Assembly (NCBI GenBank): GCA_002067095.1
Contig: MVQD01000106.1
Coordinates: 124,001-188,000, forward strand
Length of the DNA: 64,000 nucleotides
Source: Methanoregulaceae archaeon PtaB.Bin056
GTDB taxonomy: Archaea > Halobacteriota > Methanomicrobia > Methanomicrobiales > Methanospirillaceae
Reading direction: 5' to 3'
Positions 1 to 64,000 of this stretch are shown here, piece by piece. The position numbers and the translations under genes were made by a program. The notes below the pieces were generated by a model. The model was given only the letters and a program-made list of their open reading frames with translations, was not told where the DNA came from and ran no database searches. Position 1 is the stretch's first letter, and every line of letters begins with the position of its first letter.

Positions 1-271
1 GCACCTTCTTCAGCCAGTTGACGAACGCCGGGAACTTCGGGCGGTCGCCGAGTTTCTCCTGGTCGACCCTGCACCGCAGGTATTCGCCGGTCATCATCAC
101 CCGGGGAGACTTGTAGTGGTAGGCCATGAGGCTGATCGTATAGTCGAGGTGGGCGAGGGCATCCATGAAATAAAAAGCGAGGACCGGGTGCCACATTGTC
201 TCATCCTGTAAAATGAGGGACTTTTCATAGAGGTGCTCAAGCACGTGCACGTATTCGCTGTCCGAACTCAT
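1..271 (-). CDS. Hypothetical protein, 3' end outside window
   Basis: Open reading frame running off the left edge, read from the ATG at 271. About 90 residues are visible, beginning MSSDSEYVHVLEHLYEKS and ending at the edge with FVNWLKKV. The visible part is soluble, with many aromatic residues and histidines, no signal peptide and no motif I recognise. A TATA-like element lies about 28 nt upstream, which places the expected transcription start at or next to the ATG, so the message may be leaderless. Function unknown; the rest of the gene is needed to classify it. Confidence 0.6.
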   Translation of the reverse strand, partial: MSSDSEYVHVLEHLYEKSLILQDETMWHPVLAFYFMDALAHLDYTISLMAYHYKSPRVMMTGEYLRCRVDQEKLGDRPKFPAFVNWLKKV

Positions 272-293
272 GGTGAAAATACAGACGCGGGGA

Positions 294-305
294 AGTAAAT
301 ATATT
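294..305 (-). promoter_or_regulatory. TATA box of the leftmost minus-strand gene
   Basis: On the minus strand this reads AATATATTTA, close to the archaeal TATA consensus. Its centre is about 28 nt from the ATG at 271, the usual distance from TATA box to start site, so a leaderless transcript is predicted. No ribosome-binding site is visible before the ATG. Confidence 0.5.
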
Positions 306-323
306 CCGGAATTGGCAAATTTT

Positions 324-347
324 CCCGTTTCCACAAAAATAAACGGG
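324..347 (-). terminator. Hairpin downstream of moaA
   Basis: Inverted repeat CCCGTTT (324-330) and AAACGGG (341-347) with a 10-nt loop, 13 nt beyond the moaA stop. It sits between moaA and the promoter of the next gene. On the minus strand it is followed by AAAATTTG rather than a T run, so a termination role is likely but not certain. Confidence 0.4.
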
Positions 348-359
348 AGGAAAGCCCTT

Positions 360-1238
360 TCACCTGAAGAAGGGAGCCCGCCGGTGAACCGCCTCGTGAA
401 AGAGCGCCTCGAGTTCCTCGCCGTATTTTCCGCGGATGTCGACGTGGTTGTCAGTACGGAGGAGGCATGGCTTCAGTTTGCCGTCGGAAGTTACCCTGAG
501 GCGGTTGCAGAAAGCGCAGAACTCGGTGTTATGGAGGGGCCTCACCACCTCAACCTCTGCGCCGTCGATGCAGTACTTCTTTCTGTGGTGCATCCTCCTG
601 GTCAGAATCTCCTGCGAGTTGCGGGAGAGCCATTCCTCGAGGTCCTTGAGTTCGTGATGATTGGTACAGTCCCTAAACTCCATCAGCTCGATTACCTGGA
701 GGATAAGGTCGCGGTTTCCCCTCACGAACCTGATGAAATCATCGACCTCGTGTTCGTTTTTTCCCTTCAGGAGGACCATGTTCAGCTTGATGGGAGTGAG
801 CCCAGCCTCGATGGCGGCATCGATCCCGGCCAGCACGTCATCAAGGCAGTCAGTCCCCGTGATATCCCTGTAGGTTTCGTGGTCCAGGCTGTCGAGGCTC
901 ACATTTACCCTCGCAAGGCCTGCGTCGGCGAGGTCCTGTGCGATATCGGCAAGGAGCGTCCCGTTGGTGGTCATCGAGCACTCCATGCGGTCAGGGACGG
1001 CCCTTACAATATCGACAAGGTCGGCGCGGAGGCATGGTTCACCTCCGGTGAACTTGACGCTTCCGATGTCGAACTTAGCCGCGACCCTCATGATCTCGGC
1101 AAGCTCTTCAAGGGAGAGGGGGGCTCTGGGATCTCTCTCTCCCTCGGCATGGCAGTAGATGCATTGGAGGTTGCACGCCGGTGTCAGGCTGATGCGGAGG
1201 TTGCTGACCGGGCGGTTATAGGGATCCTTCAGTCTCAC
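360..1238 (-). CDS. moaA: GTP 3',8-cyclase MoaA (molybdopterin synthesis)
   Basis: Radical SAM enzyme for the first step of molybdopterin synthesis, GTP to 3',8-cyclo-7,8-dihydro-GTP. The SAM cluster motif CNLQCIYC is at residues 22-29, followed by GGEPCLR. The second, GTP-binding [4Fe-4S] cluster is given by CAFC and KPCL near the C-terminus. The 292 aa length is typical of archaeal MoaA. The start is GTG, inside the end of rlmE, with a 23-nt overlap, so the two genes are cotranscribed and probably translationally coupled. In a methanogen the product would serve the tungsten or molybdenum formylmethanofuran and formate dehydrogenases. Confidence 0.93.
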   Translation of the reverse strand: MRLKDPYNRPVSNLRISLTPACNLQCIYCHAEGERDPRAPLSLEELAEIMRVAAKFDIGSVKFTGGEPCLRADLVDIVRAVPDRMECSMTTNGTLLADIAQDLADAGLARVNVSLDSLDHETYRDITGTDCLDDVLAGIDAAIEAGLTPIKLNMVLLKGKNEHEVDDFIRFVRGNRDLILQVIELMEFRDCTNHHELKDLEEWLSRNSQEILTRRMHHRKKYCIDGAEVEVVRPLHNTEFCAFCNRLRVTSDGKLKPCLLRTDNHVDIRGKYGEELEALFHEAVHRRAPFFR

Positions 1239-1836
1239 TCATGTACCCCATGAAGTTTCTTCCAATAATGTAGATCTCGCTGCTCCCTTTCCTGGAAGCC
1301 TGGCACCTGAAGGTCTTCACCGAGAAGAAATACTGCCGTACCTTCCCGAGAAGGGTTGCAAAGTCCTCTCCCTGGAATGATTTCATGATGAGATTTCCCC
1401 CGGGCTTCAGTACGTTGCAAGCAAATTCGAGCACCTCCTCTCCAAGCCCGATTGCCCTCGCCTGGTCGTAACTCCGGTGGCCCGAGAGTTTCGGAGCAGC
1501 GTCGGAGATGACGACGTTGACGGTCCCGAGAAGAGATCGTACTTTCTCACGCAGATCATGGTCTGTGAGGTCCGCAACAAGGGTAGTCACACCCTCAAGC
1601 GGGGCGATCGGGGAAAGGTCGACTCCTGCCAAACGGCCGTCAGTGAGGCCCCTTGCAACCTGGAGCCAGCTGCCCGGTGCCGCCCCGAGGTCGAGGACAT
1701 TGTCGTGGGGCCGTATCGGGTGATAGCGGTCCTGTATCTCAAGAAGTTTATAGGCAGCCCGGGACCGGTATCCCTCGCGAACTGCCCGCAGATACGTGCG
1801 ATCCCTTCCCCATTGTGAACCCATAGTAGTATCCAC
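1216..1836 (-). CDS. rlmE: 23S rRNA 2'-O-methyltransferase RlmE (FtsJ/RrmJ)
   Basis: 206 aa Rossmann methyltransferase that 2'-O-methylates a uridine in the 23S rRNA A loop. The family K-D-K-E set is present: Lys in SRAAYKLLEI, Asp in VISDAAPK, Lys in NLIMKSFQG and Glu in SSEIYIIG. The SAM-binding motif is VLDLGAAPGSW. The start at 1836 (MDTTMGSQWGRDRTY) leaves 88 bp to the divergent pcn gene, whose promoter lies in that gap. It is the first gene of a two-gene unit with moaA; the pairing has no obvious functional logic. Confidence 0.92.
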   Translation of the reverse strand: MDTTMGSQWGRDRTYLRAVREGYRSRAAYKLLEIQDRYHPIRPHDNVLDLGAAPGSWLQVARGLTDGRLAGVDLSPIAPLEGVTTLVADLTDHDLREKVRSLLGTVNVVISDAAPKLSGHRSYDQARAIGLGEEVLEFACNVLKPGGNLIMKSFQGEDFATLLGKVRQYFFSVKTFRCQASRKGSSEIYIIGRNFMGYMSETEGSL

Positions 1837-1895
1837 CGTCGTAATACCGGAAAGATCGGATGAAATCAGATATCATTAAAACGTTGATGGCGTAG

Positions 1896-1904
1896 TTTAT
1901 AATT
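1896..1904 (+). promoter_or_regulatory. TATA box of pcn-priL
   Basis: TTTATAATT centred about 25 nt before the pcn ATG at 1925. The predicted start site is therefore next to the start codon. A GGGGTG stretch just before the ATG could act as a ribosome-binding site if a short leader exists. Confidence 0.5.
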
Positions 1905-1924
1905 ACATATATACGGGGTGTACG

Positions 1925-2668
1925 ATGTTAAAAGCAACGATTGATGCAGATATTCTCAAAGAGTCCATCGACGCCATCTCTGCCCTGGTCACGGAATGCC
2001 GGCTCCACACCGATGAGAACGGGCTCTCGACCCGTGCAGTCGATACCGCCAACGTGGCCATGATCTCCCTCACGCTGAAAAAAGAGGCTTTCTCTGCGTT
2101 CGAGTCGACAAAAGGTGAGATTGGGCTTGATATTGCCAAGCTGAAGAATATATTCGGGATGATGGGGAAGAATGACCTCATCAGCCTGGAACTCCCCGAA
2201 GACGGGCACAAGCTGAAAGTGAGTTTTGAAGGGTACCGTTATTCCATCACCCTGCTTGACCCAAATACCATCAGGAAAGACCCGAACCCTCCGAACATCG
2301 ACCTGCCGGGCAAGGTGGTCATCTCCGGCAATGACCTCTATAACTCCATCAAGGCCGCGGCAGTGGTCTCCGATAAGATTGCGCTTGGGATCGACCCTGC
2401 ACAGCAGCTCTTCTTCATGGCAGCCGAGGGGGATACCGATCATATCAGGCGCGAGTTCGGAAAGAGCGAGGTCAACTTCCTCAACGGGATTGAGGCCCGC
2501 TCCCTCTTCTCCCTTGATTATCTCAAGGACATGGGCAGGGTAATGGGCAGGGCGGAGGAGGTGGAGGTCTCGCTCGGTATCGATCACCCTGCAAAGTTTG
2601 CGTTCTATATCGCGGGAGGGCACGGGTATGTGGAGTACCTGCTGGCACCCCGCATTGAGGCGGATTGA
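1925..2668 (+). CDS. pcn: DNA polymerase sliding clamp (PCNA)
   Basis: 247 aa homotrimeric sliding clamp that tethers polymerases, FEN1, ligase and RFC partners to DNA. The sequence follows archaeal PCNA throughout: LTVQ-type start (MLKATIDADILKESID), STRAVDTANVAMISL in the first domain, an interdomain connector near residues 115-130, and the C-terminal LAPRIEAD, which contributes to PIP-box binding. Length is typical. The stop TGA overlaps the priL ATG (ATTGATG), so the clamp and the primase large subunit form a replication operon. The upstream TATA box predicts a very short or absent leader. Confidence 0.96.
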   Translation: MLKATIDADILKESIDAISALVTECRLHTDENGLSTRAVDTANVAMISLTLKKEAFSAFESTKGEIGLDIAKLKNIFGMMGKNDLISLELPEDGHKLKVSFEGYRYSITLLDPNTIRKDPNPPNIDLPGKVVISGNDLYNSIKAAAVVSDKIALGIDPAQQLFFMAAEGDTDHIRREFGKSEVNFLNGIEARSLFSLDYLKDMGRVMGRAEEVEVSLGIDHPAKFAFYIAGGHGYVEYLLAPRIEAD

Positions 2669-3696
2669 TGCGGGTCTCCCTTGAGACAAGAGATTTTGCA
2701 AAATACCCTTTTTTGAAAGAATCCCAGCAGTTCATGCTGCAGAGCCATGAATCGGTCGACGCGTTCCTCCGATCAAGCGCCGGAAAAGTTGCGATACGGT
2801 ATGCGGTAGACCGGGTGCAGCGCGCGCTCTCCCATACGGCGCAGGCAACCGATACCGCAAGTTCCCCCGTCCCATCCGACAACCTTGGAGTGAGGCTCGA
2901 AGTATCGTCCTACGCGCTCGCCAGGGTCCTGGTATCATGCGGGAATGAGCGTGCACTGATCGATCGCCTCACGCGGTACGAGGCGCAGCGGGCGTACGCC
3001 TTCCTGGAGACTGAAGATGAAACGAAGAGGTCATATATCGCGGCGCAGGTAGGGTTCTCCTTCGAGGAGTCGTCCCTTCCAGTCACTCGTTACATCGAGA
3101 TCACCGCCGGGATGAAGGAGGAGCGCTGGAGACTGGTGAACAGGGAGGTGCATGAAGGAAGAGTCAGGGTCGAGCCTCTTGAGGCGGAAGAACTTTTAAA
3201 AGAGCAGATCAGGGTGACCCTCCTCTCACAGTTGCCCCTGGAAGTACCCCAGTCACTCTGTGAAGAGCTTGCACCGTATGTGTCCAGAATCCAGGAGACG
3301 TTCCAGCAGAAGGTGCTCGAAGACTTCGGGGAAGTCGACGAGTCGTGCTTCCCCCCCTGCATGCAGGCGATCTTCTCGGCACTATCGGGTGGGTTGAACA
3401 TCACGCACTCGGGCAGGTTCGCCCTCACCGCGTTCCTGCACAACATCGGGATGGACAGCAGCCAGATAATATCGCTCTACTGCAGGGCCCCGGATTTCGA
3501 CGTGGGCAAGACCCAGTACCAGGTCGAGCATATCGCGGGGAGAGGTGGCACTGGAACGGAGTACACCGCGCCTTCATGCGCGGCGATGCGGACTCTCGGG
3601 CTCTGCGTCAGGCCGGACGCATATTGCGAGAAGGTGAACCACCCACTCAACTATTACCGGAACAGAAAGAAGGGGAAGAGAGGGAAACCTAGCTGA
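2668..3696 (+). CDS. priL: DNA primase large subunit PriL
   Basis: 342 aa Fe-S subunit of the archaeal/eukaryal primase, which with PriS makes primers for replication. The C-terminal Fe-S domain carries the four expected cysteines: CFPPC, SCAAMRTLGLC and DAYCEKVNHPLNYY. The N-terminal half is helical, as in the family. I chose the ATG at 2668, which overlaps the pcn stop by one base; a TTG one codon upstream is the only alternative. The catalytic subunit PriS is not in this window. It is convergent with, and overlaps by 8 bp, the small membrane gene on the other strand. Confidence 0.92.
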   Translation: MRVSLETRDFAKYPFLKESQQFMLQSHESVDAFLRSSAGKVAIRYAVDRVQRALSHTAQATDTASSPVPSDNLGVRLEVSSYALARVLVSCGNERALIDRLTRYEAQRAYAFLETEDETKRSYIAAQVGFSFEESSLPVTRYIEITAGMKEERWRLVNREVHEGRVRVEPLEAEELLKEQIRVTLLSQLPLEVPQSLCEELAPYVSRIQETFQQKVLEDFGEVDESCFPPCMQAIFSALSGGLNITHSGRFALTAFLHNIGMDSSQIISLYCRAPDFDVGKTQYQVEHIAGRGGTGTEYTAPSCAAMRTLGLCVRPDAYCEKVNHPLNYYRNRKKGKRGKPS

Positions 3697-3889
3697 TTGC
3701 TTTGTTGATGTAGAGACCTGCCCCACTCATGGTCAGGATGAATACGACGATTGCAAGCAGGTAGGCAATTCCCGGCTCGAGGAACGCGGGGAGCACCAGG
3801 AGAAAGACCAGCAGGACGATGAAACTGACCACGGCAGAGAGTATATCGAGTATCCGTGCATCCATGCGTATTTGTACTCCGTCCTTCAT
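3689..3889 (-). CDS. Small two-helix membrane protein
   Basis: 66 aa. Two hydrophobic segments, LSAVVSFIVLLVFLLVLPAF and AYLLAIVVFILTMSGAGLYI, are joined by a short loop, with a charged N-terminus (MKDGVQIRMDARILD). The ATG at 3889 is preceded by GAGAGAAG on the minus strand; a longer reading to 3967 adds a low-complexity, charged N-terminus that I think is not translated. No family recognised. Its 3' end overlaps the convergent priL. Confidence 0.6.
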   Translation of the reverse strand: MKDGVQIRMDARILDILSAVVSFIVLLVFLLVLPAFLEPGIAYLLAIVVFILTMSGAGLYINKAIS

Positions 3890-3976
3890 GATATCATTAT
3901 CTTCTCTCTTTTCTCCCAGGCGTCGGGAGGCCGGTGAAGGATAGGTACATAGCGCCGCAGGGCGCATGGGATACTG

Positions 3977-4528
3977 ATGAGCATATCGGGTGATGACCGA
4001 GAGGCGGTCCTGCGCGCACTGCAGGAGGGGGTGCGCAGTCTCTGCCAGGGGATGGATGTCCGCCTGATACCCGAGGTCGGATCGAACATTGCCTACGCCC
4101 TTCCCGCTGCGCGTGACCCCGGACAGGTTGCGGCTGTTGAGGGGCGTATTGTACGACTGTCAGGGCGTCCCCATGCCGTGGGAGGAGTATCATTCGGGGC
4201 CAGCGATCACATGGCCCGCATCGTACTCACCGCCATGCGGTTCGATCCGCAGGTCAGGTGCGCAGCAAATATACGCTACTCCCCCGCGACAGTCAGTATC
4301 CTTGAGGAAATGCTCCTCGAGGTCTGCACGTTTGACCGGTCTGCCGAGCCCCCGGGGGCAAAGACCATGGACTGGGGCGTCGCCTTCTGCTGCCGGGAGG
4401 GGGTTCCTGATGTGATATATGACCTTGGATCGGTGGGAAAGGAGCCGATGATAAGGCTGATCGGAGAGAACCCCGACGCAGTAGTGAAGAACATTCTTAA
4501 AGTCTCGGCGCGTATGAATAAAGAATAA
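3977..4528 (+). CDS. Stand-alone ThiN-type thiamine-phosphate synthase domain
   Basis: 183 aa matching the ThiN domain that in many archaea is fused to the C-terminus of ThiD and joins the pyrimidine and thiazole moieties into thiamine phosphate. Features seen are VGSNIAYALPAA, VEGRIVRL, the FGASDHMARIVLTA segment with a conserved His, DWGVAF, and PDVIYDLGSVGKEPMIRLIG. No ThiD kinase domain precedes it and no helix-turn-helix, so it is not the ThiR regulator architecture. It could be a free synthase or a ligand-binding remnant. It lies 18 bp before the S17e gene. Confidence 0.72.
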   Translation: MSISGDDREAVLRALQEGVRSLCQGMDVRLIPEVGSNIAYALPAARDPGQVAAVEGRIVRLSGRPHAVGGVSFGASDHMARIVLTAMRFDPQVRCAANIRYSPATVSILEEMLLEVCTFDRSAEPPGAKTMDWGVAFCCREGVPDVIYDLGSVGKEPMIRLIGENPDAVVKNILKVSARMNKE

Positions 4529-4545
4529 CCAAGAGGAATGTCCAC

Positions 4546-4734
4546 ATGGGAATCAAACCCACCTACATCAAGGCAATAGGAATCGAGCTGCTGAGCCACC
4601 ACGGGACCAGGTTCTCCAACAACTTCGACGAGAACAAGCAGACCGTCACCGAGGTCACGAATATCGAGAGCAAACGGGTGAGGAACCGGGTAGCCGGGTA
4701 CATCACCAGAAAGGTAAATACCAAAAGACGCTGA
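4546..4734 (+). CDS. rps17e: Ribosomal protein S17e
   Basis: 62 aa archaeal/eukaryal small-subunit ribosomal protein. MGIKPTYIKAIGIELL at the N-terminus and the central FDENKQTVTEVTNIESKRVR match the family closely, and the tail is basic. A GAGGAA ribosome-binding site lies upstream. It is followed after 14 bp by dapA; an S17e-dapA arrangement is common in methanogens. Confidence 0.95.
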   Translation: MGIKPTYIKAIGIELLSHHGTRFSNNFDENKQTVTEVTNIESKRVRNRVAGYITRKVNTKRR

Positions 4735-4747
4735 ATACCTCTCTCGT

Positions 4748-5623
4748 ATGTTCGAGGGAGTTATTCCGGCTATCGTCACTCCTTTTCTGCGAAATTCCAC
4801 GAGAGACGTGGATATCGAAGGTCTGAGGTCAAATATCGAGTTTCTCCTTGCGCATGGGGTGCACGGGATCGTGCCCTGCGGCTCCACGGGGGAATCTGCG
4901 ACACTCACGTTTGAAGAGCATGAGAAGGTGATAGAGGTAGCCATCGATGTGGCAGACGGGAAGGTCCCGGTTATTGCCGGCACAGGGTCAAACAATACCG
5001 CCGAGGCAGTCCGGCTCACGAAGGCCGCCCGGGATATGGGTGCCGACGGCGTGCTGGTGATCAGCCCGTATTACAACAAGCCAAACCGTTCAGGGCTCGT
5101 GAAACACTACACCGCGCTCGCGGACCTCGACATCCCGGTGATTATGTACAATGTCCCCGGTAGGACCGGGCAGAACCTGGCCCCTGACCTGGTGGCGGAG
5201 CTTGCCCGCCATCCCGATATCGTGGCGATCAAGGAGGCCAGCGGGGACATCGGGCAGATATCGAGGATCATAGAGGCGACTCTTGACGAAGACTTCCAGG
5301 TGATATCAGGTGACGACAACATCACCCTTCCCATCCTCGCACTTGGCGGTTCGGGTGTCATATCGGTCACCGCAAACGTGGAGCCTGCACGCATGGTCGC
5401 GATGTTCGAGTCCTTCTGCGACGGGGACCTCGACGCTGCGCTGGACATGCACTTCACCCTCTCCCCGCTCTTCCGGGCCATGTTCATCGATACCAACCCA
5501 ATCCCGGTAAAGAAGGCGGTCGAGCTGCGCGGGATGGCGGGAGGACCGCCGAGGCTTCCGCTGGATGAACTTGACGCTGAGAAGACGGCAAAACTCGCGG
5601 AGGTCCTCTCTACCTATGACTAA
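4748..5623 (+). CDS. dapA: 4-hydroxy-tetrahydrodipicolinate synthase DapA
   Basis: 291 aa (beta/alpha)8-barrel aldolase that condenses pyruvate and aspartate semialdehyde, the first committed step to lysine. The pyruvate-binding CGSTGES loop is near residue 45, the catalytic Tyr is in VIMYNVPGRTGQN, and the Schiff-base Lys is in VAIKEASGD. Length and start (MFEGVIPAIVTPF) are typical. It overlaps dapB by 8 bp, and asd, which makes its substrate, lies 1 kb downstream, so this is a lysine-pathway cluster. Confidence 0.96.
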   Translation: MFEGVIPAIVTPFLRNSTRDVDIEGLRSNIEFLLAHGVHGIVPCGSTGESATLTFEEHEKVIEVAIDVADGKVPVIAGTGSNNTAEAVRLTKAARDMGADGVLVISPYYNKPNRSGLVKHYTALADLDIPVIMYNVPGRTGQNLAPDLVAELARHPDIVAIKEASGDIGQISRIIEATLDEDFQVISGDDNITLPILALGGSGVISVTANVEPARMVAMFESFCDGDLDAALDMHFTLSPLFRAMFIDTNPIPVKKAVELRGMAGGPPRLPLDELDAEKTAKLAEVLSTYD

Positions 5624-6377
5624 AGTCGTAATATGCGGTGCCCTGGGCAGGATGGGAACGACGATAGGGAGGCTGGTAAACGAGGCTCCCGACCTCGAAC
5701 TGGTCGGCGGCGTGGATGTGAAGTCAGGGGACCTCTTCGGGGCAAGGGTTGTGGAGGCTGCCCGCATGAGTGCGCTCCTTGCAGAGGTGAAGCCTGAAGT
5801 GGTCATCGACTTTACTGTGGCGGATGCAGCAGTGCAGAACGTCAGAACCGCCGCAAGCCACGGTGCAGCCCTCGTCATAGGAACTACGGGTTTCTCACCT
5901 GAACAGCGGGCTGAGATGTCACGCGCGATCGAGGGACACGTCCCGGCCGTAATCTCAAGCAATTACAGCATCGGCGTCAATATTTTCTGGCAGCTCCTCA
6001 AACAGGCGGCCAGGATGCTGCCCGGGTACGATATAGAAGTGCTGGAGGCCCATCACCGGCACAAGAAGGACGCGCCGAGCGGTACCGCAAAGACCATTCT
6101 CCAGATCCTGGAGGAAGAGGTGGGTTCGCGGGAGAAGCTGTACGGGCGCGAGGGCATGAGAGAACGGGGCAGCGAGATCGGCGTCCATGTCATCAGGGGA
6201 GGAGATATCGTCGGAGACCACGCGGTCATCTTTGCCGGAAACTTCGAGACCATCCAGCTCTCCCACAGGGCATATGACCGCTCGGTATTTGCGCAGGGCG
6301 CACTGATGGCGACCCGCTGGGTGGTGGGAAAGAAACCCGGGATCTATGGTATGAACAACGTGCTGGGTCTTGCGTGA
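5616..6377 (+). CDS. dapB: 4-hydroxy-tetrahydrodipicolinate reductase DapB
   Basis: 253 aa NAD(P)H-dependent reductase acting on the DapA product. The Rossmann motif GALGRMG is at the N-terminus, the ATTG-type loop reads VIGTTGFS, and the substrate site is EAHHRHKKDAPSGTA. The ATG at 5616 is chosen because the dinucleotide-binding fold starts immediately after it (MTKVVICGALGRMG); the longer frame to 5565 only repeats the dapA coding region. Translational coupling to dapA is likely through the 8-bp overlap. Confidence 0.95.
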   Translation: MTKVVICGALGRMGTTIGRLVNEAPDLELVGGVDVKSGDLFGARVVEAARMSALLAEVKPEVVIDFTVADAAVQNVRTAASHGAALVIGTTGFSPEQRAEMSRAIEGHVPAVISSNYSIGVNIFWQLLKQAARMLPGYDIEVLEAHHRHKKDAPSGTAKTILQILEEEVGSREKLYGREGMRERGSEIGVHVIRGGDIVGDHAVIFAGNFETIQLSHRAYDRSVFAQGALMATRWVVGKKPGIYGMNNVLGLA

Positions 6378-6415
6378 TCAGGGCCTAAATACCCAAACAG
6401 AAACCTATTTCTTTT

Positions 6416-6421
6416 TTTATA
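6416..6421 (+). promoter_or_regulatory. TATA box of the ferredoxin gene
   Basis: TTTATA within a T-rich run after the dapB stop, about 33 nt before the ferredoxin ATG. It predicts a leader of about 8 nt and separate transcription of the ferredoxin from dapAB. Confidence 0.45.
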
Positions 6422-6450
6422 CTCCATTTCAATGCTGGATACGTGCAACC

Positions 6451-6624
6451 ATGACAGCAGTTGTTGATAAAGAGAAATGTACCGGTTGTGAGACCTGCGT
6501 TGACGAATGCCCTGCAGCGGCCATCAGCATGAATGATGGCAAGGCAAAGGTTGACAAGGACCTTTGCGTTGATTGCGGCTCCTGCGTGGACGTATGTCCT
6601 TCAGAGGCTATTCATCTGGAATAA
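6451..6624 (+). CDS. 2[4Fe-4S] ferredoxin
   Basis: 57 aa bacterial-type ferredoxin. The two cluster motifs are CTGCETCVDECP and CVDCGSCVDVCP, symmetric around a short acidic linker. It acts as a low-potential soluble electron carrier. The start at MTAVVDKEKC gives the compact family length; the in-frame extension to 6370 is hydrophobic and unlike a ferredoxin. A TATA element lies just upstream and asd follows 45 bp later with its own ATTTAATAA promoter-like element. Likely partners include Ech or formylmethanofuran dehydrogenase; this is inferred from physiology only. Confidence 0.93.
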   Translation: MTAVVDKEKCTGCETCVDECPAAAISMNDGKAKVDKDLCVDCGSCVDVCPSEAIHLE

Positions 6625-6669
6625 AATCAAACGATTTAATAACTCCAGGGATACAGCTATTTTTTACGT

Positions 6670-7686
6670 ATGATCAATGTCGGAGTGCTTGGTGCCACGG
6701 GAGCAGTGGGTCAGCGTTTTGTCCAGCTCCTGGCGCAGCATCCCTGGTTCAACCTGACAGCGCTGACTGCGTCGGACCGGAGTGCGGGGAAGCGGTATGG
6801 GGAGGTCGTGAACTGGCGGCTCGATGTCCCGTTCCCGAAGAGCGTTGCGGACATCAGGATCCGCACCACTGATGTGAAGAGCCTCAAGGACGTGGACCTG
6901 GTCTTCTCCGCCCTTCCGGCAGAGATCGCCGCGGAGGTTGAGACCGCGTGTGCGGATGCCGGGCTCGGTGTCTGCAGCAATGCCAGTTCCCACCGGATGG
7001 ATCCTCTTGTTCCCCTTGTGGTCCCTGAAGTGAACCCCGATCATCTCGGGCTGATAGATGCCCAGCGGGACGCGGGGAGGGACGGGTTCATTGTGACGAA
7101 CCCGAACTGCTCTACCATTGTGATGTGTCTCTCACTTGCACCCCTGCGGCAGTTTGCCTTCAAAGATATCCGGGTGGCAACCATGCAGGCCATTTCGGGT
7201 GCTGGGTTCCAGGGAGTCCCTGCAATGGGAATCTATGACAACGTGATTCCCTTTATCGGATCCGAGGAACAGAAGATGGAGTCCGAGACTCTCAAGATCA
7301 TGGGACGCCTTGACGGACGGGGGGTGTCCCCCGCGCCTCTTACGGTGAGCGCAAGCTGTCACCGAGTCCCGGTTCTTGACGGCCATACGATGGCGGTCTG
7401 GATCGACATCCGCGAACCGGTGGAGAAGGTCCGCGCTGCATTCAGGGAATTCGTCCCGCCCATCTCGGGTCTCCCGACGCAGCCAGAACAATCCCTTATC
7501 TACCTTGAGGACCAGGACCGTCCGCAGCCGCGTCTTGACAGGAACAGGGGCAACGGGATGACGGTCAGCGTGGGAAGGGTAAGGGAAGGTATCCGGTACG
7601 TCACAATGGGCCACAACACCATCCGGGGAGCAGCAGGAGCATCAGTGCTCAACGCAGAATTGATCCATACCAGGAAGTATCTCTGA
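6670..7686 (+). CDS. asd: Aspartate-semialdehyde dehydrogenase
   Basis: 338 aa. It reduces aspartyl phosphate to aspartate semialdehyde for lysine, methionine and threonine synthesis. The N-terminal GATGAVGQRFVQLL binds NADP, the catalytic cysteine is in NPNCSTIVM, and the C-terminal GHNTIRGAAG is typical of the archaeal/fungal-type enzyme. It provides the substrate of the DapA encoded 1 kb upstream. Alba follows 12 bp downstream. An ATTTAATAA element about 30 nt before the ATG suggests its own promoter and a very short leader. Confidence 0.95.
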   Translation: MINVGVLGATGAVGQRFVQLLAQHPWFNLTALTASDRSAGKRYGEVVNWRLDVPFPKSVADIRIRTTDVKSLKDVDLVFSALPAEIAAEVETACADAGLGVCSNASSHRMDPLVPLVVPEVNPDHLGLIDAQRDAGRDGFIVTNPNCSTIVMCLSLAPLRQFAFKDIRVATMQAISGAGFQGVPAMGIYDNVIPFIGSEEQKMESETLKIMGRLDGRGVSPAPLTVSASCHRVPVLDGHTMAVWIDIREPVEKVRAAFREFVPPISGLPTQPEQSLIYLEDQDRPQPRLDRNRGNGMTVSVGRVREGIRYVTMGHNTIRGAAGASVLNAELIHTRKYL

Positions 7687-7698
7687 AGGTGCCTCTCA

Positions 7699-7974
7699 AT
7701 GTTAAAAGACAACACAGTATTCGTGGGGAACAAGCCGGTGATGAATTATGTACTGGCTGTAGTGACCCAGTTCAACAACGGTGCACAGGAAGTCTCGATC
7801 AAGGCACGTGGGAAGGCCATATCAAGGGCAGTGGACACGGCGGAGATCGCCCTGAACCGTTTCCTGGAAGGAGTCGGGAAGAAGGAGATCATCACGTCCA
7901 CGGAGATCATCGACACCGACAGCGGAAAGACAAACGTCTCGAGTATTGAGATAGTCCTTGCCGCGGCTGGATGA
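7699..7974 (+). CDS. albA: Chromatin protein Alba
   Basis: 91 aa DNA/RNA-binding archaeal chromatin protein. The family core [14 protein letters not shown] is at residues 8-21, followed by [15 protein letters not shown] and the C-terminal [10 protein letters not shown] strand. The usual Lys in GNKP, the acetylatable position region in other archaea, is present. The ribosome-binding site AAGGTG lies just upstream. It probably shares a transcript with asd. Confidence 0.95.
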
Positions 7975-8123
7975 ACCGGTCCAACCGGTCTTCCTGCAAC
8001 AGGCCGCGGGTCGGAAATACCTCGCGATCTGGAGAATGCCATGAGAAACAAGGCAACTGTCCCCTGCCATTGAAGTGGGAAATATGGCTGCATCATTCAT
8101 CTGGTGATGCAATAAAAACTGAT

Positions 8124-8142
8124 AAAAACAATTGTTTTTTTT
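8124..8142 (+). terminator. Palindrome with T run after alba
   Basis: AAAAACAATTGTTTTT followed by further T residues, about 150 bp after the alba stop. The T8 tract fits archaeal termination; the stem is A/T only and weak. Confidence 0.4.
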
Positions 8143-8225
8143 AATCCGGCCAAAAAATGCCTGTAATTTGGGTGGCATGCACCACCAGAAAAGATATAAC
8201 CGGCAGGTTCTAATATACTAGAAGA

Positions 8226-8678
8226 ATGAGAGGCGTAGCCATCGCAGTTACAGTGGTGTGCATACTGTCGTTTGTACTCCCTGTAGTTGCGGCAAACGAG
8301 GATAAATATGGCTACATCACCATCCAGAACGTGGACATCACCCTCGAGAAAGGGAAGGCCAATATCGATGTCCAGTACTCCCTCGATGAGCCTACCCGGT
8401 TGATTGTCCTCCTCCTGGGCAAGCAGGACCTCAAGAACCGGATCCTGAAAGTCCTCAACTATGAGGAGGCAGAGGTGGTCGAGATCGAGATGAACAGGGC
8501 AAACCTGGTCGTCAACGATGTTTCGTACAATTATGGAAGGGGGATTTACTGGTTCCCTGCACACCAGTTCAATGTATTCATTCCTACCCTCCGAATCACC
8601 ACCCCCCAGATATCCCGCGAGTTCTGTTCTACCAACGTCATCCCAAACGGGATCGGGTATTTTGATAATCCTGACTGA
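8226..8678 (+). CDS. Secreted hypothetical protein
   Basis: 150 aa with a signal peptide (MRGVAIAVTVVCILSFVLPVVAA) and a mature domain rich in beta-strand pattern, including ITIQNVDITLEKGKANIDVQYSLDEPTRLIVLLLGKQ. No family recognised. An AAGATATAAC TATA-like element lies near 8189-8198 with a GGTGG/CCACC inverted repeat just before it. The last residues (NPD) are encoded by the first unit of a 30-bp tandem repeat, so the C-terminus may have been altered by that repeat. Confidence 0.7.
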   Translation: MRGVAIAVTVVCILSFVLPVVAANEDKYGYITIQNVDITLEKGKANIDVQYSLDEPTRLIVLLLGKQDLKNRILKVLNYEEAEVVEIEMNRANLVVNDVSYNYGRGIYWFPAHQFNVFIPTLRITTPQISREFCSTNVIPNGIGYFDNPD

Positions 8679-8749
8679 GGCAGGGTTTGTGCAACTAATC
8701 CTGACTGAGGCAGGGTTTGTGCAACTAATCCTGACTGAGGCAGGGTTTG
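8666..8749. repeat. 30-bp tandem repeat, 2.8 copies
   Basis: Unit TAATCCTGACTGAGGCAGGG plus TTTGTGCAAC, beginning at 8666, 8696 and 8726; the third copy is cut off after TTTG. The copies are identical over their shared length, so the expansion is recent or maintained. The stop codon of the secreted-protein gene lies in the first copy. Because 30 is a multiple of three, forward and reverse frames stay open through it. Confidence 0.9.
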
Positions 8750-8953
8750 AGTATTCTTACCAACGGTGTAAACCACGATGGGATTGTACGGGGTGTCCCA
8801 CAATTTTCCCCTCGCATGCCTTGATGGGGAGGGCCTTGATACCAGCGCTGATAAGGTTTTTCCGGGGGAGGCAGCCGTATAATATCCGGCATATTTTCAG
8901 GCTTGGTGAATGGTAATCCGGGGAGTTCCACCCCAAAATAATCCGAATTTCAT

Positions 8954-8982
8954 GGGGGGAGCGTGGAAAGCGCCCCTTTTTT
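8954..8982 (+). terminator. G-rich/C-rich hairpin with T6 tract
   Basis: GGGGGG at 8954-8959 and CCCC at 8973-8976, followed directly by TTTTTT. It reads as an intrinsic terminator for plus-strand transcription from the secreted-protein gene and lies 3 bp from the convergent DUF373 stop. The rest of 8750-8953 shows nothing I can assign. Confidence 0.45.
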
Positions 8983-8984
8983 GT

Positions 8985-10109
8985 TTATACGACCTCAATG
9001 ATCTCCCCGCTTTGACGTGTTGCCAGGTATTTGTTCACCATGTACTGGATCCCGATGCCCGACAGGGCGCATATCAGTCCGCCGAGTGTTCCATAGAAGA
9101 TATATTGGACCGCAGTGCTTGTGCTGTAGGGAAAATCAGGAATATTGTTCATTGAGATTGCATAGATGCATGCCCCATACGTGATCAGCCCCACCGCGCC
9201 AATGAAGAATGGAAAGACAATCACTTTTGCGAGGCCGATCCGGTCGTAGAAGTAGTTGTCGATGATTATTCCGACCGAAGAGACCACTCCTGCAAGGGCA
9301 AGCCACAGGATAGCGCCGTACATGAAGATGAGGAAGTAGAGGAGGAGCCCTATCTCTGCATAATAAACGAGGAGGTTCATGAGCCCCATGATCACGCCCA
9401 CGATTACGAGCAGGATCCCTGCAATGTAGGTGATAAAGGAGAACTTCCCCCGTGTGAGGGAGGTGCGGAGTGCATGTGCGAACCCTTCGAATATCTCGTC
9501 GACTCCGAGTCCCCGGTAGAGGAGGTAGATGCCAATGGCCCCGATCACGATAAAGGTGGCAATCTGTGGCCTGTCCAGGAGGTAGGCGACTGCCCAGAGG
9601 AGCATGGCAAGGCCGAGGGGGACAAGGACCAGCCGTGCGATCTTGGGATCGTTGAGGAGTTTCTTGATGATATAGTAGGTACCTTCGAGGTTGGGCATCT
9701 GGCTGACCACTACCCTACGGATACTCGAGACAGGGATCTTTGACTGGACGATAGGGATGACGAACTCGTCTTCCGCCCCGTCTGTGACCACGATGCAGTT
9801 CGATGCCCCGGTCTTTCCAACCACCTCCGCGAGGGATGCTGCGATCTTCCGATCTCCCTCAATCATGTGCATATGGTTTCCCGCGATGACCGCTACGTCC
9901 ACCTCCTCTCCCTTTGCCAGCAGTTCGTCATAGATCTTGACTGCCTGGAAGATGGCGTTCACGTCGGAATCTTCAGGATCTGCAAGTCCAAGGGTGTTGG
10001 CAGCCGACAGGCAGGCTTCACGCCCGATCACGGGGCTCTGAATATTGGCCTTGAAACCGATATCATCGTCACGGTCCACCGAAAGGACAAGCGTGCGCCC
10101 CTGGTACAT
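8985..10109 (-). CDS. DUF373 family membrane protein
   Basis: 374 aa conserved archaeal protein. Residues 1 to about 150 form a cytosolic domain (LVLSVDRDDDIGFKANI, VAVIAGNHMHMIEGDRKI, CIVVTDGAEDE); about seven to eight membrane helices follow from LVLVPLGLAMLLWAVAYLL to the C-terminus. The ATG at 10109 is chosen because the family begins with this strand; the longer frame to 10337 lies over the downstream end of the coiled-coil gene. Function unknown. A TTTAATAGA element upstream may be its TATA box. Confidence 0.85.
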   Translation of the reverse strand: MYQGRTLVLSVDRDDDIGFKANIQSPVIGREACLSAANTLGLADPEDSDVNAIFQAVKIYDELLAKGEEVDVAVIAGNHMHMIEGDRKIAASLAEVVGKTGASNCIVVTDGAEDEFVIPIVQSKIPVSSIRRVVVSQMPNLEGTYYIIKKLLNDPKIARLVLVPLGLAMLLWAVAYLLDRPQIATFIVIGAIGIYLLYRGLGVDEIFEGFAHALRTSLTRGKFSFITYIAGILLVIVGVIMGLMNLLVYYAEIGLLLYFLIFMYGAILWLALAGVVSSVGIIIDNYFYDRIGLAKVIVFPFFIGAVGLITYGACIYAISMNNIPDFPYSTSTAVQYIFYGTLGGLICALSGIGIQYMVNKYLATRQSGEIIEVV

Positions 10110-10170
10110 CAATATAGAAAGCGCAAGATATCTATTAAATGATTGCCTTGCAGGGCTTTGAAAAAAGGAA

Positions 10171-11031
10171 TTAGATGAGTTTTGAACGCTGAAGGAGCAG
10201 GATATCGTCTGTAGTGAGTTTCTCTCCTGCTCGGAACATCTTGAAGAGGTGCTCAGCTTCCTTCCGCACGGCCTTCTGCTCTTTTGTGACCTTCGCTTTC
10301 TTGGTCTTCTTGCGAAGGCCCGAGATGACCTTGTCATAGTCGCGGAGTTCCTTCTGGCATGCGATGAAATACTTGTGTTCCGCGTCGGCTGACTCCTGGG
10401 CCTCTACGAAGTTCTTGTGGGCAGCATCGGCCTCTTCTCTTGACTTGTCGGCTTTCCGGTAGAAGTCAACCATCAGGTCATGGTGCTTCTGGGCAAGTTC
10501 CGCCATCTCGGTGACCTTTGCATGCAGGTCTGATGCCTGTTTCCGGAGGTCCCTTGCGGAAGAGATCTTGGCCTTGATCTCCTTGTTCTGCTCGAGCTCC
10601 GCCTCCTGTTCCCGCACCGACTCCTTCATCTGTTTGATCTTCTCGATCAACTCGCGCTCCTTGTCGGTGGAGAAGACCTCGGTCTGCTGGCGGAACTCAA
10701 GGTGCTCAATCTGCTTCTGGAGCTCCTTTAAGCCCCTGTTCCGCATACCGCCATGCTCTTTCTTGAAGGATTCTATCTCTTCGAAGAACGCATTGGCCTG
10801 CTCGTTTATGTGGTTGCGTTCGTCCTTGATGGCCTGGACGTCATTGTTGTACTTGTCGCGCAGTTCCTTGTTCTTCTGCGCCTCCTCAACGTATTCCCTG
10901 GTCTGGTTGTTGAGAGTGTTCCGCTCCCTCGCATACTTGCTGGCCAGGGTGTTGAGTTCGTTCCTTCTGTTCTTGTGCTGTTCAGACTCGGCAAGAATCT
11001 TCTTTCGTTTTTCGATCAGTTCATTCAACAT
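10171..11031 (-). CDS. Archaeal coiled-coil protein (COG1340-like)
   Basis: 286 aa, almost wholly alpha-helical with heptad patterns from about residue 3 to 240 and high Lys/Glu/Arg/Gln content, ending in a short C-terminal domain (EAEHLFKMFRAGEKLTTDDILLLQRSKLI). It matches the conserved archaeal coiled-coil proteins of unknown role that have been compared with SMC or phosphoserine phosphatase-adjacent proteins. The ATG at 11031 has GGGAGAG immediately upstream. It lies between DUF373 and ftsZ on the same strand but 520 bp from ftsZ. Confidence 0.8.
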   Translation of the reverse strand: MLNELIEKRKKILAESEQHKNRRNELNTLASKYARERNTLNNQTREYVEEAQKNKELRDKYNNDVQAIKDERNHINEQANAFFEEIESFKKEHGGMRNRGLKELQKQIEHLEFRQQTEVFSTDKERELIEKIKQMKESVREQEAELEQNKEIKAKISSARDLRKQASDLHAKVTEMAELAQKHHDLMVDFYRKADKSREEADAAHKNFVEAQESADAEHKYFIACQKELRDYDKVISGLRKKTKKAKVTKEQKAVRKEAEHLFKMFRAGEKLTTDDILLLQRSKLI

Positions 11032-11551
11032 GCTCTCCCATCCTCGACGCATCCGTCGGAATGCCCGCATTCCACGCAAAAAGGAATATACCAGAGAAAG
11101 GATGGACCTTCCCGACAGAAATTTGGAGATCTTGCCTCTGTCCGGAGCACTCCGTGGAGAGAACGTCTCTGTTGATGCTTTCCACGGCTCCATTGAAAAA
11201 AGCGCCACGGCAGGTGCCGGTGCCTTTGTTCATACGGCTGTCCATCGTGTTCAACTCCCGATTCCAGAAGGGGACAATAAGGTTCCCTTTCAGCCACCCT
11301 TCTCCTGGCAATCCCGGGTGCGTGGGACCCGGTGATTTTCTATTATTTACACGGTATGTATCCTATTAATGGTTTCGCCGGGATATTACACACCAGCGTA
11401 CTTCACCGCTGGAGAAAGGGGGAGGCAGGAAAGCCTGGTGCGAATCGAAGGAAGGAAAAATAGTATGGGGAACAGGAGACCAGGCAATTTTGGGTCTGCC
11501 CGTTCATTATTGGCAGTTGTGTGAATCAAGGTGGTTTGTGCAATTTCTGTC
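11032..11551. other. Intergenic region between ftsZ and coiled-coil gene
   Basis: No convincing gene. Short inverted repeats cluster at 11390-11510: CCAGCG/CGCTGG, and AGACC/GGTCT. On the minus strand TACTATTTTTCC at about 11454-11466 could end ftsZ transcription. The reading frames over 11032-11335 have no start signal or recognisable product. Confidence 0.4.
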
Positions 11552-12709
11552 CTACCCAACCCATTCGAGTAAGGTACCTCCTGCCGTCTGGTCACGTGCC
11601 TTCCTGTTTTTCGGGAGTTGGGGTGCCTTGGGACTCACTTTCTTCTGTTCAAGGTCTTCGAGGATAGTCTTGTAGGAGACCCTGCTCCCCATGATCTTTC
11701 CTGTCTGGACCCCGGTCATGATAGCGAGAACCCTGACCTTGCCCTCCATGTCATTCTTCACTCTTGCCCCCCAGATGACATCCGCATGGGGGTCAAGTTC
11801 GTAGGTGAGTGACGAGGCGATCTCCTCTGCATCCTGCAGTGTGAGGTCTCCGCCTCCGGTGATGTGGATGAGACTTCCGGTTGCACCGCGGTAGTCTATG
11901 TCAAGCATCGGGTTGCTCAGGCACTCCCTGACCACGCTCTCCGACTTGTTCTGCTGCTTGCTCTCCCCGACCAGCATCACCGCCACACCTCCCTTGCTCA
12001 TGATTGCCCTGACATCAGCGTAGTCAATGTTGATCAGCGAAGGCTGGGTAATGGTCTCGCTGATCCCTTTCACGGTCTCACCGATGAGCTGGTCCATCAC
12101 TGAGAACGCCTGTCCGAGCGGGAGGTTGGGTACAAAATTTTTCAGCCTGTTGTTATCGAGAACGATCACCGAATCGGCGGCGGAGGCGAGGGCTTCCAGT
12201 CCTTCTTCGGCACGGATCAACCGGGCTTTCTCGACCTGGAAGGGGTAACTGACCATGCCAACCACTATCGCTCCCTGCTCCTTGGCAATCTGTGCCACTA
12301 CTGGCGCAGATCCAGTCCCGGTCCCGCCACCCATTCCGGCGGTGATGAAGCAGAGGTCGGCGTTCTCAAGGAGCGCCTCGAGGGTGGGCCGGGCCATCTC
12401 TGCGGCCCTCTTGCCCACGTCGGGATAGCCCCCGGCACCGAGGCCTTTTGTGAGGGATTTCCCGATAAGAACCCTCTTGTCAGACTGGATCATGTCCAGG
12501 TGCTGCTTGTCAGTGTTGATGGCAATGGTTTCAGCGCCCGAGACACCCATGTGGTGCAGCCTGTTGATGGTGTTGTTCCCGGCGCCGCCACAGCCGATGA
12601 TCACGATACGGGGTTGCCCTATGAACTCGTCATCTATTGAGCTGGAGGAATTCGCCATCTCCCGTTCAATTTCGAAGTTCTTCTGGGCATCATTGATGAT
12701 ACTCTGCAT
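11552..12709 (-). CDS. ftsZ: Cell division GTPase FtsZ, FtsZ2-like
   Basis: 385 aa tubulin homologue. Nucleotide-binding motifs seen are [11 protein letters not shown], the tubulin signature [10 protein letters not shown] and [17 protein letters not shown]. The N-terminal extension and the segments [30 protein letters not shown] and [11 protein letters not shown] resemble haloarchaeal FtsZ2 more than FtsZ1 (by recollection of those sequences). The C-terminal tail ends TLLEWVG after a basic linker. It is 11 bp downstream of a CdrS-like regulator gene, the arrangement known for haloarchaeal ftsZ2. Expression is probably controlled from the promoter and palindromes ahead of that regulator. Confidence 0.95.
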
Positions 12710-12720
12710 TGTTGACCCTC

Positions 12721-12897
12721 CTAAACCTTGAATGAAACCTGGTCACTCTCCTTGAGGATACGTCCGCCGCGTCTTTCGATCAGCTGGCGAACCGCATCCC
12801 TGACTGCTTCCGAGACAGTGGGGAACTCCCCTGCCGCCACCATCTGCTCAAGCATCTCTATCTGCTGGTCCGGCAGCCTGAGGGTGATGCGTTTCAT
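12721..12897 (-). CDS. cdrS: CdrS-like ribbon-helix-helix regulator
   Basis: 58 aa CopG/RHH protein: [20 protein letters not shown] forms the DNA-contacting strand and first helix, [21 protein letters not shown] the second. In haloarchaea a protein of this kind, CdrS, is encoded directly before ftsZ2 and regulates division genes; the same position here supports the call. The ATG at 12897 is preceded by AGGAGA on the minus strand; the extended frame to 12954 reads through the palindrome array and is rejected. Three GACAATTGTC-type palindromes lie 20-51 bp before the start, so autoregulation is probable. Confidence 0.85.
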
Positions 12898-12916
12898 CGT
12901 TGTTTTCTCCTGATGT

Positions 12917-12948
12917 GACAATTGTCCGACAATTGTCAGACATTTGTC
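12917..12948 (-). promoter_or_regulatory. Triple palindromic operator in the cdrS-ftsZ leader
   Basis: GACAATTGTC at 12917-12926 and 12928-12937 and GACATTTGTC at 12939-12948. Spacing is exactly 11 bp, one helical turn, so the sites face the same side of the helix. Ribbon-helix-helix dimers bind 5-6 bp half-sites cooperatively in such arrays. The array lies between the predicted start site and the ribosome-binding site. A related TAATGTCTGAC is at about 12963-12974. Confidence 0.75.
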
Positions 12949-13005
12949 AGTCAATTAGCTTGCTAATGTCTGACTATGCAGATGAAACCTACTTTATCAA
13001 AATAG

Positions 13006-13013
13006 TATATAAA
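13006..13013 (-). promoter_or_regulatory. TATA box of cdrS-ftsZ
   Basis: Reads TTTATATA on the minus strand, a perfect archaeal TATA box. The predicted transcription start is near 12985, giving a leader of about 85-90 nt that contains the palindrome array. The same bases read TATATAAA on the plus strand, so a role for the divergent cobD-like gene cannot be excluded. Confidence 0.6.
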
Positions 13014-13107
13014 TGTTTCTATTTGATGTTGATGAAGGGAGCCGGTGCTCCCATTGATTTATCATAATCCTGGCCACAAATGTACGTTCGCATCTCTGGG
13101 TTTTTAA

Positions 13108-14106
13108 ATGAACGGCCAGCATCTCTCAAAAGTCGTCCATGGTGGAACTGGTATCAGGACAAGGAAAGAGACCGGCGCACCAATCCTTGACTTTTCAGCC
13201 AGCATCAATCCCTACCCGCCGCACCTGGCCCCGACCCTCGATCCCTATCGCCTTGAACATTACCCGGATGATACCTACATGGATCTCAAGGAGGTGATTG
13301 CAGGCCGGTTCAACCGGGAAGTCGGCGAGATAGCGGTGGGAAACGGATCGATCGAGGTCATACGCGTCTTCTGTGCAGCAGTCCTCTCTCCCGGTGATAG
13401 GGTGGTCACTTATCCTCCCACCTTCGGGGAGTATGAATTCTCCGCGAGGCTTGCGGGGGCTTTGACTGGAGAAGGAACAGGAGCGAGGATACGCTTCCTC
13501 TGCAACCCCAATAACCCCACAGGGCACATGATGGAGAGAGGAGAGATCCTCTCGTTGCTTGAACTTTGCGAGGATGAAGGCTCAATCCTGGCGGTGGACG
13601 AGGCGTTCATCGAGGTCTCGGATGATCCTTCGCAGACTCTCTTGGGTATACGGCACCCGTCTCTCTTTGTGTTCCGTTCACTCACCAAGAGTTTTGCGAT
13701 GGCCGGGATCCGCTTCGGGTACGGGTTTGGCGATCCGGAACTGGTGGCGAAGATCGAGGCCCGACGCCTTCCATGGACCGTCAATGCGGTTGCAGAGCAG
13801 ATGGCAATTGAGGCTTTTTTGCGCTATGATGAGCTGTCAATCTCCCGCAAAAGGATCAGGGAAGAGCGCGAACTGCTATCTGCCAAACTTTCTTCTCTTC
13901 CTCTGACAGTCGTTCCTTCAAGGACAAACTTCCTCCTTATCAACCTGGACCGCGATGCCGGTCCACTCTGTGCCTCCCTTCTTCGGCATGGGATCCTCGT
14001 CAGGGACTGTCATTCGTTTGGTCTTCCCTGTTCGATACGGGTTGCCGTTCGAAAGAGAGAAGAGAACAACCTCCTCGTGGAGGCCCTCTCCGAATGTTTG
14101 CGCTGA
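13108..14106 (+). CDS. cobD: Threonine-phosphate decarboxylase-like aminotransferase CobD
   Basis: 332 aa fold-type I PLP enzyme. In the corrinoid pathway CobD decarboxylates threonine phosphate to aminopropanol phosphate. The family opening LDFSASINPYPPH, CNPNNPTGHM, VDEAFIEVS and the PLP-binding lysine in RSLTKSFAMAGIRFGYG are seen. HisC (histidinol-phosphate aminotransferase) is the nearest alternative, but the FSASINP start and the overlap of 13 bp with cobY favour CobD. It is divergent from cdrS-ftsZ. Confidence 0.85.
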   Translation: MNGQHLSKVVHGGTGIRTRKETGAPILDFSASINPYPPHLAPTLDPYRLEHYPDDTYMDLKEVIAGRFNREVGEIAVGNGSIEVIRVFCAAVLSPGDRVVTYPPTFGEYEFSARLAGALTGEGTGARIRFLCNPNNPTGHMMERGEILSLLELCEDEGSILAVDEAFIEVSDDPSQTLLGIRHPSLFVFRSLTKSFAMAGIRFGYGFGDPELVAKIEARRLPWTVNAVAEQMAIEAFLRYDELSISRKRIREERELLSAKLSSLPLTVVPSRTNFLLINLDRDAGPLCASLLRHGILVRDCHSFGLPCSIRVAVRKREENNLLVEALSECLR

Positions 14107-14717
14107 TCCTTGCCGGAGGCCTTGGGAGCCGCCTCGGACTCGGTGAAAAACCGCTCGTGACCATCAACGGCATCCCCATGATCAGGTATGTGATCGAGGC
14201 ATTCGATTCCGCGGGGCTCGAGACTGTCGTGGTACTTTCCAGGAAGACTCCCTATACCCATAACTGGTGCCGTGCGCATGCGGTTCCCCATTACACCGCG
14301 GAGGGTCGGGGCTACGTGGAGGACATTGCCGAGGCAGTAAAGGCCCTTGAGATTGACTGCCCGCTGTTCACCTCGGTTGCGGATATCCCCTGCCTCGAGA
14401 AGGACATCATCGAGACCCTCCATGCGTTGTACCTCAAGAGTGGCAGGGATGCCCTCTCATGCTGGATCCCGAAAGACCTTGCAGAGGAATGCGGGTCTCG
14501 TGTCGCACATACTGAGACAGTCGATGGAGTCGAGGCATGCCCGGCAGGAATCAACATCATTTGCGGGAACCTTATCGATTCTCCCCAGGAGGAGACCCGT
14601 GTTATCCTCGCAGACCCGCGCCTTGCATACAACATCAATACCCGCGAGGCCCTTGACTTCGTCAGGAGCATTCTGCATGCCAGACGGAATCGGGATGAAG
14701 GCCTTCGCCGGCCCTGA
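14094..14717 (+). CDS. cobY: Adenosylcobinamide-phosphate guanylyltransferase CobY
   Basis: 207 aa archaeal nucleotidyltransferase that replaces CobU, activating adenosylcobinamide phosphate with GTP. The NTP-binding motif LAGGLGSRLGLGEKPL is at the N-terminus; SVADIPCLEKDII holds the metal-binding Asp region, and INTREALDF closes the fold. It overlaps cobD by 13 bp, so aminopropanol-phosphate supply and nucleotide-loop activation are cotranscribed. Corrinoids are needed for Mtr methyltransferase in methanogenesis. Confidence 0.93.
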   Translation: MFALILAGGLGSRLGLGEKPLVTINGIPMIRYVIEAFDSAGLETVVVLSRKTPYTHNWCRAHAVPHYTAEGRGYVEDIAEAVKALEIDCPLFTSVADIPCLEKDIIETLHALYLKSGRDALSCWIPKDLAEECGSRVAHTETVDGVEACPAGINIICGNLIDSPQEETRVILADPRLAYNINTREALDFVRSILHARRNRDEGLRRP

Positions 14718-14816
14718 AGAATTAAACCGGATTCCAAGTCCTCTTTGATTTTTACAGATAATTTGAGCCTTTTTCTTGAGAAGTAATTTAAATGATCGTG
14801 GCGGAGATGTACACAT

Positions 14817-16049
14817 ATGCAGGTCTCGCGGGAAGTTGAACTCGAGGGCCATATCATTGATTCAGGCATCATGACAAGGGTGTTTGATAAAATAATGGAT
14901 ATGGGCGGAAATTTTGAGATTATCGTTTTTAACGTGGGAAAACGTAAATCCGACCCGAGCTATGCGCACCTGCAGGTGAATGCGGAGAGCGAGGACCAGC
15001 TTCATGCCATCCTATCGGAGATCCACCGCTACGGAGTGCGCCTCCGCGAGATACGCGATGTCACTATAGTCCCTGCCGAGGGCGACCGGATAGTCCCGAA
15101 GGGGTTTTATTCCACCACCCACCACCCGACATCCATCAAGTTCGGGGGGAACTGGATACCCGTGCAGAATATCGAGATGGACTGCCTCGTGGTAATCGAC
15201 CCTGCAACCGTGAGTGCAACCTGCACTCCCATCTCGAAACTGAAGAAGGGAGACCTTGTGATAGTGGGGGAGGAAGGGGTGCGGGTGAGCCCGCCGGAAC
15301 GGCCCCGGCATATCTCCACCTTCGAGTTCATGCAGGGCACAGTCTCGCCCGAGAGGCCAAGTGAGACGATCATAGCCCGTATTGCCGCAGAGATCATCGA
15401 TCAGAAGAAGAAGGGGGGGAAGATTGCCGTCGTCGGAGGACCTGCGATAATCCATACAGGCGCGGCACTCTCACTCGCATCAATCATCCGGAAAGGATAC
15501 GTGGACGTGCTCTTCGCGGGCAATGCACTTGCAACACACGATATCGAGTACAACCTCTTCGGCACTTCGCTCGGGATGGACCTCTCAACAGGGAAACCTG
15601 TCACTGGCGGCCACAAGAATCATTTTTATGCGATATCGGAGGTGATGAGGACAGGGTCGATTCAGAATGCGGTGAGAAAAGGGGTTATCACCGGAGGTAT
15701 CATGTTCGAGTGTATCCAGCGCGGGGTCCCCTTCGTACTTGCCGGGTCGATAAGGGATGACGGGCCTCTCCCTGATGTCATCACCGACTCCATGGAGGCG
15801 CAGGATCGCATGCGCGAGCATGTGAAAGGGTGCAACATGGTCCTGATGATCGCAACCCTTCTCCATTCTGTCGCCGTGGGAAATCTCCTGCCCTCGTATG
15901 TCAAGACAATCTGCGTTGACATCAATCCCTCGTCGGTAACGAAACTGATGGACAGGGGCACCCTCCAGGCTATCGGGGTGGTCAGCGATGCAGGCACATT
16001 CCTCCCCCTCCTTGACAAACAGCTCGAGCTGCAGGGGAGTTCCTTTTAG
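14817..16049 (+). CDS. LOR/SDH domain protein, candidate ornithine cyclodeaminase
   Basis: 410 aa member of the TIGR00300 family. Residues 1 to about 100 form an ACT-like LOR/SDH domain (VSREVELEGHIIDSGIMTRVFDKIMDMG), then a nucleotide-binding region (KIAVVGGPAIIHTGAALSLASIIRKG, LFAGNALATHDIEYNLFGTSLG). A methanococcal member has been reported to convert ornithine to proline, and the related cyanobacterial AgrE/ArgZ C-terminal domain does likewise, so proline synthesis is the likely role. The assignment of this copy is inference. It is preceded by an A/T-rich promoter region (AATTTAAATG near 14785) and overlaps by 4 bp the 3' end of the convergent RaSEA gene. Confidence 0.8.
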   Translation: MQVSREVELEGHIIDSGIMTRVFDKIMDMGGNFEIIVFNVGKRKSDPSYAHLQVNAESEDQLHAILSEIHRYGVRLREIRDVTIVPAEGDRIVPKGFYSTTHHPTSIKFGGNWIPVQNIEMDCLVVIDPATVSATCTPISKLKKGDLVIVGEEGVRVSPPERPRHISTFEFMQGTVSPERPSETIIARIAAEIIDQKKKGGKIAVVGGPAIIHTGAALSLASIIRKGYVDVLFAGNALATHDIEYNLFGTSLGMDLSTGKPVTGGHKNHFYAISEVMRTGSIQNAVRKGVITGGIMFECIQRGVPFVLAGSIRDDGPLPDVITDSMEAQDRMREHVKGCNMVLMIATLLHSVAVGNLLPSYVKTICVDINPSSVTKLMDRGTLQAIGVVSDAGTFLPLLDKQLELQGSSF

Positions 16050-17125
16050 CGTGTCAGGGGCATGCAGTAGGAACGCTCCTCCTGCAGTACAAACTCCCAT
16101 TCTTCTTTGCAGGGGCAGCTTGTGGCAAGAAGTGAAGAGAGAAGCATCCTGTCGGCAGAGAGGGAATAATCCCTTATCCCTTTGACGAGGGAGCCGTCGC
16201 ACACCCCGCAGTTATGGGGTCCCCTCTCCTGCCCTCCCCCCAGGGGATCACACGTGAGGTGAACGGGGGATTGCGAGAGGATAGTGAGGATACTCCACAG
16301 ATACGGCGGCCGGTATGCACCCAGTCTCCAGTAGTGCTCAAGTTCGGTATTCCTCTGCACGGTGCAAGGGTTGAGGGAGATCATGTCTGCCATGCCGGAA
16401 AGGTCACGGACCGATGAGATCATGTCGTCTATCGCTTCGCGTTCGGTGAGGAAGGGTGGCTTTGCAAGGAGGTATGCTTTTACGCCGGCACCGGCGGACC
16501 GGGCTCTTGCCGTTGCCCTGACGAAGTCGTCCCATGAGAAGCCCTTGTCGATGCACTTTTCCCGGATGGTATCATTGCTGGTCTCGACTCCCATGGCAAC
16601 GAAGAGCGGTGTCTCATGGGTGCCATTGTCGATCAGAGTCAAGAATTTATTAAGATCGTCAACATTGACGTACTCAGGGCGTGTCTCTGCAATGACAAGT
16701 TTACCCCGCATCATTTTTGCGAGGGCATCTCTTGCCTGCACCGGCACCTCTTTGGGGTCAAAAAGACTGCCAGAGGTATAGACCTTCACCGCCTCGTAAT
16801 CATCGAGCTGGAAATTGTTCCTTATCCAGGCCAGCTGGGCCAGCAGCCCTGCCTCGAGCTCCACCTGTGTGAGCCTGCCGTACCGTACGTGGCGGTAGCT
16901 ACACATGCGGCAGCGGTTGTGTGCGCAACCTCCTGTCTTCAGGATGATGGTGAGAGCGGGCATCACCTGCCCCAGGATACGGTCGCGTCCGGCCCACGCT
17001 GCCAGCGGCCGGTCAGGTTCTCTTTCGGGAGGCACCTCTGTATCATTGGCGCGCCAGACTCTTAACACCGTGTATTCACTACCGCGCGAGGATTTCCGAA
17101 TACAAGAACGGCTCATCCTTTGCAT
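16046..17125 (-). CDS. Archaeosine radical SAM protein RaSEA
   Basis: About 359 aa radical SAM protein. The cluster motif is CAHNRCRMCSYRH, an unusual CX4CX2C spacing of this family; C-terminal cysteines (CGVC, SCPCKEEW) are also conserved in type. RaSEA works with ArcS to convert preQ0-lysine in the D-loop of archaeal tRNA to archaeosine. The start is uncertain: ATG at 17125 or 17116 both fit, and neither has a strong ribosome-binding site. It is convergent with the LOR/SDH gene and divergent from the surface-protein gene. Confidence 0.85.
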   Translation of the reverse strand: MQRMSRSCIRKSSRGSEYTVLRVWRANDTEVPPEREPDRPLAAWAGRDRILGQVMPALTIILKTGGCAHNRCRMCSYRHVRYGRLTQVELEAGLLAQLAWIRNNFQLDDYEAVKVYTSGSLFDPKEVPVQARDALAKMMRGKLVIAETRPEYVNVDDLNKFLTLIDNGTHETPLFVAMGVETSNDTIREKCIDKGFSWDDFVRATARARSAGAGVKAYLLAKPPFLTEREAIDDMISSVRDLSGMADMISLNPCTVQRNTELEHYWRLGAYRPPYLWSILTILSQSPVHLTCDPLGGGQERGPHNCGVCDGSLVKGIRDYSLSADRMLLSSLLATSCPCKEEWEFVLQEERSYCMPLTR

Positions 17126-17359
17126 TGGCAGGAATGCGGGTGTCAAGAATACCGGTGCGGGATAAGGAGGACCCAATCATCTTCCCGATTTCTCATCAGT
17201 CAGGATTTTGAGTATATGCGGAAAACCCTCACCAGAAGACTATTCAATGCTGGAAGGGCATATTTATGTTATTCACTGTGTTCAGGGGATGATTTTTTTC
17301 ATGCATTTCCCGGACACAATCGCAGGACAGATCCCCTGCAAAAGAACAGGTGCAAGAGA

Positions 17360-18475
17360 ATGACAGGTTTCCCAGACAGTTACCGGGTGAAGATCCGGTC
17401 GATGACGTTGATTGCAGTGATCCTGCTGTCTCTCGCAGGGGTCTCTGCAGCGTATGAACTCTCCATCTATGCCCCGATGAGCGTGCAGAGGGGCATGCCG
17501 CTGGTGGTGAACGGAACGAGCAACCTGCCTGCGGGGATATCCGTGGATGTTGTTCTCTACCGTTCAGAGTATGTTACGGAAGAGATAGCCCGCGAGACCG
17601 TCACCCTTCAGGGGCCAAAAGAGTTCACGGTCGTGTTCGATACGAAGGATCTCACGAAGGGCCAGTACAAAGTTGAGGTCCCTGGGATACAGGCATACGC
17701 GTACCTGGGAAACTCAACCACGATACGTGTGATTCAGATCATTGACCGGACTGATGAAATGACCATTAAGTCACCAAGGACCCAGGAGATGGATGGCACT
17801 CTCGAATTGAGGGGGATCATCCCCGCGCTCCGAAATACAGGGGTCCAGGTACAGGTTATCGGCCCCGGGAACGAGGTGGTTTTCGGACCTGAATACATTG
17901 CGACCCTGTATGATGGTTCATTCTCCAAGGAGGTCAAAATCGAAGTTCCTGGGACCTACGAGGTGAGTTTCACCGACAACAAAGGGTATATCGGAACCTT
18001 CCCGTTCGAAGTCACGCCGAGATACGAGCCTACGACGGTTCCCACCACCCTGGAGCCACGTATAGCGGCTGTCACCGCGACCGCCCACTCGGGCAATGAC
18101 AGGCCAGCGTACTTCACGGTGACTGGGGCACAGGGGAAGGTGAAAATATCCACCTCTGCAGGGGTTGACTGGGTCATCGAATACCCAGATGCCCAGGGCG
18201 TCATCCAGAAGGTGAACAGCAAAGGCCAGATTGACCCCGAAGAAGTTACCATTGAGTCCGGAGGGGCAACCGTCTATTTGAAGGTATACCCTTACCGGTT
18301 CTCGGATGAGGGGGATGTCACTGTCTTTGCTGAAGGTGCGGAGAGGATCGGCGTTGCAACGGAGGTACCCCCTGTGTTTGCGGCGACCGCCACCCCTACG
18401 CCGAAGTCACCACTGCCGGTTTTTCTCGCCCTGCTCGCGCTCCTCGCACTGGGGATGAAGAGGGCATTGCGGTAA
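17360..18475 (+). CDS. Secreted cell-surface protein with C-terminal anchor
   Basis: 371 aa. A signal peptide (MTLIAVILLSLAGVSAAYELSIYA) follows a 14-residue charged lead; the second ATG at 17402 is an alternative start. The ectodomain holds repeated beta domains with the pattern GTSNLPAGISVDVVLY and VFDTKDLTKGQYKVEV, seen in Methanomicrobiales surface proteins. It ends with a Thr/Pro-rich stretch, a hydrophobic helix (LPVFLALLALLALGM) and a basic tail, as in archaeal C-terminally anchored or sorted proteins. No catalytic motif; likely envelope structure or adhesion. Confidence 0.7.
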   Translation: MTGFPDSYRVKIRSMTLIAVILLSLAGVSAAYELSIYAPMSVQRGMPLVVNGTSNLPAGISVDVVLYRSEYVTEEIARETVTLQGPKEFTVVFDTKDLTKGQYKVEVPGIQAYAYLGNSTTIRVIQIIDRTDEMTIKSPRTQEMDGTLELRGIIPALRNTGVQVQVIGPGNEVVFGPEYIATLYDGSFSKEVKIEVPGTYEVSFTDNKGYIGTFPFEVTPRYEPTTVPTTLEPRIAAVTATAHSGNDRPAYFTVTGAQGKVKISTSAGVDWVIEYPDAQGVIQKVNSKGQIDPEEVTIESGGATVYLKVYPYRFSDEGDVTVFAEGAERIGVATEVPPVFAATATPTPKSPLPVFLALLALLALGMKRALR

Positions 18476-18548
18476 TTCATCCCCCATGTCTCCTTGGGTG
18501 CCGGGCCGGATACATTTTTGAGAATCCAGGCCCAACGGATATATCCGG

Positions 18549-18633
18549 GCCGGGGTAGTCTAGTCCGGAAAGGCGGTGGCCTTGAAAGCCACTGGTGCCC
18601 AGCACCTCAAGAGTTCAAATCTCTTCCCCGGCG
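18549..18633 (+). tRNA. tRNA-Ser (UGA)
   Basis: Acceptor stem GCCGGGG pairs with CCCCGGC; discriminator G. Anticodon stem GTGGC/GCCAC encloses loop CTTGAAA with anticodon TGA. The long variable arm (TGGTGCCCAGCACC region) is diagnostic of a class II tRNA, and the T arm is AAGAG-TTCAAAT-CTCTT. No intron. The 3' CCA is not encoded. Confidence 0.96.
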
Positions 18634-18916
18634 CTTCGAAGACTTATCCTTACGAATCTCTCCATTCACCCTGTTTTCCCATGCGTGAACACACTGCATT
18701 TTACACACCTTTTCTGTGAAATGTTGAAACAGGGTTGTTTCTCATTTTTTTCATTGCCATGCACTCATGGGGTCATCGAGTGCTGCACAGGTGCTATGCA
18801 CTGCATACCGGCAGAGTTGGTCGGCAAAAATATACTATCACGGCCATTCCAGGGGTGAGTGTCAGGGGGATGCGGGCAAAGCATTCCCTGACCGGGAAGA
18901 AAGGGGATTATACATC

Positions 18917-19258
18917 ATGAACAGGAAAGTTCTGCAGATCGCGGAAAAAGCTGGGTATTATGCCAGGCTTGGAATGGAGACGGCAGGAGCCGGTAATTAT
19001 GCTGCTGCACTTGGATACTTCGACCAGGCATTAAAAGAGATGCCAGGCCACGCAGCGGCATGGCGGGAGAAGGCGAACTGCCTGGACGCTATGGGAAGGT
19101 GCGAGGAGGCCATCAGGTGCTTTGACCAGGCCATACAGATCGATCCCGGCGATGCTGAATCGTGGTTTGACAAAGGGTTGACCCTGAAGAAACTTGGAAA
19201 CGAGGATGAGGCCTTCAGGTGCATGAGCAGGGGCGTGGATCTCGAGCTTGGCGTCTGA
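18917..19258 (+). CDS. Small TPR protein
   Basis: 113 aa with about two and a half tetratricopeptide repeats: YAAALGYFDQALKEMPGHAA, CEEAIRCFDQAIQIDPGDAE and DEAFRCMSRGVDLELG. A protein-interaction adaptor with no enzyme domain. The ATG at 18917 is chosen because the repeat-containing region starts soon after it and the upstream in-frame sequence (from 18767) is unlike protein. It stands alone between tRNA-Ser and a QueG-like gene. Confidence 0.75.
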   Translation: MNRKVLQIAEKAGYYARLGMETAGAGNYAAALGYFDQALKEMPGHAAAWREKANCLDAMGRCEEAIRCFDQAIQIDPGDAESWFDKGLTLKKLGNEDEAFRCMSRGVDLELGV

Positions 19259-19545
19259 CTGAGTATCATATATTGCCGGGGAAGGCCAGGTACACATGTC
19301 GTCCCCCGGTGCAGTTGTCATCTCACGTCTCACTCTCTCTTTTTGCTGGAGTGTGCAAGAATATTCAAATAAAGATTGGAAAAAGCCCATTTTGACCCGG
19401 AGTTTTTCATCCAGCCACTGTGGCCAATCACCAGAACCGGGGCAGTATTCTCTCTGTTGTAGCCCTGGGAAAATGCCAGGTCCACCAAAACTCCTGCCCG
19501 CCCACTCCTTTTATCTTCAGCAAGAGGCCCAGTTATCGTTATAGT

Positions 19546-20349
19546 ATGACCCGCAGACTGAAAATGGCGCTCAGGGAATGGTGCAGGAAAAGGGGTATAC
19601 CTGTGATGGGGGTGGCCAATGTTTCACGCTGGGACAAGCCGCTATTCACCCCATGGGTTCCCGAGCCATTCCATCCCCGCTCAATTTACCCGCAAGCAGA
19701 ATCCGTCATTGTAATCGGCCTGCCCGTGCACCTGCCAGTCCTTGAGACCACTCCGTCCATTTACTACCACGAGCTGTACCAGACGCTGAACCGTATTCTT
19801 GATGAACGTACCTACCAGATTGCAGAATGGCTCAACCAGGCGGGGCATCCATCCATCTTCGTTCCAAGGGACGGGTATGGGAACCTCGAGGTATTGCTGA
19901 AGAATCCGATTGCCTTCTTCTCGCACCGCCATGCTGCCTATCTTTCAGGACTTGGCACCTTCGGATTGAACAACATGATCCTGACGCCGGGGTATGGGCC
20001 GAGGATACGGTTTGGCTCGGTCTTCACCTCTGCAGTACTGCCTCCAGATCCCATCATTGAGGACGATCTCTGTATCCGGTGCATGCGGTGTGTCGAGATG
20101 TGCCCATCGAATGCATTGCCGGGAGAGGCGTACCCGGAAGGGATCACCGAGAAGGGCGCCTGCACGCAGTACAGTGCAGGGTTATTCCGCAGGTCTATCT
20201 CCCCCTGCGGCATATGCATTAAAGTATGCCCTGTTGGAGCCGACCGGGCCGCATCCGACCGGAATGACCCAGATATCTATCGAAAAGGCCATGCACCGAG
20301 TGAACTCGCCCGGGCATGGGATCATGTCAGGGCGTATGGGGGATCATGA
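19546..20349 (+). CDS. QueG-like double-cluster Fe-S protein
   Basis: 267 aa. The N-terminal half (LREWCRKRGIPVMGVANVSRW, SVIVIGLPV, YHELYQTLNRILDERTYQIAEWLN) and LGTFGLNNMILTPGYGPRIRFGSVFT resemble the catalytic part of epoxyqueuosine reductase; two [4Fe-4S] motifs follow, CIRCMRCVEMCP and CGICIKVCP. Archaea make archaeosine rather than queuosine, so the substrate is unlikely to be epoxyqueuosine. It could be a related corrinoid or flavin-independent reductase. The start at 19546 precedes the first conserved helix; upstream frame is discarded. Confidence 0.7.
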   Translation: MTRRLKMALREWCRKRGIPVMGVANVSRWDKPLFTPWVPEPFHPRSIYPQAESVIVIGLPVHLPVLETTPSIYYHELYQTLNRILDERTYQIAEWLNQAGHPSIFVPRDGYGNLEVLLKNPIAFFSHRHAAYLSGLGTFGLNNMILTPGYGPRIRFGSVFTSAVLPPDPIIEDDLCIRCMRCVEMCPSNALPGEAYPEGITEKGACTQYSAGLFRRSISPCGICIKVCPVGADRAASDRNDPDIYRKGHAPSELARAWDHVRAYGGS

Positions 20350-20425
20350 GATCCGGCCTGGTGCTCAAGGGCACCATTTATCCATTTGAAATACCAATAT
20401 TCCGTTGATAAGCGGAGTGAGGGCC

Positions 20426-20656
20426 ATGTGCATTGCAGTTCCTGCCGAAGTGGTGGAGATAAAGGAAGGGAATATCGGGGTTGTTGATTACGGGGACCTC
20501 AGGCAGGAGGTCAGGCTTGACCTCGTCGATGTAAAGGTGGGAGAGTTCGTCCTGGTGCACGTGGGATTTGCGATCCAGAAGCTCTCCCGCGAGGAAGGAC
20601 TCGAAACCCGCGAGATATTCAGGCAGGTCTATGCGGCAATGCAGGAATCAGAATAA
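20426..20656 (+). CDS. hypC: Hydrogenase maturation chaperone HypC
   Basis: 76 aa. The N-terminal MCIAVPAEVVEI carries the essential Cys2 after the initiator Met, and GEFVLVHVGFAIQKL is the other family signature. HypC carries the Fe(CN)2CO precursor with HypD and delivers it to the large subunit of NiFe hydrogenases. GGAGTGAGGG precedes the ATG. Here it stands apart from other hyp genes; clients in the window include EchE. Confidence 0.95.
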   Translation: MCIAVPAEVVEIKEGNIGVVDYGDLRQEVRLDLVDVKVGEFVLVHVGFAIQKLSREEGLETREIFRQVYAAMQESE

Positions 20657-20818
20657 TCCGGGTACTATATATTGAAGTCTGCCAGGACAGGAGATAAGAA
20701 TATTTGCAGGTTGTCCCCTTTCTTAAAAAAGCAGGTTCCCATCTCCATCGCGCACATCAATATGCTTATCTTCTTGGAGATCGAAAACTGATGAAAAAGA
20801 GGAGAGGAAGTAGTTAAA

Positions 20819-20998
20819 ATGGATAAAACAGGTGTAGCGAGTCTTATTGCGGGGATCATTCTTCTCGTCCTGGGTGCATACGGGGTATGGATTTTTCTCC
20901 CCGACGTTATCGTATTTCTCAAGGGCGTGATCGGTATTCTTGCGATCCTGATCGGAATATTCCTGCTGATATTTGGGGCTATCCTGATCAAAGACTAG
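20819..20998 (+). CDS. Small two-helix membrane protein
   Basis: 59 aa, shorter than the usual gene-finding cutoff. ATG at 20819 is preceded by GGAGAGGAAG at good distance. Two membrane segments, SLIAGIILLVLGAYGVWIFL and FLKGVIGILAILIGIFLLIF, are separated by PDVIV, with a charged MDKTG start and KD end. No family recognised; such short two-helix proteins are frequent in methanogens. The region between it and hypC (20657-20818) is A/T-rich. Confidence 0.65.
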   Translation: MDKTGVASLIAGIILLVLGAYGVWIFLPDVIVFLKGVIGILAILIGIFLLIFGAILIKD

Positions 20999-21149
20999 AA
21001 GGACGAGCGAACACGGACATGTTACTTCCGGGGGAGTTCTCTCCTCCCCTGTCTCCTTTCTGGCCGGATATCAACCTATAAGGTGTAGGGGCTCTCAATA
21101 TGGGTAAAGGAGGAGTGTTCCCCGCGCTCCCCACCAAAAGGTTATGTAA

Positions 21150-22055
21150 ATGGATAAAGTCAAGGTTCTCCTGGTGCTGCTTGCCCTTTCCCTCGGGGGG
21201 AACATTTTCCTTGTTATGAGTGCAAGCGAGAACCAGTTCACAGGCGGAGTCGGCCGGTCACTCATGTATGCGTACCATCAGGCATTTCCTCCCCTGGAGA
21301 ACACGACGGAGGATCTCGAAGAAAGCGGAAATGCCACGTCCGCACACGGTGTGAACGCCACTGTAGATGAGGGCGAATCAGTTGAAGAGGACCCCTCCCT
21401 CCGGGACATCCTCTTGAGAATGGATGAAGAGGGGATACTCGACGAGGAACACCTCCTGATGCTCCTCGCGGACAGGGAATGGAACACGAGTGTGGAACCA
21501 CCAGAAGTGTCAGCAGAACCGGAGCCGACTCCGGATCCCAATGCATGGAGGGAGTATTCCAGCACCAAATGGCGTTTTTCCATCCCGTATCCCCCGACCT
21601 GGGAGATAAAGGAAGGGTCTGGGTCAAGCCCTGCGGTTACGTTGAGCGCCCCTGCCGAGACCGAGTGCAGTTCCCAGACTACCGAGTGCTACCAGTACAT
21701 TGCATCCCTGACCGTATCCATTGACCAGAAGCCTGAAACTATCGTGCTCGAGGATTATTTCAACAAGAAGGTCTCAAAACTCCAGAAAGACCTGGCGATT
21801 ACCGCGACCAGCAAGAGCGCACCGACCACGCTCTCCGGGAACAAGGCATACTGGATAGAATACTATACCCGCGACTCCAGGGGCAATCCATCAAAGACGT
21901 ACATGCAGTATTTCACAATCCTCGATAAGAAGGTGTATATTCTCACTTACAGCGGTCCCTACTCCACTTCAGAGAATGTGTACAGCAGAAACAAGCCCGA
22001 TGTTGAGAAGATGATCAAAGAGTTCGTTGTCGAGAGGGAATACAGGGCCGTGTGA
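21150..22055 (+). CDS. Secreted protein with PsbP-like C-terminal domain
   Basis: 301 aa. Signal peptide or anchor helix (VKVLLVLLALSLGGNIFLVMSA), an acidic low-complexity linker (about residues 50-130), then a compact domain YSSTKWRFSIPYPPTWEIKEGS with IEYYTRDSRG and KKVYILTYSGPYS, the pattern of PsbP/MOG1-like folds found as extracytoplasmic domains in methanogens. Two cysteine pairs (CSSQTTEC) may form a disulfide. Role unknown. Starts 150 bp after the small membrane protein. Confidence 0.7.
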   Translation: MDKVKVLLVLLALSLGGNIFLVMSASENQFTGGVGRSLMYAYHQAFPPLENTTEDLEESGNATSAHGVNATVDEGESVEEDPSLRDILLRMDEEGILDEEHLLMLLADREWNTSVEPPEVSAEPEPTPDPNAWREYSSTKWRFSIPYPPTWEIKEGSGSSPAVTLSAPAETECSSQTTECYQYIASLTVSIDQKPETIVLEDYFNKKVSKLQKDLAITATSKSAPTTLSGNKAYWIEYYTRDSRGNPSKTYMQYFTILDKKVYILTYSGPYSTSENVYSRNKPDVEKMIKEFVVEREYRAV

Positions 22056-22441
22056 GATGGCCGGGGTTTCCTGCCCTGATCCCGCCCAATCACACTCCTT
22101 GAGCCAACAGATGAATACCTGGTATCCCAGACTATTCTGCAGAGTGAACCCTGTTCCCGGCAATCACACGTAAATAAGACCAATCCAATTTTCCTGGCCC
22201 CGTGATGAAGGCAAGGCATATCACCTAATTTTCCCTGCCTAAAAACAACGTGCTCTACAACGAGGGGGAGTGCTTTACCATGGCTGGGCGCCGGTGCTGG
22301 TGGTCCCCCCGGGGAATAGCGGTAAGGGCTTCATTGAAGGCCGTTGCAGAAAAATTCCGTCGCATGGGTGTGATGTATGACATGGGAATAATCCCCATCT
22401 CCAGGGGCGGGGATTCATCCCCCTGCCATGAGACATTCCGT
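22056..22441. other. Intergenic region with no gene found
   Basis: No protein or RNA gene supported. The 80-codon frame at 22250 has no recognisable product, and its codon pattern is poor. An AGGCA/TGCCT inverted repeat near 22209-22242 is the only local structure I see. Confidence 0.4.
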
Positions 22442-23092
22442 TCAGCTCAAGCCCACCACCGCATGGTGCAGGATATCGACTGTGGTCCTTAATGCCCGTC
22501 CTGCATCCCTCAGGTGGTGATAGACTTCCCTTTTCCGAATTGCATCCATCGGGTCGTCGGTGCGAAGGATCTTTGCCATGCTCTGGATGTAGATATCGTC
22601 AATAGTCCGCATTGCGCTCCTTGCTGAATGAATGAGCTCTTCTGCCCTCTTTTTATCTCTGCCCATTGCCCGCACACCTGCGGCCGTGCACTGTGTTCCT
22701 TTGAAAAGCGCCTCGGCCATCCCGAGTATTGCATCGTCAGGCTGCACTTCAAATGCAAAGATCTCCCTTGCGGTCTCGTAGGAAAAGTTCACGATATAGT
22801 CCATCTGGCGGGAGAGGCTGTAGATGTCCTGCCGGTCGAAGGGGGTGGAGAACGATGCCATGAGTTTCTCCTCCATGTCGTAGCGCATTGCATCAACCTG
22901 CATCTCAAGATGCATCAGTTGTTGCGGTTCGTCGAGGGGCGTCTTCTTCAGCCACTGGAGAAGGGAGTATACGCAATCGAGAGTCTTTTCCGCCTGCAGG
23001 GCGAGCATTGCCTCGAAGTCATATTCTACGGGAAATATGAATTCGAAGAGCCCTTTTTTCCCCAGGGGTCTCCCACTTTTCTCTTCAGTCAT
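22442..23092 (-). CDS. DUF47 (PhoU-like) phosphate transport accessory protein
   Basis: 216 aa all-helical PhoU-related protein. LEMQVDAMRYDMEEKLMASFSTPFDRQDIYSLSRQMD is the metal-binding helix region of the DUF47 family, which partners Pit-type transporters. The ATG at 23092 overlaps the pit stop (ATGA), proving close coupling to the transporter. It likely modulates Pit activity; the molecular role is not established. A longer frame to 23431 lies over pit and is rejected. Confidence 0.88.
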   Translation of the reverse strand: MTEEKSGRPLGKKGLFEFIFPVEYDFEAMLALQAEKTLDCVYSLLQWLKKTPLDEPQQLMHLEMQVDAMRYDMEEKLMASFSTPFDRQDIYSLSRQMDYIVNFSYETAREIFAFEVQPDDAILGMAEALFKGTQCTAAGVRAMGRDKKRAEELIHSARSAMRTIDDIYIQSMAKILRTDDPMDAIRKREVYHHLRDAGRALRTTVDILHHAVVGLS

Positions 23093-24129
23093 GGTACGCT
23101 CCCGGTGAGAGGGAAGAGGAGGAGAGAGATCCCAAACGCCAGTACGATGGTCACGGGTATGGTCAGGAGCATCACGAGAATTATCTCCCTCCCGACTGAC
23201 CATTGCACTTTTCGTACATTCTCTGCAGCCCCGACACCTATAACAGATGTGGAGATGATGTGACTTGATGATACCGGAGCCCCAGCAAGGGTGGATGCTG
23301 CCAGCACAGAGCCGGATGATACCTGGGAATCGAATGAATGGATGGGATCGATACTGAAGATCTTTCTCCCAAGGGTGGCCATGATGCGCCACCCCCCGCA
23401 AAGAGTCCCTGCGCCGAGCAGGGAAGCACACCCAAAGCGGGCCCAGAGCGGGATATCAAGTGAGGAAGAAAGTCCTGCAGCGAGGAGAACAAGCGCGATA
23501 ATCCCGAGTTGTTTCTGGGAGTCATTCGCGCCGTTGAAGAATGCCATTACTGCCGCGGCAATCCAGTTGAGCCTGGTGATATCCCTGTTTACCGAACGCT
23601 TTGCATTTCTGAGAAGAACCCTGGTGGCTTTCCGCATGAAGTATCCTGCCGAAAATCCGAGCAGCACCGACACTGCAAGGAACACGATGATCTTGGTAAG
23701 GCCGGTTATCTCGTGTGGGGGTTCCAGGAATGTCGTGATTCCCCAGTGGACACCCTGCACGCCGCCTGCAGCGAGTCCCGCACCCACCAGCCCCCCGATG
23801 AGCCCGTGGGTAGATGACGATGGCAGCCCCATCCACCAGGTCAGGATGTTCCAGATCAGTGCCGCAAGGATTCCCGCCAGCACCACGGGGACGAGAAGGG
23901 CGCCTGTCTCAAGGGCAAGGAGGCCGGATATGGTAAAGGCCACGGCACTCCCTCCGAAGAGGGCCCCAATGAAGTCCATTGCAGCAACAAAGATTATCCC
24001 CTGCCGGGGAGTCGCCGAGCGGGAGGAGATGAAGGTTGCAGCGACACTGCTGGCGTCCTGGAACCCATTCGTGAAGGTAAACAGAAAGGCCAGGAGTATG
24101 GTGAACCAGGCAATCCAGATCATCGGCAT
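23089..24129 (-). CDS. pit: Inorganic phosphate transporter, PiT family
   Basis: 346 aa with about ten membrane helices. The duplicated PiT signature is present as FTNGFQDASSVAATFISSR near the N-terminus and FFNGANDSQKQLGI in the second half, with PSSSTHG and SSSHIISTSVIGVGAAE repeats in matching positions. It imports phosphate coupled to a cation. The downstream overlapping DUF47 gene is its usual companion. ATG at 24129; a second ATG two codons later is possible. Confidence 0.93.
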   Translation of the reverse strand: MPMIWIAWFTILLAFLFTFTNGFQDASSVAATFISSRSATPRQGIIFVAAMDFIGALFGGSAVAFTISGLLALETGALLVPVVLAGILAALIWNILTWWMGLPSSSTHGLIGGLVGAGLAAGGVQGVHWGITTFLEPPHEITGLTKIIVFLAVSVLLGFSAGYFMRKATRVLLRNAKRSVNRDITRLNWIAAAVMAFFNGANDSQKQLGIIALVLLAAGLSSSLDIPLWARFGCASLLGAGTLCGGWRIMATLGRKIFSIDPIHSFDSQVSSGSVLAASTLAGAPVSSSHIISTSVIGVGAAENVRKVQWSVGREIILVMLLTIPVTIVLAFGISLLLFPLTGSVP

Positions 24130-24373
24130 GTTCCCACTGTTATGAGATTCAGGTTCCGTTTATTTCATGCTTGCTTTCCCAGTTGAGAATGTAGTAAGGT
24201 AAGTGCGGGAATATCTTGGTGAATACCCACTCCGTGGTCCCACTATTGAATGAATTTTTACAGGAAATGAAACAGTCAGGAAACCCTTCTGCCGGAATCT
24301 CCCGTGGAAATTCACCGCGGATGAGGATTTCATGACACTCACCCAGAGTGCCTTCTGGATATTGTCCCCCGAA

Positions 24374-27300
24374 TTATTCCTTCTCGCGTCTCTGACGTTC
24401 CTTCATAAGTTTCCCGACAAGGCGAACGATCTCCTCAAGGCGGTAGGGTTTGCGGATAACCCCGGAAAATCCGTATGAACGGTAATCTGCCATCACCGGG
24501 TCGGTGGAGTAGCCGCTTGAGACTATCCCTGTCACCCCTGGTGCAAGCTCCCTTATCTGCATAAAAGCTGCCAAACCACCCATGCCACCGGGAATGGTGA
24601 GATCCATGATGACCAGGTCATACGGCACCCCATTGTCCATGCACTCTTTGAACCGTGCGATGGCATCTCTTCCATCCGCCACGCAATCTACACGGTATCC
24701 CTTCCTGGTCAGGATGGTATGAAGGATCTCCCTGATCCCTGCCTCATCATCGAGAACAAGTATCCTTCCGGTCTCTGCAGGAAACGGGTCATCAGACGAA
24801 GGATCTTTGGCCTGCAAGCCGGCGAATGCAGGCAGGTAGACAGTGAAGCATGCCCCCTCACCTTCCCGGGTGAGAAGATCGATGGTCCCTCCATGCTTTT
24901 TCACAATGGAAAGGGCTGTAAAGAGTCCAAAACCGCCCCCTCCCTCCCTTGTAGAGAAGTAGGGATCAAAAATCCTTGACCTGATGCTTCTGGCTATCCC
25001 CTTTCCGTGGTCTGCAACAGACACGGCCACGTATCTGCCTGGAGGAAGGGCGAGTTCATTCTCTTCTTGAAGGATGATATTGGATATCCTGATATCGATA
25101 ATACCCCCTTCCGGCATCGCCTGGTCGGCGTTGATCACCAGGTTCTGGATGACCTGGGCAATCTGGTCCGGGTCTGCCTCAATGCTCCATGCGTCAGGAG
25201 GGATGGAGAAAACCGCTTTCGATCGCGACCCGGTGAGGATCGTCTCGGCAGCCTCCGTGACAAGGGGGCCAATCGGCACGATCCTCTTGACCGGCGCACC
25301 CCCCCGGGAGAAGGTGAGCAGCCGCTGGGTCAGTAACCTGGCCCTGAAGATCTCTTCCTCAGCGGTGGACAGGAGGGAACGAAGAGGTGTGTCCAATGGT
25401 GTGTCCAATTTCGCAATTGAAACGTGCCCGAGTATGCTGGTGAGGACATTGTTGAAGTCGTGGGCTATCCCCCCGGCGAGGATGCCTATTGCCTCAAGTT
25501 TCTGGCTCCTGATCAGCTCCTGTTCATACTTCTGCAGTACAGAGGTATCACGAAAGACAATCACGAAACCGACGGTTTGGGATAAACTGTCACGAACAGG
25601 GGTCGCAGTGACGGAGATTGGTATCTGGTGATTCTCCCTGTTGACGAGCGTGGTGGTTCTTTGCACCTCCACCCCACCGGATTGGGCTGTTATCCGTGAA
25701 AGGAGGCTCCCTTCGATCTGGCCGGTACTCCCCGTGACAGGGAATATTCGGTCGAGGGGTTGTCCTGCGCCTTCATCCGCGTTCCAGCCGGTGAGCTGGC
25801 ATGCTGCCCGGTTCAGGTAACGGACCCGTCCGTCCAGGTCTGTGCTGATCACGCCGTCCGTGATGGAATTGAAGGTCACCGAGAGGAGTTCTTTTTCTGC
25901 AGCAAGGAGTTCTTCCGCCCTTCTTCTTTCGGAAATCTCGCTCTTGAGACCTTCGTATGCAAGAGCAAGTTCGTTGGTCCGTGCCTCCACCTGGCCCTCA
26001 AGCGTTTTCTGGTATGCGAGGAGCTGTTCCTCCGCATTTTTCAGGTCGGTATAATCCCTGCCAACCGACTGGAACTCTTTCAGGACCCCGGCATTGTCGT
26101 ATATGGCCCTGTTGGACCAGCGGATCCACCGTGGGGACCCTCCAGGGAGGATTACCATGTCTGAGATGATCCCTGAGGGATGTTCTGCCGAAAGGGACCT
26201 GAGGTGATCAAGGAGGGCGTCCATGTTCTTCCTGGGGATAGGTGGGGGACCGGACCCGCCGAGGACTGCTTCTTTCCGTGTGTTGAAGAACTGGCAGAAC
26301 GCACCGTTTACAAAAATAAATGTGCCATCCGGGCGGATCCTGAAGATGAGTTCTGTCTGGTCTTCGACCACTGCCCGGTACCGGCGTTCACTCGCATCGA
26401 GGGCGTTTCGCACCTGGCGCAAGCGCGAGTTGGAATAGACAAGGACCCCGATCAGGAGGACCATGCACGTCCCGCTGATCACCGCAGCCCAAAGGATATA
26501 TTCAGGGATTGGGACGAGGGCCGTCGGCATATTGACGATGCGCGATCCTGGAGGGAGGGAAGACGGGTCGAGGCGGAACCGTTGCAGCTCCCGGTAATCG
26601 AATATGTACTCGTTCTTTGGCCCAACCACCACAGGGATATCGGAGACATTGGTCCCATTCATCACGTCAAGAGCGAGAGATGCAGCAATTCGCCCCTGGT
26701 CATGCCCGCTGGTGAGCATACCGCCGACTATGCCGTGGCCGATATAGAGCTCCCAAATGGCAAAGATAGGCACATTCGCATGGGGATAAAGGCAATTCAG
26801 GCTCTCAAGGTAGGAATAATCCCTTCCCGTGCGGTCCTGGTTGAACGTCATCAGGAGGATGATGCTCTCTTCCGGGAGAGTGGAGACCCTCTTTTGGAGT
26901 TCCCTCATGGTATAGTCTTCCAGAAAGGTGAAGTTCAGTCTTCCTGCATACGAGGCGGCGGCTTCTTCGATCACCATTTTATTCGCCGCCCCGGTGAGCG
27001 AGGCGTCGTTGATCACAAAGACTTCCTTTGTATCAGGAAAAAGCATGAGGGCAGCGTCCAGGGTGCCTTTGATATCAAAGGTCTCCACCACACCAGTAAT
27101 ACCCCAGGTGTCCTGGATCATTTCAGGCGAAAAATAGTTCACCCCGCAAAAAATGACCGGGATACCCGGGAACAGGGTGTCTCGATGGTCCAGGATAAAT
27201 CTGAATGCGTTGTCGTCCGAGCAAATGATGACGTCGAACTTCGTATCCCGGTACTTGTGGGCATACAGGGATGAGAGGTTCGTGATATATTCATCGTCGG

Positions 27301-27625
27301 AGAAACGCTTGGAATCCATATATTCCACGTGAAGATTGATCGGGGTTTTTGAGGTGAGGAGGACCTCCTCAATGGCATCGGTGATGGGGTCCGACCATTC
27401 CTGTCCCCTGTGATAAGAGTTGAGGTAGAGCACTTCCTTTCGTTCAGTATCAGGGACGATGTCCGCTGAAGCCTGGCAGGAGAGAAGAAGGAGGAGAACG
27501 GCACAGGCGATGATGAAAGGGGCAGGTATCAAGCATTTTTCCAAATAGACGCGCAAAAGTGGCTTTTTTTCGTTACAGGGCGGCGATCGGGCCATCATGG
27601 ATGGTTTCCGAGGGTGATCATCCAA
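24374..27625 (-). CDS. Hybrid histidine kinase with extracytoplasmic binding domain
   Basis: 1083 aa membrane sensor. Residues 30-53 are a signal/anchor helix. About 60-345 form an ABC-type solute-binding domain (VLYLNSYHRGQEWSDPITDAI, FDVIICSDDNAF, IPVIFCGVNYF); a second helix is at 374-398. Two PAS domains lie at about 415-530 and 580-690, with a coiled coil between. HisKA has the phospho-acceptor His722 in GGIAHDFNN, then a HATPase domain with DHGKGIARS and GGGGFGL. A receiver domain follows at 955-1075 with Asp1008. No output gene is adjacent, so it probably signals through phosphorelay to a distant partner. Ligand unknown. Start may be at Met10 or Met11. Confidence 0.9.
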   Translation of the reverse strand: MDDHPRKPSMMARSPPCNEKKPLLRVYLEKCLIPAPFIIACAVLLLLLSCQASADIVPDTERKEVLYLNSYHRGQEWSDPITDAIEEVLLTSKTPINLHVEYMDSKRFSDDEYITNLSSLYAHKYRDTKFDVIICSDDNAFRFILDHRDTLFPGIPVIFCGVNYFSPEMIQDTWGITGVVETFDIKGTLDAALMLFPDTKEVFVINDASLTGAANKMVIEEAAASYAGRLNFTFLEDYTMRELQKRVSTLPEESIILLMTFNQDRTGRDYSYLESLNCLYPHANVPIFAIWELYIGHGIVGGMLTSGHDQGRIAASLALDVMNGTNVSDIPVVVGPKNEYIFDYRELQRFRLDPSSLPPGSRIVNMPTALVPIPEYILWAAVISGTCMVLLIGVLVYSNSRLRQVRNALDASERRYRAVVEDQTELIFRIRPDGTFIFVNGAFCQFFNTRKEAVLGGSGPPPIPRKNMDALLDHLRSLSAEHPSGIISDMVILPGGSPRWIRWSNRAIYDNAGVLKEFQSVGRDYTDLKNAEEQLLAYQKTLEGQVEARTNELALAYEGLKSEISERRRAEELLAAEKELLSVTFNSITDGVISTDLDGRVRYLNRAACQLTGWNADEGAGQPLDRIFPVTGSTGQIEGSLLSRITAQSGGVEVQRTTTLVNRENHQIPISVTATPVRDSLSQTVGFVIVFRDTSVLQKYEQELIRSQKLEAIGILAGGIAHDFNNVLTSILGHVSIAKLDTPLDTPLRSLLSTAEEEIFRARLLTQRLLTFSRGGAPVKRIVPIGPLVTEAAETILTGSRSKAVFSIPPDAWSIEADPDQIAQVIQNLVINADQAMPEGGIIDIRISNIILQEENELALPPGRYVAVSVADHGKGIARSIRSRIFDPYFSTREGGGGFGLFTALSIVKKHGGTIDLLTREGEGACFTVYLPAFAGLQAKDPSSDDPFPAETGRILVLDDEAGIREILHTILTRKGYRVDCVADGRDAIARFKECMDNGVPYDLVIMDLTIPGGMGGLAAFMQIRELAPGVTGIVSSGYSTDPVMADYRSYGFSGVIRKPYRLEEIVRLVGKLMKERQRREKE

Positions 27626-28011
27626 AACCTAGGTTGCAGGCAGTATAAAAAAAGGTAGCTGAAACGGAATGGGATTCAGTCATGAATGAGTCGTTCTCGT
27701 GCTATTATATAGAACGGGCACCGGGCATACGGGAGGGGAGCTTTCCGGCCGGGGCGTTGGCATCCTATCCGCTGAATTATCAGCATCATATGATTGAGAG
27801 CATTCACTCGTGTGTTTCGGATTCTAGCCCCGATAATGATGGCGTGGTTACCACTCTACCACTGGATGATTTGGGGAGAGGAAGTGTTGGCTGGTGGCAG
27901 CATTGACCAGAGAATACCTTCCTGGGAAGCATCTGCTCCATTCATCAGGTTTATAAAAATAAAATGATTATATAGTTAGGAATTTTCCTTCATTCCAAGA
28001 AGGGTGCTGTT
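27626..28011. other. Intergenic region; promoter near its right end
   Basis: No gene supported: the 74-codon frame at 27682 lacks a ribosome-binding site and recognisable features. TTTATAAA at 27950-27957 is a good TATA box for the small gene at 28012, predicting a leader of about 30 nt. Confidence 0.45.
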
Positions 28012-28257
28012 ATGCGACAAAGACTCAAGGATGAACTCGAATTTGCGATCTGGAAGATAACCGGACTCTCCATTCCCTACAATGAACACATTATCCCCCG
28101 CCTTTCCCAGGAGATTGCCATGAAGACGGGAGAAGATCCCGGGGAGGTCAGCATGAGGCTTGTCGCACAGATAAAAGAGATCATCTGGGAAGATATGCAG
28201 AACCAGTTCCGGACGAGGATGCCCTCCAAGGAGGCAATAGAGTATCCTCTCAAATGA
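28012..28257 (+). CDS. Small hypothetical protein
   Basis: 81 aa soluble, helical protein: MRQRLKDELEFAIWKITGLSI at the N-terminus, then IIPRLSQEIAMKTGEDPGEVSMRLVAQIKEIIW. No motif recognised. A TATA box at 27950-27957 and codon use like the neighbours support expression. Its composition (charged, amphipathic helices) would fit a small adaptor or DNA-independent regulator, but nothing assigns a role. Confidence 0.6.
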   Translation: MRQRLKDELEFAIWKITGLSIPYNEHIIPRLSQEIAMKTGEDPGEVSMRLVAQIKEIIWEDMQNQFRTRMPSKEAIEYPLK

Positions 28258-28404
28258 CGAGTAGCCTTCGAAACGTCATGCATTTGGGGGCGCTCACGTC
28301 TTTTCCCAACCCGTTCACGGGCAAAAAAACCCAAGTTTCCTTCTCTCCGGTTGAGATATCCTTTATTCTTTTCGAATCCTAAAATTCAATAAGGAGAAAA
28401 GGAA

Positions 28405-28839
28405 ATGTCATTCGAAGACTGCGTCGATTTTGCCAACAGGCACCCCGTGTGTGCCGTTGCCACTGTCGAAGGGGACCAGCCAAGGGTGAGGTACTTACTC
28501 ATGTGGCGTGCGGACCGGACCGGTTTCTTCTTTCACACCGGTAAAATGAAACGGATCTTTCAGCAGCTGCAGAAGAACCCAAAGATCGAGCTCTGCTTCT
28601 ATGATACGGCGCCCCCAGAGAAGGGCGGAGGGAGGATGCTTCGGGCCACCGGGAGAGTGGAATGGAGAAAAGAGCCTGCTCTTATAAACGCGCTTCTCGA
28701 ACAGAGGCCGTGGATCCGGTCGCTTGGAACGGACACGGACCAGTTCCTGGCAGTGTTCCAGGTAAAGGACGGCGAAGCATGGTTCTGGACCATGGAGGAC
28801 AATCTCAAAGAGGACCAGATACCCCGCTACAGGTTCTGA
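28405..28839 (+). CDS. Pyridoxamine 5'-phosphate oxidase-like flavin split-barrel protein
   Basis: 144 aa. The FMN-binding split-barrel pattern is clear: FANRHPVCAVATVEGDQPRVRYLLMW, GFFFHTGKMKRIFQQLQKNPKIELCFY, and MLRATGRVEWRKEPALINALLEQRPW. Such stand-alone proteins bind FMN or F420; the substrate cannot be told from sequence. AAGGAGAAAAGGAA precedes the ATG. Monocistronic by context, with a lipoprotein gene after it. Confidence 0.82.
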   Translation: MSFEDCVDFANRHPVCAVATVEGDQPRVRYLLMWRADRTGFFFHTGKMKRIFQQLQKNPKIELCFYDTAPPEKGGGRMLRATGRVEWRKEPALINALLEQRPWIRSLGTDTDQFLAVFQVKDGEAWFWTMEDNLKEDQIPRYRF

Positions 28840-28892
28840 ATGTCTGGGTGATGGGTGGTAATTGAAAAATACTTGCAGGAGAGATGCGTGCA

Positions 28893-29354
28893 ATGAGAGA
28901 TAAATATCTTCAACTGGGGGGCCTCTTCATCCTCCTCGTACTTGGGGTGGGTGGAGCAGTGCTTACCACAGGATGTACAGATCAGGCGACCACTCCCCAG
29001 GAGAACCCTTTTTTGGGAACCTGGGTGTACAAGGGAAATGTCGGCACCTACAATGCCACCATCCTGTTCGTCTTTTACGAGAACATGACCGGCCGTTACG
29101 ACATGCTGGTTCCGGACACTGATCCTCCGTTCATGAGCTCAATGGAGTTTCCCTGGGAGTTTGAAAAAGACCGGCTTTTTATTGGCTCCAGCAGCGAGAA
29201 ACAGCACCTTGACATCAGGTACCTCCCGGACCAAGACAGGATGATAGTGCTCGCCGACGATGCATCAGGAATCTTCATTGGAGAGGAATTTGTAACCGGG
29301 CCGTTCCACTGGGAGTTCTTCCGCGGGATCAGGAATGAAGAGAAACAGAACTGA
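28893..29354 (+). CDS. Predicted lipoprotein with GTW-type domain
   Basis: About 153 aa. Signal helix LGGLFILLVLGVGGAVLTTGC with a lipobox-like TTGC, then FLGTWVYKGNVGTYNATILFVFYENMTGRY, a lipocalin-like beta-barrel opening. Two ATGs are close (28884 and 28893); AGGAGA is better spaced for the second. Resembles in layout the next gene, which begins its mature part with LTGTWEWSDGKGYTQRYTFEADHSF, so the two are probably diverged tandem duplicates. Envelope location; function unknown. Confidence 0.65.
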   Translation: MRDKYLQLGGLFILLVLGVGGAVLTTGCTDQATTPQENPFLGTWVYKGNVGTYNATILFVFYENMTGRYDMLVPDTDPPFMSSMEFPWEFEKDRLFIGSSSEKQHLDIRYLPDQDRMIVLADDASGIFIGEEFVTGPFHWEFFRGIRNEEKQN

Positions 29355-29362
29355 ACCGGTCA

Positions 29363-29386
29363 GTAGAGGGAACTCATCCCCTCTAC
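29363..29386 (+). other. Hairpin between two lipoprotein genes
   Basis: GTAGAGGG (29363-29370) and CCCTCTAC (29379-29386) form a perfect 8-bp stem with an 8-nt loop, starting 9 nt after the first lipoprotein stop and ending 8 nt before the second gene's ATG. No T run follows. It could attenuate, process or stabilise the shared transcript, or mask the second ribosome-binding region. Confidence 0.55.
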
Positions 29387-29394
29387 ATGGGGTT

Positions 29395-29796
29395 ATGATG
29401 CCTCTCATGAAGGGGGGAGATTGCATCCATCAGCCTATCTGGGGGAGAAGACTTGCTGCCATCGGACCAATCACGTTTCTTCTTGCGTTTGCGCTTCTCT
29501 TTCTCGCCTGTGCCGGGTGCAGTGATGAAAAGCCCTCCCCGTTGACCGGCACCTGGGAATGGTCCGACGGAAAGGGATACACCCAGCGCTACACCTTTGA
29601 GGCAGACCATTCCTTCCATGCAGAGGCGCTTGGCTTGGCGTTCGATGGAACCTGGGAGGAGATCTCCCCCGGTCACTTCGAGGTGACCTACTGGAACCGG
29701 AATGACCCGATGAAGTCTGAAATGTTCCGGGACCTTCTGATCTATGACGCGGAAACGGACCGTATCTTCCTCCCGGGCCATGAGCGGGTTGGATGA
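29395..29796 (+). CDS. Predicted lipoprotein, second of a tandem pair
   Basis: About 133 aa. A long signal region ends in LLFLACAGCSDE, a lipobox-like cysteine site, followed by the GTW opening and a short beta-rich domain (TFEADHSFHAEALGLAFDGTWEEISPGHFEVTYW). Start uncertain: ATG at 29395, 29398 or 29407; frames back to 29335 overlap the previous gene. Shares its layout with the gene before it. A strong intrinsic terminator lies about 115 bp after the stop. Confidence 0.6.
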   Translation: MMPLMKGGDCIHQPIWGRRLAAIGPITFLLAFALLFLACAGCSDEKPSPLTGTWEWSDGKGYTQRYTFEADHSFHAEALGLAFDGTWEEISPGHFEVTYWNRNDPMKSEMFRDLLIYDAETDRIFLPGHERVG

Positions 29797-29909
29797 GCAC
29801 CGGGGAAAATGCAAGCGTGAGGGAAGGGAGAAATCCTATTCATGCCAGAATCATGTCAGCCTGGCGCGCCCCTGACTCTACCCGACCGTCCTTTCACCCG
29901 TACACGTAT

Positions 29910-29935
29910 GTATTGCCCTATCAATACGTTTTTTT
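29910..29935 (+). terminator. Intrinsic-type terminator after lipoprotein pair
   Basis: GTATTG (29910-29915) and CAATAC (29922-29927) with a 6-nt loop, then G and seven T residues (29929-29935). A clear stem followed by a T tract on the plus strand. Confidence 0.65.
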
Positions 29936-29967
29936 GGGAAAAAGGTTCAATTGAGTGAATAATTCAC

Positions 29968-30000
29968 AAAAAAAGCGAAGAGAAGGAGTTTTACTCCTTC
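29968..30000 (-). terminator. Terminator of the DUF1508 gene
   Basis: GAAGGAG (29982-29988) pairs with CTCCTTC (29994-30000), overlapping the stop codon; on the minus strand a T7 tract (29974-29968) follows after a 7-nt spacer. Confidence 0.55.
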
Positions 30001-30176
30001 ACTTCCTCGATCGTTGCGGTTGCTGCATTCTTCCTTACACTTTCAATCCCGTTCATACAGGCAGATTTGGAGCTGTATGATTCTCCGACTGCAATAATCT
30101 CGCCGTTCGAGGCCTTTAACCTGAAGCGGTACTTGCCTGCCTTGTCTGTGTAGACTTCAAATTTTCCGGTAGCCAT
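29991..30176 (-). CDS. DUF1508 (YegP-like) protein
   Basis: 61 aa single DUF1508 unit: FEVYTDKAGKYRFRLKASNGEIIAVGESYSSKSACMNGIESVRKNA. The pattern of GKYRFRLKA.NGE and SK..C..GI..V is diagnostic. Bacterial relatives often carry two units; this has one. Role unknown. A CATTATAACC element upstream may be its TATA box. Confidence 0.88.
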   Translation of the reverse strand: MATGKFEVYTDKAGKYRFRLKASNGEIIAVGESYSSKSACMNGIESVRKNAATATIEEVKE

Positions 30177-30282
30177 AATATTACCAAAATAACCTAATGG
30201 GTAGGGTGGTTATAATGGTATTGTTCATTGTGTAAAAAAAATGGGGAAATACAGGAATCGGTAAAAAATACAGGAGAAACAG

Positions 30283-30357
30283 TGCTGCTATGGGGATTCG
30301 AACCCCAGTCGCGGGCGTGAGAGGCCCGCATGATTGGCCGGACTACACTATAGCAGC
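30283..30357 (-). tRNA. tRNA-Glu (CUC)
   Basis: Reading the minus strand: acceptor GCTGCTA pairs with TAGCAGC, discriminator A. The anticodon stem CGGGC/GCCCG encloses CTCTCAC with anticodon CTC; D arm TAGTGTAGTCCGGCCAATCA and T arm CTGGG-GTTCGAAT-CCCAT region are as in archaeal tRNA-Glu. No intron, CCA not encoded. Confidence 0.95.
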
Positions 30358-30548
30358 AGATTGCCTGATGAACTAGGACTTCCCGGCACTTATAATTGTT
30401 GATATATCACCCGTAAGATCGCGGAGGTTACCGGCATTCGCACCCGCTATCTGTCCTGCACGCATCTTTCATGGACGAAATCGCGTCGCTTTCGGGAGAG
30501 ACCCACAACTATATGTCCGAAATCCCGCCATTCATATAGGAACAGCGA

Positions 30549-31661
30549 ATGGCAGGCCTTGAAGAGCAGATAAAAGAGCTCGAGGACGAGCTGCAGAAGA
30601 CGCCCTACAACAAGGCTACTGCCAAGCATATCGGCCGGGTGAAGGCAAAGATTGCAAGGCTCAGGGACGAGGCCGTGAACCGGGCCATGCGTGCCGGCGG
30701 GGGAGGGGAGGGGTACTCCGTAAAAAAGTCAGGGGACGCCACCGTAGTCCTCGTGGGCTTTCCCTCGACAGGGAAGAGCACGCTCTTAAACGCCCTCACC
30801 GGGACGAAGAGCGAGGTCGGGGCGTACGCATTCACCACCCTTACCGTGGTTCCCGGCGCCCTTGAGCACAAGGGGGCCAGGATCCAGATCCTTGATATCC
30901 CGGGCCTCATTGCAGGTGCGGCAATGGGAAAAGGGCGCGGCAAGGAGGTGATCGGCGTGGTGAGGGGGGCAGACATGATCGTGATCCTGGTGGACGTCTT
31001 CAACGCAAACCACGTGGACGTCCTGATGAAGGAACTCTACGATGCAGGGATCCGTATCAACAGGCCCCGCCCCGATATCACCATCAGGAAGACGGCCTTT
31101 GGGGGGGTGAGGATGAACCATGTCGGGGTTCTTGACCTGGACCTTGAAGAGATCCGCTCGATTCTCTCCGAGAACAAGTTGATGAACGCGGATGTACTGA
31201 TAAGAGGAAACGCCACCCAGGACGACATTATCGATGCGATGCTAGGCAACAGGGTGTATATTCCGGCGTTCGTTGCGGTCAACAAGGTCGACCTTGTCGA
31301 CGATGCTGCACGCGAAGCGATAGAAAAAGAGATAGTCACGCGTTTTGGGGAGGCACCGCTTCTCATCTCTGCCCACACCGGTTACCACATGGAAGAGATG
31401 AAGGACGAGATCTATAACCGTCTTGGGTTCATGCGGGTCTACCTCAAGCCCCAGAGCAGTGCTGCCGATCTTGAGGAACCCCTCATCATCAGGGCCGGGA
31501 GCACTGTCGAAGACGTCTGTCGCAAGCTCCATCGCGACTTCGTGGAGAGGTTCCGCTACGCAAGGGTGTGGGGCCACTCAGTGAAACACCCGGGGCAGCG
31601 CGTGGGGCTCCCTCACCGGCTGAAGGAAGGAGACCTCCTGACGATCATCATCGAGCACTGA
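30549..31661 (+). CDS. DRG family GTPase with TGS domain
   Basis: 370 aa developmentally-regulated-GTP-binding-protein homologue. N-terminal helical region (1-55), then G1 GFPSTGKST, G3 DIPGLIAG, G4 NKVD and the HTH-like insert typical of DRG; the C-terminal TGS domain ends VWGHSVKHPGQRVGLPHRLKEGDLLTIIIEH. Archaeal DRGs associate with the translation machinery. tRNA-Glu lies upstream on the other strand. Confidence 0.93.
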   Translation: MAGLEEQIKELEDELQKTPYNKATAKHIGRVKAKIARLRDEAVNRAMRAGGGGEGYSVKKSGDATVVLVGFPSTGKSTLLNALTGTKSEVGAYAFTTLTVVPGALEHKGARIQILDIPGLIAGAAMGKGRGKEVIGVVRGADMIVILVDVFNANHVDVLMKELYDAGIRINRPRPDITIRKTAFGGVRMNHVGVLDLDLEEIRSILSENKLMNADVLIRGNATQDDIIDAMLGNRVYIPAFVAVNKVDLVDDAAREAIEKEIVTRFGEAPLLISAHTGYHMEEMKDEIYNRLGFMRVYLKPQSSAADLEEPLIIRAGSTVEDVCRKLHRDFVERFRYARVWGHSVKHPGQRVGLPHRLKEGDLLTIIIEH

Positions 31662-31684
31662 AGATACCCAAAAAAAAATGGTTT

Positions 31685-32200
31685 TCAGCCCTTGAGGTGG
31701 CGGACGATGGCCCCGGCAAACTCCTTTGCCGCAGCCGGACCGTTTGCAGTGATGATGTCGCCATCCACCACCACGGCTTCTTCTGAGAGATGTGCCCCTC
31801 CTTTCAATATCTCCCTTTTGGATGCAGGGCTCATGTAGCAGGCAGCAGTCTTTCCCTTCAGGATCCCGGCATGGGCGAGCACCACGGGGGACAAACAGAT
31901 AGCCGCAACGACTTTCCGGTTGCGGAAAAAATACTCCACCAGCTTTATGAGCATCTCGTGGTCCCATAAGTGGGCAGGGGATCCTGATCCCCCGATAATC
32001 ACGATGCCTGAATACTCAGCAGGATTCACTTCCTCAAGGGAGAGCGAGGCCGTGGCCCGGCCCCCCAGCATCCCCTTGCATTCCCCTCGTCGCGTAGAGG
32101 CAATATCATAAGAGACCCCCGCGGTTTGAAATGCGGCCAATGGTTCAGCAAGTTCCTCGTCGCGGAACTGGTCAGGTGGAATTACGACCAGGATCTTCAT
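31685..32200 (-). CDS. DJ-1/PfpI family protein
   Basis: 171 aa class I glutamine amidotransferase-like fold. The nucleophile elbow cysteine is in VAAICLSPVVLA, and IIGGSGSPAHLWD precedes it. The family includes deglycases, chaperones and proteases (PfpI type); the activity here cannot be chosen by sequence. Convergent with the DRG gene, 23 bp from its stop. Confidence 0.85.
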   Translation of the reverse strand: MKILVVIPPDQFRDEELAEPLAAFQTAGVSYDIASTRRGECKGMLGGRATASLSLEEVNPAEYSGIVIIGGSGSPAHLWDHEMLIKLVEYFFRNRKVVAAICLSPVVLAHAGILKGKTAACYMSPASKREILKGGAHLSEEAVVVDGDIITANGPAAAKEFAGAIVRHLKG

Positions 32201-32335
32201 ACGTTGAGTGGTTCCCCAACCGATAATAAGAATGTTTTCTGCGGTGCCGGGTATGGGAATCAGGGAGGGTCCGCACGCAGAAAAAAATTTCCTGCGATAG
32301 GGACATGCCTTTTTGAGGTGGATTGAACAGGAATC

Positions 32336-33457
32336 TTACCTGCGGCCGTCAATGAGCGCATCCCGGATCACTTCCAGAGGGGCATTCGTCTTCACCGCAG
32401 TCCCGCTATAATGCGCCCGTGCGGCGGCATATCCCTGCGATGAGATGAACTGGATCACATCCCCGATTGGAGGTGGGGAGATCCGGAAATGCCTCGAAAG
32501 CACGTGGTAATCGTAGTGGTAAGAGATATCAGGTTCATGCCTGCAGGTTCTCACCAGTTGCAGGAGCTGAGTCTCCTTGCCGAGCTGGAATTCCGGGATC
32601 GATGCTTCCATGCGCTCGAGCAACTCTCTGTCCTGCAGTGCGCCGGTCCAGAGAGGTCCGATGGGAAGAAGCCTCCCGCCGCAACAGGGGCATAAAAGAG
32701 TCTCGGGAAGCAGCCCCCTCTCTTCAGATCGGAAAAGGCACGACCTGCACTGGAGGATGTAGCCCATCCGGGAAACAGTCCTGTCCGCGGCCTCTGCTCC
32801 CCTGAGGAATCTGACATGCACCCGGACATAATGCTCTCGCGAGAAGCAGAAGAGCGGTTCAATGCCCCGGTCATACTTCACTGCTTCCCTCACCACGAAC
32901 CCAAGGAGTATCCGCAGTGCAGTCTCGGCGTGGTACTCGTTGTTCATCGCCTGTGCAAAATAGCGTCGAATGCCGGCATTTTTATGGGCGCCGCACAATG
33001 GGGCAGTATCCGTGGCAGTCACGAAGAGATATCTGCCGCTCCCGCGTATCCCCGAGTCGATAAAGGGTGCAGGTGAACCGAACGGATCGAGGTCGACCGC
33101 ATCGAAAGACCGGCCTGAAAGGAGGACGTTTGTATCGGAGTGAAGCACCTCTATCGGAAGGTCCAGGGACCCGGTGTTTTGGCGGATCAGTGCAACCGCT
33201 TCCCTGTCGCGGTCGTTGATGGCAACGGGGACCGCGCATTCCGAGGCGACACGGAGACCACGGATTCCGGATGCGGCCATGGCGTCAAGATACTCCAAGG
33301 GGGAAAGGAGAGAGACGAGGACGACAGTGGCGTCCCGGGAGAGTTCCATCTTCGGGTTGTAAAAGACCGTGGCTGAAGCGGGAGGAAAAGGGTGCGAGGG
33401 ATCCTGTAACGGGATAAAAAACCTTGTTTTTCCTTCTTTAGCCTCAATAAACTCCAT
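32336..33457 (-). CDS. trm1: tRNA (guanine26-N2)-dimethyltransferase Trm1
   Basis: 373 aa SAM-dependent enzyme that makes m2,2G26 in tRNA. Seen are the N-terminal IEAKEGKTRFFIPL, FYNPKMELSRDATV, the SAM-site DAMAASGIRGLR, catalytic motif DLDPFGSP, and a zinc-binding knuckle with CRSC and CPCC. Length is typical of archaeal Trm1. It lies beside tRNA-Arg, divergently. Confidence 0.93.
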   Translation of the reverse strand: MEFIEAKEGKTRFFIPLQDPSHPFPPASATVFYNPKMELSRDATVVLVSLLSPLEYLDAMAASGIRGLRVASECAVPVAINDRDREAVALIRQNTGSLDLPIEVLHSDTNVLLSGRSFDAVDLDPFGSPAPFIDSGIRGSGRYLFVTATDTAPLCGAHKNAGIRRYFAQAMNNEYHAETALRILLGFVVREAVKYDRGIEPLFCFSREHYVRVHVRFLRGAEAADRTVSRMGYILQCRSCLFRSEERGLLPETLLCPCCGGRLLPIGPLWTGALQDRELLERMEASIPEFQLGKETQLLQLVRTCRHEPDISYHYDYHVLSRHFRISPPPIGDVIQFISSQGYAAARAHYSGTAVKTNAPLEVIRDALIDGRR

Positions 33458-33516
33458 TACCGGAAATGTGGCGGTTCGACAGCCTTATACCTTCTCCTCG
33501 ATAATTGATATAGGCA

Positions 33517-33591
33517 GGGCGTGTGGCCTAGTCAGGATAGGGCGGCAGCCTCCTAAGCTGTAGGTCGGGGGTTCAAATCCCCCCACGCCCG
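33517..33591 (+). tRNA. tRNA-Arg (CCU)
   Basis: Acceptor GGGCGTG pairs with CACGCCC, discriminator G. Anticodon stem GCAGC/GCTGT with loop CTCCTAA, anticodon CCT. T arm GGGGG-TTCAAAT-CCCCC. No intron, CCA not encoded. Confidence 0.95.
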
Positions 33592-33705
33592 TTTTCTGTC
33601 GTGTTATCTCCTTATTCCGTACCATATTATTACGTCCCGGGTTGCACTTAGAGTCCGAGATCAGAGGAGGAAGAGGACATTCTCCAGGTTTTTCCTTATG
33701 TCCGG

Positions 33706-34521
33706 GTGATCCGCCCGCTCAACGCGACGGTTGCCGGGTGTGCTGCCATCATCGGGTACCTCATGGCAACCGGCACACTGGTCACCGGGGCGGTAATCCT
33801 GTTCCTGGTAGTCTTCCTTGTCACAGGGGCGGGAAATGCCATCAACGACTATTTCGACGTTGAGATTGACCGCATAAACCGCCCTGACCGGCCCATCCCT
33901 TCAGGGGCTGCGAGTGCGAAAGGAGTCTTTGTCTACTCCTCAATCCTCTTCATTGCAGGAATTACTCTCTCGCTCCTGACAAACCCGTTCTGTATTGCGA
34001 TTGCGGTCGCAAACTCACTCCTGCTCATATGGTATGCTGCGTCCCTGAAGAGGACGCCTGGGGCAGGGAATGCGGCAATCTCTTACCTTACTGCCTCAAT
34101 CTTCCTCTTTGGGGGTGCGTATGCAGGCCCCGAAGGCCTGCTGGTGGTGACTCCGCTCGCCCTCATCACCTTCTTTGCCATGCTTGCCCGGGAGATCTGG
34201 AAAGATGCTGAAGATCTCGAGGGGGACCGAGCCCAGGGTGCCGACACCCTCCCTATCCGCATCGGGGTCCCTCCTGCCATACGGCTTGGATTCGTATTCC
34301 TCGCAGGTGCGATCTTCGCAAGCCTTGTCCCTGTCATCTGGTGGGGGCTGTATTACCTGGCCGGGATAGCCACTGTCGATATCCTCATCATGTGGGTCGG
34401 CGTCAAAGCCCTGGGGTGCAAGACCGCCTCCTGCCTGAAGAAATCCCAGGTTACCACGTTTGTCAAATACGCGATGTTCGTCTCTCTCGCGGTGTTCGCT
34501 GTCTCCGCAGTACTGCTTTGA
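33706..34521 (+). CDS. UbiA family prenyltransferase, probable DGGGP synthase
   Basis: 271 aa from the GTG, with eight or nine membrane helices. The first Asp-rich motif NDYFDVEIDRINRPDRPIPSG and the second, REIWKDAEDLEGDRAQGADTLPI, match digeranylgeranylglyceryl phosphate synthase, which adds the second geranylgeranyl chain in archaeal lipids. The start is odd: the frame stays open to 33652, no ATG occurs, and the only strong ribosome-binding site (GAGGAGG, 33664-33670) is spaced for an ATT codon at 33679. That start would add nine residues before the conserved RPLN. Confidence 0.87.
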   Translation: MIRPLNATVAGCAAIIGYLMATGTLVTGAVILFLVVFLVTGAGNAINDYFDVEIDRINRPDRPIPSGAASAKGVFVYSSILFIAGITLSLLTNPFCIAIAVANSLLLIWYAASLKRTPGAGNAAISYLTASIFLFGGAYAGPEGLLVVTPLALITFFAMLAREIWKDAEDLEGDRAQGADTLPIRIGVPPAIRLGFVFLAGAIFASLVPVIWWGLYYLAGIATVDILIMWVGVKALGCKTASCLKKSQVTTFVKYAMFVSLAVFAVSAVLL

Positions 34522-34684
34522 GTCACAGCAGGAACAATACGAAGTTCTTCCATTCTGTCCCCCCGGAAAAAAAAGTGGTTCACTTCCAAGAAGGCGAGAG
34601 CAGACAATGCCGGAATCCGCCTTTTGTACCCGGTATCCTTTGGGCACCATGGAATTATTGATACGATATCGGGAAGGGATCGCG

Positions 34685-35407
34685 TCAATACTCCCCTGGC
34701 AACGGGCAATTGTTCAATTCCGCAACTTCGGGGGGGATATCATCGGGTGGGACGCCGAGGGTCGCGACCTCCATTACCTTGTCCCAGGCGACGAGAGTCT
34801 CCACGCATCCGTCCTTGAGTGTCACCACCCCCATTGCCACAAGCCCCATCTTGTCGGACATCTCGAGGCCTTCTTTCACTTCTGAAAGACAGCCTACACC
34901 CAGTATGGCGTGGGGGTGATATTTCTTTACCATGCGCTTGATGAACGAAGAGCCGGGAACGATGAACACTCTGTAGCCCATCTTTTCAAGGACCTTCTTC
35001 CAGAACCCTATCGGGCAATCGCCACAACTCCTGCACTTCAGCCCTTCCGGGGAGAGGTGGGCAGGGCACCGGGACGACCTGAGACACTGTGGGAAAAAGA
35101 TTGCACGTTCAGTGACGGGGACCCCAGAAAAACTCTTCTTGTTCATGGTGTTGTGCAGGTTGATGAAGAAAGCCAGGACTTCACTGTCTTCAAGCCCGAA
35201 AAGCCGGAAGAGCGATTTCGCGAGTCCTTCCACGAGCACCATCCCGGCTTTGAGAAAGCGGGGAAAGTAAAGCCTTCCGGTATTGATGGAATAGATGGAG
35301 AGGGCGACGAGGACGAGCGCAAAGAAGAAGATACCGATGATGACCACGATTGTGATCTCGCCGATTAAATAGACCAGGTTCTGCCATAGCATGGTGTCAG
35401 TCTGCAC
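34685..35407 (-). CDS. DUF116 family protein
   Basis: 240 aa. Two membrane helices near the N-terminus (VYLIGEITIVVIIGIFFFALVLVALSIY), then a soluble domain with many cysteines: FPQCLRSSRCP, LKCRSCGDCPIGFWKK, and GVGCLSEVKEG, likely binding Fe-S or zinc. DUF116 proteins are widespread in methanogens without known function. Start is GTG at 35407 with GGAG ten nt upstream, or ATG at 35392. It is 15 bp after mtnA, probably the last gene of that operon. Confidence 0.82.
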   Translation of the reverse strand: MQTDTMLWQNLVYLIGEITIVVIIGIFFFALVLVALSIYSINTGRLYFPRFLKAGMVLVEGLAKSLFRLFGLEDSEVLAFFINLHNTMNKKSFSGVPVTERAIFFPQCLRSSRCPAHLSPEGLKCRSCGDCPIGFWKKVLEKMGYRVFIVPGSSFIKRMVKKYHPHAILGVGCLSEVKEGLEMSDKMGLVAMGVVTLKDGCVETLVAWDKVMEVATLGVPPDDIPPEVAELNNCPLPGEY

Positions 35408-35421
35408 AGGCCTGCATCTCC

Positions 35422-36471
35422 CTACATCCCGCGGGCCCTTCTGGCAGCCTCGATCTGCTTCCAGTCAACGGGGGGTTTCATGACCCCAACATCAGTGATG
35501 AATGCGGTGACCAGGTCATGGGGCGTGAGATCAAATGCATAGTTCCTGACATCCACACCGTCCGGAACCGTCACAGCCCCTCCGCAGGAGGCGACTTCGT
35601 TCCTGTCCCTCTCCTCGATGGTGACGTTATCGGTCGAACGGCCAGGGTCGAACGTGGAGAGCGGCGCGGCAACGAAGAATGGGATCTCGTGGTAGCGTGC
35701 GGAGACGGCGTGCATATAGGTCCCGATCTTGTTGAAGACTGCGTCGGGGGTGACCCGATCGGCACCTACGATCACCATGTCAATCTCTCCCCGTCTCATG
35801 AGGAATGCCGCAGACGAGTCGGGGATCACTGTCACGGGGATGCCGTCCCTCTGGAGTTCCCAGGCGGTGAGACGGGCTCCCTGGAGCAGCGGCCGGGTCT
35901 CGCAGGCGATCACCTGCACCTCTGCTCCCGACTCCACCGCGGAGCGGACGACGCCGAGTGCAGTCCCCCACTCGCTGCATGCAAGCGCCCCTGCATTGCA
36001 GTGGGTGAGCACGGTAGTGCGCCCCCGGATGAGGGAGGTGCCATGGCTGCCCAGTTCATGGCAGGCACGGGCATCTGCAGAGGCAAATTCCCGTGCGGCG
36101 TGCAATGCATCTGCCCTCGCAGCAGGGACGGAATGGGCCTCTTCGACTGCCCTCATTACGAAATCGACGCCAGTGGAAAGGTTCACGGCAGTCGGCCTTG
36201 CCCCGGTGATGCGTCCCGCTTCGACCCAAAGTGCCCGCATGAAGCGGGAATGCTCCTTCTCCCTGATCTTCCTGCTCGCAAGCACCACCCCGTAGGCCCC
36301 TGCAACTCCGAGTGCGGGAGCTCCACGGACCTCCAGTCGGCGTATTGCTGAGATGAGCCGGTCAACCGACCGGCAGCGAACGAGTCGGAAATGTTCTGGC
36401 AACCGCGTCTGGTCGATAAGCGTAACCGAGACCTCATCGTCGTCCCAGGATATCGTCTCCACCGCTTTCAT
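35422..36471 (-). CDS. mtnA: S-methyl-5-thioribose-1-phosphate isomerase MtnA-like
   Basis: 349 aa eIF2B-like isomerase. Active-site Cys in LTHCNAGALA and Asp in VIVGADRVT match MtnA; the N-terminal IDQTRLPEHF and GAPALGVAGAYG are also typical. It isomerises methylthioribose-1-phosphate; in archaea lacking a complete methionine salvage pathway, homologues are proposed to act on 5-deoxyribose or ribose-1,5-bisphosphate-type substrates, but the sequence favours MtnA. The ATG overlaps the stop of the HdrA-like gene (ATGA). Confidence 0.88.
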   Translation of the reverse strand: MKAVETISWDDDEVSVTLIDQTRLPEHFRLVRCRSVDRLISAIRRLEVRGAPALGVAGAYGVVLASRKIREKEHSRFMRALWVEAGRITGARPTAVNLSTGVDFVMRAVEEAHSVPAARADALHAAREFASADARACHELGSHGTSLIRGRTTVLTHCNAGALACSEWGTALGVVRSAVESGAEVQVIACETRPLLQGARLTAWELQRDGIPVTVIPDSSAAFLMRRGEIDMVIVGADRVTPDAVFNKIGTYMHAVSARYHEIPFFVAAPLSTFDPGRSTDNVTIEERDRNEVASCGGAVTVPDGVDVRNYAFDLTPHDLVTAFITDVGVMKPPVDWKQIEAARRARGM

Positions 36472-37751
36472 CGGGAAGACCCGTCCCTGCTCGCATCGAG
36501 GAAGGCTCTCATGGCCGCAGCTCCCGCATGCGCAACGCAGTCGGGGATATCCCGTGGTTGGGTCGCAGTCCCTGCAAGGTATATCCCCGGCCTTATGGTT
36601 GCAACGGTCTCTATCTTGTCATCAAGCGGCTTGAGAAAACCCGTCTGCTCCCTTGGGATGCCAAAGAGGGTGGCGATATTCCCCGCTTCAATTGATGGCT
36701 GGAGGCCAACTGAGAGCACAACCAGTTCGGGCATGAGATTCAGCATCTCTCCGCTTTCCGTGTTCTCAACCCGCAGAGAGAGTCTATCTCCCTCGTCAAG
36801 GATCTCGGCAGGCATTCCACGGACGAATTGCACACCGGCATCCACCGCCCGCTGGTAATACTCCTCGTAGCCCTTTCCGTACGCCCTGATATCCATGTAG
36901 AGGATGGTCACCTCCGTTTCGGGGTATTTTTCCCGGATGAGTATGGCATTCTTGATCGCATACATGCAGCACACTCCCGAGCAGTACGGCCTGTCGATCT
37001 GATTGTCCCTTGAACCCACGCACTGGACAAAGACAATCGACCGAGGCGTCATCCCATCCGAAAGTCTCCGTATTACCCCCCCTGTCGGCCCGCTGGCGTT
37101 CATCATCCGCTCGAACTCAAGACTCGTGACAACATCGGGAAACCGCAGGTACTGGAACTGCTCCTTATTCCCCGCGTCAAAGACATCGTATCCGCAGGCA
37201 ATAATCACGCTCACTGCGTCGACCGAAAACTCCTGCTCGGTATCTTCCTTGCGTATGGCCTCCCGGCCACAGACATCATAACAGAGGCCACACTCGATGC
37301 AGTGTTCGGGATCCTTGACAACGATATCAGGGACCACCTGCTGGTGGGGTTTATAGATGGCTTTCCTGACCCCTATGCCTGCATCGAACCGGTTGTATAC
37401 CTCGACGGGACAGACTTCGATGCAGTCTCCGCACCCATTACAGCGTTCTTCATCGATGTAGCGCGGCATCCTGGTGATGGTGACGGTAAAGTGCCCGGCC
37501 TCGCCCGAGATCGCGCTCACCCTTGCGCAGGTGTGGGTGTGGATTCTGGGGTGCCGGTATACGTCCATCATCTTGGGTGAGAGAATGCACATCGAGCAGT
37601 CGTTCGTCGGGAACGTCTTGTCAAGCATCGCCATGTGGCCTCCGATGGAGGGTTCTTTCTCGACGAGATGTACATCGATCCCGTGGTTGGCGAGGTCAAG
37701 CGCCGCCTGGATCCCGGTAACTCCCCCGCCGATGATCACCACCTCAGGCAT
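36468..37751 (-). CDS. HdrA-like flavin/Fe-S protein (short form)
   Basis: 427 aa, much shorter than canonical HdrA of about 650 aa. FAD-binding VVIIGGGVTGIQAALDLA starts at residue 3; the HdrA signature KTFPTNDCSMCILSPKMMDV follows, then two [4Fe-4S] motifs, CNGCGDCIEVCP and CIECGLCYDVCG, then CVGSRD, CSGVCCMYAIKNA and the second flavin segment GIYLAGTATQPRDIP. It lacks the C-terminal cluster domain of full HdrA and resembles QmoA-type subunits. No hdrBC or electron-bifurcating partner is adjacent; neighbours are gamma-CA and MtnA, with overlaps at both ends. Confidence 0.82.
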   Translation of the reverse strand: MPEVVIIGGGVTGIQAALDLANHGIDVHLVEKEPSIGGHMAMLDKTFPTNDCSMCILSPKMMDVYRHPRIHTHTCARVSAISGEAGHFTVTITRMPRYIDEERCNGCGDCIEVCPVEVYNRFDAGIGVRKAIYKPHQQVVPDIVVKDPEHCIECGLCYDVCGREAIRKEDTEQEFSVDAVSVIIACGYDVFDAGNKEQFQYLRFPDVVTSLEFERMMNASGPTGGVIRRLSDGMTPRSIVFVQCVGSRDNQIDRPYCSGVCCMYAIKNAILIREKYPETEVTILYMDIRAYGKGYEEYYQRAVDAGVQFVRGMPAEILDEGDRLSLRVENTESGEMLNLMPELVVLSVGLQPSIEAGNIATLFGIPREQTGFLKPLDDKIETVATIRPGIYLAGTATQPRDIPDCVAHAGAAAMRAFLDASRDGSSR

Positions 37752-38235
37752 GCAGGTAGCTCCTTGCCAGCTCCCAGTAATTCCTGGCGTTCTGGACGAT
37801 ATGCGCTCTCTGGGCTTCTGTAACCGGCTTGATCGCCTTTCCCGGCACGCCAACGACCACGGTTCCGGATGGAATTTCGGTACCCTCTGTGACCACCGAT
37901 CCGGCGCCAAGGAGACAGTCCTCTCCCACCACCGCCCCGTTGAGTACGATGGCCCCCATCCCAACGAGGACCCTGTCAGAGACGGTGCAGCCGTGCAGGA
38001 TGGCCCCGTGGCCTATGGAGACATCGCTTCCAATACGGACCGGGAACCCCTTGCTCGTGTGGATCACTGCGTTGTCCTGTACATTCGACCGGTCTGCAAT
38101 GACGATCTTATCCCTGTCTCCACGGACCACTGCGCCGAACCAGATGCTCACCCCGGACCCGATCTCCACGTCTCCGAGCACCGTGGCATTCTCCGCAACA
38201 AAGGTCTCTGCCGTGCGCGTGCGACCAACAGCCAT
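37744..38235 (-). CDS. Gamma-class carbonic anhydrase family protein
   Basis: 163 aa left-handed beta-helix protein with hexapeptide repeats from residue 10 to 130. Metal-ligand histidines are in VIHTSKG and SIGHGAILHG, matching the Cam/YrdA family; Arg and Gln in RGDRDKI and SNVQDNA are also present. Carbonic anhydrase activity is possible, but many members of this short form lack shown activity. First gene of the unit with HdrA-like, MtnA and DUF116; overlaps the next by 8 bp. Confidence 0.87.
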   Translation of the reverse strand: MAVGRTRTAETFVAENATVLGDVEIGSGVSIWFGAVVRGDRDKIVIADRSNVQDNAVIHTSKGFPVRIGSDVSIGHGAILHGCTVSDRVLVGMGAIVLNGAVVGEDCLLGAGSVVTEGTEIPSGTVVVGVPGKAIKPVTEAQRAHIVQNARNYWELARSYLHA

Positions 38236-38265
38236 AATAGCATTAAAAAATCAATATCAGGCACC

Positions 38266-38724
38266 ATGAAGGTTATGGTCGGGGGAACATTCGATCCCCT
38301 CCATGATGGCCATAAAAGGCTGATCTCCCGTTCATTTGATCTTGCGGGAAGCGCTGGCACGGTGATCATTGGCCTGACAACCGATGCCTTTGCATCACGA
38401 AAGAGCCATCCCGTTCGTCCCTTCAACGAGAGGAGGAGATCGCTGGAGAAGTTTATCAGGGAGAACCAATGGAGCGCCACATGGACGATCCAACCGCTGA
38501 ACGACCGTTTTGGGTCGGCGCTCGACGATGAGTTCGATGCCCTTGTCGTCAGTGAGGAGACGCTTCCCATCGCCCGGGATATCAACAGGCTCCGGAGGGA
38601 GCGGGGCCATCAGAAAGTTGACATCCATCAGATCACCTGCGTACTTGCCGAGGATGGGAAATGGATCTCAAGTACCAGGATATATCGCGGAGAGATCGAT
38701 GATCACGGCCGGCTGCTCTCCTGA
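38266..38724 (+). CDS. coaD: Phosphopantetheine adenylyltransferase, archaeal CoaD
   Basis: 152 aa nucleotidyltransferase. The motif GTFDPLHDGHKRLI contains the HxGH active site and ISSTRIYRGEID the ISSTxI motif. It transfers AMP to 4'-phosphopantetheine in CoA synthesis. The ATG at 38266 starts exactly at the first beta strand; the longer frame to 37474 is antisense to neighbouring genes. Divergent from gamma-CA by 30 bp. Confidence 0.92.
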   Translation: MKVMVGGTFDPLHDGHKRLISRSFDLAGSAGTVIIGLTTDAFASRKSHPVRPFNERRRSLEKFIRENQWSATWTIQPLNDRFGSALDDEFDALVVSEETLPIARDINRLRRERGHQKVDIHQITCVLAEDGKWISSTRIYRGEIDDHGRLLS

Positions 38725-39073
38725 TTGATGCGGCTTTCCTTCAGCGTCATTTGGGTTCGTAGAACTGCAACCATCAGCATAATTTATAGCCTGGTGCAGA
38801 GAAGCGAAAGACTGGTACTCACAGCATCTCTTTTTGATCGGGTCGTGAATATCATAGCTGCCCCTTCCGTCGGAATCCTGAATGACCTGGTTGCAGGTCC
38901 CGTGTTATTCAGCGTGTCCCGAAAGTCCAGGCCAGAAGGACAGGACTGCTGAACCAGGTCCATCATGCACATTGATATCATTGGACACTTCAATGGGAGG
39001 GTGATACTCTCAGCATCATTTTTTCCTCGTCCATCCGCTTGCCGGCAATGTGCAGACGAATCAGGAAATGGAT
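38725..39073. other. Intergenic region, possibly gene remnant
   Basis: A 75-codon frame (38725-38952) follows the coaD stop directly but has no ribosome-binding site or recognisable product. Two similar stretches, ACTCACAGCATCTCTTTTT near 38817 and ACTCTCAGCATCATTTTTT near 39005, are the only repeat noticed. No RNA gene seen. Confidence 0.4.
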
Positions 39074-39682
39074 TTAGGAGTTCTTCCTCTTTGCCAGGAT
39101 GAACCCGGTAACGGCTCCCGCGGCAGCGGGTGCAAGTACCCACGAGAGGGGCGCCTTTGCGGTTGTGGGCTCGGGCCCGGGAGTCCCGTTCATCTCACCG
39201 ATAAGGAACATCGCCATATGCAGCGCTTCGTTCGCTTCGTCGTTGCGGCCAAGGTTGGAGAGTGCCGTCGACCTGTCAATCCAGGCTTCGGAGAGCCGTG
39301 GGTCGAGTTCAATGGCGCGGTCGGCTGATTCAAGTGCCTCTTCGTTGCGGCCAAGCGAGATGAGGGCGCTTGCGCGGTTGGTCCATGCCTCCGCCTGGTT
39401 CTCATCGATCGCAAGCGCCCGGTCAGAGGCCACGAGCGACTGGTTATACTCTCCCATCGCGTTCAGTATCCCCGCCCGGGTGATCCAGGCGATGGTGAAG
39501 TTCGGGTCCATTGAGAGTGCCTGGTCAATGGACTCGAGCGCTGCGGAGAAGTTACCCTCTACGGCAAGGTCGACACCCCTGTTGTAGGCATCGATTGCCT
39601 CCATGGCAGGCGCTGCTGCCCCACAGGTAACCCCTCCGACTATCGTGCATACCGCAATAAAAAGCAGAACGCGGCAATTCAT
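39074..39682 (-). CDS. Secreted TPR protein with C-terminal anchor
   Basis: 202 aa. Signal peptide (CRVLLFIAVCTIVGGVTCGAAA), three and a half TPR units from about residue 25 to 160 (each around AEAWTNRASALISLGRNEEALESADRAIELDP), then a C-terminal helix VLAPAAAGAVTGFILAKRKNS that anchors it. The TPRs face outside the cell. Start at 39682; the extension to 39745 is basic and unlikely. An extracytoplasmic assembly or scaffold role is inferred. Confidence 0.75.
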   Translation of the reverse strand: MNCRVLLFIAVCTIVGGVTCGAAAPAMEAIDAYNRGVDLAVEGNFSAALESIDQALSMDPNFTIAWITRAGILNAMGEYNQSLVASDRALAIDENQAEAWTNRASALISLGRNEEALESADRAIELDPRLSEAWIDRSTALSNLGRNDEANEALHMAMFLIGEMNGTPGPEPTTAKAPLSWVLAPAAAGAVTGFILAKRKNS

Positions 39683-39864
39683 CAAAAATCCCTTCCTATC
39701 TATTCGTTTTAATAGCAGGACGGGAAATACTTTCCCTTTTTGCATCTGCCAGGTTGTTTATAAGACCCGCGCGGTCAGCCAATGAAGATGAACCGAATGG
39801 CCCTGAAAGGAATATTCCCGGTATTTCGGAGAATCGGAGATGTTCATCGAAAATGGAGGGATAA

Positions 39865-40335
39865 TCATATGATGTGGCTCGTGATGTCTTTTGAGATCAG
39901 CCAGTCACAGTACACGCAACGCAGTCCCTTCGGCTGCACGAGGAAACAGGATTCAATGGGCTCGTTCGTGTTCGATATGCACCCGGGGTTCGGGCACCGC
40001 ACGATCCCGACCACCTCGGCGGGGATCTCGACGCCCTTCTTGTCCCAGACCTTGTAATTGCGGATGATGTTGATAGAGGCCCGCGGGGCAATCAGCGCGA
40101 TCTTGTCCACTTCGTCCTTGCGAAGCTCCCTGTTCTTGATCTTCACGATATCCTTGAACCCGATCTTGCCGCTCTCCACGTTGGTTGCAACAGATATCGA
40201 TTCCTGGGTAGTGCCCGTGATCCCGATTATCCGAAGCACGTTGAGAGCCTCTCCCGCGGTGATGTGGTCGATCACTGTGCCGTTCTCGATAGGGCTGATG
40301 AGGAGGCCCTTGGGTTCGCCCTTTGCTCTTCTCAT
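39865..40335 (-). CDS. pyrI: Aspartate carbamoyltransferase regulatory subunit
   Basis: 156 aa. The allosteric domain (GLLISPIENGTVIDHITAGEALNVLRIIG) binds CTP/ATP, and the C-terminal zinc domain carries CPNPGC and CVYC. It overlaps pyrB by 4 bp as usual. In complex with PyrB it regulates pyrimidine synthesis. Confidence 0.96.
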   Translation of the reverse strand: MRRAKGEPKGLLISPIENGTVIDHITAGEALNVLRIIGITGTTQESISVATNVESGKIGFKDIVKIKNRELRKDEVDKIALIAPRASINIIRNYKVWDKKGVEIPAEVVGIVRCPNPGCISNTNEPIESCFLVQPKGLRCVYCDWLISKDITSHII

Positions 40336-41228
40336 GCCATCACCCGAAGGAGCATTGCCATCCGCACCGGGATACCGTTTGCCGATTGCTCGAAGTACCG
40401 GGCGTAAGGCAGCTGGTCCACCCGCGGATCGATCTCGTTGACCCTGGGGAGGGGATGAAGGACTACCAGGTGATCGCGTACACCCGTGAGCAGCTCCGGG
40501 GTAACCCTGTAGCTTGATGCGACCTTGAAGTAGGAGGCCGAATCCGGAAAACGCTCCCGCTGTATCCGTGTGACGTAGAGGACGTCAAGGTCTTTTACCA
40601 CCTCCTGCACGTCATCATGCTCGACCACCTCGGTGCCTGCATCGCGAAGCTCACCTGCAAGGCCCGAGGGGAGCTCAAGCCCCTTTGGCGATATGGTATG
40701 GAGGGTAGCCTTGTAAAGGGAAAGGGCATGGGCAAGCGAGTGCGCAGTCCTCCCGTACCGGAGATCACCGAGCAGGCCGACAGTGACGCCATCGAGCGGC
40801 ATCGACTGCCGGATGGTGTAAAGGTCGAGGAGCGTCTGCGAAGGATGCTGCCCGGCCCCGTCGCCTGCATTGATGACAGGTACCTGGGCGAACTCGCTCG
40901 CGAGGCGGGCCGCCCCCTCTTTTGGGTGGCGAAGCACGATCGCATCGACGTACCCGCTCACTACCCGGATCGTGTCAGCGAGGGTCTCGCCCTTTACCAT
41001 GGAGCTTGCTTCCACACTGTCCATCGAGATCGAGTCCCCGCCGAGGCGGGCGATGGCGGAGGCAAACGACATCCTCGTCCGGGTGCTTGGTTCGAAGAAG
41101 AGGAGGCCAAGGAGTCTCCCCTTCAGGGCCTCCGAGTCGTATCTTCTTTCCTGGAGGGCCTGCGCGTGGTCCAGCATTCCGTCGATCTCGGCCCTGTCCA
41201 GATCACGGATGGATATGATATGCCGCAT
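40332..41228 (-). CDS. pyrB: Aspartate carbamoyltransferase catalytic subunit
   Basis: 298 aa. The carbamoyl-phosphate motif FFEPSTRTRMSFASA, GDGAGQHPSQTLLDLYTI and HPLPRVNEID identify it as aspartate rather than ornithine carbamoyltransferase. The ATG at 41228 gives the usual start MRHIISIRDL; GAAGGAA lies before it. It forms an operon with pyrI. A GCATTTATGA element near 41320 could be the TATA box. 41229-41526 contains no other gene I can support. Confidence 0.96.
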   Translation of the reverse strand: MRHIISIRDLDRAEIDGMLDHAQALQERRYDSEALKGRLLGLLFFEPSTRTRMSFASAIARLGGDSISMDSVEASSMVKGETLADTIRVVSGYVDAIVLRHPKEGAARLASEFAQVPVINAGDGAGQHPSQTLLDLYTIRQSMPLDGVTVGLLGDLRYGRTAHSLAHALSLYKATLHTISPKGLELPSGLAGELRDAGTEVVEHDDVQEVVKDLDVLYVTRIQRERFPDSASYFKVASSYRVTPELLTGVRDHLVVLHPLPRVNEIDPRVDQLPYARYFEQSANGIPVRMAMLLRVMA

Positions 41229-41526
41229 CGTATTCCTTCGCCCTCTCTCTGATTTCCCCGGGATGGCTACCTGTCCTTTCCATCCCTCCTGTAAAATCTT
41301 GTATGGACGGGCCACGTCATAAATGCATGTCCATTGACCGGAGGTTTGGGCGAAGCAATGAGAATTGACTCGAGAATCTCTCACGGCCAGGGCCAGGAGA
41401 GAATGGCGGCAGCGATGAAACAAAGGTCCGGGAATACCTGACCGTTTAAGTTTGTATATCGCGCAATTCCTTGCCGCATGCCATCAAACCAAAAATTCAC
41501 GCGGGGCCCCCCTGCCCTGCCGGGTC

Positions 41527-43056
41527 TCACCCCGGTCGCTGGTCGTCCTTCTTCCCCGTGCGCACCCTGTGCAGGGAGGCAGACCTGCCCCTGCCAGTGT
41601 ATTCTCTCACCCGGCTCTCCCTTGTTACCAGCAGGTTGTAGGCACGGTGTTTCTGATTGAACCTGACCAGAACGGAGGTGAATTCGGCAATGGACCCATA
41701 GGGGATCGAAAGGAGCGCGTCGTTCTTCCCAGAGAGGTGGTAGGAGGGAAGGATCGCATAGACGGGTTGCCCTGCGGTCCCGTCACAGATTTTGTATACA
41801 TACGTCCTTTGGTCTCCAAGGTTTCCTGACAGTACAACTCCCGCAACATTGATCCTCCTGTTGAGGTGTCGCGACAGGGTGGAGAGCCGGGCATAGCTCC
41901 TTGACGAAAGGGGGAGCCCGGGGACCGCCTGGGGGGGTGCCTTCCTGAGCAGCGCATACGAGTACTTGATGTCGGTGTTCCTGTACCGGTATCTTTCATC
42001 TCCAGTTGCGAGAGCCTCCATGAGTTCTGTCGCATTTATGGGCGGTTTTTCAACGAAACTCCAGCAGTGTTGAGGGACGCAGGGGACGTTCCAGAGGAAG
42101 CGGCATGGGGCATGAAGAAAGAGGCCGGAAGCCGCCGCATGGTGGGCGACCTCCCTCAACTCCAATGAATTTACCATGTCGGCGGGCTCAACAATCAGGA
42201 TGCTGCCATCGGAAGAGAGCGCCTTTGCATATCTCTGCACAAGTTTCCCCCTCTCCCTGGGAGTGAGCGCGGTCATCTCGTTCAGGGCATTCTGGAAGAT
42301 AATCAGGTCGAGCGATGGGGGGATGTCGCAAAGGGGCATTGTGCCAATGTCACCTTTGAGAGGTGGATGGAGCGTGACAGAATCGCCCCCGGAAAGAGTT
42401 CTCTCCGCGAGGAAACGGTAGGCCTCGATAAATTCCTCTGACTGCTCGATTGCATAGATATCTGCAGTACACCCGCCTATCCTTCGAAAGAAGTCGTTGA
42501 TGGCGAGCGGAACTACGCCGGGACCGCACCCGAGATCCAGCACCCGCATGGACCGTTTCAGGAGCCCTGCCAGGGCAAGGCCATACAGGAGGTGCTCGGC
42601 CTGAACGAAGAAGACCGGCGCCTGGTAGGCAAGGTACCCGAGAACGGCGTATCCCTTCCTGTAGACGACCTTTTTCTCTCTCCCCTCGCGCCAGTATTCG
42701 TCCTTCTGCGATATGATCGCATGCCTGATCTTCTGGAGGACGGACGGGTCATTCCATGCCTTGCCGGTCTTTTCATTGATATACTGGCGGATGGAATTCT
42801 CGATCTCAAAAGGCAGGAAGGGATGCCTGAAGAAGGCATCCAGTCTCTGACACTCGTCAGGAGAGAGAGTCCTCTGCGGGGAGGGCTCCTTTCTCCGGAG
42901 GCGAAGGTCGCCGGGCACACGTTCAGTGACGAGGTCAAGGGTGGTGAACAGAGGCCAGAGTTCGGCTGCCGCCTTTGGCACAGGGCTTCTGTTGCCCGCC
43001 CTGGCAAGGACTTCCGAGAGCAGGAAAGTACCTTTTTTCTGCGCATTTTCGGCCAT
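41527..43056 (-). CDS. Rsm22-like small-subunit rRNA methyltransferase family protein
   Basis: 509 aa. A helical N-terminal region to about residue 150, then a SAM-dependent methyltransferase domain (VLDLGCGPGVVPLAI, DLIIFQNALNEM, GSILIVEPAD), cysteines CRFLWNVPCVPQHC, and a beta-rich C-terminal domain. It matches the Rsm22 family, which in yeast mitochondria assists the small ribosomal subunit; a role in rRNA modification here is inference. The ATG at 43056 has GGGAGAGG just upstream, so the frame to 43143 is probably not used. Confidence 0.78.
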   Translation of the reverse strand: MAENAQKKGTFLLSEVLARAGNRSPVPKAAAELWPLFTTLDLVTERVPGDLRLRRKEPSPQRTLSPDECQRLDAFFRHPFLPFEIENSIRQYINEKTGKAWNDPSVLQKIRHAIISQKDEYWREGREKKVVYRKGYAVLGYLAYQAPVFFVQAEHLLYGLALAGLLKRSMRVLDLGCGPGVVPLAINDFFRRIGGCTADIYAIEQSEEFIEAYRFLAERTLSGGDSVTLHPPLKGDIGTMPLCDIPPSLDLIIFQNALNEMTALTPRERGKLVQRYAKALSSDGSILIVEPADMVNSLELREVAHHAAASGLFLHAPCRFLWNVPCVPQHCWSFVEKPPINATELMEALATGDERYRYRNTDIKYSYALLRKAPPQAVPGLPLSSRSYARLSTLSRHLNRRINVAGVVLSGNLGDQRTYVYKICDGTAGQPVYAILPSYHLSGKNDALLSIPYGSIAEFTSVLVRFNQKHRAYNLLVTRESRVREYTGRGRSASLHRVRTGKKDDQRPG

Positions 43057-43185
43057 GACCTCTCCCAGATCCGGTTCTGGCATCCAGGAAGAATCTGCTG
43101 CCAGGGTGATAATCCCTTCCGGGGAACAGGACGATACGTACATAACATGCGGGGCCTAAGGTGAGAACGAGAGAATTCACCCTTA

Positions 43186-45276
43186 ATGAGAGGCGGTCCA
43201 AGAGTGAAGAGAGAAGCGGGAGGGGGAGATGGTCCCCTGCTCCTTGCCGAGCAGGAAGGGATGGCCCTCCTTGCAGGAGCGGGGATAACAGTCCCACAGC
43301 ACGGTGTCGCGAGATCCCCGGAGGAGGCAGGAAGGATTGCCGGGTCGATAGGATTCCCGGTGGTAATGAAAGTCGTATCACCCCAGGTGGTACACAAGAG
43401 CGACGCAGGGGGGGTCGTTTCCGGGATCCACTCTGTTGAGGAAGCAAGAGACGCGTTCCGGGCGATATCCGGGTCGGTCCTGGAGAAGGTACCCGGGGCG
43501 AAGATCTCCGGCATAATCGTGGCAAAGCAATATCCCCAGGGCCTCGAACTTTTTGTAGGCGGGAGGACAGACCGTGCATTCGGGAAGGTGATTACCTTCG
43601 GCGTTGGAGGCACGCTCGTAGAACTCCTCGGTGACGTGTCGATCAGGGTGCTTCCCGTCGACAGGGCAACTGTCGAGGATATGATCGACGAGATCCGCGG
43701 GTCACGTATCATCCGGGGGTTCCGCGGTTCGGCCCCGCTTGACAGGGAAGCCCTCGTGGATGCAATCCTGCGGCTCGCGCATCTCTTCGAAGACGACCCC
43801 GACTGGTATGAATTCGACATCAACCCCCTGATCCTGTACCCACGCGGCTGTGTCGCGGTGGACGCGAGGGTGTACCTTGCCCGTGGGCAGGAGAAGGAGA
43901 CGGATGCTCAAGGCCCCACCCCCGGCGAAGACCTCCTCTATCCCCGTTCAGTTGCCATCATCGGTGCCTCCTCTGATCCTCAGAAGATTGGTTACGTGGT
44001 CCTTCGGAACCTGCTCCAGTTCCCGGGGCCGGTCTATCCTGTAAATCCGAAGAGCCAGGAGATCCTCGGGAAACGGGCCTATCCCCGCATTACGGAAGTT
44101 CCAGGTGAGGTGGATGCTGCGGTGATCGCAATTCCTGCCCTGGCAGTCCCTGGTGCTCTTCGCCAGTGCACGCAGAAAGGCGTGAAGCTTGCCATAATCC
44201 TCTCATCGGGGTTCCGCGAGAGTGGGGAGGAAGGCGCGATGCTCGAGAAGGAGATCCTGGAGATCGCCCGCGCAGGTGGTATCCGTATTGTGGGCCCGAA
44301 CTGCCTTGGGATCATCCTCCCCCACATGAACCTCAATACCACGTTTGACCCCGTCTCACCTATGCAGGGGCACATCGGTTTTATTTCCCAGAGCGGGGCA
44401 GTCGTCACGACTATCGTTGACTGGAGCATTCCTGAATACATTGGCTTTTCAATGGTGATAAGCGTCGGAAACCAGGTCGACCTGGGGTTCGTTGACTTCA
44501 TCCGAATGGTTGCAGCCGACTCCCATACACGGGCCATCATCCTTTACGTCGAGGAGATACGGCGCGGGAGGGAGTTTCTCCATGCCGTAAAGGAGATTAC
44601 AGGGACAAAGCCGGTTATCGCGCTCAAGTCAGGCTCTTCACGCAAAGGACAGAGAGCGGCAGCCTCGCACACCGGTTCGCTCGCAGGGAATTACCAGGTG
44701 TACCAGGCAGCATTCCGCCAGGCAGGGATCATCCCAGTCTACACCATCCAGGAGGCTTTCGATGTTGCAGAACTTCTCGCCTCGGAAGGGTACCCGGAGG
44801 GGAACAGGGCCCTCGTGATCACGACTGCAGGCGGTTTTGCAGTGATGGCATCCGATTATGCGGAGTGGTACGGCATCTCCCTCCCACCACTCCCCGAAGA
44901 GATGATCAATGCCCTCGATGAGTTCCTGCCCCCGATGTGGAGCAGGGAGAACCCCCTTGACATCATAGGGGACGGGGGGGCCGAACGGTATGCAAGGGTC
45001 TTTGACGTACTGACCCGGTTCCAGGACTACTGGGATATTGCCGTTGTGATCGCGGTCCCTTCGGCAATTCTCGACCCTGCCCACCTTGGCCAGGAGATTG
45101 CAAGGTTCTCGAGGAACACTCACAAGATGGTCATCGGTTGCATCCTCGGGGGCGACAGCATGAAGAGCGGTGAACGGGTACTGCGGGAAAGGCATATCCC
45201 GAATTACCGCGAAATAGACGGAGCGTTCAGGGCGGTGGGGAGGGCGCTCTCTGCACGCCCGCAACAAAAAGATTGA
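43186..45276 (+). CDS. ADP-forming acyl/acetyl-CoA synthetase, fused beta-alpha type
   Basis: 696 aa. Residues about 15-230 are the ATP-grasp beta domain (PVVMKVVSPQVVHKSDAGGVVSGI, EFDINPLIL) and about 245-690 the CoA-binding and ligase alpha part (SVAIIGASSDPQKIGYVVLRNL, GPNCLGIILP, GFISQSGAV, SHTGSLAGNYQVY with the phospho-His). The beta-alpha order is one of the known fusions of ADP-forming acetate-CoA ligases. It makes ATP from acyl-CoA; in a methanogen, reversal for acetate or other acid activation is possible. Start uncertain: ATG at 43186 or GTG at 43204. Confidence 0.86.
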   Translation: MRGGPRVKREAGGGDGPLLLAEQEGMALLAGAGITVPQHGVARSPEEAGRIAGSIGFPVVMKVVSPQVVHKSDAGGVVSGIHSVEEARDAFRAISGSVLEKVPGAKISGIIVAKQYPQGLELFVGGRTDRAFGKVITFGVGGTLVELLGDVSIRVLPVDRATVEDMIDEIRGSRIIRGFRGSAPLDREALVDAILRLAHLFEDDPDWYEFDINPLILYPRGCVAVDARVYLARGQEKETDAQGPTPGEDLLYPRSVAIIGASSDPQKIGYVVLRNLLQFPGPVYPVNPKSQEILGKRAYPRITEVPGEVDAAVIAIPALAVPGALRQCTQKGVKLAIILSSGFRESGEEGAMLEKEILEIARAGGIRIVGPNCLGIILPHMNLNTTFDPVSPMQGHIGFISQSGAVVTTIVDWSIPEYIGFSMVISVGNQVDLGFVDFIRMVAADSHTRAIILYVEEIRRGREFLHAVKEITGTKPVIALKSGSSRKGQRAAASHTGSLAGNYQVYQAAFRQAGIIPVYTIQEAFDVAELLASEGYPEGNRALVITTAGGFAVMASDYAEWYGISLPPLPEEMINALDEFLPPMWSRENPLDIIGDGGAERYARVFDVLTRFQDYWDIAVVIAVPSAILDPAHLGQEIARFSRNTHKMVIGCILGGDSMKSGERVLRERHIPNYREIDGAFRAVGRALSARPQQKD

Positions 45277-45296
45277 CTTTGGGCTCCCCAACTGGA

Positions 45297-46121
45297 CTAC
45301 CCATGACCCTGCAACATGCTCTCATTGCAGGTCACGACGAACCCGGTGGGACGGCCGTTCTCGTCGCGGGCCGGGAGGATACTGCATTCCATGTGGATAC
45401 ATCTGCCATCCGGGCCCATGAATACAAGGGGAACCGGGCAAATGGCATCATCCCGGCTTTCGCTGCCTCCTATCACATGTTCGAGAAAGACAATCAATTC
45501 TCTTGACGAATTTTTATCGAGAATACTGTTGAAGGAGAGGAGTTCCTGACGATTGGTTTTCAATCCGGAGATCCTGGTAGCAGACCGGTTCAGGTAACGG
45601 ATATGCAACCTCTCATCAAGAACGAAGACCGGCACGGGAAGGGTTTCGAGCACTCCCAGCGGGGTCGTGAATGCGATATCCCAGGGGTGTTGGTGACGGT
45701 ATCCCCGGGAGGCGCGCATCACGCATTCCTTCAGGCGGTGAAATACCTCTCGCGGGGAACCAGACTTGGTGAGATAATAGTCTACTCCGGCATTGCACGC
45801 TTCCATCGCCACCGTCTCATTTCCCTTTCCTGTGAAGATGATGAACGGCGTATCGTCACCTGACTCCCGGAGATGGCAAAGAAAGGTGATGCCATCCTCT
45901 CCGGGCATGTCGTAGTCTGAAATAATCACCTCATAGTGCCGTTTCTCGAGGAGGGTCCTGGCCTCCGCCGGGGATGCGCAAAGGTCAACCAGGACATCGC
46001 CGTCCTTCTCGAGCGCAAGTTTCGTCACAGGAAAGAGTGCTGGTTCATCGTCAACAAGGAGAACGCGGATCAATAGATCACCTTTTCCTGTATCCCTGGT
46101 ATAAAAAAAATTGTCTCTCAT
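45297..46121 (-). CDS. Response regulator with receiver and PAS domains
   Basis: 274 aa. Receiver domain with IRVLLVDDEPALF, phospho-acceptor Asp in VIISDYDMPGEDG, FTGKGNE and the switch lysine TKSG; then a PAS domain from about residue 155 (LETLPVPVFVLDERLHIRYLNRSA). No DNA-binding or kinase domain follows, so it may be an intermediate. A TTG at 46073 with GGTGAT before it is a good alternative start. No kinase adjacent; the hybrid kinase at 24-27 kb is one possible partner, by speculation only. Confidence 0.85.
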   Translation of the reverse strand: MRDNFFYTRDTGKGDLLIRVLLVDDEPALFPVTKLALEKDGDVLVDLCASPAEARTLLEKRHYEVIISDYDMPGEDGITFLCHLRESGDDTPFIIFTGKGNETVAMEACNAGVDYYLTKSGSPREVFHRLKECVMRASRGYRHQHPWDIAFTTPLGVLETLPVPVFVLDERLHIRYLNRSATRISGLKTNRQELLSFNSILDKNSSRELIVFLEHVIGGSESRDDAICPVPLVFMGPDGRCIHMECSILPARDENGRPTGFVVTCNESMLQGHG

Positions 46122-46221
46122 GAATCATCATAATTTTCAACAGCTACTCAGTTCCTTGTTGAACCTTCAGGTTCAATCATTGAATTACCAGTGAGGGTGG
46201 TAGTACTCTCCTGATGTGTCC

Positions 46222-46230
46222 AATTTAAAA
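46222..46230 (+). promoter_or_regulatory. TATA-like element before candidate RNA
   Basis: AATTTAAAA preceded by CC, about 25-30 nt before the region 46250-46260 where the outer stem of the candidate RNA begins. Confidence 0.45.
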
Positions 46231-46249
46231 GAAGAACCGTGGCACTATG

Positions 46250-46636
46250 GTATGGTGAGGCATGGAAGTGAGGCCGGAGGATTGCCACCCCGAAAGAGGG
46301 GCGACCGGTGAAGGGATTCAACTGTGGCGGTGAAAGGAATCATGTTCATCCCGTTCACCGGAGAGGCACGATGCCCGTCCCTAATGTGCCGAGGCGTCCC
46401 CGTGCCCCGCTGTCCCCTGCGAGGAGGCTTGGGACAGCATGCAACACCACCAAAAAATGACATCCACCAAACCGTCAGAGGAACGTACCACGTCCTTCGA
46501 GCATCACACCCTATCGGCAATTGGACACTTGTAGCGCATGCCAGATCCTGAAAAACTTGCACACACTCACAACAGATGCAGACCGCGCTCCCCGCAGGAG
46601 CTGTTACTGCAGGGGAGCACCCATACTATTTTTTTA
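46250..46636 (+). ncRNA. Candidate structured noncoding RNA
   Basis: No plausible protein gene covers this region, yet it is dense in strong inverted repeats. CCCC/GGGG closing a GAAAGA loop at 46288-46301. A 13-bp stem with one bulged G, CCGGTGAAGGGAT (46305-46317) with 46348-46361. GGCAC/GTGCC at 46365-46390. GCTGTCCC/GGGACAGC at 46409-46438. AGGA-CGT/ACG-TCCT at 46479-46496. An outer stem GGCATG/CATGCC (46259-46264 with 46537-46542) could close the whole. A TATA element precedes it and a terminator follows on the same strand. RNase P and SRP core motifs are absent. 46122-46221 and 46637-46777 contain nothing else I can name. Confidence 0.5.
46587..46636 (+). terminator. Strong terminator after candidate RNA
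   Basis: GCTCCCCGCAG (46587-46597) pairs with CTGC-A-GGGGAGC (46607-46618), 11 pairs with one bulge; ten nt later comes a T7 tract (46630-46636). It points to termination of plus-strand transcription, although both neighbouring genes are on the minus strand. Confidence 0.65.
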
Positions 46637-46777
46637 GTTCAGACCTGTGACATCTCTTTGGCACTTTTACCGGGGATTTGAAAAGACCCATCAGGTTCTC
46701 TCTTGCATATCTGCATGAGTTCAACAGTTCCGGACCTCAGAGGAGGTTTTTGACAAAGTCGGGATAAAAAAAATGGG

Positions 46778-48958
46778 TCAGTCCTCGAATATGTGATACC
46801 GGTCCCCATTATCCTCGCGAAGGAGGAATGCATCGAGGTCCCTGATCAGGTCCCGGACATTCTGGTAACGGTCATCGGGGTTCTTCTCAAGGCAGCGCAT
46901 GACGATTGCATCGAGCGGGAGCGCCTCAGGATTCAAGGTCGAAGGTGGGCTGGGGGCCTCCGTGAGGATAAGTCCACTGACTTTCACCATGTCGTTGCCT
47001 GGGAAGGGGACCGTTCCTGTGAGCAATTCATACAGGACGCACCCAATCTGGTAGATATCTGTCCGCTGGTCGGTCTCTCCGAATGTCTGGGGTGCCAGCT
47101 GCTCCGGGGCGGCGTACGCGAGTGAGAACCCTGTGATGGTGGGCATTCCGGTCACCCCCATCACCTTGCTCATCCCCCAGTCTGTGATCTTTGGCACTCC
47201 CTCGTAGGTTACAAGGATATTATGGGGCTTGATATCCCGGTGGATTATCCCTCTTTCGTGGGCAAAAAGGAGGCCCCGGGCAACGTCGCGGCAGAACCTC
47301 GCGGCAGACCTGGCCGGGAGGGGCTTGTGGACATCGGCGAGGGTCTTTGGGACGTACTCCATCTCCACGTATGGGACGGGGAGGATATTCACCCCGCTCA
47401 CCCGCACGATATTCTCATGGTTCAGTCCTTCCCACCCGACTATCTCCTTCAAAAATGATTTCCCAGTCTTCTCATCCGATTGCAGGGGTATCTTCAACGC
47501 CACCTCCTGCCCGGACTGGAGATTCCTTGCCCTGTAGACCCTGGCGAGCCCACCTGAACCAACGAACTCCATCACTTCATATTTCTCCGTGAGTTCCTTT
47601 GGAAACATCCCGTTTCCGGCTATGGCGGGTGTGCGAAGATCTGTCTGCCCATCAGGGAAGGCACTTCGCATATCCGGGGCGCCCGGCATTTCCCCCTGGC
47701 CGGGCCAGTATATTCCGTCCTGCCAGCGGGCTGCAAGGGTGGAGAGTATCGCGGCGAGGAGCATCACCCCAGTGATGAACTGCCGTGAAGGGTCGCCGGT
47801 GAGCAGACTCATGAACGCAAGGAAGATCAGCATGACCCCTGCGATGATATGGACCTTCAGCGTCCCCCGGAATGGCCACGAGATGAGAGACCCGATCATC
47901 AGTGCGATGGATGAGAGGATCATGTACATAACCAGGGGCATCGCAACCGCGATTAGTTCGGGATTAAGGGCCCCTACACTCTCCCCCTGATAGATGAGGT
48001 ACCAGTGAAGGACTACCCCCATTGCGATGCATGGGATGGCAAAGAGTGCAAAGGATACGAGGCGCCTGAAAAGAGGAATCCCGATCTGGCGGCGTGAGCC
48101 GAGCACATCCCTGATGATGAGAAGTGTGGCCAGGGCCCCCGCTGCGAGCAAGATCAATCCTCCTGGAATTACTGGCGAAGACGGAGGCATCGTGCCGTTT
48201 CCTGGCAGTGTCGGGACCGTCTGGTTAGGAAGTGGTGTCTGTTCCGTGATTGGGATGATGACTGGAGGTGTGCCGGGAATGTCGGCAGTGGTGGTGGGAG
48301 ACGTGGTAGGGATAGTGGTGGTGGCAGTGGTGGTAGGAGACGTGGTAGGGACAGTGGTGGTGGCAGTGGTGGTGGGAGACGTGGTAGGGACAGTGGTGGT
48401 GGCAGTGGTGGTGGGAGACGTGGTAGGGACAGGGACAAGCACTGCTGTTGGGACTATGGTCATCTGACCCTCGGTCACCTGTACTTCGGTGCTGAATTCC
48501 TGGTATCCTGCCAGGAGCATGCGGATGGAATGCATCCCGGGAGCAATGCGGGAAAACGTCACCGGGCCGCCGGGATCGGTAGTCCCGTAAAAGGTATTGT
48601 CGATATATACGTCCGCTCCCCCCGGCCTTGAATGGACCTGCAGCGAACCGTACACCGGCAGGAACGTGACAGAAATGACATGGTTGGTATTGACCTTGTT
48701 GAAGGTGTATAAGGGGATCGCGCCGAGTGACTTCTGGTCCACCATCACGTTCTCTATCCGGTAGCCCTGGAACGGCTCGATCACGAAGAGCTGGTCGCCT
48801 CCTTTCGGGACCGACACTTCGCCGGAAGGGGAGATCTTTCCTCCCGGCCCGGCACTGGCTCTGATGGTATAGGTATCGGCGGCAAATGAAGATGCGGGCA
48901 GGGAAATGAGGGCGATTATGAGTATGATGACGGGGAAATGCGGGTGTGGATGGTACAT
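46778..48958 (-). CDS. Membrane Ser/Thr protein kinase with PEGA domain
   Basis: 726 aa. Signal peptide 1-27; an InlB-like beta repeat (about 29-100); a PEGA domain (103-165: GSLQVHSRPGGADVYIDNTFYG); a Thr/Pro/Ser repeat linker 177-225; five membrane helices (about 264-410); and a cytosolic kinase domain from 460. Kinase residues seen are GSGGLARVY, VALKI (Lys489), HRDIKPHN (573-580), and APE in YAAPEQL. The metal-binding DFG is DWG (593-595), keeping the Asp. A Hanks-type kinase that may sense envelope state. Its gene lies 28 bp after an FHA/winged-helix gene. The ATG at 48958 places the signal peptide at the very N-terminus; frame to 49042 overlaps the upstream gene. Confidence 0.88.
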   Translation of the reverse strand: MYHPHPHFPVIILIIALISLPASSFAADTYTIRASAGPGGKISPSGEVSVPKGGDQLFVIEPFQGYRIENVMVDQKSLGAIPLYTFNKVNTNHVISVTFLPVYGSLQVHSRPGGADVYIDNTFYGTTDPGGPVTFSRIAPGMHSIRMLLAGYQEFSTEVQVTEGQMTIVPTAVLVPVPTTSPTTTATTTVPTTSPTTTATTTVPTTSPTTTATTTIPTTSPTTTADIPGTPPVIIPITEQTPLPNQTVPTLPGNGTMPPSSPVIPGGLILLAAGALATLLIIRDVLGSRRQIGIPLFRRLVSFALFAIPCIAMGVVLHWYLIYQGESVGALNPELIAVAMPLVMYMILSSIALMIGSLISWPFRGTLKVHIIAGVMLIFLAFMSLLTGDPSRQFITGVMLLAAILSTLAARWQDGIYWPGQGEMPGAPDMRSAFPDGQTDLRTPAIAGNGMFPKELTEKYEVMEFVGSGGLARVYRARNLQSGQEVALKIPLQSDEKTGKSFLKEIVGWEGLNHENIVRVSGVNILPVPYVEMEYVPKTLADVHKPLPARSAARFCRDVARGLLFAHERGIIHRDIKPHNILVTYEGVPKITDWGMSKVMGVTGMPTITGFSLAYAAPEQLAPQTFGETDQRTDIYQIGCVLYELLTGTVPFPGNDMVKVSGLILTEAPSPPSTLNPEALPLDAIVMRCLEKNPDDRYQNVRDLIRDLDAFLLREDNGDRYHIFED
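48282..48431 (-). repeat. 39-bp tandem repeat coding the kinase linker
   Basis: Three full and two partial copies of a 39-bp unit encode VPTTSPTTTATTT repeats in the extracytoplasmic linker of the kinase. Copies differ by single bases. The length is a multiple of three, so copy changes keep the frame and would alter linker length. Confidence 0.85.
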
Positions 48959-48986
48959 GGAACGCGAGGGAACGGGGTCGTCCAGG

Positions 48987-49778
48987 TCACTTCCTGCCTG
49001 GGAGGATGACCAGAAGGCGGGCTCCCGCGGTCCCCTTTGCAAGTTCGATCAAGTCCCCGTCACACACCTCAACCGGGACTCGCTTCTGGAGGGGGTTGCT
49101 GTTCAGATAGGTACCTCCCGTGCTCCCCCTGTCCTCGATCAGCCACTTGGTCCCCTCCTTCCTGAAGACTGCATGGGGCCTGCTTACCCTGCTTACAGAT
49201 GTGTACTCGGGGGATAGTATCACATCCCCCTCATTCTCCTGTGACTCTCTGGCACCCGGATCCACACGCCCGATGCGAATGCCGGTCTCCGGGACACAGA
49301 AACACTTCCCGTCCTCGGGCCCCCCGAGGAGGATGAGCATCGGGTGGTTGCCGGTGATATCTCCCTCGATTGCGTGCCTGACCTCGTCGAGACGCCTCTT
49401 GAGGTCGGTATCGGTCATCTTGATCCTCATGTTGGAGAAGATGCCAAGGTTCCGTACGACGGCCTCCATTGCCCCCGGGACAAGCGAGTATTTCCAGACG
49501 GGGTGCACACCTTTCGAAGTCTGCTGGCCGAGTCCCACCTCTTTTCTGATGAGGCCCATTCCCATCAGCTTATCCAGGTGCTTCTTGGTATTCTCGTAGC
49601 TTGTTGATATCTCGGATGCAATCATGCGCACGTCGCGGGGTTTTCTCTCAAGCATCTTGAGTATCTTCAGGCGCTGGCTGTTGGAGAGGACTTCCAGGTA
49701 CTCGGAGAGCTCATGGTAATAGTCAGGGATCTCATCAAGTACAACGGTCCTGGCTGTGTCCTGGGGTTCCCTGGTCAT
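48987..49778 (-). CDS. Winged-helix/FHA domain protein
   Basis: 263 aa. An ArsR-like winged helix lies at about 20-100 (EYLEVLSNSQRLKILKMLERKPRDVRMIASEISTSYENTKKHLDKLMGMGLI). A short linker leads to an FHA domain at about 165-255 with the phosphothreonine-binding residues in GIRIGRV, SVSRPHAVF and RGSTGGTYLN. FHA domains bind phospho-Thr peptides, so the product could read out the kinase encoded 28 bp downstream. GGAGGTGG precedes the ATG at 49778 and a TCTATATAGA element lies just before that. Frame beyond 49778 is rejected. Confidence 0.85.
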   Translation of the reverse strand: MTREPQDTARTVVLDEIPDYYHELSEYLEVLSNSQRLKILKMLERKPRDVRMIASEISTSYENTKKHLDKLMGMGLIRKEVGLGQQTSKGVHPVWKYSLVPGAMEAVVRNLGIFSNMRIKMTDTDLKRRLDEVRHAIEGDITGNHPMLILLGGPEDGKCFCVPETGIRIGRVDPGARESQENEGDVILSPEYTSVSRVSRPHAVFRKEGTKWLIEDRGSTGGTYLNSNPLQKRVPVEVCDGDLIELAKGTAGARLLVILPGRK

Positions 49779-50017
49779 CCACCTCCACCTTCTATATAGA
49801 ATGCAACTGCAGGAACAAAAATATTCTCCGGACCAAGAACTCCGGGTCGCGGTGCCGGAAAAGGACTCCGATTGGGGTAACTCACTCTGCGCGGGGTTGA
49901 TGCGAGGCGGCTCTGGCAGCATTGTCCCTTGTGGTGGATGGAGTGCACGGCTTGCCATGGTGACCGATCCTACAGGAAGAATAGAAGAGCCCGCAGGTGC
50001 CATCAGCGGGTGTGAAC

Positions 50018-50692
50018 ATGGAGCAGTTCCATGTACCAGGGGATCTTGAGGAAGCCAGGCGGATACAGGCGGATATCCGAAGGAGGATTGAGGATGACAT
50101 GGACTTTTTCGGAAAGAGCCCTGCACTCGTTGCGGGGACGGGCACAAGTTACGGCATCTCATCCGCATATACCGCGGTAGTGCTCGTGGGATACCCGCGC
50201 CTGGACTTCTTTTTACGCGTCGAGGCAAAGGGAGCGATAGAATTCCCTTACGTCCCCGGGTATTTTTCGTTCCGGGAGATCCCTCCCATCCTCGAGGCAT
50301 TCTCGCTGCTCCCTTATCCCCCGGATCTCATCCTGGTGCATGGCCATGGGTATGCGCATCCCCGGAGAACAGGACTGGCCACGCATCTTGGGCATCTCCT
50401 GAAGATCGCAAGCATCGGTATAGCCGGTCGTAAAATGGCGGGGATGCAGGCCCGGGAACCGGGAGAGTCCCGGGGAGATTCCTCCCCGGTGATGATGGAG
50501 AGGGAGAGGGTGGGGACCATGCTGCGGACACGGGAGGGGAGTGCCCCGGTCGTGGTCTCTCCGGGATACAGGACTACGCGTGCACAGGCTGAAGAGATCA
50601 CCCTTGCATGCTGCAGGGACTCGCGGTTTCCTTTGCCGCTGGTGCTCGCGGACCGCGCCGCAGCACTGATGCGAAGGAGATGCGAGGGATAA
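50018..50692 (+). CDS. Endonuclease V homologue lacking catalytic residues
   Basis: 224 aa with clear EndoV similarity: FPYVPGYFSFREIPPILEAF, HPRRTGLATHLGHLL, RTREGSAPVVVSPGYR, LADRAAAL. Active EndoV (Thermotoga numbering) uses D43, E89, D110, K139 and H214. Here these align to Gly42, Glu87, His108, Gly137 and Tyr184, so only the Glu remains. The PYVP wedge region that contacts deaminated bases is kept. It is probably a non-cleaving protein that may still bind inosine or DNA ends, or another ligand. Starts after a 240-bp gap from the divergent FHA gene, and precedes an HD gene by 8 bp. Confidence 0.82.
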   Translation: MEQFHVPGDLEEARRIQADIRRRIEDDMDFFGKSPALVAGTGTSYGISSAYTAVVLVGYPRLDFFLRVEAKGAIEFPYVPGYFSFREIPPILEAFSLLPYPPDLILVHGHGYAHPRRTGLATHLGHLLKIASIGIAGRKMAGMQAREPGESRGDSSPVMMERERVGTMLRTREGSAPVVVSPGYRTTRAQAEEITLACCRDSRFPLPLVLADRAAALMRRRCEG

Positions 50693-50699
50693 TGGGATC

Positions 50700-51269
50700 A
50701 TGGGAGAGATTCTCGAAGGCATGCAGACTGAAGAAGCGCGGCACCTCATGCGCGCGTGCCTGGAAAAGGAGAGTCTGAGATCGCATTGCCTGTCCACGGC
50801 GGCGATAATGAAGGCCCTTGCATCCCGCATGGGGAAAGACCCTGTTCAGTGGGAGATGATAGGGCTCCTCCATGATATCGACTATGAACTGGTGGGAGGA
50901 GACATGGAGAGGCACGGTGAGGTGGGTTACCGGATGCTGATCGAGAGAGAAATCGGCGAGGATATCGCCGGCGCGGTCAGGAGACACAACGACTTCCTCT
51001 CCGGCGACTCACAAGACCCTGTGGATGTGGCCCTCCAGGCGGCCGATAATATATCCGGACTCATTATCGCAACTGCCGCAGTAAAAGGGGGTCGCATCAC
51101 GGAAGTGACCGAAAAGACTCTCCGGAAGAAGTTCAAAGAGAAGGCGTTTGCGGCGGGGTGCAGGAGAGAGAAAGTGATGGGAATCACCAGGTTCATGGAA
51201 CTTCCGGAGTTCTTCTCTCTCGCCCTTGGCGCCATGCAGGAGATTCGCGTCGACCTGGGGCTTGGCTGA
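50700..51269 (+). CDS. HD domain metal-dependent phosphohydrolase
   Basis: 189 aa. The HD motif is in LRSHCLSTAAIM and GLLHDIDYELVGG, with further histidines in ERHGEVG and RRHNDFL, and Asp in QAADNISG. A nucleotidase or phosphodiesterase; substrate unknown. It is 8 bp downstream of the EndoV-like gene and is probably cotranscribed with it. ATG at 50700 or 50721. Confidence 0.82.
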   Translation: MGEILEGMQTEEARHLMRACLEKESLRSHCLSTAAIMKALASRMGKDPVQWEMIGLLHDIDYELVGGDMERHGEVGYRMLIEREIGEDIAGAVRRHNDFLSGDSQDPVDVALQAADNISGLIIATAAVKGGRITEVTEKTLRKKFKEKAFAAGCRREKVMGITRFMELPEFFSLALGAMQEIRVDLGLG

Positions 51270-51430
51270 AAGCCGGCACTGACCGGCCACCTCATGAGAG
51301 GCCTGCTCTTTTTTCGCATGGGGACTCCAGGTGAAGGGATATGATAGGCTCTCATCTCAGCCAAGGATTTGGAGAGCGGGAAGGTGTGGTGCGGGGATCA
51401 GGATTCGCACGTATCACAACGAAGGAAGAC

Positions 51431-51438
51431 AAAAAAAA
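51431..51438 (-). terminator. T-tract terminator of the ech operon
   Basis: Eight consecutive T residues on the minus strand, starting 25 nt after the echF stop. Archaeal RNA polymerase terminates at such tracts without a hairpin. Confidence 0.5.
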
Positions 51439-51463
51439 GGAGAAGATGAGAGTCCTCGACGGA

Positions 51464-51865
51464 TCAGGATCCCTGGTCGCTTCTCTCTTCAGGTTCTTTG
51501 CGGGGTGGGCGTTCAGGTTTCACGTAGGTGATATGGACTACCTCAATGCCCTCGTGAACGGTCATGCTGGGAGAATATCCCGTCTCCATCGCGAGGCAAT
51601 GGGCAGGGCATACCTCCACGCAGCAGTTGCAGACCACACACTTCAGGCGGTCGATGCTCCAGGTCTTCTCGTCCTTGACCACGCAAATTGCCCCCGAGGG
51701 GCATTTTCTCATGCACATGCCGCAGGAGATGCACCTGGCCGGGTCGATCGTGACCCTCCCCCGGGAAATGGCGGTCACCTTCGCGGGGACTGCCGGGTAT
51801 CTCCTGGTTGCCGGGCTCTTCAGGGTGGTCAGGATCGCGGTTTTTGCCATCTCAAAAAATGCCAT
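51464..51865 (-). CDS. echF: Ech hydrogenase subunit F (2[4Fe-4S] polyferredoxin)
   Basis: 133 aa. Cluster motifs CISCGMCMRKCP and CVVCNCCVEVCP, with a flexible C-terminal tail. It passes electrons from soluble ferredoxin to the small subunit EchC. AGGTGAAC precedes the ATG at 51865, 7 bp after the echE stop. Last gene of the operon. Confidence 0.9.
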   Translation of the reverse strand: MAFFEMAKTAILTTLKSPATRRYPAVPAKVTAISRGRVTIDPARCISCGMCMRKCPSGAICVVKDEKTWSIDRLKCVVCNCCVEVCPAHCLAMETGYSPSMTVHEGIEVVHITYVKPERPPRKEPEERSDQGS

Positions 51866-51872
51866 GCTCTGT

Positions 51873-52952
51873 TCACCTCTCCATGCACCCGATGCAGGGG
51901 TCAATGCTCAGCACGATCACCGGAACGTCGGCAAGCTCGCAGCCGGAAAGCATCTTCACAAGGGGCGGGATGTTCGTGAGGGTCGGAGTCCGGATTCGCG
52001 AACGGACAAGGTGCCTGCTCCCGTCCCCCTTCACGTAGTGCACAAGTTCACCACGCGGTTGCTCGGCACGGGAGAAGCATTCGCCATTGGGATTTCCTTT
52101 TGGCTTGACCTCGATCTCGCCTTCAGGGATCTTTGCCGCAGCCTGGCGCACTATGTCTATTGAAGAGAAGACCTCCTTTACCCTCACCGCGCAACGTGCG
52201 TAGCAATCGCCATCGGTCTCCACGACGGGCTTGAAGTGTATCTTCCCGTACGCGGCGTATCCCGTCTTTCGCAGGTCAATGGCTACCCCGCTGCCACGGG
52301 CAGTTGGTCCCATCGCCCCCAGGTGATACGCATCGCCACGTGAGAGCACCCCTACCCCGCGCGTGCGGGCGATAATGGACTCATCGTGGAGGAATACGTT
52401 TGCAATCTCCCTGAAGTCGCGCTCGAAGCCCGCAAGGTCCCCGACCATGCGATCGAGAGTCTCGCCTGGAATATCCCTTCTCACCCCGCCTACCTTGCAA
52501 CTGCCCTGGATGACGCGCCCCCCGGTGGTCTCTTCTAAAACGTCGAGCACGGACTCCCGCAGTCTCCAAGAGGCCATGAAGAGGTTCTCGAACCCTATGG
52601 CGTCGGCAAAGAGCCCAAGCCAGAGGAGGTGCGAGTGCATCCTCGAATATTCGGACCAGATGGTCCTGAGATAGAGCGCGCGTTCGGGTACCTCGAGGTT
52701 CATTACCTGCTCTACGGCCTGGCAGTAGGTCATCCCGTGGATGAAGCTGCATATGCCGCAGGTCCTCTCTGCGATATACACGTATTCAGGATACTCGCGT
52801 TTTGCAACGAGCGTCTCAAGGCCCCTGTGGATATACCCGATGGAGGGGATGGCCTCCACCACCCGTTCGTCCTGGAGTACCAGGTCAAGGTGTATAGGTT
52901 CGGGGAGCACCGGGTGCTGTGGTCCGAAGGGGACGATTATTCTCCGGGACAT
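51873..52952 (-). CDS. echE: Ech hydrogenase large (catalytic NiFe) subunit E
   Basis: 359 aa NuoD-related catalytic subunit. Ni-Fe ligands are intact: RTCGICSFIHG near residue 65 and DPCIGC at the C-terminus, so it should be catalytically competent and need HypC-type maturation. It ends CIGCMER without an obvious long extension to be cut off. Overlaps echD by 16 bp. It reduces protons to H2 or oxidises H2 with ferredoxin. Confidence 0.95.
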   Translation of the reverse strand: MSRRIIVPFGPQHPVLPEPIHLDLVLQDERVVEAIPSIGYIHRGLETLVAKREYPEYVYIAERTCGICSFIHGMTYCQAVEQVMNLEVPERALYLRTIWSEYSRMHSHLLWLGLFADAIGFENLFMASWRLRESVLDVLEETTGGRVIQGSCKVGGVRRDIPGETLDRMVGDLAGFERDFREIANVFLHDESIIARTRGVGVLSRGDAYHLGAMGPTARGSGVAIDLRKTGYAAYGKIHFKPVVETDGDCYARCAVRVKEVFSSIDIVRQAAAKIPEGEIEVKPKGNPNGECFSRAEQPRGELVHYVKGDGSRHLVRSRIRTPTLTNIPPLVKMLSGCELADVPVIVLSIDPCIGCMER

Positions 52953-53317
52953 GGACCCTCCCCCCTGAAGGTGGGGTTTGCAAAGGGATTCTTCTTCGCG
53001 GTCCGGAAGAGATTTCCGCCAAAGTCTATGTTCATTCCCACTACCCGAATACCAAAGAGGTCGTGCATCTCGTTCTCGTAAATGAACGCACCCCAGTAGA
53101 TCCCGGAGATGCTCGGGACCTCTGTCTGCCCGTCCACCACGATCCTCAGGTTCCTGAACTGGTAATCCAGGTCAAAGGAATAGTTGATCTCATACGTCTC
53201 TCCGACTTTGGTGCAGTGCAGCTGCACCAGCCGGTATCCCTGCTTGTTGAACTCTTCCACTCTCCCGATCAGGTGGTCCCGCTCTATCACGGTGGTCTCA
53301 TCTGCTCCCATTGTCAT
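52937..53317 (-). CDS. echD: Ech hydrogenase subunit D (NuoC-like)
   Basis: 126 aa. Contains the NuoC signature YWGAFIYENEMHDLFGI near the middle. A structural subunit that links large subunit and membrane arm. Its ATG overlaps the echC stop (ATGA), and its end overlaps echE. Confidence 0.9.
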   Translation of the reverse strand: MTMGADETTVIERDHLIGRVEEFNKQGYRLVQLHCTKVGETYEINYSFDLDYQFRNLRIVVDGQTEVPSISGIYWGAFIYENEMHDLFGIRVVGMNIDFGGNLFRTAKKNPFANPTFRGEGPCPGE

Positions 53318-53769
53318 TTCTCACCTCCCTGAGTGGCTCTCCCTGGCGCAGGCATATTCTTCTTCTCTTCGAGGATCGAAAGCGCCCGCACGATGCCATC
53401 GATGATGGATTCCGGCCGCGCGGCGCATCCCGGCACATAGACGTCCACAGGGATGATGCAGTCGATCCCCCCCACGACGTTGTAGCACTCCCTGAAGACT
53501 CCTCCAGTTGAGGCGCATATCCCGACCGCGACCACTACTTTCGGATCAGGCATCTGTTCGTAGAGGTTCCTGACGACCTCGCGGTTCTGCTCGTTTATTC
53601 CCCCGGTAATGACCAGAACGTCGGCATGCTTGGGGTTGCCCGTGTTGATTATCCCGAACCGTTCCACGTCGTAGAGGGGCGAGAGGCATGCGAGCACCTC
53701 GATGTCGCACCCGTTGCAGCTCGACGCGTCATAATGGAGGATCCATGGAGACTTCGAGAGGTGGGTCAT
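53314..53769 (-). CDS. echC: Ech hydrogenase small subunit C (NuoB-like)
   Basis: 151 aa. Proximal [4Fe-4S] ligands are seen in SSCNGCDIEVLAC, GICASTGGVF and VPGCAARPESII. It takes electrons from EchF to the NiFe site. Start at 53769 overlaps the echB stop; the longer frame to 53949 overlaps echB and is rejected. Confidence 0.93.
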   Translation of the reverse strand: MTHLSKSPWILHYDASSCNGCDIEVLACLSPLYDVERFGIINTGNPKHADVLVITGGINEQNREVVRNLYEQMPDPKVVVAVGICASTGGVFRECYNVVGGIDCIIPVDVYVPGCAARPESIIDGIVRALSILEEKKNMPAPGRATQGGEK

Positions 53770-54632
53770 ACTGGCACCACCCCCGAGAGATAATAAAGCA
53801 CCCCGAGATTGACGAGCCCCATCATCCCCGCGATGATCCATGCGCTCTTCAGCGTAAACTTCCAGGTCGCCCTGGAGAAGGTATTGTCGATCAGGATCTC
53901 GAGCACGTAGGCGATGATGATGGCAATGATGCCGACCAGGGGGTTCCATGCAAAGAAGAGGTAGATGAACCCCAGCAGGAAAACATTCTCGTACCAGTGC
54001 GCGATCTCAACCCGTGCGAGCATCGGGCCGGAGAACTCTGTGGTTACCCCTTTGACGATCTCCTGGTGTGCATGGTGTGAGGTGGAGAGATCGAAGGGGG
54101 ACTTCCGAAGCTTGATGGTGAGGACCATAAGGAAGCCGAGAAAGACGCCGGGCAGATACAGGATCAGCGGCATGGAACTTGCCATGATCTCCCAGACAAA
54201 GAAAGTCTTTGTCACCATGTACATTCCCACTGCCGCGAGGATGATCATCGGCTCGTAGGCGATGATCTGGATCAGCTCCCTCTCGGCACCAATGAAACTG
54301 TAAGGGGAGTACGACGAGTAGGCGCCGAGCACAAGGAATATGTGGGCGAGGGTGAAGGCGAATATCACCAGCAGGAGATCTCCCCCTGCAAAGAAGAGGG
54401 CTCCGCTTGCCACGATGAAGACAAGGTACGAGAGAACATAGAAGTGCTGAGACGGCGTCACCACGATCTGCTCCTTCTTGAACAGCTTTCCCACATCGTA
54501 GAAGGGCTGGAGGAGTGGCGGGCCGACACGCCCCTGCATCCTGGCTGTCAGCTTGCGGTCGATTCCTGCCAGGAGTCCCCCGATGAAGGGGGCCAGGATG
54601 ATGAAGATGACCGCATACTCGACCAGGATCAT
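53766..54632 (-). CDS. echB: Ech hydrogenase membrane subunit B (NuoH-like)
   Basis: 288 aa with about eight membrane helices. The quinone-module family features are RKLTARMQGRVGPPLLQPFYD near the N-terminus and ERELIQIIAYEPM and SPFDLSTSHHAHQEIVKG in the loops. It joins the hydrogenase module to the ion-translocating arm. Overlaps echA and echC by 4 bp at each end. Confidence 0.94.
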   Translation of the reverse strand: MILVEYAVIFIILAPFIGGLLAGIDRKLTARMQGRVGPPLLQPFYDVGKLFKKEQIVVTPSQHFYVLSYLVFIVASGALFFAGGDLLLVIFAFTLAHIFLVLGAYSSYSPYSFIGAERELIQIIAYEPMIILAAVGMYMVTKTFFVWEIMASSMPLILYLPGVFLGFLMVLTIKLRKSPFDLSTSHHAHQEIVKGVTTEFSGPMLARVEIAHWYENVFLLGFIYLFFAWNPLVGIIAIIIAYVLEILIDNTFSRATWKFTLKSAWIIAGMMGLVNLGVLYYLSGVVPV

Positions 54633-56533
54633 AATGCCACCCCCGCGGTGAGAGTCCCGACCAGGAGTATGAGCCCGAAGCAGAGGGCTGTCCCGGCCAT
54701 GAAGAGTTTCTTCTCTCCGAAGACCTCCTCAAGGTAGTAGTTCCCGAGGGTTACCTGCCGCGTTACTCCCATGGAGCCGAGGAAATGGAGGTCAGGCGTC
54801 GCAGGCCTTCCTGCCATGTAGGGAGGCACGATATTTTTCTCTTTTCTGAACCATAGCAGCGAGAACGGCATGATCATCAGGAGGAAGAGCATCATGACCA
54901 TGATGGTGACGTTGTCCTGCGAGAGCCGCGTGGTCGCGCCGTATACAGAGAGGACAAACGGCTCGATGAGGTGCGAGGAGATGAGGGGGAACGCAAGGCA
55001 GACGAACACCGTCATGGCGGTCAGAAGCGAAAGCGCGATCCACTTCTCCTGCGGTATGCGGTTCTCCACCTTTGCAGCCACAGGGCAGACCGAGATGATC
55101 TTCCCCATCCACTTCGACCAGAAAAAGACCGTGATCGAACCCCCGAAGGCTAGGATGGCCACGAAGATGAGGCCAAACTGTGCCTCGATGAAGGCCTCGA
55201 TCGCAGCCCACTTGGATATCAGCATCCCGAAGGGGGCAAGGAACATCCCGGCGATACCGATGAACATCATGACGGCCACGTGCGGCATGCGCACGATCAG
55301 CCCGGTCATGTCCTCGATGTCCTTGCTTCCGATGCGGTGCTCGACTGTGCCCACGCAGAGGAAGAGGAGTGACTTGGCGATGGCGTGGAAGATGATCAGG
55401 AGGATCGCTGCCCAGACCAGCTTGTAGGTTCCGACGCCTGCGCAGGCAACGATGAGGCCGAGGTTCGCGATGGTGGAATACGCAAGCACTTTCTTGGCGT
55501 TACTCTGGGAGATGGCAATCGCCGATGCGAGCAGGAACGTGAACCCTCCGATGAGCCCGATGATAAGCCCCTCCATTGTCCCTGTCAGCACGGGAGCGAA
55601 CCGGACGATGATATAGACGCCAGCCTTGACCATGGTGCTCGAGTGCAGGAGCGCCGAGACAGGGGTGGGTGCGACCATTGCCCCGACGAGCCATGCCGAG
55701 AACGGCATCAGCGCCGCCTTGGTAATCCCTGCAAATGCGATCAGGACGGCTGGAACGAGGGCGACCATGTGGCCCGAATGGATGAGGGTGCTGATGTCTA
55801 AAAGCTCGCCCCCGGGACTGACGAAGGCCAGGTACAGGAGTGCTCCCACAAACGCGATTCCACCAAGCAGGTTCATGTTCAGTGCGAGGAATGCATTGTT
55901 GACGGCCTCCCCAGTGCCCGAGTATCCAATAAGGAGGAAGGAACAGAGTGTGGTGAGCTCCCAGAAGAAGAAGACCCACGGAAGGTAATCGGAAAAGACC
56001 AGACCGAACATTGATGAGAGGAAGAAGAACATCAGGAAGAAGAACGTCCTTCTCCGGTCCCGCACTTCGGGGTGGTGCTCCTGGTAGGTGGCCATGTATC
56101 CAAGGGCATATACACAGATGAGGCTCCCGATGATCCCTATGATCAGGGCCAGAATCAGGGAAAACTGGTCGATGAAGAGGCGCGGGACGGCATGCGTTCC
56201 AGCCGCGGCTAGACTCTCATAATACACAAGCAGTGCGGCCTGTGCAAGAACCAGGAAGATGGCCAGGTACTTCTTGTATTTGATGCCGAGGTAGACAAGG
56301 AATGCGGCAATGACCATCTCCGCCAGGAACATCAGCTCCGAGATCGAATCGAGCGCGACCGGAAAAAATTCCGGCCCGCTCCCAGGCGTGATGAACAGGA
56401 GATAGAGGGAAGCAATGCCGATGATGAGTGCACCTGCCTTTACCACCAGCCTCCGCCATGCGTCAGCAGAGACGAGGAGGAGGAGGACGGCAATAACGGC
56501 AGGAAAGAGTATAAGGAATGGCAGTGTGATCAT
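54629..56533 (-). CDS. echA: Ech hydrogenase membrane subunit A (NuoL-like)
   Basis: 634 aa antiporter-like subunit with about 16 membrane helices. Core segments are FFWELTTLCSFLLIGYSG (with the conserved Glu), PTPVSALLHSSTMVKAGVYIIVRF (with the Lys) and SKKDIEDMTG-like SKDIEDMTGLIVRMP. It carries the ion-pumping channel. ATG at 56533 with GAGGGCGAG upstream is preferred to 56584. First gene of echABCDEF. Confidence 0.94.
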   Translation of the reverse strand: MITLPFLILFPAVIAVLLLLVSADAWRRLVVKAGALIIGIASLYLLFITPGSGPEFFPVALDSISELMFLAEMVIAAFLVYLGIKYKKYLAIFLVLAQAALLVYYESLAAAGTHAVPRLFIDQFSLILALIIGIIGSLICVYALGYMATYQEHHPEVRDRRRTFFFLMFFFLSSMFGLVFSDYLPWVFFFWELTTLCSFLLIGYSGTGEAVNNAFLALNMNLLGGIAFVGALLYLAFVSPGGELLDISTLIHSGHMVALVPAVLIAFAGITKAALMPFSAWLVGAMVAPTPVSALLHSSTMVKAGVYIIVRFAPVLTGTMEGLIIGLIGGFTFLLASAIAISQSNAKKVLAYSTIANLGLIVACAGVGTYKLVWAAILLIIFHAIAKSLLFLCVGTVEHRIGSKDIEDMTGLIVRMPHVAVMMFIGIAGMFLAPFGMLISKWAAIEAFIEAQFGLIFVAILAFGGSITVFFWSKWMGKIISVCPVAAKVENRIPQEKWIALSLLTAMTVFVCLAFPLISSHLIEPFVLSVYGATTRLSQDNVTIMVMMLFLLMIMPFSLLWFRKEKNIVPPYMAGRPATPDLHFLGSMGVTRQVTLGNYYLEEVFGEKKLFMAGTALCFGLILLVGTLTAGVAL

Positions 56534-56636
56534 GAACTCGCCCTCGAATGGGTAGAAGTCTGGATTTCTGTCATTATTAATCATTCCAATTTGACGCGAA
56601 AGGGATGATATCGGCGATATTTGATAATCTCCGGAT

Positions 56637-56709
56637 CCTTGGGCTCACAACCCCCCGGTATATCCCAAGGGAAATCCCCTGGCGAAACCTTTTTAAGCCT
56701 TGGGTATAT
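56637..56709. promoter_or_regulatory. CCTTGGG/CCCAAGG motifs between ech and small gene
   Basis: CCTTGGG at 56637-56643, CCCAAGG at 56664-56670 and CCTTGGG at 56698-56704. The second and third sit in a near-dyad, TATATCCCAAGG and CCTTGGGTATA, around a TTTTTAAG TATA-like stretch at 56690-56697. Position in a divergent promoter region suggests a regulator site for ech and the small protein gene. Confidence 0.5.
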
Positions 56710-56742
56710 TTCCGCGTACCTACAGGGAGAGGCGGATAACAC

Positions 56743-57084
56743 ATGCCGGATGTATCCAGGACAGAAATCGGGAGGCGGATGTACTCGCTGCAAAAGGAGA
56801 AGAACGTGGAGCGGGTCGTGGAGAGGATCAGAAAACAGCTGGGGGCTGACTGGACACACTTTTCACAGGAAGACCAGGACCTGTTGAAGTATGTGATAGG
56901 GGAATTGTGGGTCTATAAGGAGCGAGAGTTCTGGGATATGGTCCAGTATCCCCGCATCACAGTTATCGCGGTCCTTGACATCATAGCCATAGGAAGAAAG
57001 TCTCTTTCGCATGAGATAGATACAAGAAAAACTGTTGAAGAGGCGACGGCCATCCTGCTCCCGCATGCAGGGAAAGAAGGGTGA
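56743..57084 (+). CDS. Small hypothetical protein, paralogue A
   Basis: 113 aa soluble helical protein beginning MPDVSRTEIGRRMYSLQKEK and containing IRKQLGADW and LLKYVIGELW. Clearly related to the gene at 57599 (MPEVTDDERGRRMF, IRLNLGADW, LLKYILGECW). GGGAGAGG lies before the ATG and a TTTTTAAG element about 50 nt upstream. Divergent from ech; family and function unknown. Confidence 0.75.
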   Translation: MPDVSRTEIGRRMYSLQKEKNVERVVERIRKQLGADWTHFSQEDQDLLKYVIGELWVYKEREFWDMVQYPRITVIAVLDIIAIGRKSLSHEIDTRKTVEEATAILLPHAGKEG

Positions 57085-57231
57085 TCATCGCCGGGTAGGA
57101 TGGGGAGATCATTTGCAGTGCATGAGTGCAATGCAAGGATTTATGGCCAAAGTCCCCAAAAAAAGCTGATGTTGTATCCCGGTATTTATTGCGTTCCCGG
57201 GACATCCAGCACCGATAAGGAGGTTAATCGC

Positions 57232-57366
57232 ATGAAATCGTACCGCCACCTTCGGCATGTGCTGACAACATCACGTGCCGGGCACGGGTTCTGCCGGGAG
57301 GGCGATCAGCGGGGGCTGATTGCCATTTACGAGAGGATCGAGAGGAAAAGTTCGCGAAGGGATTGA
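57232..57366 (+). CDS. Possible 44-residue protein
   Basis: Short frame MKSYRHLRHVLTTSRAG to ERKSSRRD, very basic. The support is a strong ribosome-binding site, AAGGAGGT, seven nt before the ATG, and a hairpin CCCCG/CGGGG (57372-57386) just after the stop. No homology recognised; could be a small nucleic-acid-binding protein. It lies between the two paralogous small genes. Confidence 0.45.
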   Translation: MKSYRHLRHVLTTSRAGHGFCREGDQRGLIAIYERIERKSSRRD

Positions 57367-57557
57367 TCTCCCCGCATCACGGGGAAAGCTCTATAGAGGG
57401 AAAGAAGCTCTCTTTTCGAGGCAGTGAATAACACGCACAAAAGGAGAGACTTCGGTTCCCGTCTCCCTTAACACCGTGAGAATTCAAGTTATTCGAATAC
57501 ATCTGTTCTTTTAACCGAGAAGATTTGCCTCATTATGCGGGGGCAGTGTCCGAAAAG

Positions 57558-57565
57558 ATATATAT
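57558..57565 (+). promoter_or_regulatory. TATA box of paralogue B
   Basis: GATATATATG context preceded by CGAAAA, a good BRE-TATA pair, with the predicted start about 10 nt before the ATG at 57599. An imperfect GGAGA-GAC/GTC-TCC hairpin lies farther upstream near 57442-57468. Confidence 0.55.
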
Positions 57566-57598
57566 GCTCCGCAGGGACTCTAAAGTGAGCTGGTGGGT

Positions 57599-57928
57599 AT
57601 GCCTGAAGTGACCGATGATGAGCGGGGCCGGAGAATGTTCAAGATCCATCAAGAGATGGCAGTCGAGAAGGCCATCGAAAAGATACGACTGAACCTGGGA
57701 GCGGACTGGAAGATCTATTCAGCACACGATATTGAGCTCCTCAAGTATATACTGGGTGAGTGCTGGGGGTCCCTGGACCGGAGAAAATGGGAACAAGTCA
57801 CGTTTACAAGACTCTCAAAGGACGCTGTCGACGCTATCATCAGGGTTGCAAAAGAGGTCAAGCGTGAAGAACGGCTGGAGAGTGATGCGATACAGGAAGT
57901 AATCGGCTTGTTACAAAGGATCCCATGA
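57599..57928 (+). CDS. Small hypothetical protein, paralogue B
   Basis: 109 aa. Aligns without gaps to paralogue A over the first 60 residues; MP, EXXGRRM, VEKXIEKIR, LGADW and LLKYXXGE are shared. The C-terminal thirds differ. ATG at 57599 is chosen because it lines up with the paralogue start; GTG two codons earlier is possible. It has its own promoter. Confidence 0.75.
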   Translation: MPEVTDDERGRRMFKIHQEMAVEKAIEKIRLNLGADWKIYSAHDIELLKYILGECWGSLDRRKWEQVTFTRLSKDAVDAIIRVAKEVKREERLESDAIQEVIGLLQRIP

Positions 57929-58162
57929 ATTTGAGAGTAATAACTGATCCATTCATTGGATAATTCAAGTCCATTCTCTTCCTATTTTCCCTCTTTTCTC
58001 TTCCCTGCCCCCTTTTTCTCTTCGCAAAATGTGAAAGTGATGTCCCCGGGTTGTTCTCTTGTGGCCAATGCGGAAAAAAAGGTCGTCCTCATGAAACCTG
58101 GATGAACCAATCTCTCACAAAAACAAAATACCGCTGTGATTCCTGATCCGTGTTTCCGACCC

Positions 58163-58184
58163 GAAAAACCCCTACTCCGGTAGG
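58163..58184 (-). terminator. Terminator of the ATP synthase operon
   Basis: On the minus strand CCTAC-CGGA-GTAGG is followed by GGTTTTT, 50-70 bp after the atpD stop. 57929-58162 has no gene I can support. Confidence 0.55.
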
Positions 58185-58236
58185 TCACGCAGTCCCAGAG
58201 CGACGAGGGAGATGATTCTTCAGGGTGAGCGTGCGT

Positions 58237-58884
58237 TCAGGTATTTATTGTCTCTCTTTTCTTTCTCTCAATGATCTTTTTTACTTTTTTCAACCGGTAA
58301 AGGTCTTCGCGGTCCCTTTCATCAATGGTGATCTCGATATATTTTGCCTGTCGCTTCAGTTCTGGAATGAGAACCTGTTCAAGTGCATTTACGCGCCGTC
58401 GCGTCATCTGGATCTCACTCCCGAGCCTTCGGAGAGATGTTTCCGTCTCTGCGAGAGTGATGATGAGATCCAGCTCCGCTTCGTATTTCTCTGCCGCTTC
58501 GTCAATCCGTCCGCTGACCCCCAGGATGCTGTACCCTCGTTCGAAGAGGCTCTTTACGAAACGTTTCTTCTCGATGATAGGAACGGGCACTCCCATGACA
58601 TTCTTTCCCTTGATATCAAGGGTGATGCCCCTCCTGGTCGCAAATGAGGCAGACTTCAATGTCACGGGGTCATCTATTGCCTCTGCAATGAGCAGGGCAT
58701 GCTGAGCAACGTCGGAGAGCTTCTCAAGTTCGCTTCGCGACTGCGATACCGACTCCATGACATTGAAAAACTCCTGGATGAGCGCATCCATCTTTTCACG
58801 AAGAAGATCGCGCCCCTGCTCTGCAAGCTTGATCTGTGCGTTCTTCTTGATCAGTTCCATCCGGGTAGGGTTAATCTGTTCCAT
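58237..58884 (-). CDS. atpD: A/V-type ATP synthase subunit D
   Basis: 215 aa central-stalk coiled-coil subunit: INPTRMELIKKNAQIKLAEQGRDLLREKMDALI at the N-terminus, long C-terminal helix with RRRVNALEQVLIPELKRQAKYIEITIDERDREDLYRLKKVK. ATG at 58884 overlaps the atpB stop; a GTG one codon earlier is possible. Rotates inside the A3B3 head. Confidence 0.95.
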   Translation of the reverse strand: MEQINPTRMELIKKNAQIKLAEQGRDLLREKMDALIQEFFNVMESVSQSRSELEKLSDVAQHALLIAEAIDDPVTLKSASFATRRGITLDIKGKNVMGVPVPIIEKKRFVKSLFERGYSILGVSGRIDEAAEKYEAELDLIITLAETETSLRRLGSEIQMTRRRVNALEQVLIPELKRQAKYIEITIDERDREDLYRLKKVKKIIERKKRETINT

Positions 58885-60284
58885 CACATCCCCTTTTGGG
58901 CGGCAGGATGATATCTCTGAATGAATTCACGTTTAATCCGTTTCAGTTCCTCTTCGGGGAGGAGGGTGAACAGCTGCCAGGCTATCTCAAGCGTCCTCTC
59001 GATGCTCCGGTTCTCGTCTCCCTGCGTGACGAAATGGCGCTCAAACTCGTCCGCGAATTTCAGGTACCTCTTGTCAAGCTCGGTGAGCGCCTCTTCCCCG
59101 ACAATCGCAACAAGCCTCCGAAGATCCCTCCCATAGGCATATGATGCGTAGAGCTGATCCGCGACATTCCGGTGGTCCTCCCTTGTCTTTCCAGGTCCGA
59201 TACCAAGATTCATCAGGCGTGAGAGGCATGGGAGTGGGTCGATCGGAGGATCGGCCCCGCGGCGGAAGAGATCGCGTGAGAGGACTATCTGTCCCTCGGT
59301 AATATAGCCAGTAAGATCAGGGACAGGGTGGGTGATGTCGTCATCCGGCATCGTGAGGATGGGGATCTGGGTGATCGATCCTTTCCTGCCTTTAACCCTC
59401 CCGGCCCGCTCGTAGATGGATGCGAGGTCAGTGTACATATACCCGGGATACCCCCTTCGGCCTGGCACCTCCTCCCTTGCCGTGGAGATCTCACGCAGTG
59501 CCTCGCAATAGTTGATCATGTCAGTGAGGATAACGAGCACATGAAGGTCATGTTCATAGGCGAGAAATTCGGCAGCAGTGAGGGCACAACGGGGGGTAGC
59601 GATCCTCTCGATAGTGGGGTCATCAGCAAGGTTCATGAAGAACACCACCCTCTCTAATGCACCTGTCTTTTCAAAATCCCTCATGAAGAATGAGGCTTCC
59701 TTGTATGTGATGCCCATGGCGACAAAAATGACCGCAAACTTCTCCTCTTCCCCGAGGACCCTGGCCTGCCGTGCAATCTGCGCGGCAAGCTTATTCGCCG
59801 GAAGACCCGCTCCCGAAAAGATGGGCAGTTTCTGACCGCGGACAAGTGTATTCAGGCCATCAATCGTTGACATGCCGGTCTGGATGAAATCAGCGGGTTT
59901 GTCTCTTGCAGATGGATTGATGGGCATACCGTTGATGTCCAGGTTTGATTCTTCAATGATCTCGGGGCCTCCGTCTCGGGCTTTTCCTATGCCATTGAAG
60001 ATCCGTCCCAGCATCTCGATCGAGACTTTTACCCGAGGGGGTTCTCCGGTGAACCGCACCCGCGTCTCCTTGTTGTCTATCCCGCTGGTCCCCTCGTATA
60101 CCTGGGTGACGGCGATATCCTTCGAGATATCAAGAACCTGCCCGGTGCGTTCTTCGCCGGTGGGGAGGATGATCCTGACGATCTCGCCGTAAGAGACGCC
60201 TTTTACATTCTGAATAAAAATCAGTGGGCCTGAGACATAGTTGATTGCCCGTGCCTCTTTTGTAAAGAGCGGCACCCTGATCAT
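58884..60284 (-). CDS. atpB: A/V-type ATP synthase subunit B
   Basis: 466 aa non-catalytic nucleotide-binding head subunit. [21 protein letters not shown] replaces a true P-loop, as expected, and [19 protein letters not shown] is the family signature. Overlaps atpA by 4 bp. Confidence 0.96.
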
Positions 60285-62020
60285 CGCTCCACCTCCAGGG
60301 AACCAAGAGAGCTGTCGATCGTATCGGCAATTTCCTTGATCTTTCCGATTTCAGTGAGCTCCTTCATTCGCCCGATCTCTGCTTTCACGGGAAGTTTCAG
60401 GATTTTGCTGAGGGGAATCCCCTTTCCCATGGACAGGTTCAACCGGTCATAAAAGAAGAGTATCACCTTGAGCATCCAGTACTGCTTCTCAAGCGAGCAG
60501 AATGAATCGATATCGTGGTATGCACTCTGCTGGAGGAAGTCCTCGCGAATCATGCGTGTGATCTCAAGAATTGCCTTCTCGCTCTCAGGTAATGCATCCG
60601 GGCCCACAAGCTGCACGATCTCCTGCAGCTCGACCTCCTTTTGGAGGAGATACATCGCCTGCGCCCTGAGATCCTTCCAGTCCGAAAACCCACTCGCGGT
60701 ATACCAGTCCTGGATCTGGTCCAGGTAGAGCGAATAGCTCTTTATCCAGTTCACTGAGGGGAAATGCCGCCTGTACGCAAGGCTCGTATCGAGTGCCCAG
60801 AATGTGCCGGCAATGCGCAGGGTATTCTGGGTTATTGGTTCGGAAAAATCACCTCCCGGGGGTGAGACGGCTCCGACCACTGTGACTGATCCTTTTCGTT
60901 CATCTGAACCAAGACACACGACACGTCCTGCCCTCTCGTAGAATGCAGCGAGCCTTGTTGCAAGGTATGCAGGGTACCCTTCTTCTCCCGGCATCTCTTC
61001 AAGTCTGCCTGATACTTCGCGCAATGCCTCGCCCCACCGGGAAGTGGAGTCGGCCATGAGCGCGACATCGTACCCCATGTCACGGTAATACTCGGCAATG
61101 GTGATTCCGGTATAGATAGAAGCCTCCCGTGCAGCGACCGGCATATTTGAGGTGTTGGCAATCAGGACGGTCCGCTGTATCAATGGGAGTTTGGTCTTGG
61201 GATCGAGCAGTTCGGGAAATTCGGTGAGCACATCCGTCATCTCGTTCCCCCTCTCTCCGCAACCGATATAGACCACGATCTGGGTATCCGACCACTTGGC
61301 AAGTGTCTGCTCTGCGACAGTCTTGCCGGTACCGAATCCCCCGGGAATCATCGCCGTCCCCCCTTTCGTTACGGGAAACAGCGTATCAAAGACCCGCTGA
61401 CCGGTAACAAGCAGTGTATCGGGGTCCATCTTACGCTGATACGGTCTCCCTTTCCGTACCGGCCAGGTCTGCATCATTGTGATCTTTCTTCCATCTTCGA
61501 GAATACAGACGGGTTCATCGATGGTAAACTCCCCCTCATAGATGTCCTTTACTATCCCGGATACAAACGGAGGTACCATGATGCGATGTTCAAGGTGGTG
61601 TTCATGTACCGTTCCGATCACATCGCCTCCGGAAACCCGCATCCCCGTCTTTGCCCGTGGAGAAAACACCCACCTCTTCTCGTGCGAGATTCCGGGGACA
61701 GCGATACCCCGCGAGATGAAACTCCCGCTCTTCTCCGCAAGGAGCGGGAGAGGCCTCTGGATACCGTCATAAATAGAGGAGAGGAGACCCGGCCCAAGCT
61801 CGACTGAGAGAGGGAGTCCAGTATTGGATACGTGTTCACCCACCTGCAGGCCCGTAGTGTCCTCATACACCTGGATGACGGCCTGATCGCCATCGAGCCG
61901 TATGATCTCGCCGTTTAGCTGCTCTTTTCCGACCTTCACCACGTCATACATGCGGGATCCCCGCATGCCTTCAGAAAGGACAACGGGACCCGAAATTCTT
62001 GAAATAGCACCGACAATCAT
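60281..62020 (-). CDS. atpA: A/V-type ATP synthase catalytic subunit A
   Basis: 579 aa catalytic subunit. The P-loop is GGFGTGKT at residues 227-234, where most archaeal A subunits have GPFGSGKT. Other features are normal: the non-homologous region (about 110-200), [11 protein letters not shown], and [27 protein letters not shown]. The variant P-loop suggests a divergent or bacterial-like lineage. Sits 4 bp after atpF. Confidence 0.96.
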
Positions 62021-62024
62021 ACAG

Positions 62025-62345
62025 TCACTTCCTCAGCACGATATTGTACCCAATCGCTCTGCGCAGAAGTCCCTCGATGTAACTGGTCCGGTCAAGCCTT
62101 TTTACGCGGGATGGGATCGGGATGATGATAGGTCGGTAGGACTTCTCGATTTTTTCCATCATCTTCTCTTCAAGAGACATCATGTAGTCCTCGTTGATCG
62201 CGATGATGCCGGTATCATCCTTGAGAAGAAGGGATGGGAGCAGTGCATGAACCTCTTCTGAATTATTGACCTCCATAACGTCCACGCCTGCAAGGCGAAA
62301 TCCCGGAGCGGTATCGGGATCTGTCACCACGATGAACTTATACAC
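62025..62345 (-). CDS. atpF: A/V-type ATP synthase subunit F
   Basis: 106 aa. Starts with GTG ([26 protein letters not shown]); the TAA of atpC overlaps. Conserved [15 protein letters not shown] and PIIIPIPS are seen. Stalk subunit that binds D. The frame to 62402 lies over atpC and is rejected. Confidence 0.92.
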
Positions 62346-63399
62346 TGATAAGCGCCTCCCTGAGTTCCTTTTCGGGTACCTCGATGATTTTGCAACGGGC
62401 AATCACACGGATGTTCGTCACTTCGGTATATTTCGCCCAGATATACGCGATCGGTATTGCGATTGAGAGGGGATCTCCAATGAAGAGGCTCACTGCCTTT
62501 TTTACGAGATACCGTTCCAGCTCCTTTTCAAACGCCGAGATCTTCTCTGCAACAATGTATTCCTGTGGGATGGTGGTGATGAACTGGTACGGAGTATGCT
62601 CGAGATGTTTCAGTGCCCCATCGATTGTCCCCGCCTTCATTATCGAGGTGAGCCTTTCCATATCAAAATCAGGGCTGCCCTTGACGAAATAGCGTTTTGC
62701 CTCCTCAATATCGATACGGTCCCTGATCGAACGAAGCACTGTCTTGATGTTGTTGATATCTATCTCGGTTACAAGGATATTTTTGAGGATGCGTGCATCA
62801 TCCGATTCGCCGGATTTCAACCTTGAGAGGGCATCCTGATAATAGAACGTATCGAGTGCATATTCAAGGACCAGCAAGTCTCCTGTCTCACTGAATTCCC
62901 TGAAATTAAGCGTCAGGGGGCGCGAGTAAATTATGCCCCACGTCGCAAGAAGATCGATCACCGCCTTCACATCGGGCTGTTTCACGAGTTCAGTGAGGGC
63001 TGCTTCATCGAGTTCTCCAGCTGGGATCAGGCAATCCAGAATTTCTGATGGGTTTTCCTGGATCTTCTTCCCCCTTAAAATGGTCTTGATATTCTGGACG
63101 TCCCACCGGTTGAGGATTAGTGTGAGGTAGGACTCTGTCTCTCCTCCTCGTATCAGATTGAGGACCGTTCTGAATGTCTTGACAAGATCTTTCCGAATCG
63201 CTACTTCAATGCGGTGAATACCCGAATAGAGCACCCCTGCCTTGTCCAGCTCCTCCCTGTACGTGGTCTTTTCCAGTTCAGCGATGAGAGAATCGATGTC
63301 AGGTTTGTTGATGAGTTGTTCGAGGAACGAGCGGTCAAGCAGTCGGCTTTTCATAGCTTTTATCCGTGCATTGACGTACGCATATTCCATGTCACTCAC
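62338..63399 (-). CDS. atpC: A/V-type ATP synthase subunit C
   Basis: 353 aa helical V-type d/AC39-like subunit: YAYVNARIKAMKSRLLD at the start and IGDPLSIAIPIAYIWAKYTEVTNIRVIARCKI near the end are diagnostic. It couples the central stalk to the membrane rotor. Overlaps atpE by 8 bp and atpF by 8 bp. Confidence 0.95.
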   Translation of the reverse strand: MSDMEYAYVNARIKAMKSRLLDRSFLEQLINKPDIDSLIAELEKTTYREELDKAGVLYSGIHRIEVAIRKDLVKTFRTVLNLIRGGETESYLTLILNRWDVQNIKTILRGKKIQENPSEILDCLIPAGELDEAALTELVKQPDVKAVIDLLATWGIIYSRPLTLNFREFSETGDLLVLEYALDTFYYQDALSRLKSGESDDARILKNILVTEIDINNIKTVLRSIRDRIDIEEAKRYFVKGSPDFDMERLTSIMKAGTIDGALKHLEHTPYQFITTIPQEYIVAEKISAFEKELERYLVKKAVSLFIGDPLSIAIPIAYIWAKYTEVTNIRVIARCKIIEVPEKELREALISV

Positions 63400-63976
63400 C
63401 GAACAATACCGAGAATATTTCGGGCCTGTAGATCTCCTTTGCCTTTTTGAGACGGGATTCGAGGGTATTGAAGATCACGAAGCGTTCATCTTGACTGTAT
63501 GCGTTCAGGCCGCCGGCACAGGTGAGATCTGATACGATCTCGGCGGATATGTTCATCTCCTTCAGGAGATCCTTCACCAGATCTTCATCCTTCCTGTCCA
63601 CATGAAGAATGATGCTTTCTGACCCGAGTTCACCAATCGATTCCTCAAGCAGGTGTTTTTGAATCTTCCTGTAGTCTGGATCTTTTCGTATGGATTCCAG
63701 CTTCTGAACCGCTTCTTCAAAAACTCTCTCGAAGACCTCGTTTTTAGACTGGATAATCTCCATCCGGCTCTTTTCCCGTGCTTCGGATAATATCTTGTTT
63801 CTCTGTATTGCAACCGATTGCATCGCCCCGTCCATGAAGCGTTTTTTTATGGGCAGGTCTTTTTCATGTGCCTCCCTGATGATTTCATCTGCCTCGGCCT
63901 TCGAGCGTTCCTGTATCTCCTGGATACGTTCCTGCCCGCTCACTTCTACAGCCTTGATCAGATCGTCAATTGCCAT
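63392..63976 (-). CDS. atpE: A/V-type ATP synthase subunit E
   Basis: 194 aa peripheral-stalk subunit. Long N-terminal helix (KAVEVSGQERIQEIQERSKAEADEIIREA) and C-terminal globular domain (ESIILHVDRKDEDLVKDLL, GGLNAYSQDERFVIFNTLESRL). AGGTGAACC precedes its ATG. The subunit K, I and H genes expected upstream would lie beyond the right edge. Confidence 0.94.
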   Translation of the reverse strand: MAIDDLIKAVEVSGQERIQEIQERSKAEADEIIREAHEKDLPIKKRFMDGAMQSVAIQRNKILSEAREKSRMEIIQSKNEVFERVFEEAVQKLESIRKDPDYRKIQKHLLEESIGELGSESIILHVDRKDEDLVKDLLKEMNISAEIVSDLTCAGGLNAYSQDERFVIFNTLESRLKKAKEIYRPEIFSVLFGE

Positions 63977-64000
63977 GGTTCACCTGTTCTTTCCGGTGTT

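Follow-up and report, generated by a model that had tools for sequence, protein, structure and literature searches.

Anatomy of the locus

The gap between a response regulator gene and a protein kinase gene in the genome of a Methanolinea species raises the question of whether it holds an RNA gene of its own, and of what such an RNA would do. An earlier note on this DNA had suggested that an unannotated structured RNA is encoded on the plus strand. It had described a promoter-like element, hairpins including one of 13 bp, a possible closing stem and a T-tract, and we found all of these where it had placed them. Both flanking genes, the response regulator (46121-45297) and the kinase (49042-46778), are on the minus strand, as it had also said. 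The operator at 46159-46176, the question of coding or noncoding and the link to the FHA and kinase genes were absent from that note and are treated here. Positions refer to the window, i.e., the whole stretch of 64,000 nucleotides that was analysed. The features of the locus are as follows.

43186..45276, plus strand: ADP-forming acyl-CoA synthetase gene (acs), the stable left neighbour (Pfam)
45297..46121, minus strand: response regulator with a PAS domain; only some genomes have a comparable gene in the interval from acs to the RNA
46159..46176, plus strand: palindromic operator TTGAACC-TTCA-GGTTCAA with the core AACC-N4-GGTT, from promoter comparison; binding is predicted
46222..46229, plus strand: TATA box of the RNA promoter, AATTTAAA, conserved in all homologues
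46250..46636, plus strand: predicted noncoding RNA of ~385 nt, with a 5' end expected at 46250, give or take a few bases
46254..46264, plus strand: 5' block GGTGAGGCATG, invariant or nearly so in alignment A1
46254-46264 with 46537-46541 (CATGC) and 46566-46570 (CTCAC), plus strand: possible closing stem, putative
46288..46301, plus strand: small hairpin H2, CCCC-GAAAGA-GGGG, from sequence and pair-cell counts
46305-46317 / 46348-46361, plus strand: main hairpin H3, 13 bp with one bulge, from compensatory changes and the arm-swap test
46324..46347, plus strand: apical loop GTGGCGGTGAAAGGAATCATGTTC, near-invariant within the genus
46365..46390, plus strand: hairpin H4, GGCAC/GTGCC, almost invariant, displaying the loop GATGCCCGTCCCTAAT
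46409..46438, plus strand: hairpin H5, GCTGTCCC/GGGACAGC, 8 bp, of varying length, with two-sided changes
46461..46483, plus strand: conserved block CATCCACCAAACCGTCAGAGGAA, from the alignment
46536..46570, plus strand: conserved 3' block GCATGCCAGATCCTGAAAAA...CACACACTCAC, from the alignment
46587..46635, plus strand: GC-rich 3' hairpin (46587-46618), then a T-tract of seven T (46629-46635), presumed terminator
46778..49042, minus strand: PEGA plus Ser/Thr protein kinase, convergent to the RNA (Pfam PF08308, PF00069)
48987..49778, minus strand: FHA plus ArsR-type winged-helix regulator (Pfam PF00498, PF01022)

The 5' end at ~46250 was deduced from the TATA spacing, and in all homologues the TATA box lies ~30 bp ahead of the GGTGA block. 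A hairpin-like stretch followed by a T-tract was found at the terminator position in most homologues, with differing sequence. At the sequence level the element has a promoter and a terminator of its own, namely the conserved TATA box and the T-tract. Generic terminator and promoter scans showed no excess on the plus strand.

Conservation within Methanolinea

The element was found in 11 of the 13 Methanolinea genomes, at a single locus in each and nowhere else (BLAST, 61 genomes), and the covariance model recovered the same 11. This agreed with the earlier note, which had staked its proposal on conservation in the syntenic regions of relatives. One genome in which the element was not detected (G004) is an incomplete assembly, where the acs contig ends before the locus. 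Another (G007, 99% complete) presents an empty site (L104), with acs and the kinase gene 60 bp apart and the RNA absent; neither the exact operator site nor a match to the promoter profile R2 described below was found in this genome.

The Methanolinea copies mostly share 70-90% nucleotide identity, and their alignment shows invariant blocks alternating with variable stems. The block CATGCCAGATCCTG was unchanged in ten sequences, and a search for this pattern in 84,980 species returned only Methanolinea-type MAGs. Viral origin is without support, because a search of the IMG/VR viral contigs gave no match to the element.

Structure and covariation

The earlier note had regarded the cluster of hairpins as too large for chance. 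This argument proved weaker than claimed, as the folding energy is ordinary and size alone is insufficient. The plus strand did not fold better than chance (z = -1.07; 17 of 100 shuffles folded equally well), and the minus strand gave z = -1.73. The locus stands above chance because it is conserved and shows compensatory pair changes, not because of its folding energy.

In the 11 sequences aligned to the covariance model, standard pairs occupied 87.4% of the pair cells, compared with 27-47% after one arm was slid by 1-3 columns. Two-sided changes were observed in 24 cells against 10.1 ± 2.5 in shuffles, and the covariation score was 0.151 against 0.091 ± 0.011, a value that none of 500 shuffles reached. 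Because the alignment had been fitted to the structure, an alignment-free test was added, in which each arm next to the conserved apical loop was matched with the opposite arm of its own and of other species, using 13 non-redundant sequences from Methanolinea, g15, g8 and g10. The true arm partners of H3 paired better (mean -23.9 vs -20.0 kcal/mol; 0 of 100,000 permutations, p < 1e-5), with a signal that came mainly from Methanolinea and g15, the arms of g8 and g10 being weak alone.

The stem at 46305/46361 had been set beforehand as the place where compensatory changes should appear, and 7 of the 13 pairs of H3 indeed change on both sides. In H5 a two-sided change was found in 4 of 8 pairs. 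H2 was paired in 77% of its cells with a two-sided change in one of four pairs, and it was reduced or absent in L007. The pairs of the closing stem were kept in 94-98% of cells, mostly without any variation. The closing stem and H4 are only putative, because they are nearly invariant and covariation cannot support them.

Taken together, conserved sequence and compensatory changes are both found, as expected of a structured noncoding RNA gene, and the comparative evidence strongly supports the predicted RNA gene, the H3 structure, the promoter anatomy and the conservation. We consider that 46250-46636 on the plus strand is almost certainly a previously undescribed RNA gene, and the proposal of an unannotated structured RNA is thereby upheld.

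Known RNA families

The size of the element would suit one of the large archaeal RNAs, so that a diverged RNase P RNA, SRP RNA or C/D or H/ACA guide RNA has to be considered. The Rfam 15 cmscan of the window reported only three tRNAs above the curated threshold, and at permissive thresholds the locus was without a match at E = 1, the best sub-threshold hit having E of about 4. The RNase P RNA model (RF00373) did not match the locus and found the real gene at G000:C106:110424-110771 (E 3e-61); the SRP RNA model (RF01857) likewise gave no match here and found its gene at G000:C30:49900-50212 (E 7e-44). The earlier note had set both RNAs aside, and in this it was borne out. A diverged member of a known archaeal family is hardly credible.

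Homologues in other genera

Beyond Methanolinea, neither BLAST nor the genus model R1 gave an accepted element. The R1 matches outside the genus (L043-L052, among 232 genomes of the order) resembled protein-coding sequence and were rejected as chance, and on the syntenic loci of other genera R1 detected nothing. Promoter and synteny were used for tracing because R1 is blind to these loci. The acs-kinase gap of g15 genomes measures about 360-520 bp, and in most of them it carries the shared promoter followed by GGTGGAGCATGCC, GGGATCATGTTC, CACCACTTCATCCAATGC and ACTCCATAC, with the order of the Methanolinea blocks kept. An element of the ATCATGTTC type occupies the position of the apical loop in other genera. 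At the loci of g8, g10 and g13, the acs side is occupied by a response regulator gene, and the stretch to the kinase gene, which adjoins the RNA in Methanolinea and g15, is longer. By eye, the interval between RNA and kinase gene in L128 (g8) and L129 (g13) appears to hold an extra gene resembling PP2C-type protein phosphatases.

The sequence profile R2, made of the promoter plus the 5' RNA, matched with E values of about 1e-19 to 1e-12 in g15, g8 and g10 and 1e-5 in g13, scores that come partly from the promoter and mostly from loci that were in the training set of the profile. The case for homology of the RNA body is therefore built on synteny, on the order of the motifs and on the stem test. 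By synteny and promoter, diverged homologues of the predicted RNA are present in four more genera (g15, g8, g10 and g13), with the same acs-kinase synteny and the same promoter.

The same comparison bears on whether the stretch acts in cis, as a riboswitch or leader, as structured DNA or as a bidirectional terminator of the flanking genes. Its intergenic position and the T-tract near the 3' end of the kinase gene would be in keeping with such a role. However, the plus strand carries no gene before the T-tract, the conservation spans 300 nt, and the element has its own conserved promoter and operator. Moreover, the response regulator gene may be present or absent on the left while the RNA and its promoter persist. 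We therefore consider a cis-acting element very unlikely, and the reading as a separate RNA gene is kept.

The operator and its candidate regulator

Of 19 RNA promoters from five genera, nearly all carry the core AACC-N4-GGTT, a few having one change in it, and its spacing to the TATA box was 60-61 bp in 18 of the 19. The four central bases (N4) are free to vary, the half-sites are fixed, and substitutions beyond the core are mirrored on the two sides (TAGAACC/GGTTCTA in L005, GTATAACC/GGTTATAC in L006), which gives the palindrome the appearance of a DNA operator. In the 2.24-Mb genome, the exact site TGAACCN4GGTTCA was found a single time, at the RNA promoter. A second AACC-N4-GGTT core, AACCGGCAGGTT, was seen in the window at 8198-8209.

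Across the order, 21 of 78 promoter-only R2 hits had a homologue of the FHA plus winged-helix gene within ~120 bp, where 0.05 were expected; these hits are phylogenetically non-independent, so that a formal p-value is not to be taken literally, and the association is clear. Two arrangements were observed, upstream on the same strand in g15 and divergent in g5 and g11. The operator is thus found at the regulator's own gene in five g15 genomes, where it immediately precedes the operon that contains the FHA plus winged-helix and kinase genes and is the only other nearby copy, and in 16 divergent cases of g5 and g11. Ten further promoter-only hits fell within 4 kb of such a homologue, nearly all in f4. 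In the Methanolinea genomes read, no AACC-N4-GGTT core was visible upstream of the FHA gene, which counts against regulation by its product.

Since operators cluster at the homologues of its gene, the FHA plus winged-helix protein is the probable operator binder, and since the RNA shares its operator with the FHA plus winged-helix genes, it is the probable output of the kinase module. Operator-like hits also occur in genomes such as G163 in which no homologue of the FHA plus winged-helix protein was recognised at E <= 1e-20, so that another regulator is possible. On this comparative evidence, we consider that the RNA is probably regulated by the FHA plus winged-helix protein.

Promoter-only operator hits from other parts of the order (L179-L192) often preceded genes of exported or membrane proteins, an antiporter-like gene or genes in the vicinity of an ABC exporter. 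This gene set suggests a cell-envelope regulon.

Coding potential

Alternatively, the transcript may be the mRNA of a small protein that evolves fast, or it may be of dual function and include a small ORF. The frame from the conserved ATG at 46342 (46342-46550) is open for at least 50 codons in nine of ten Methanolinea sequences read, and this would speak for a product; the frame showed no sign of selection. Third-position bias was absent, the variable columns being distributed over the codon phases as 30/31/25 with no codon periodicity, and indels of 1 and 2 nt separate close relatives. Reading frames range from 13 to 146 aa across the sequences, and the conserved nucleotide blocks fall in different frames in different species. 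An ORF with a signal-peptide-like, strongly hydrophobic N-terminus was found in none of the RNAs of Methanolinea, g15, g8, g10 and g13. A small protein from the conserved GTG/ATG in Methanolinea was rejected in view of the even phases, the indels and the frames that are not conserved. The element thus lacks a conserved reading frame.

The messenger reading draws further support from g5 and g11 (L204-L219), where a short transcript with two to three operator copies diverges from the FHA plus winged-helix gene. It starts with GGTGAYRCAC and has a conserved short 5' hairpin (GGTGAYRCAC...GTGTCACC) with pair changes. In 12 of the 16 genomes read, it encodes a small protein with a signal-peptide-like N-terminus (MDTGKILIGFAF...). 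However, no such ORF is present in three g5 transcripts (L211-L213), which are left as an RNA with the CCCATSCAATGC block. On balance, we regard a messenger or dual-function RNA as an improbable explanation of the Methanolinea element, and the noncoding reading is preferred.

The g5/g11 transcript is possibly homologous to the Methanolinea RNA. It is conceivable, though we hold it doubtful, that there is an RNA class throughout the archaeal family of Methanolinea, the dedicated output of a pathway from Ser/Thr kinase to FHA/winged-helix protein, which would be noncoding in Methanolinea and four further genera, would have a small secreted-peptide ORF inserted in g5 and g11, and would have switched between RNA-only and dual function.

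Proposed role of the RNA

We propose that the element is a signal-controlled, trans-acting regulatory RNA under the FHA plus winged-helix/kinase module, and we give this reading a probability of roughly one half. The membrane Ser/Thr kinase and the FHA plus winged-helix DNA-binding protein encoded next door would set the transcription of the RNA through the AACC-N4-GGTT operator, which precedes the TATA box by 60-61 bp. The RNA would be transcribed from its own promoter, the transcript itself being predicted, and would end at the T-tract ahead of the convergent kinase gene. It would then fold as an array of hairpins that exposes long conserved loops, and these loops, above all GTGGCGGTGAAAGGAATCATGTTC and GCCCGTCCC, may pair in trans with other RNAs. 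The signal of the kinase would thereby become post-transcriptional control. Base pairing as the mode of action is suggested by the anatomy of the RNA, and we put it forward tentatively, at slightly less than even odds.

The apical loop GTGGCGGTGAAAGGAATCATGTTC is a candidate site for target pairing or for protein binding, and the latter leads to a different view, in which the noncoding RNA is a protein-binding scaffold or decoy, for example for the FHA plus winged-helix regulator, a ribosomal component or RNA polymerase. The element is large and multi-hairpin with conserved loops, and a nucleic-acid-binding regulator is encoded by the neighbour gene, as would be expected for such a function. 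The RNA body, however, diverges fast between genera, which is unusual for the scaffold of a conserved protein, and no known protein-binding motif was recognised in it. A scaffold or decoy is accordingly rather unlikely in our judgement, though less so than a messenger, and we favour the trans-acting regulatory RNA.

Knowledge of regulatory RNAs in Methanomicrobiales methanogens is scant, and our literature search on this subject found no relevant paper. We also know of hardly anything on the targets of archaeal Ser/Thr kinase regulation. In this study, comparison across several genera connects an RNA gene and a conserved operator with a DNA-binding protein that is a candidate phospho-responsive regulator, and these links make a pathway from kinase to RNA in Archaea directly testable. 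They also indicate that promoter and synteny allow a noncoding RNA to be followed once it has diverged past BLAST and a genus-level covariance model.

Comparison with known systems

Archaeal RNase P RNA and SRP RNA resemble the element in length class and in their GC-rich hairpins, but they are encoded by separate genes in the same genome. In organisation the element can be compared with the trans-acting sRNAs SgrS, RNAIII and sRNA162. SgrS and RNAIII are bacterial sRNAs that also encode small peptides, and sRNA162 is a small regulatory RNA of Methanosarcina. Like them, the element has a stand-alone gene, a regulated promoter of its own, a terminator and exposed loops. It shows no homology to them, is larger than most such sRNAs and, unlike them, is apparently regulated by the FHA plus winged-helix member of a Ser/Thr kinase module. 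The related-looking g5/g11 transcripts with their small signal-peptide ORF are reminiscent of dual-function RNAs such as SgrS and RNAIII.

A further comparison is offered by the large ornate bacterial RNAs OLE, GOLLD and ROOL (PMC12286853), the role of which was likewise unknown when they were discovered. The present element differs from these RNAs (PMC12286853) in being smaller and archaeal, in having a body that changes fast between genera, and in having no sequence or Rfam relation to them. It resembles them (PMC12286853) in its length of hundreds of nucleotides, its multi-hairpin architecture and its restriction to one lineage.
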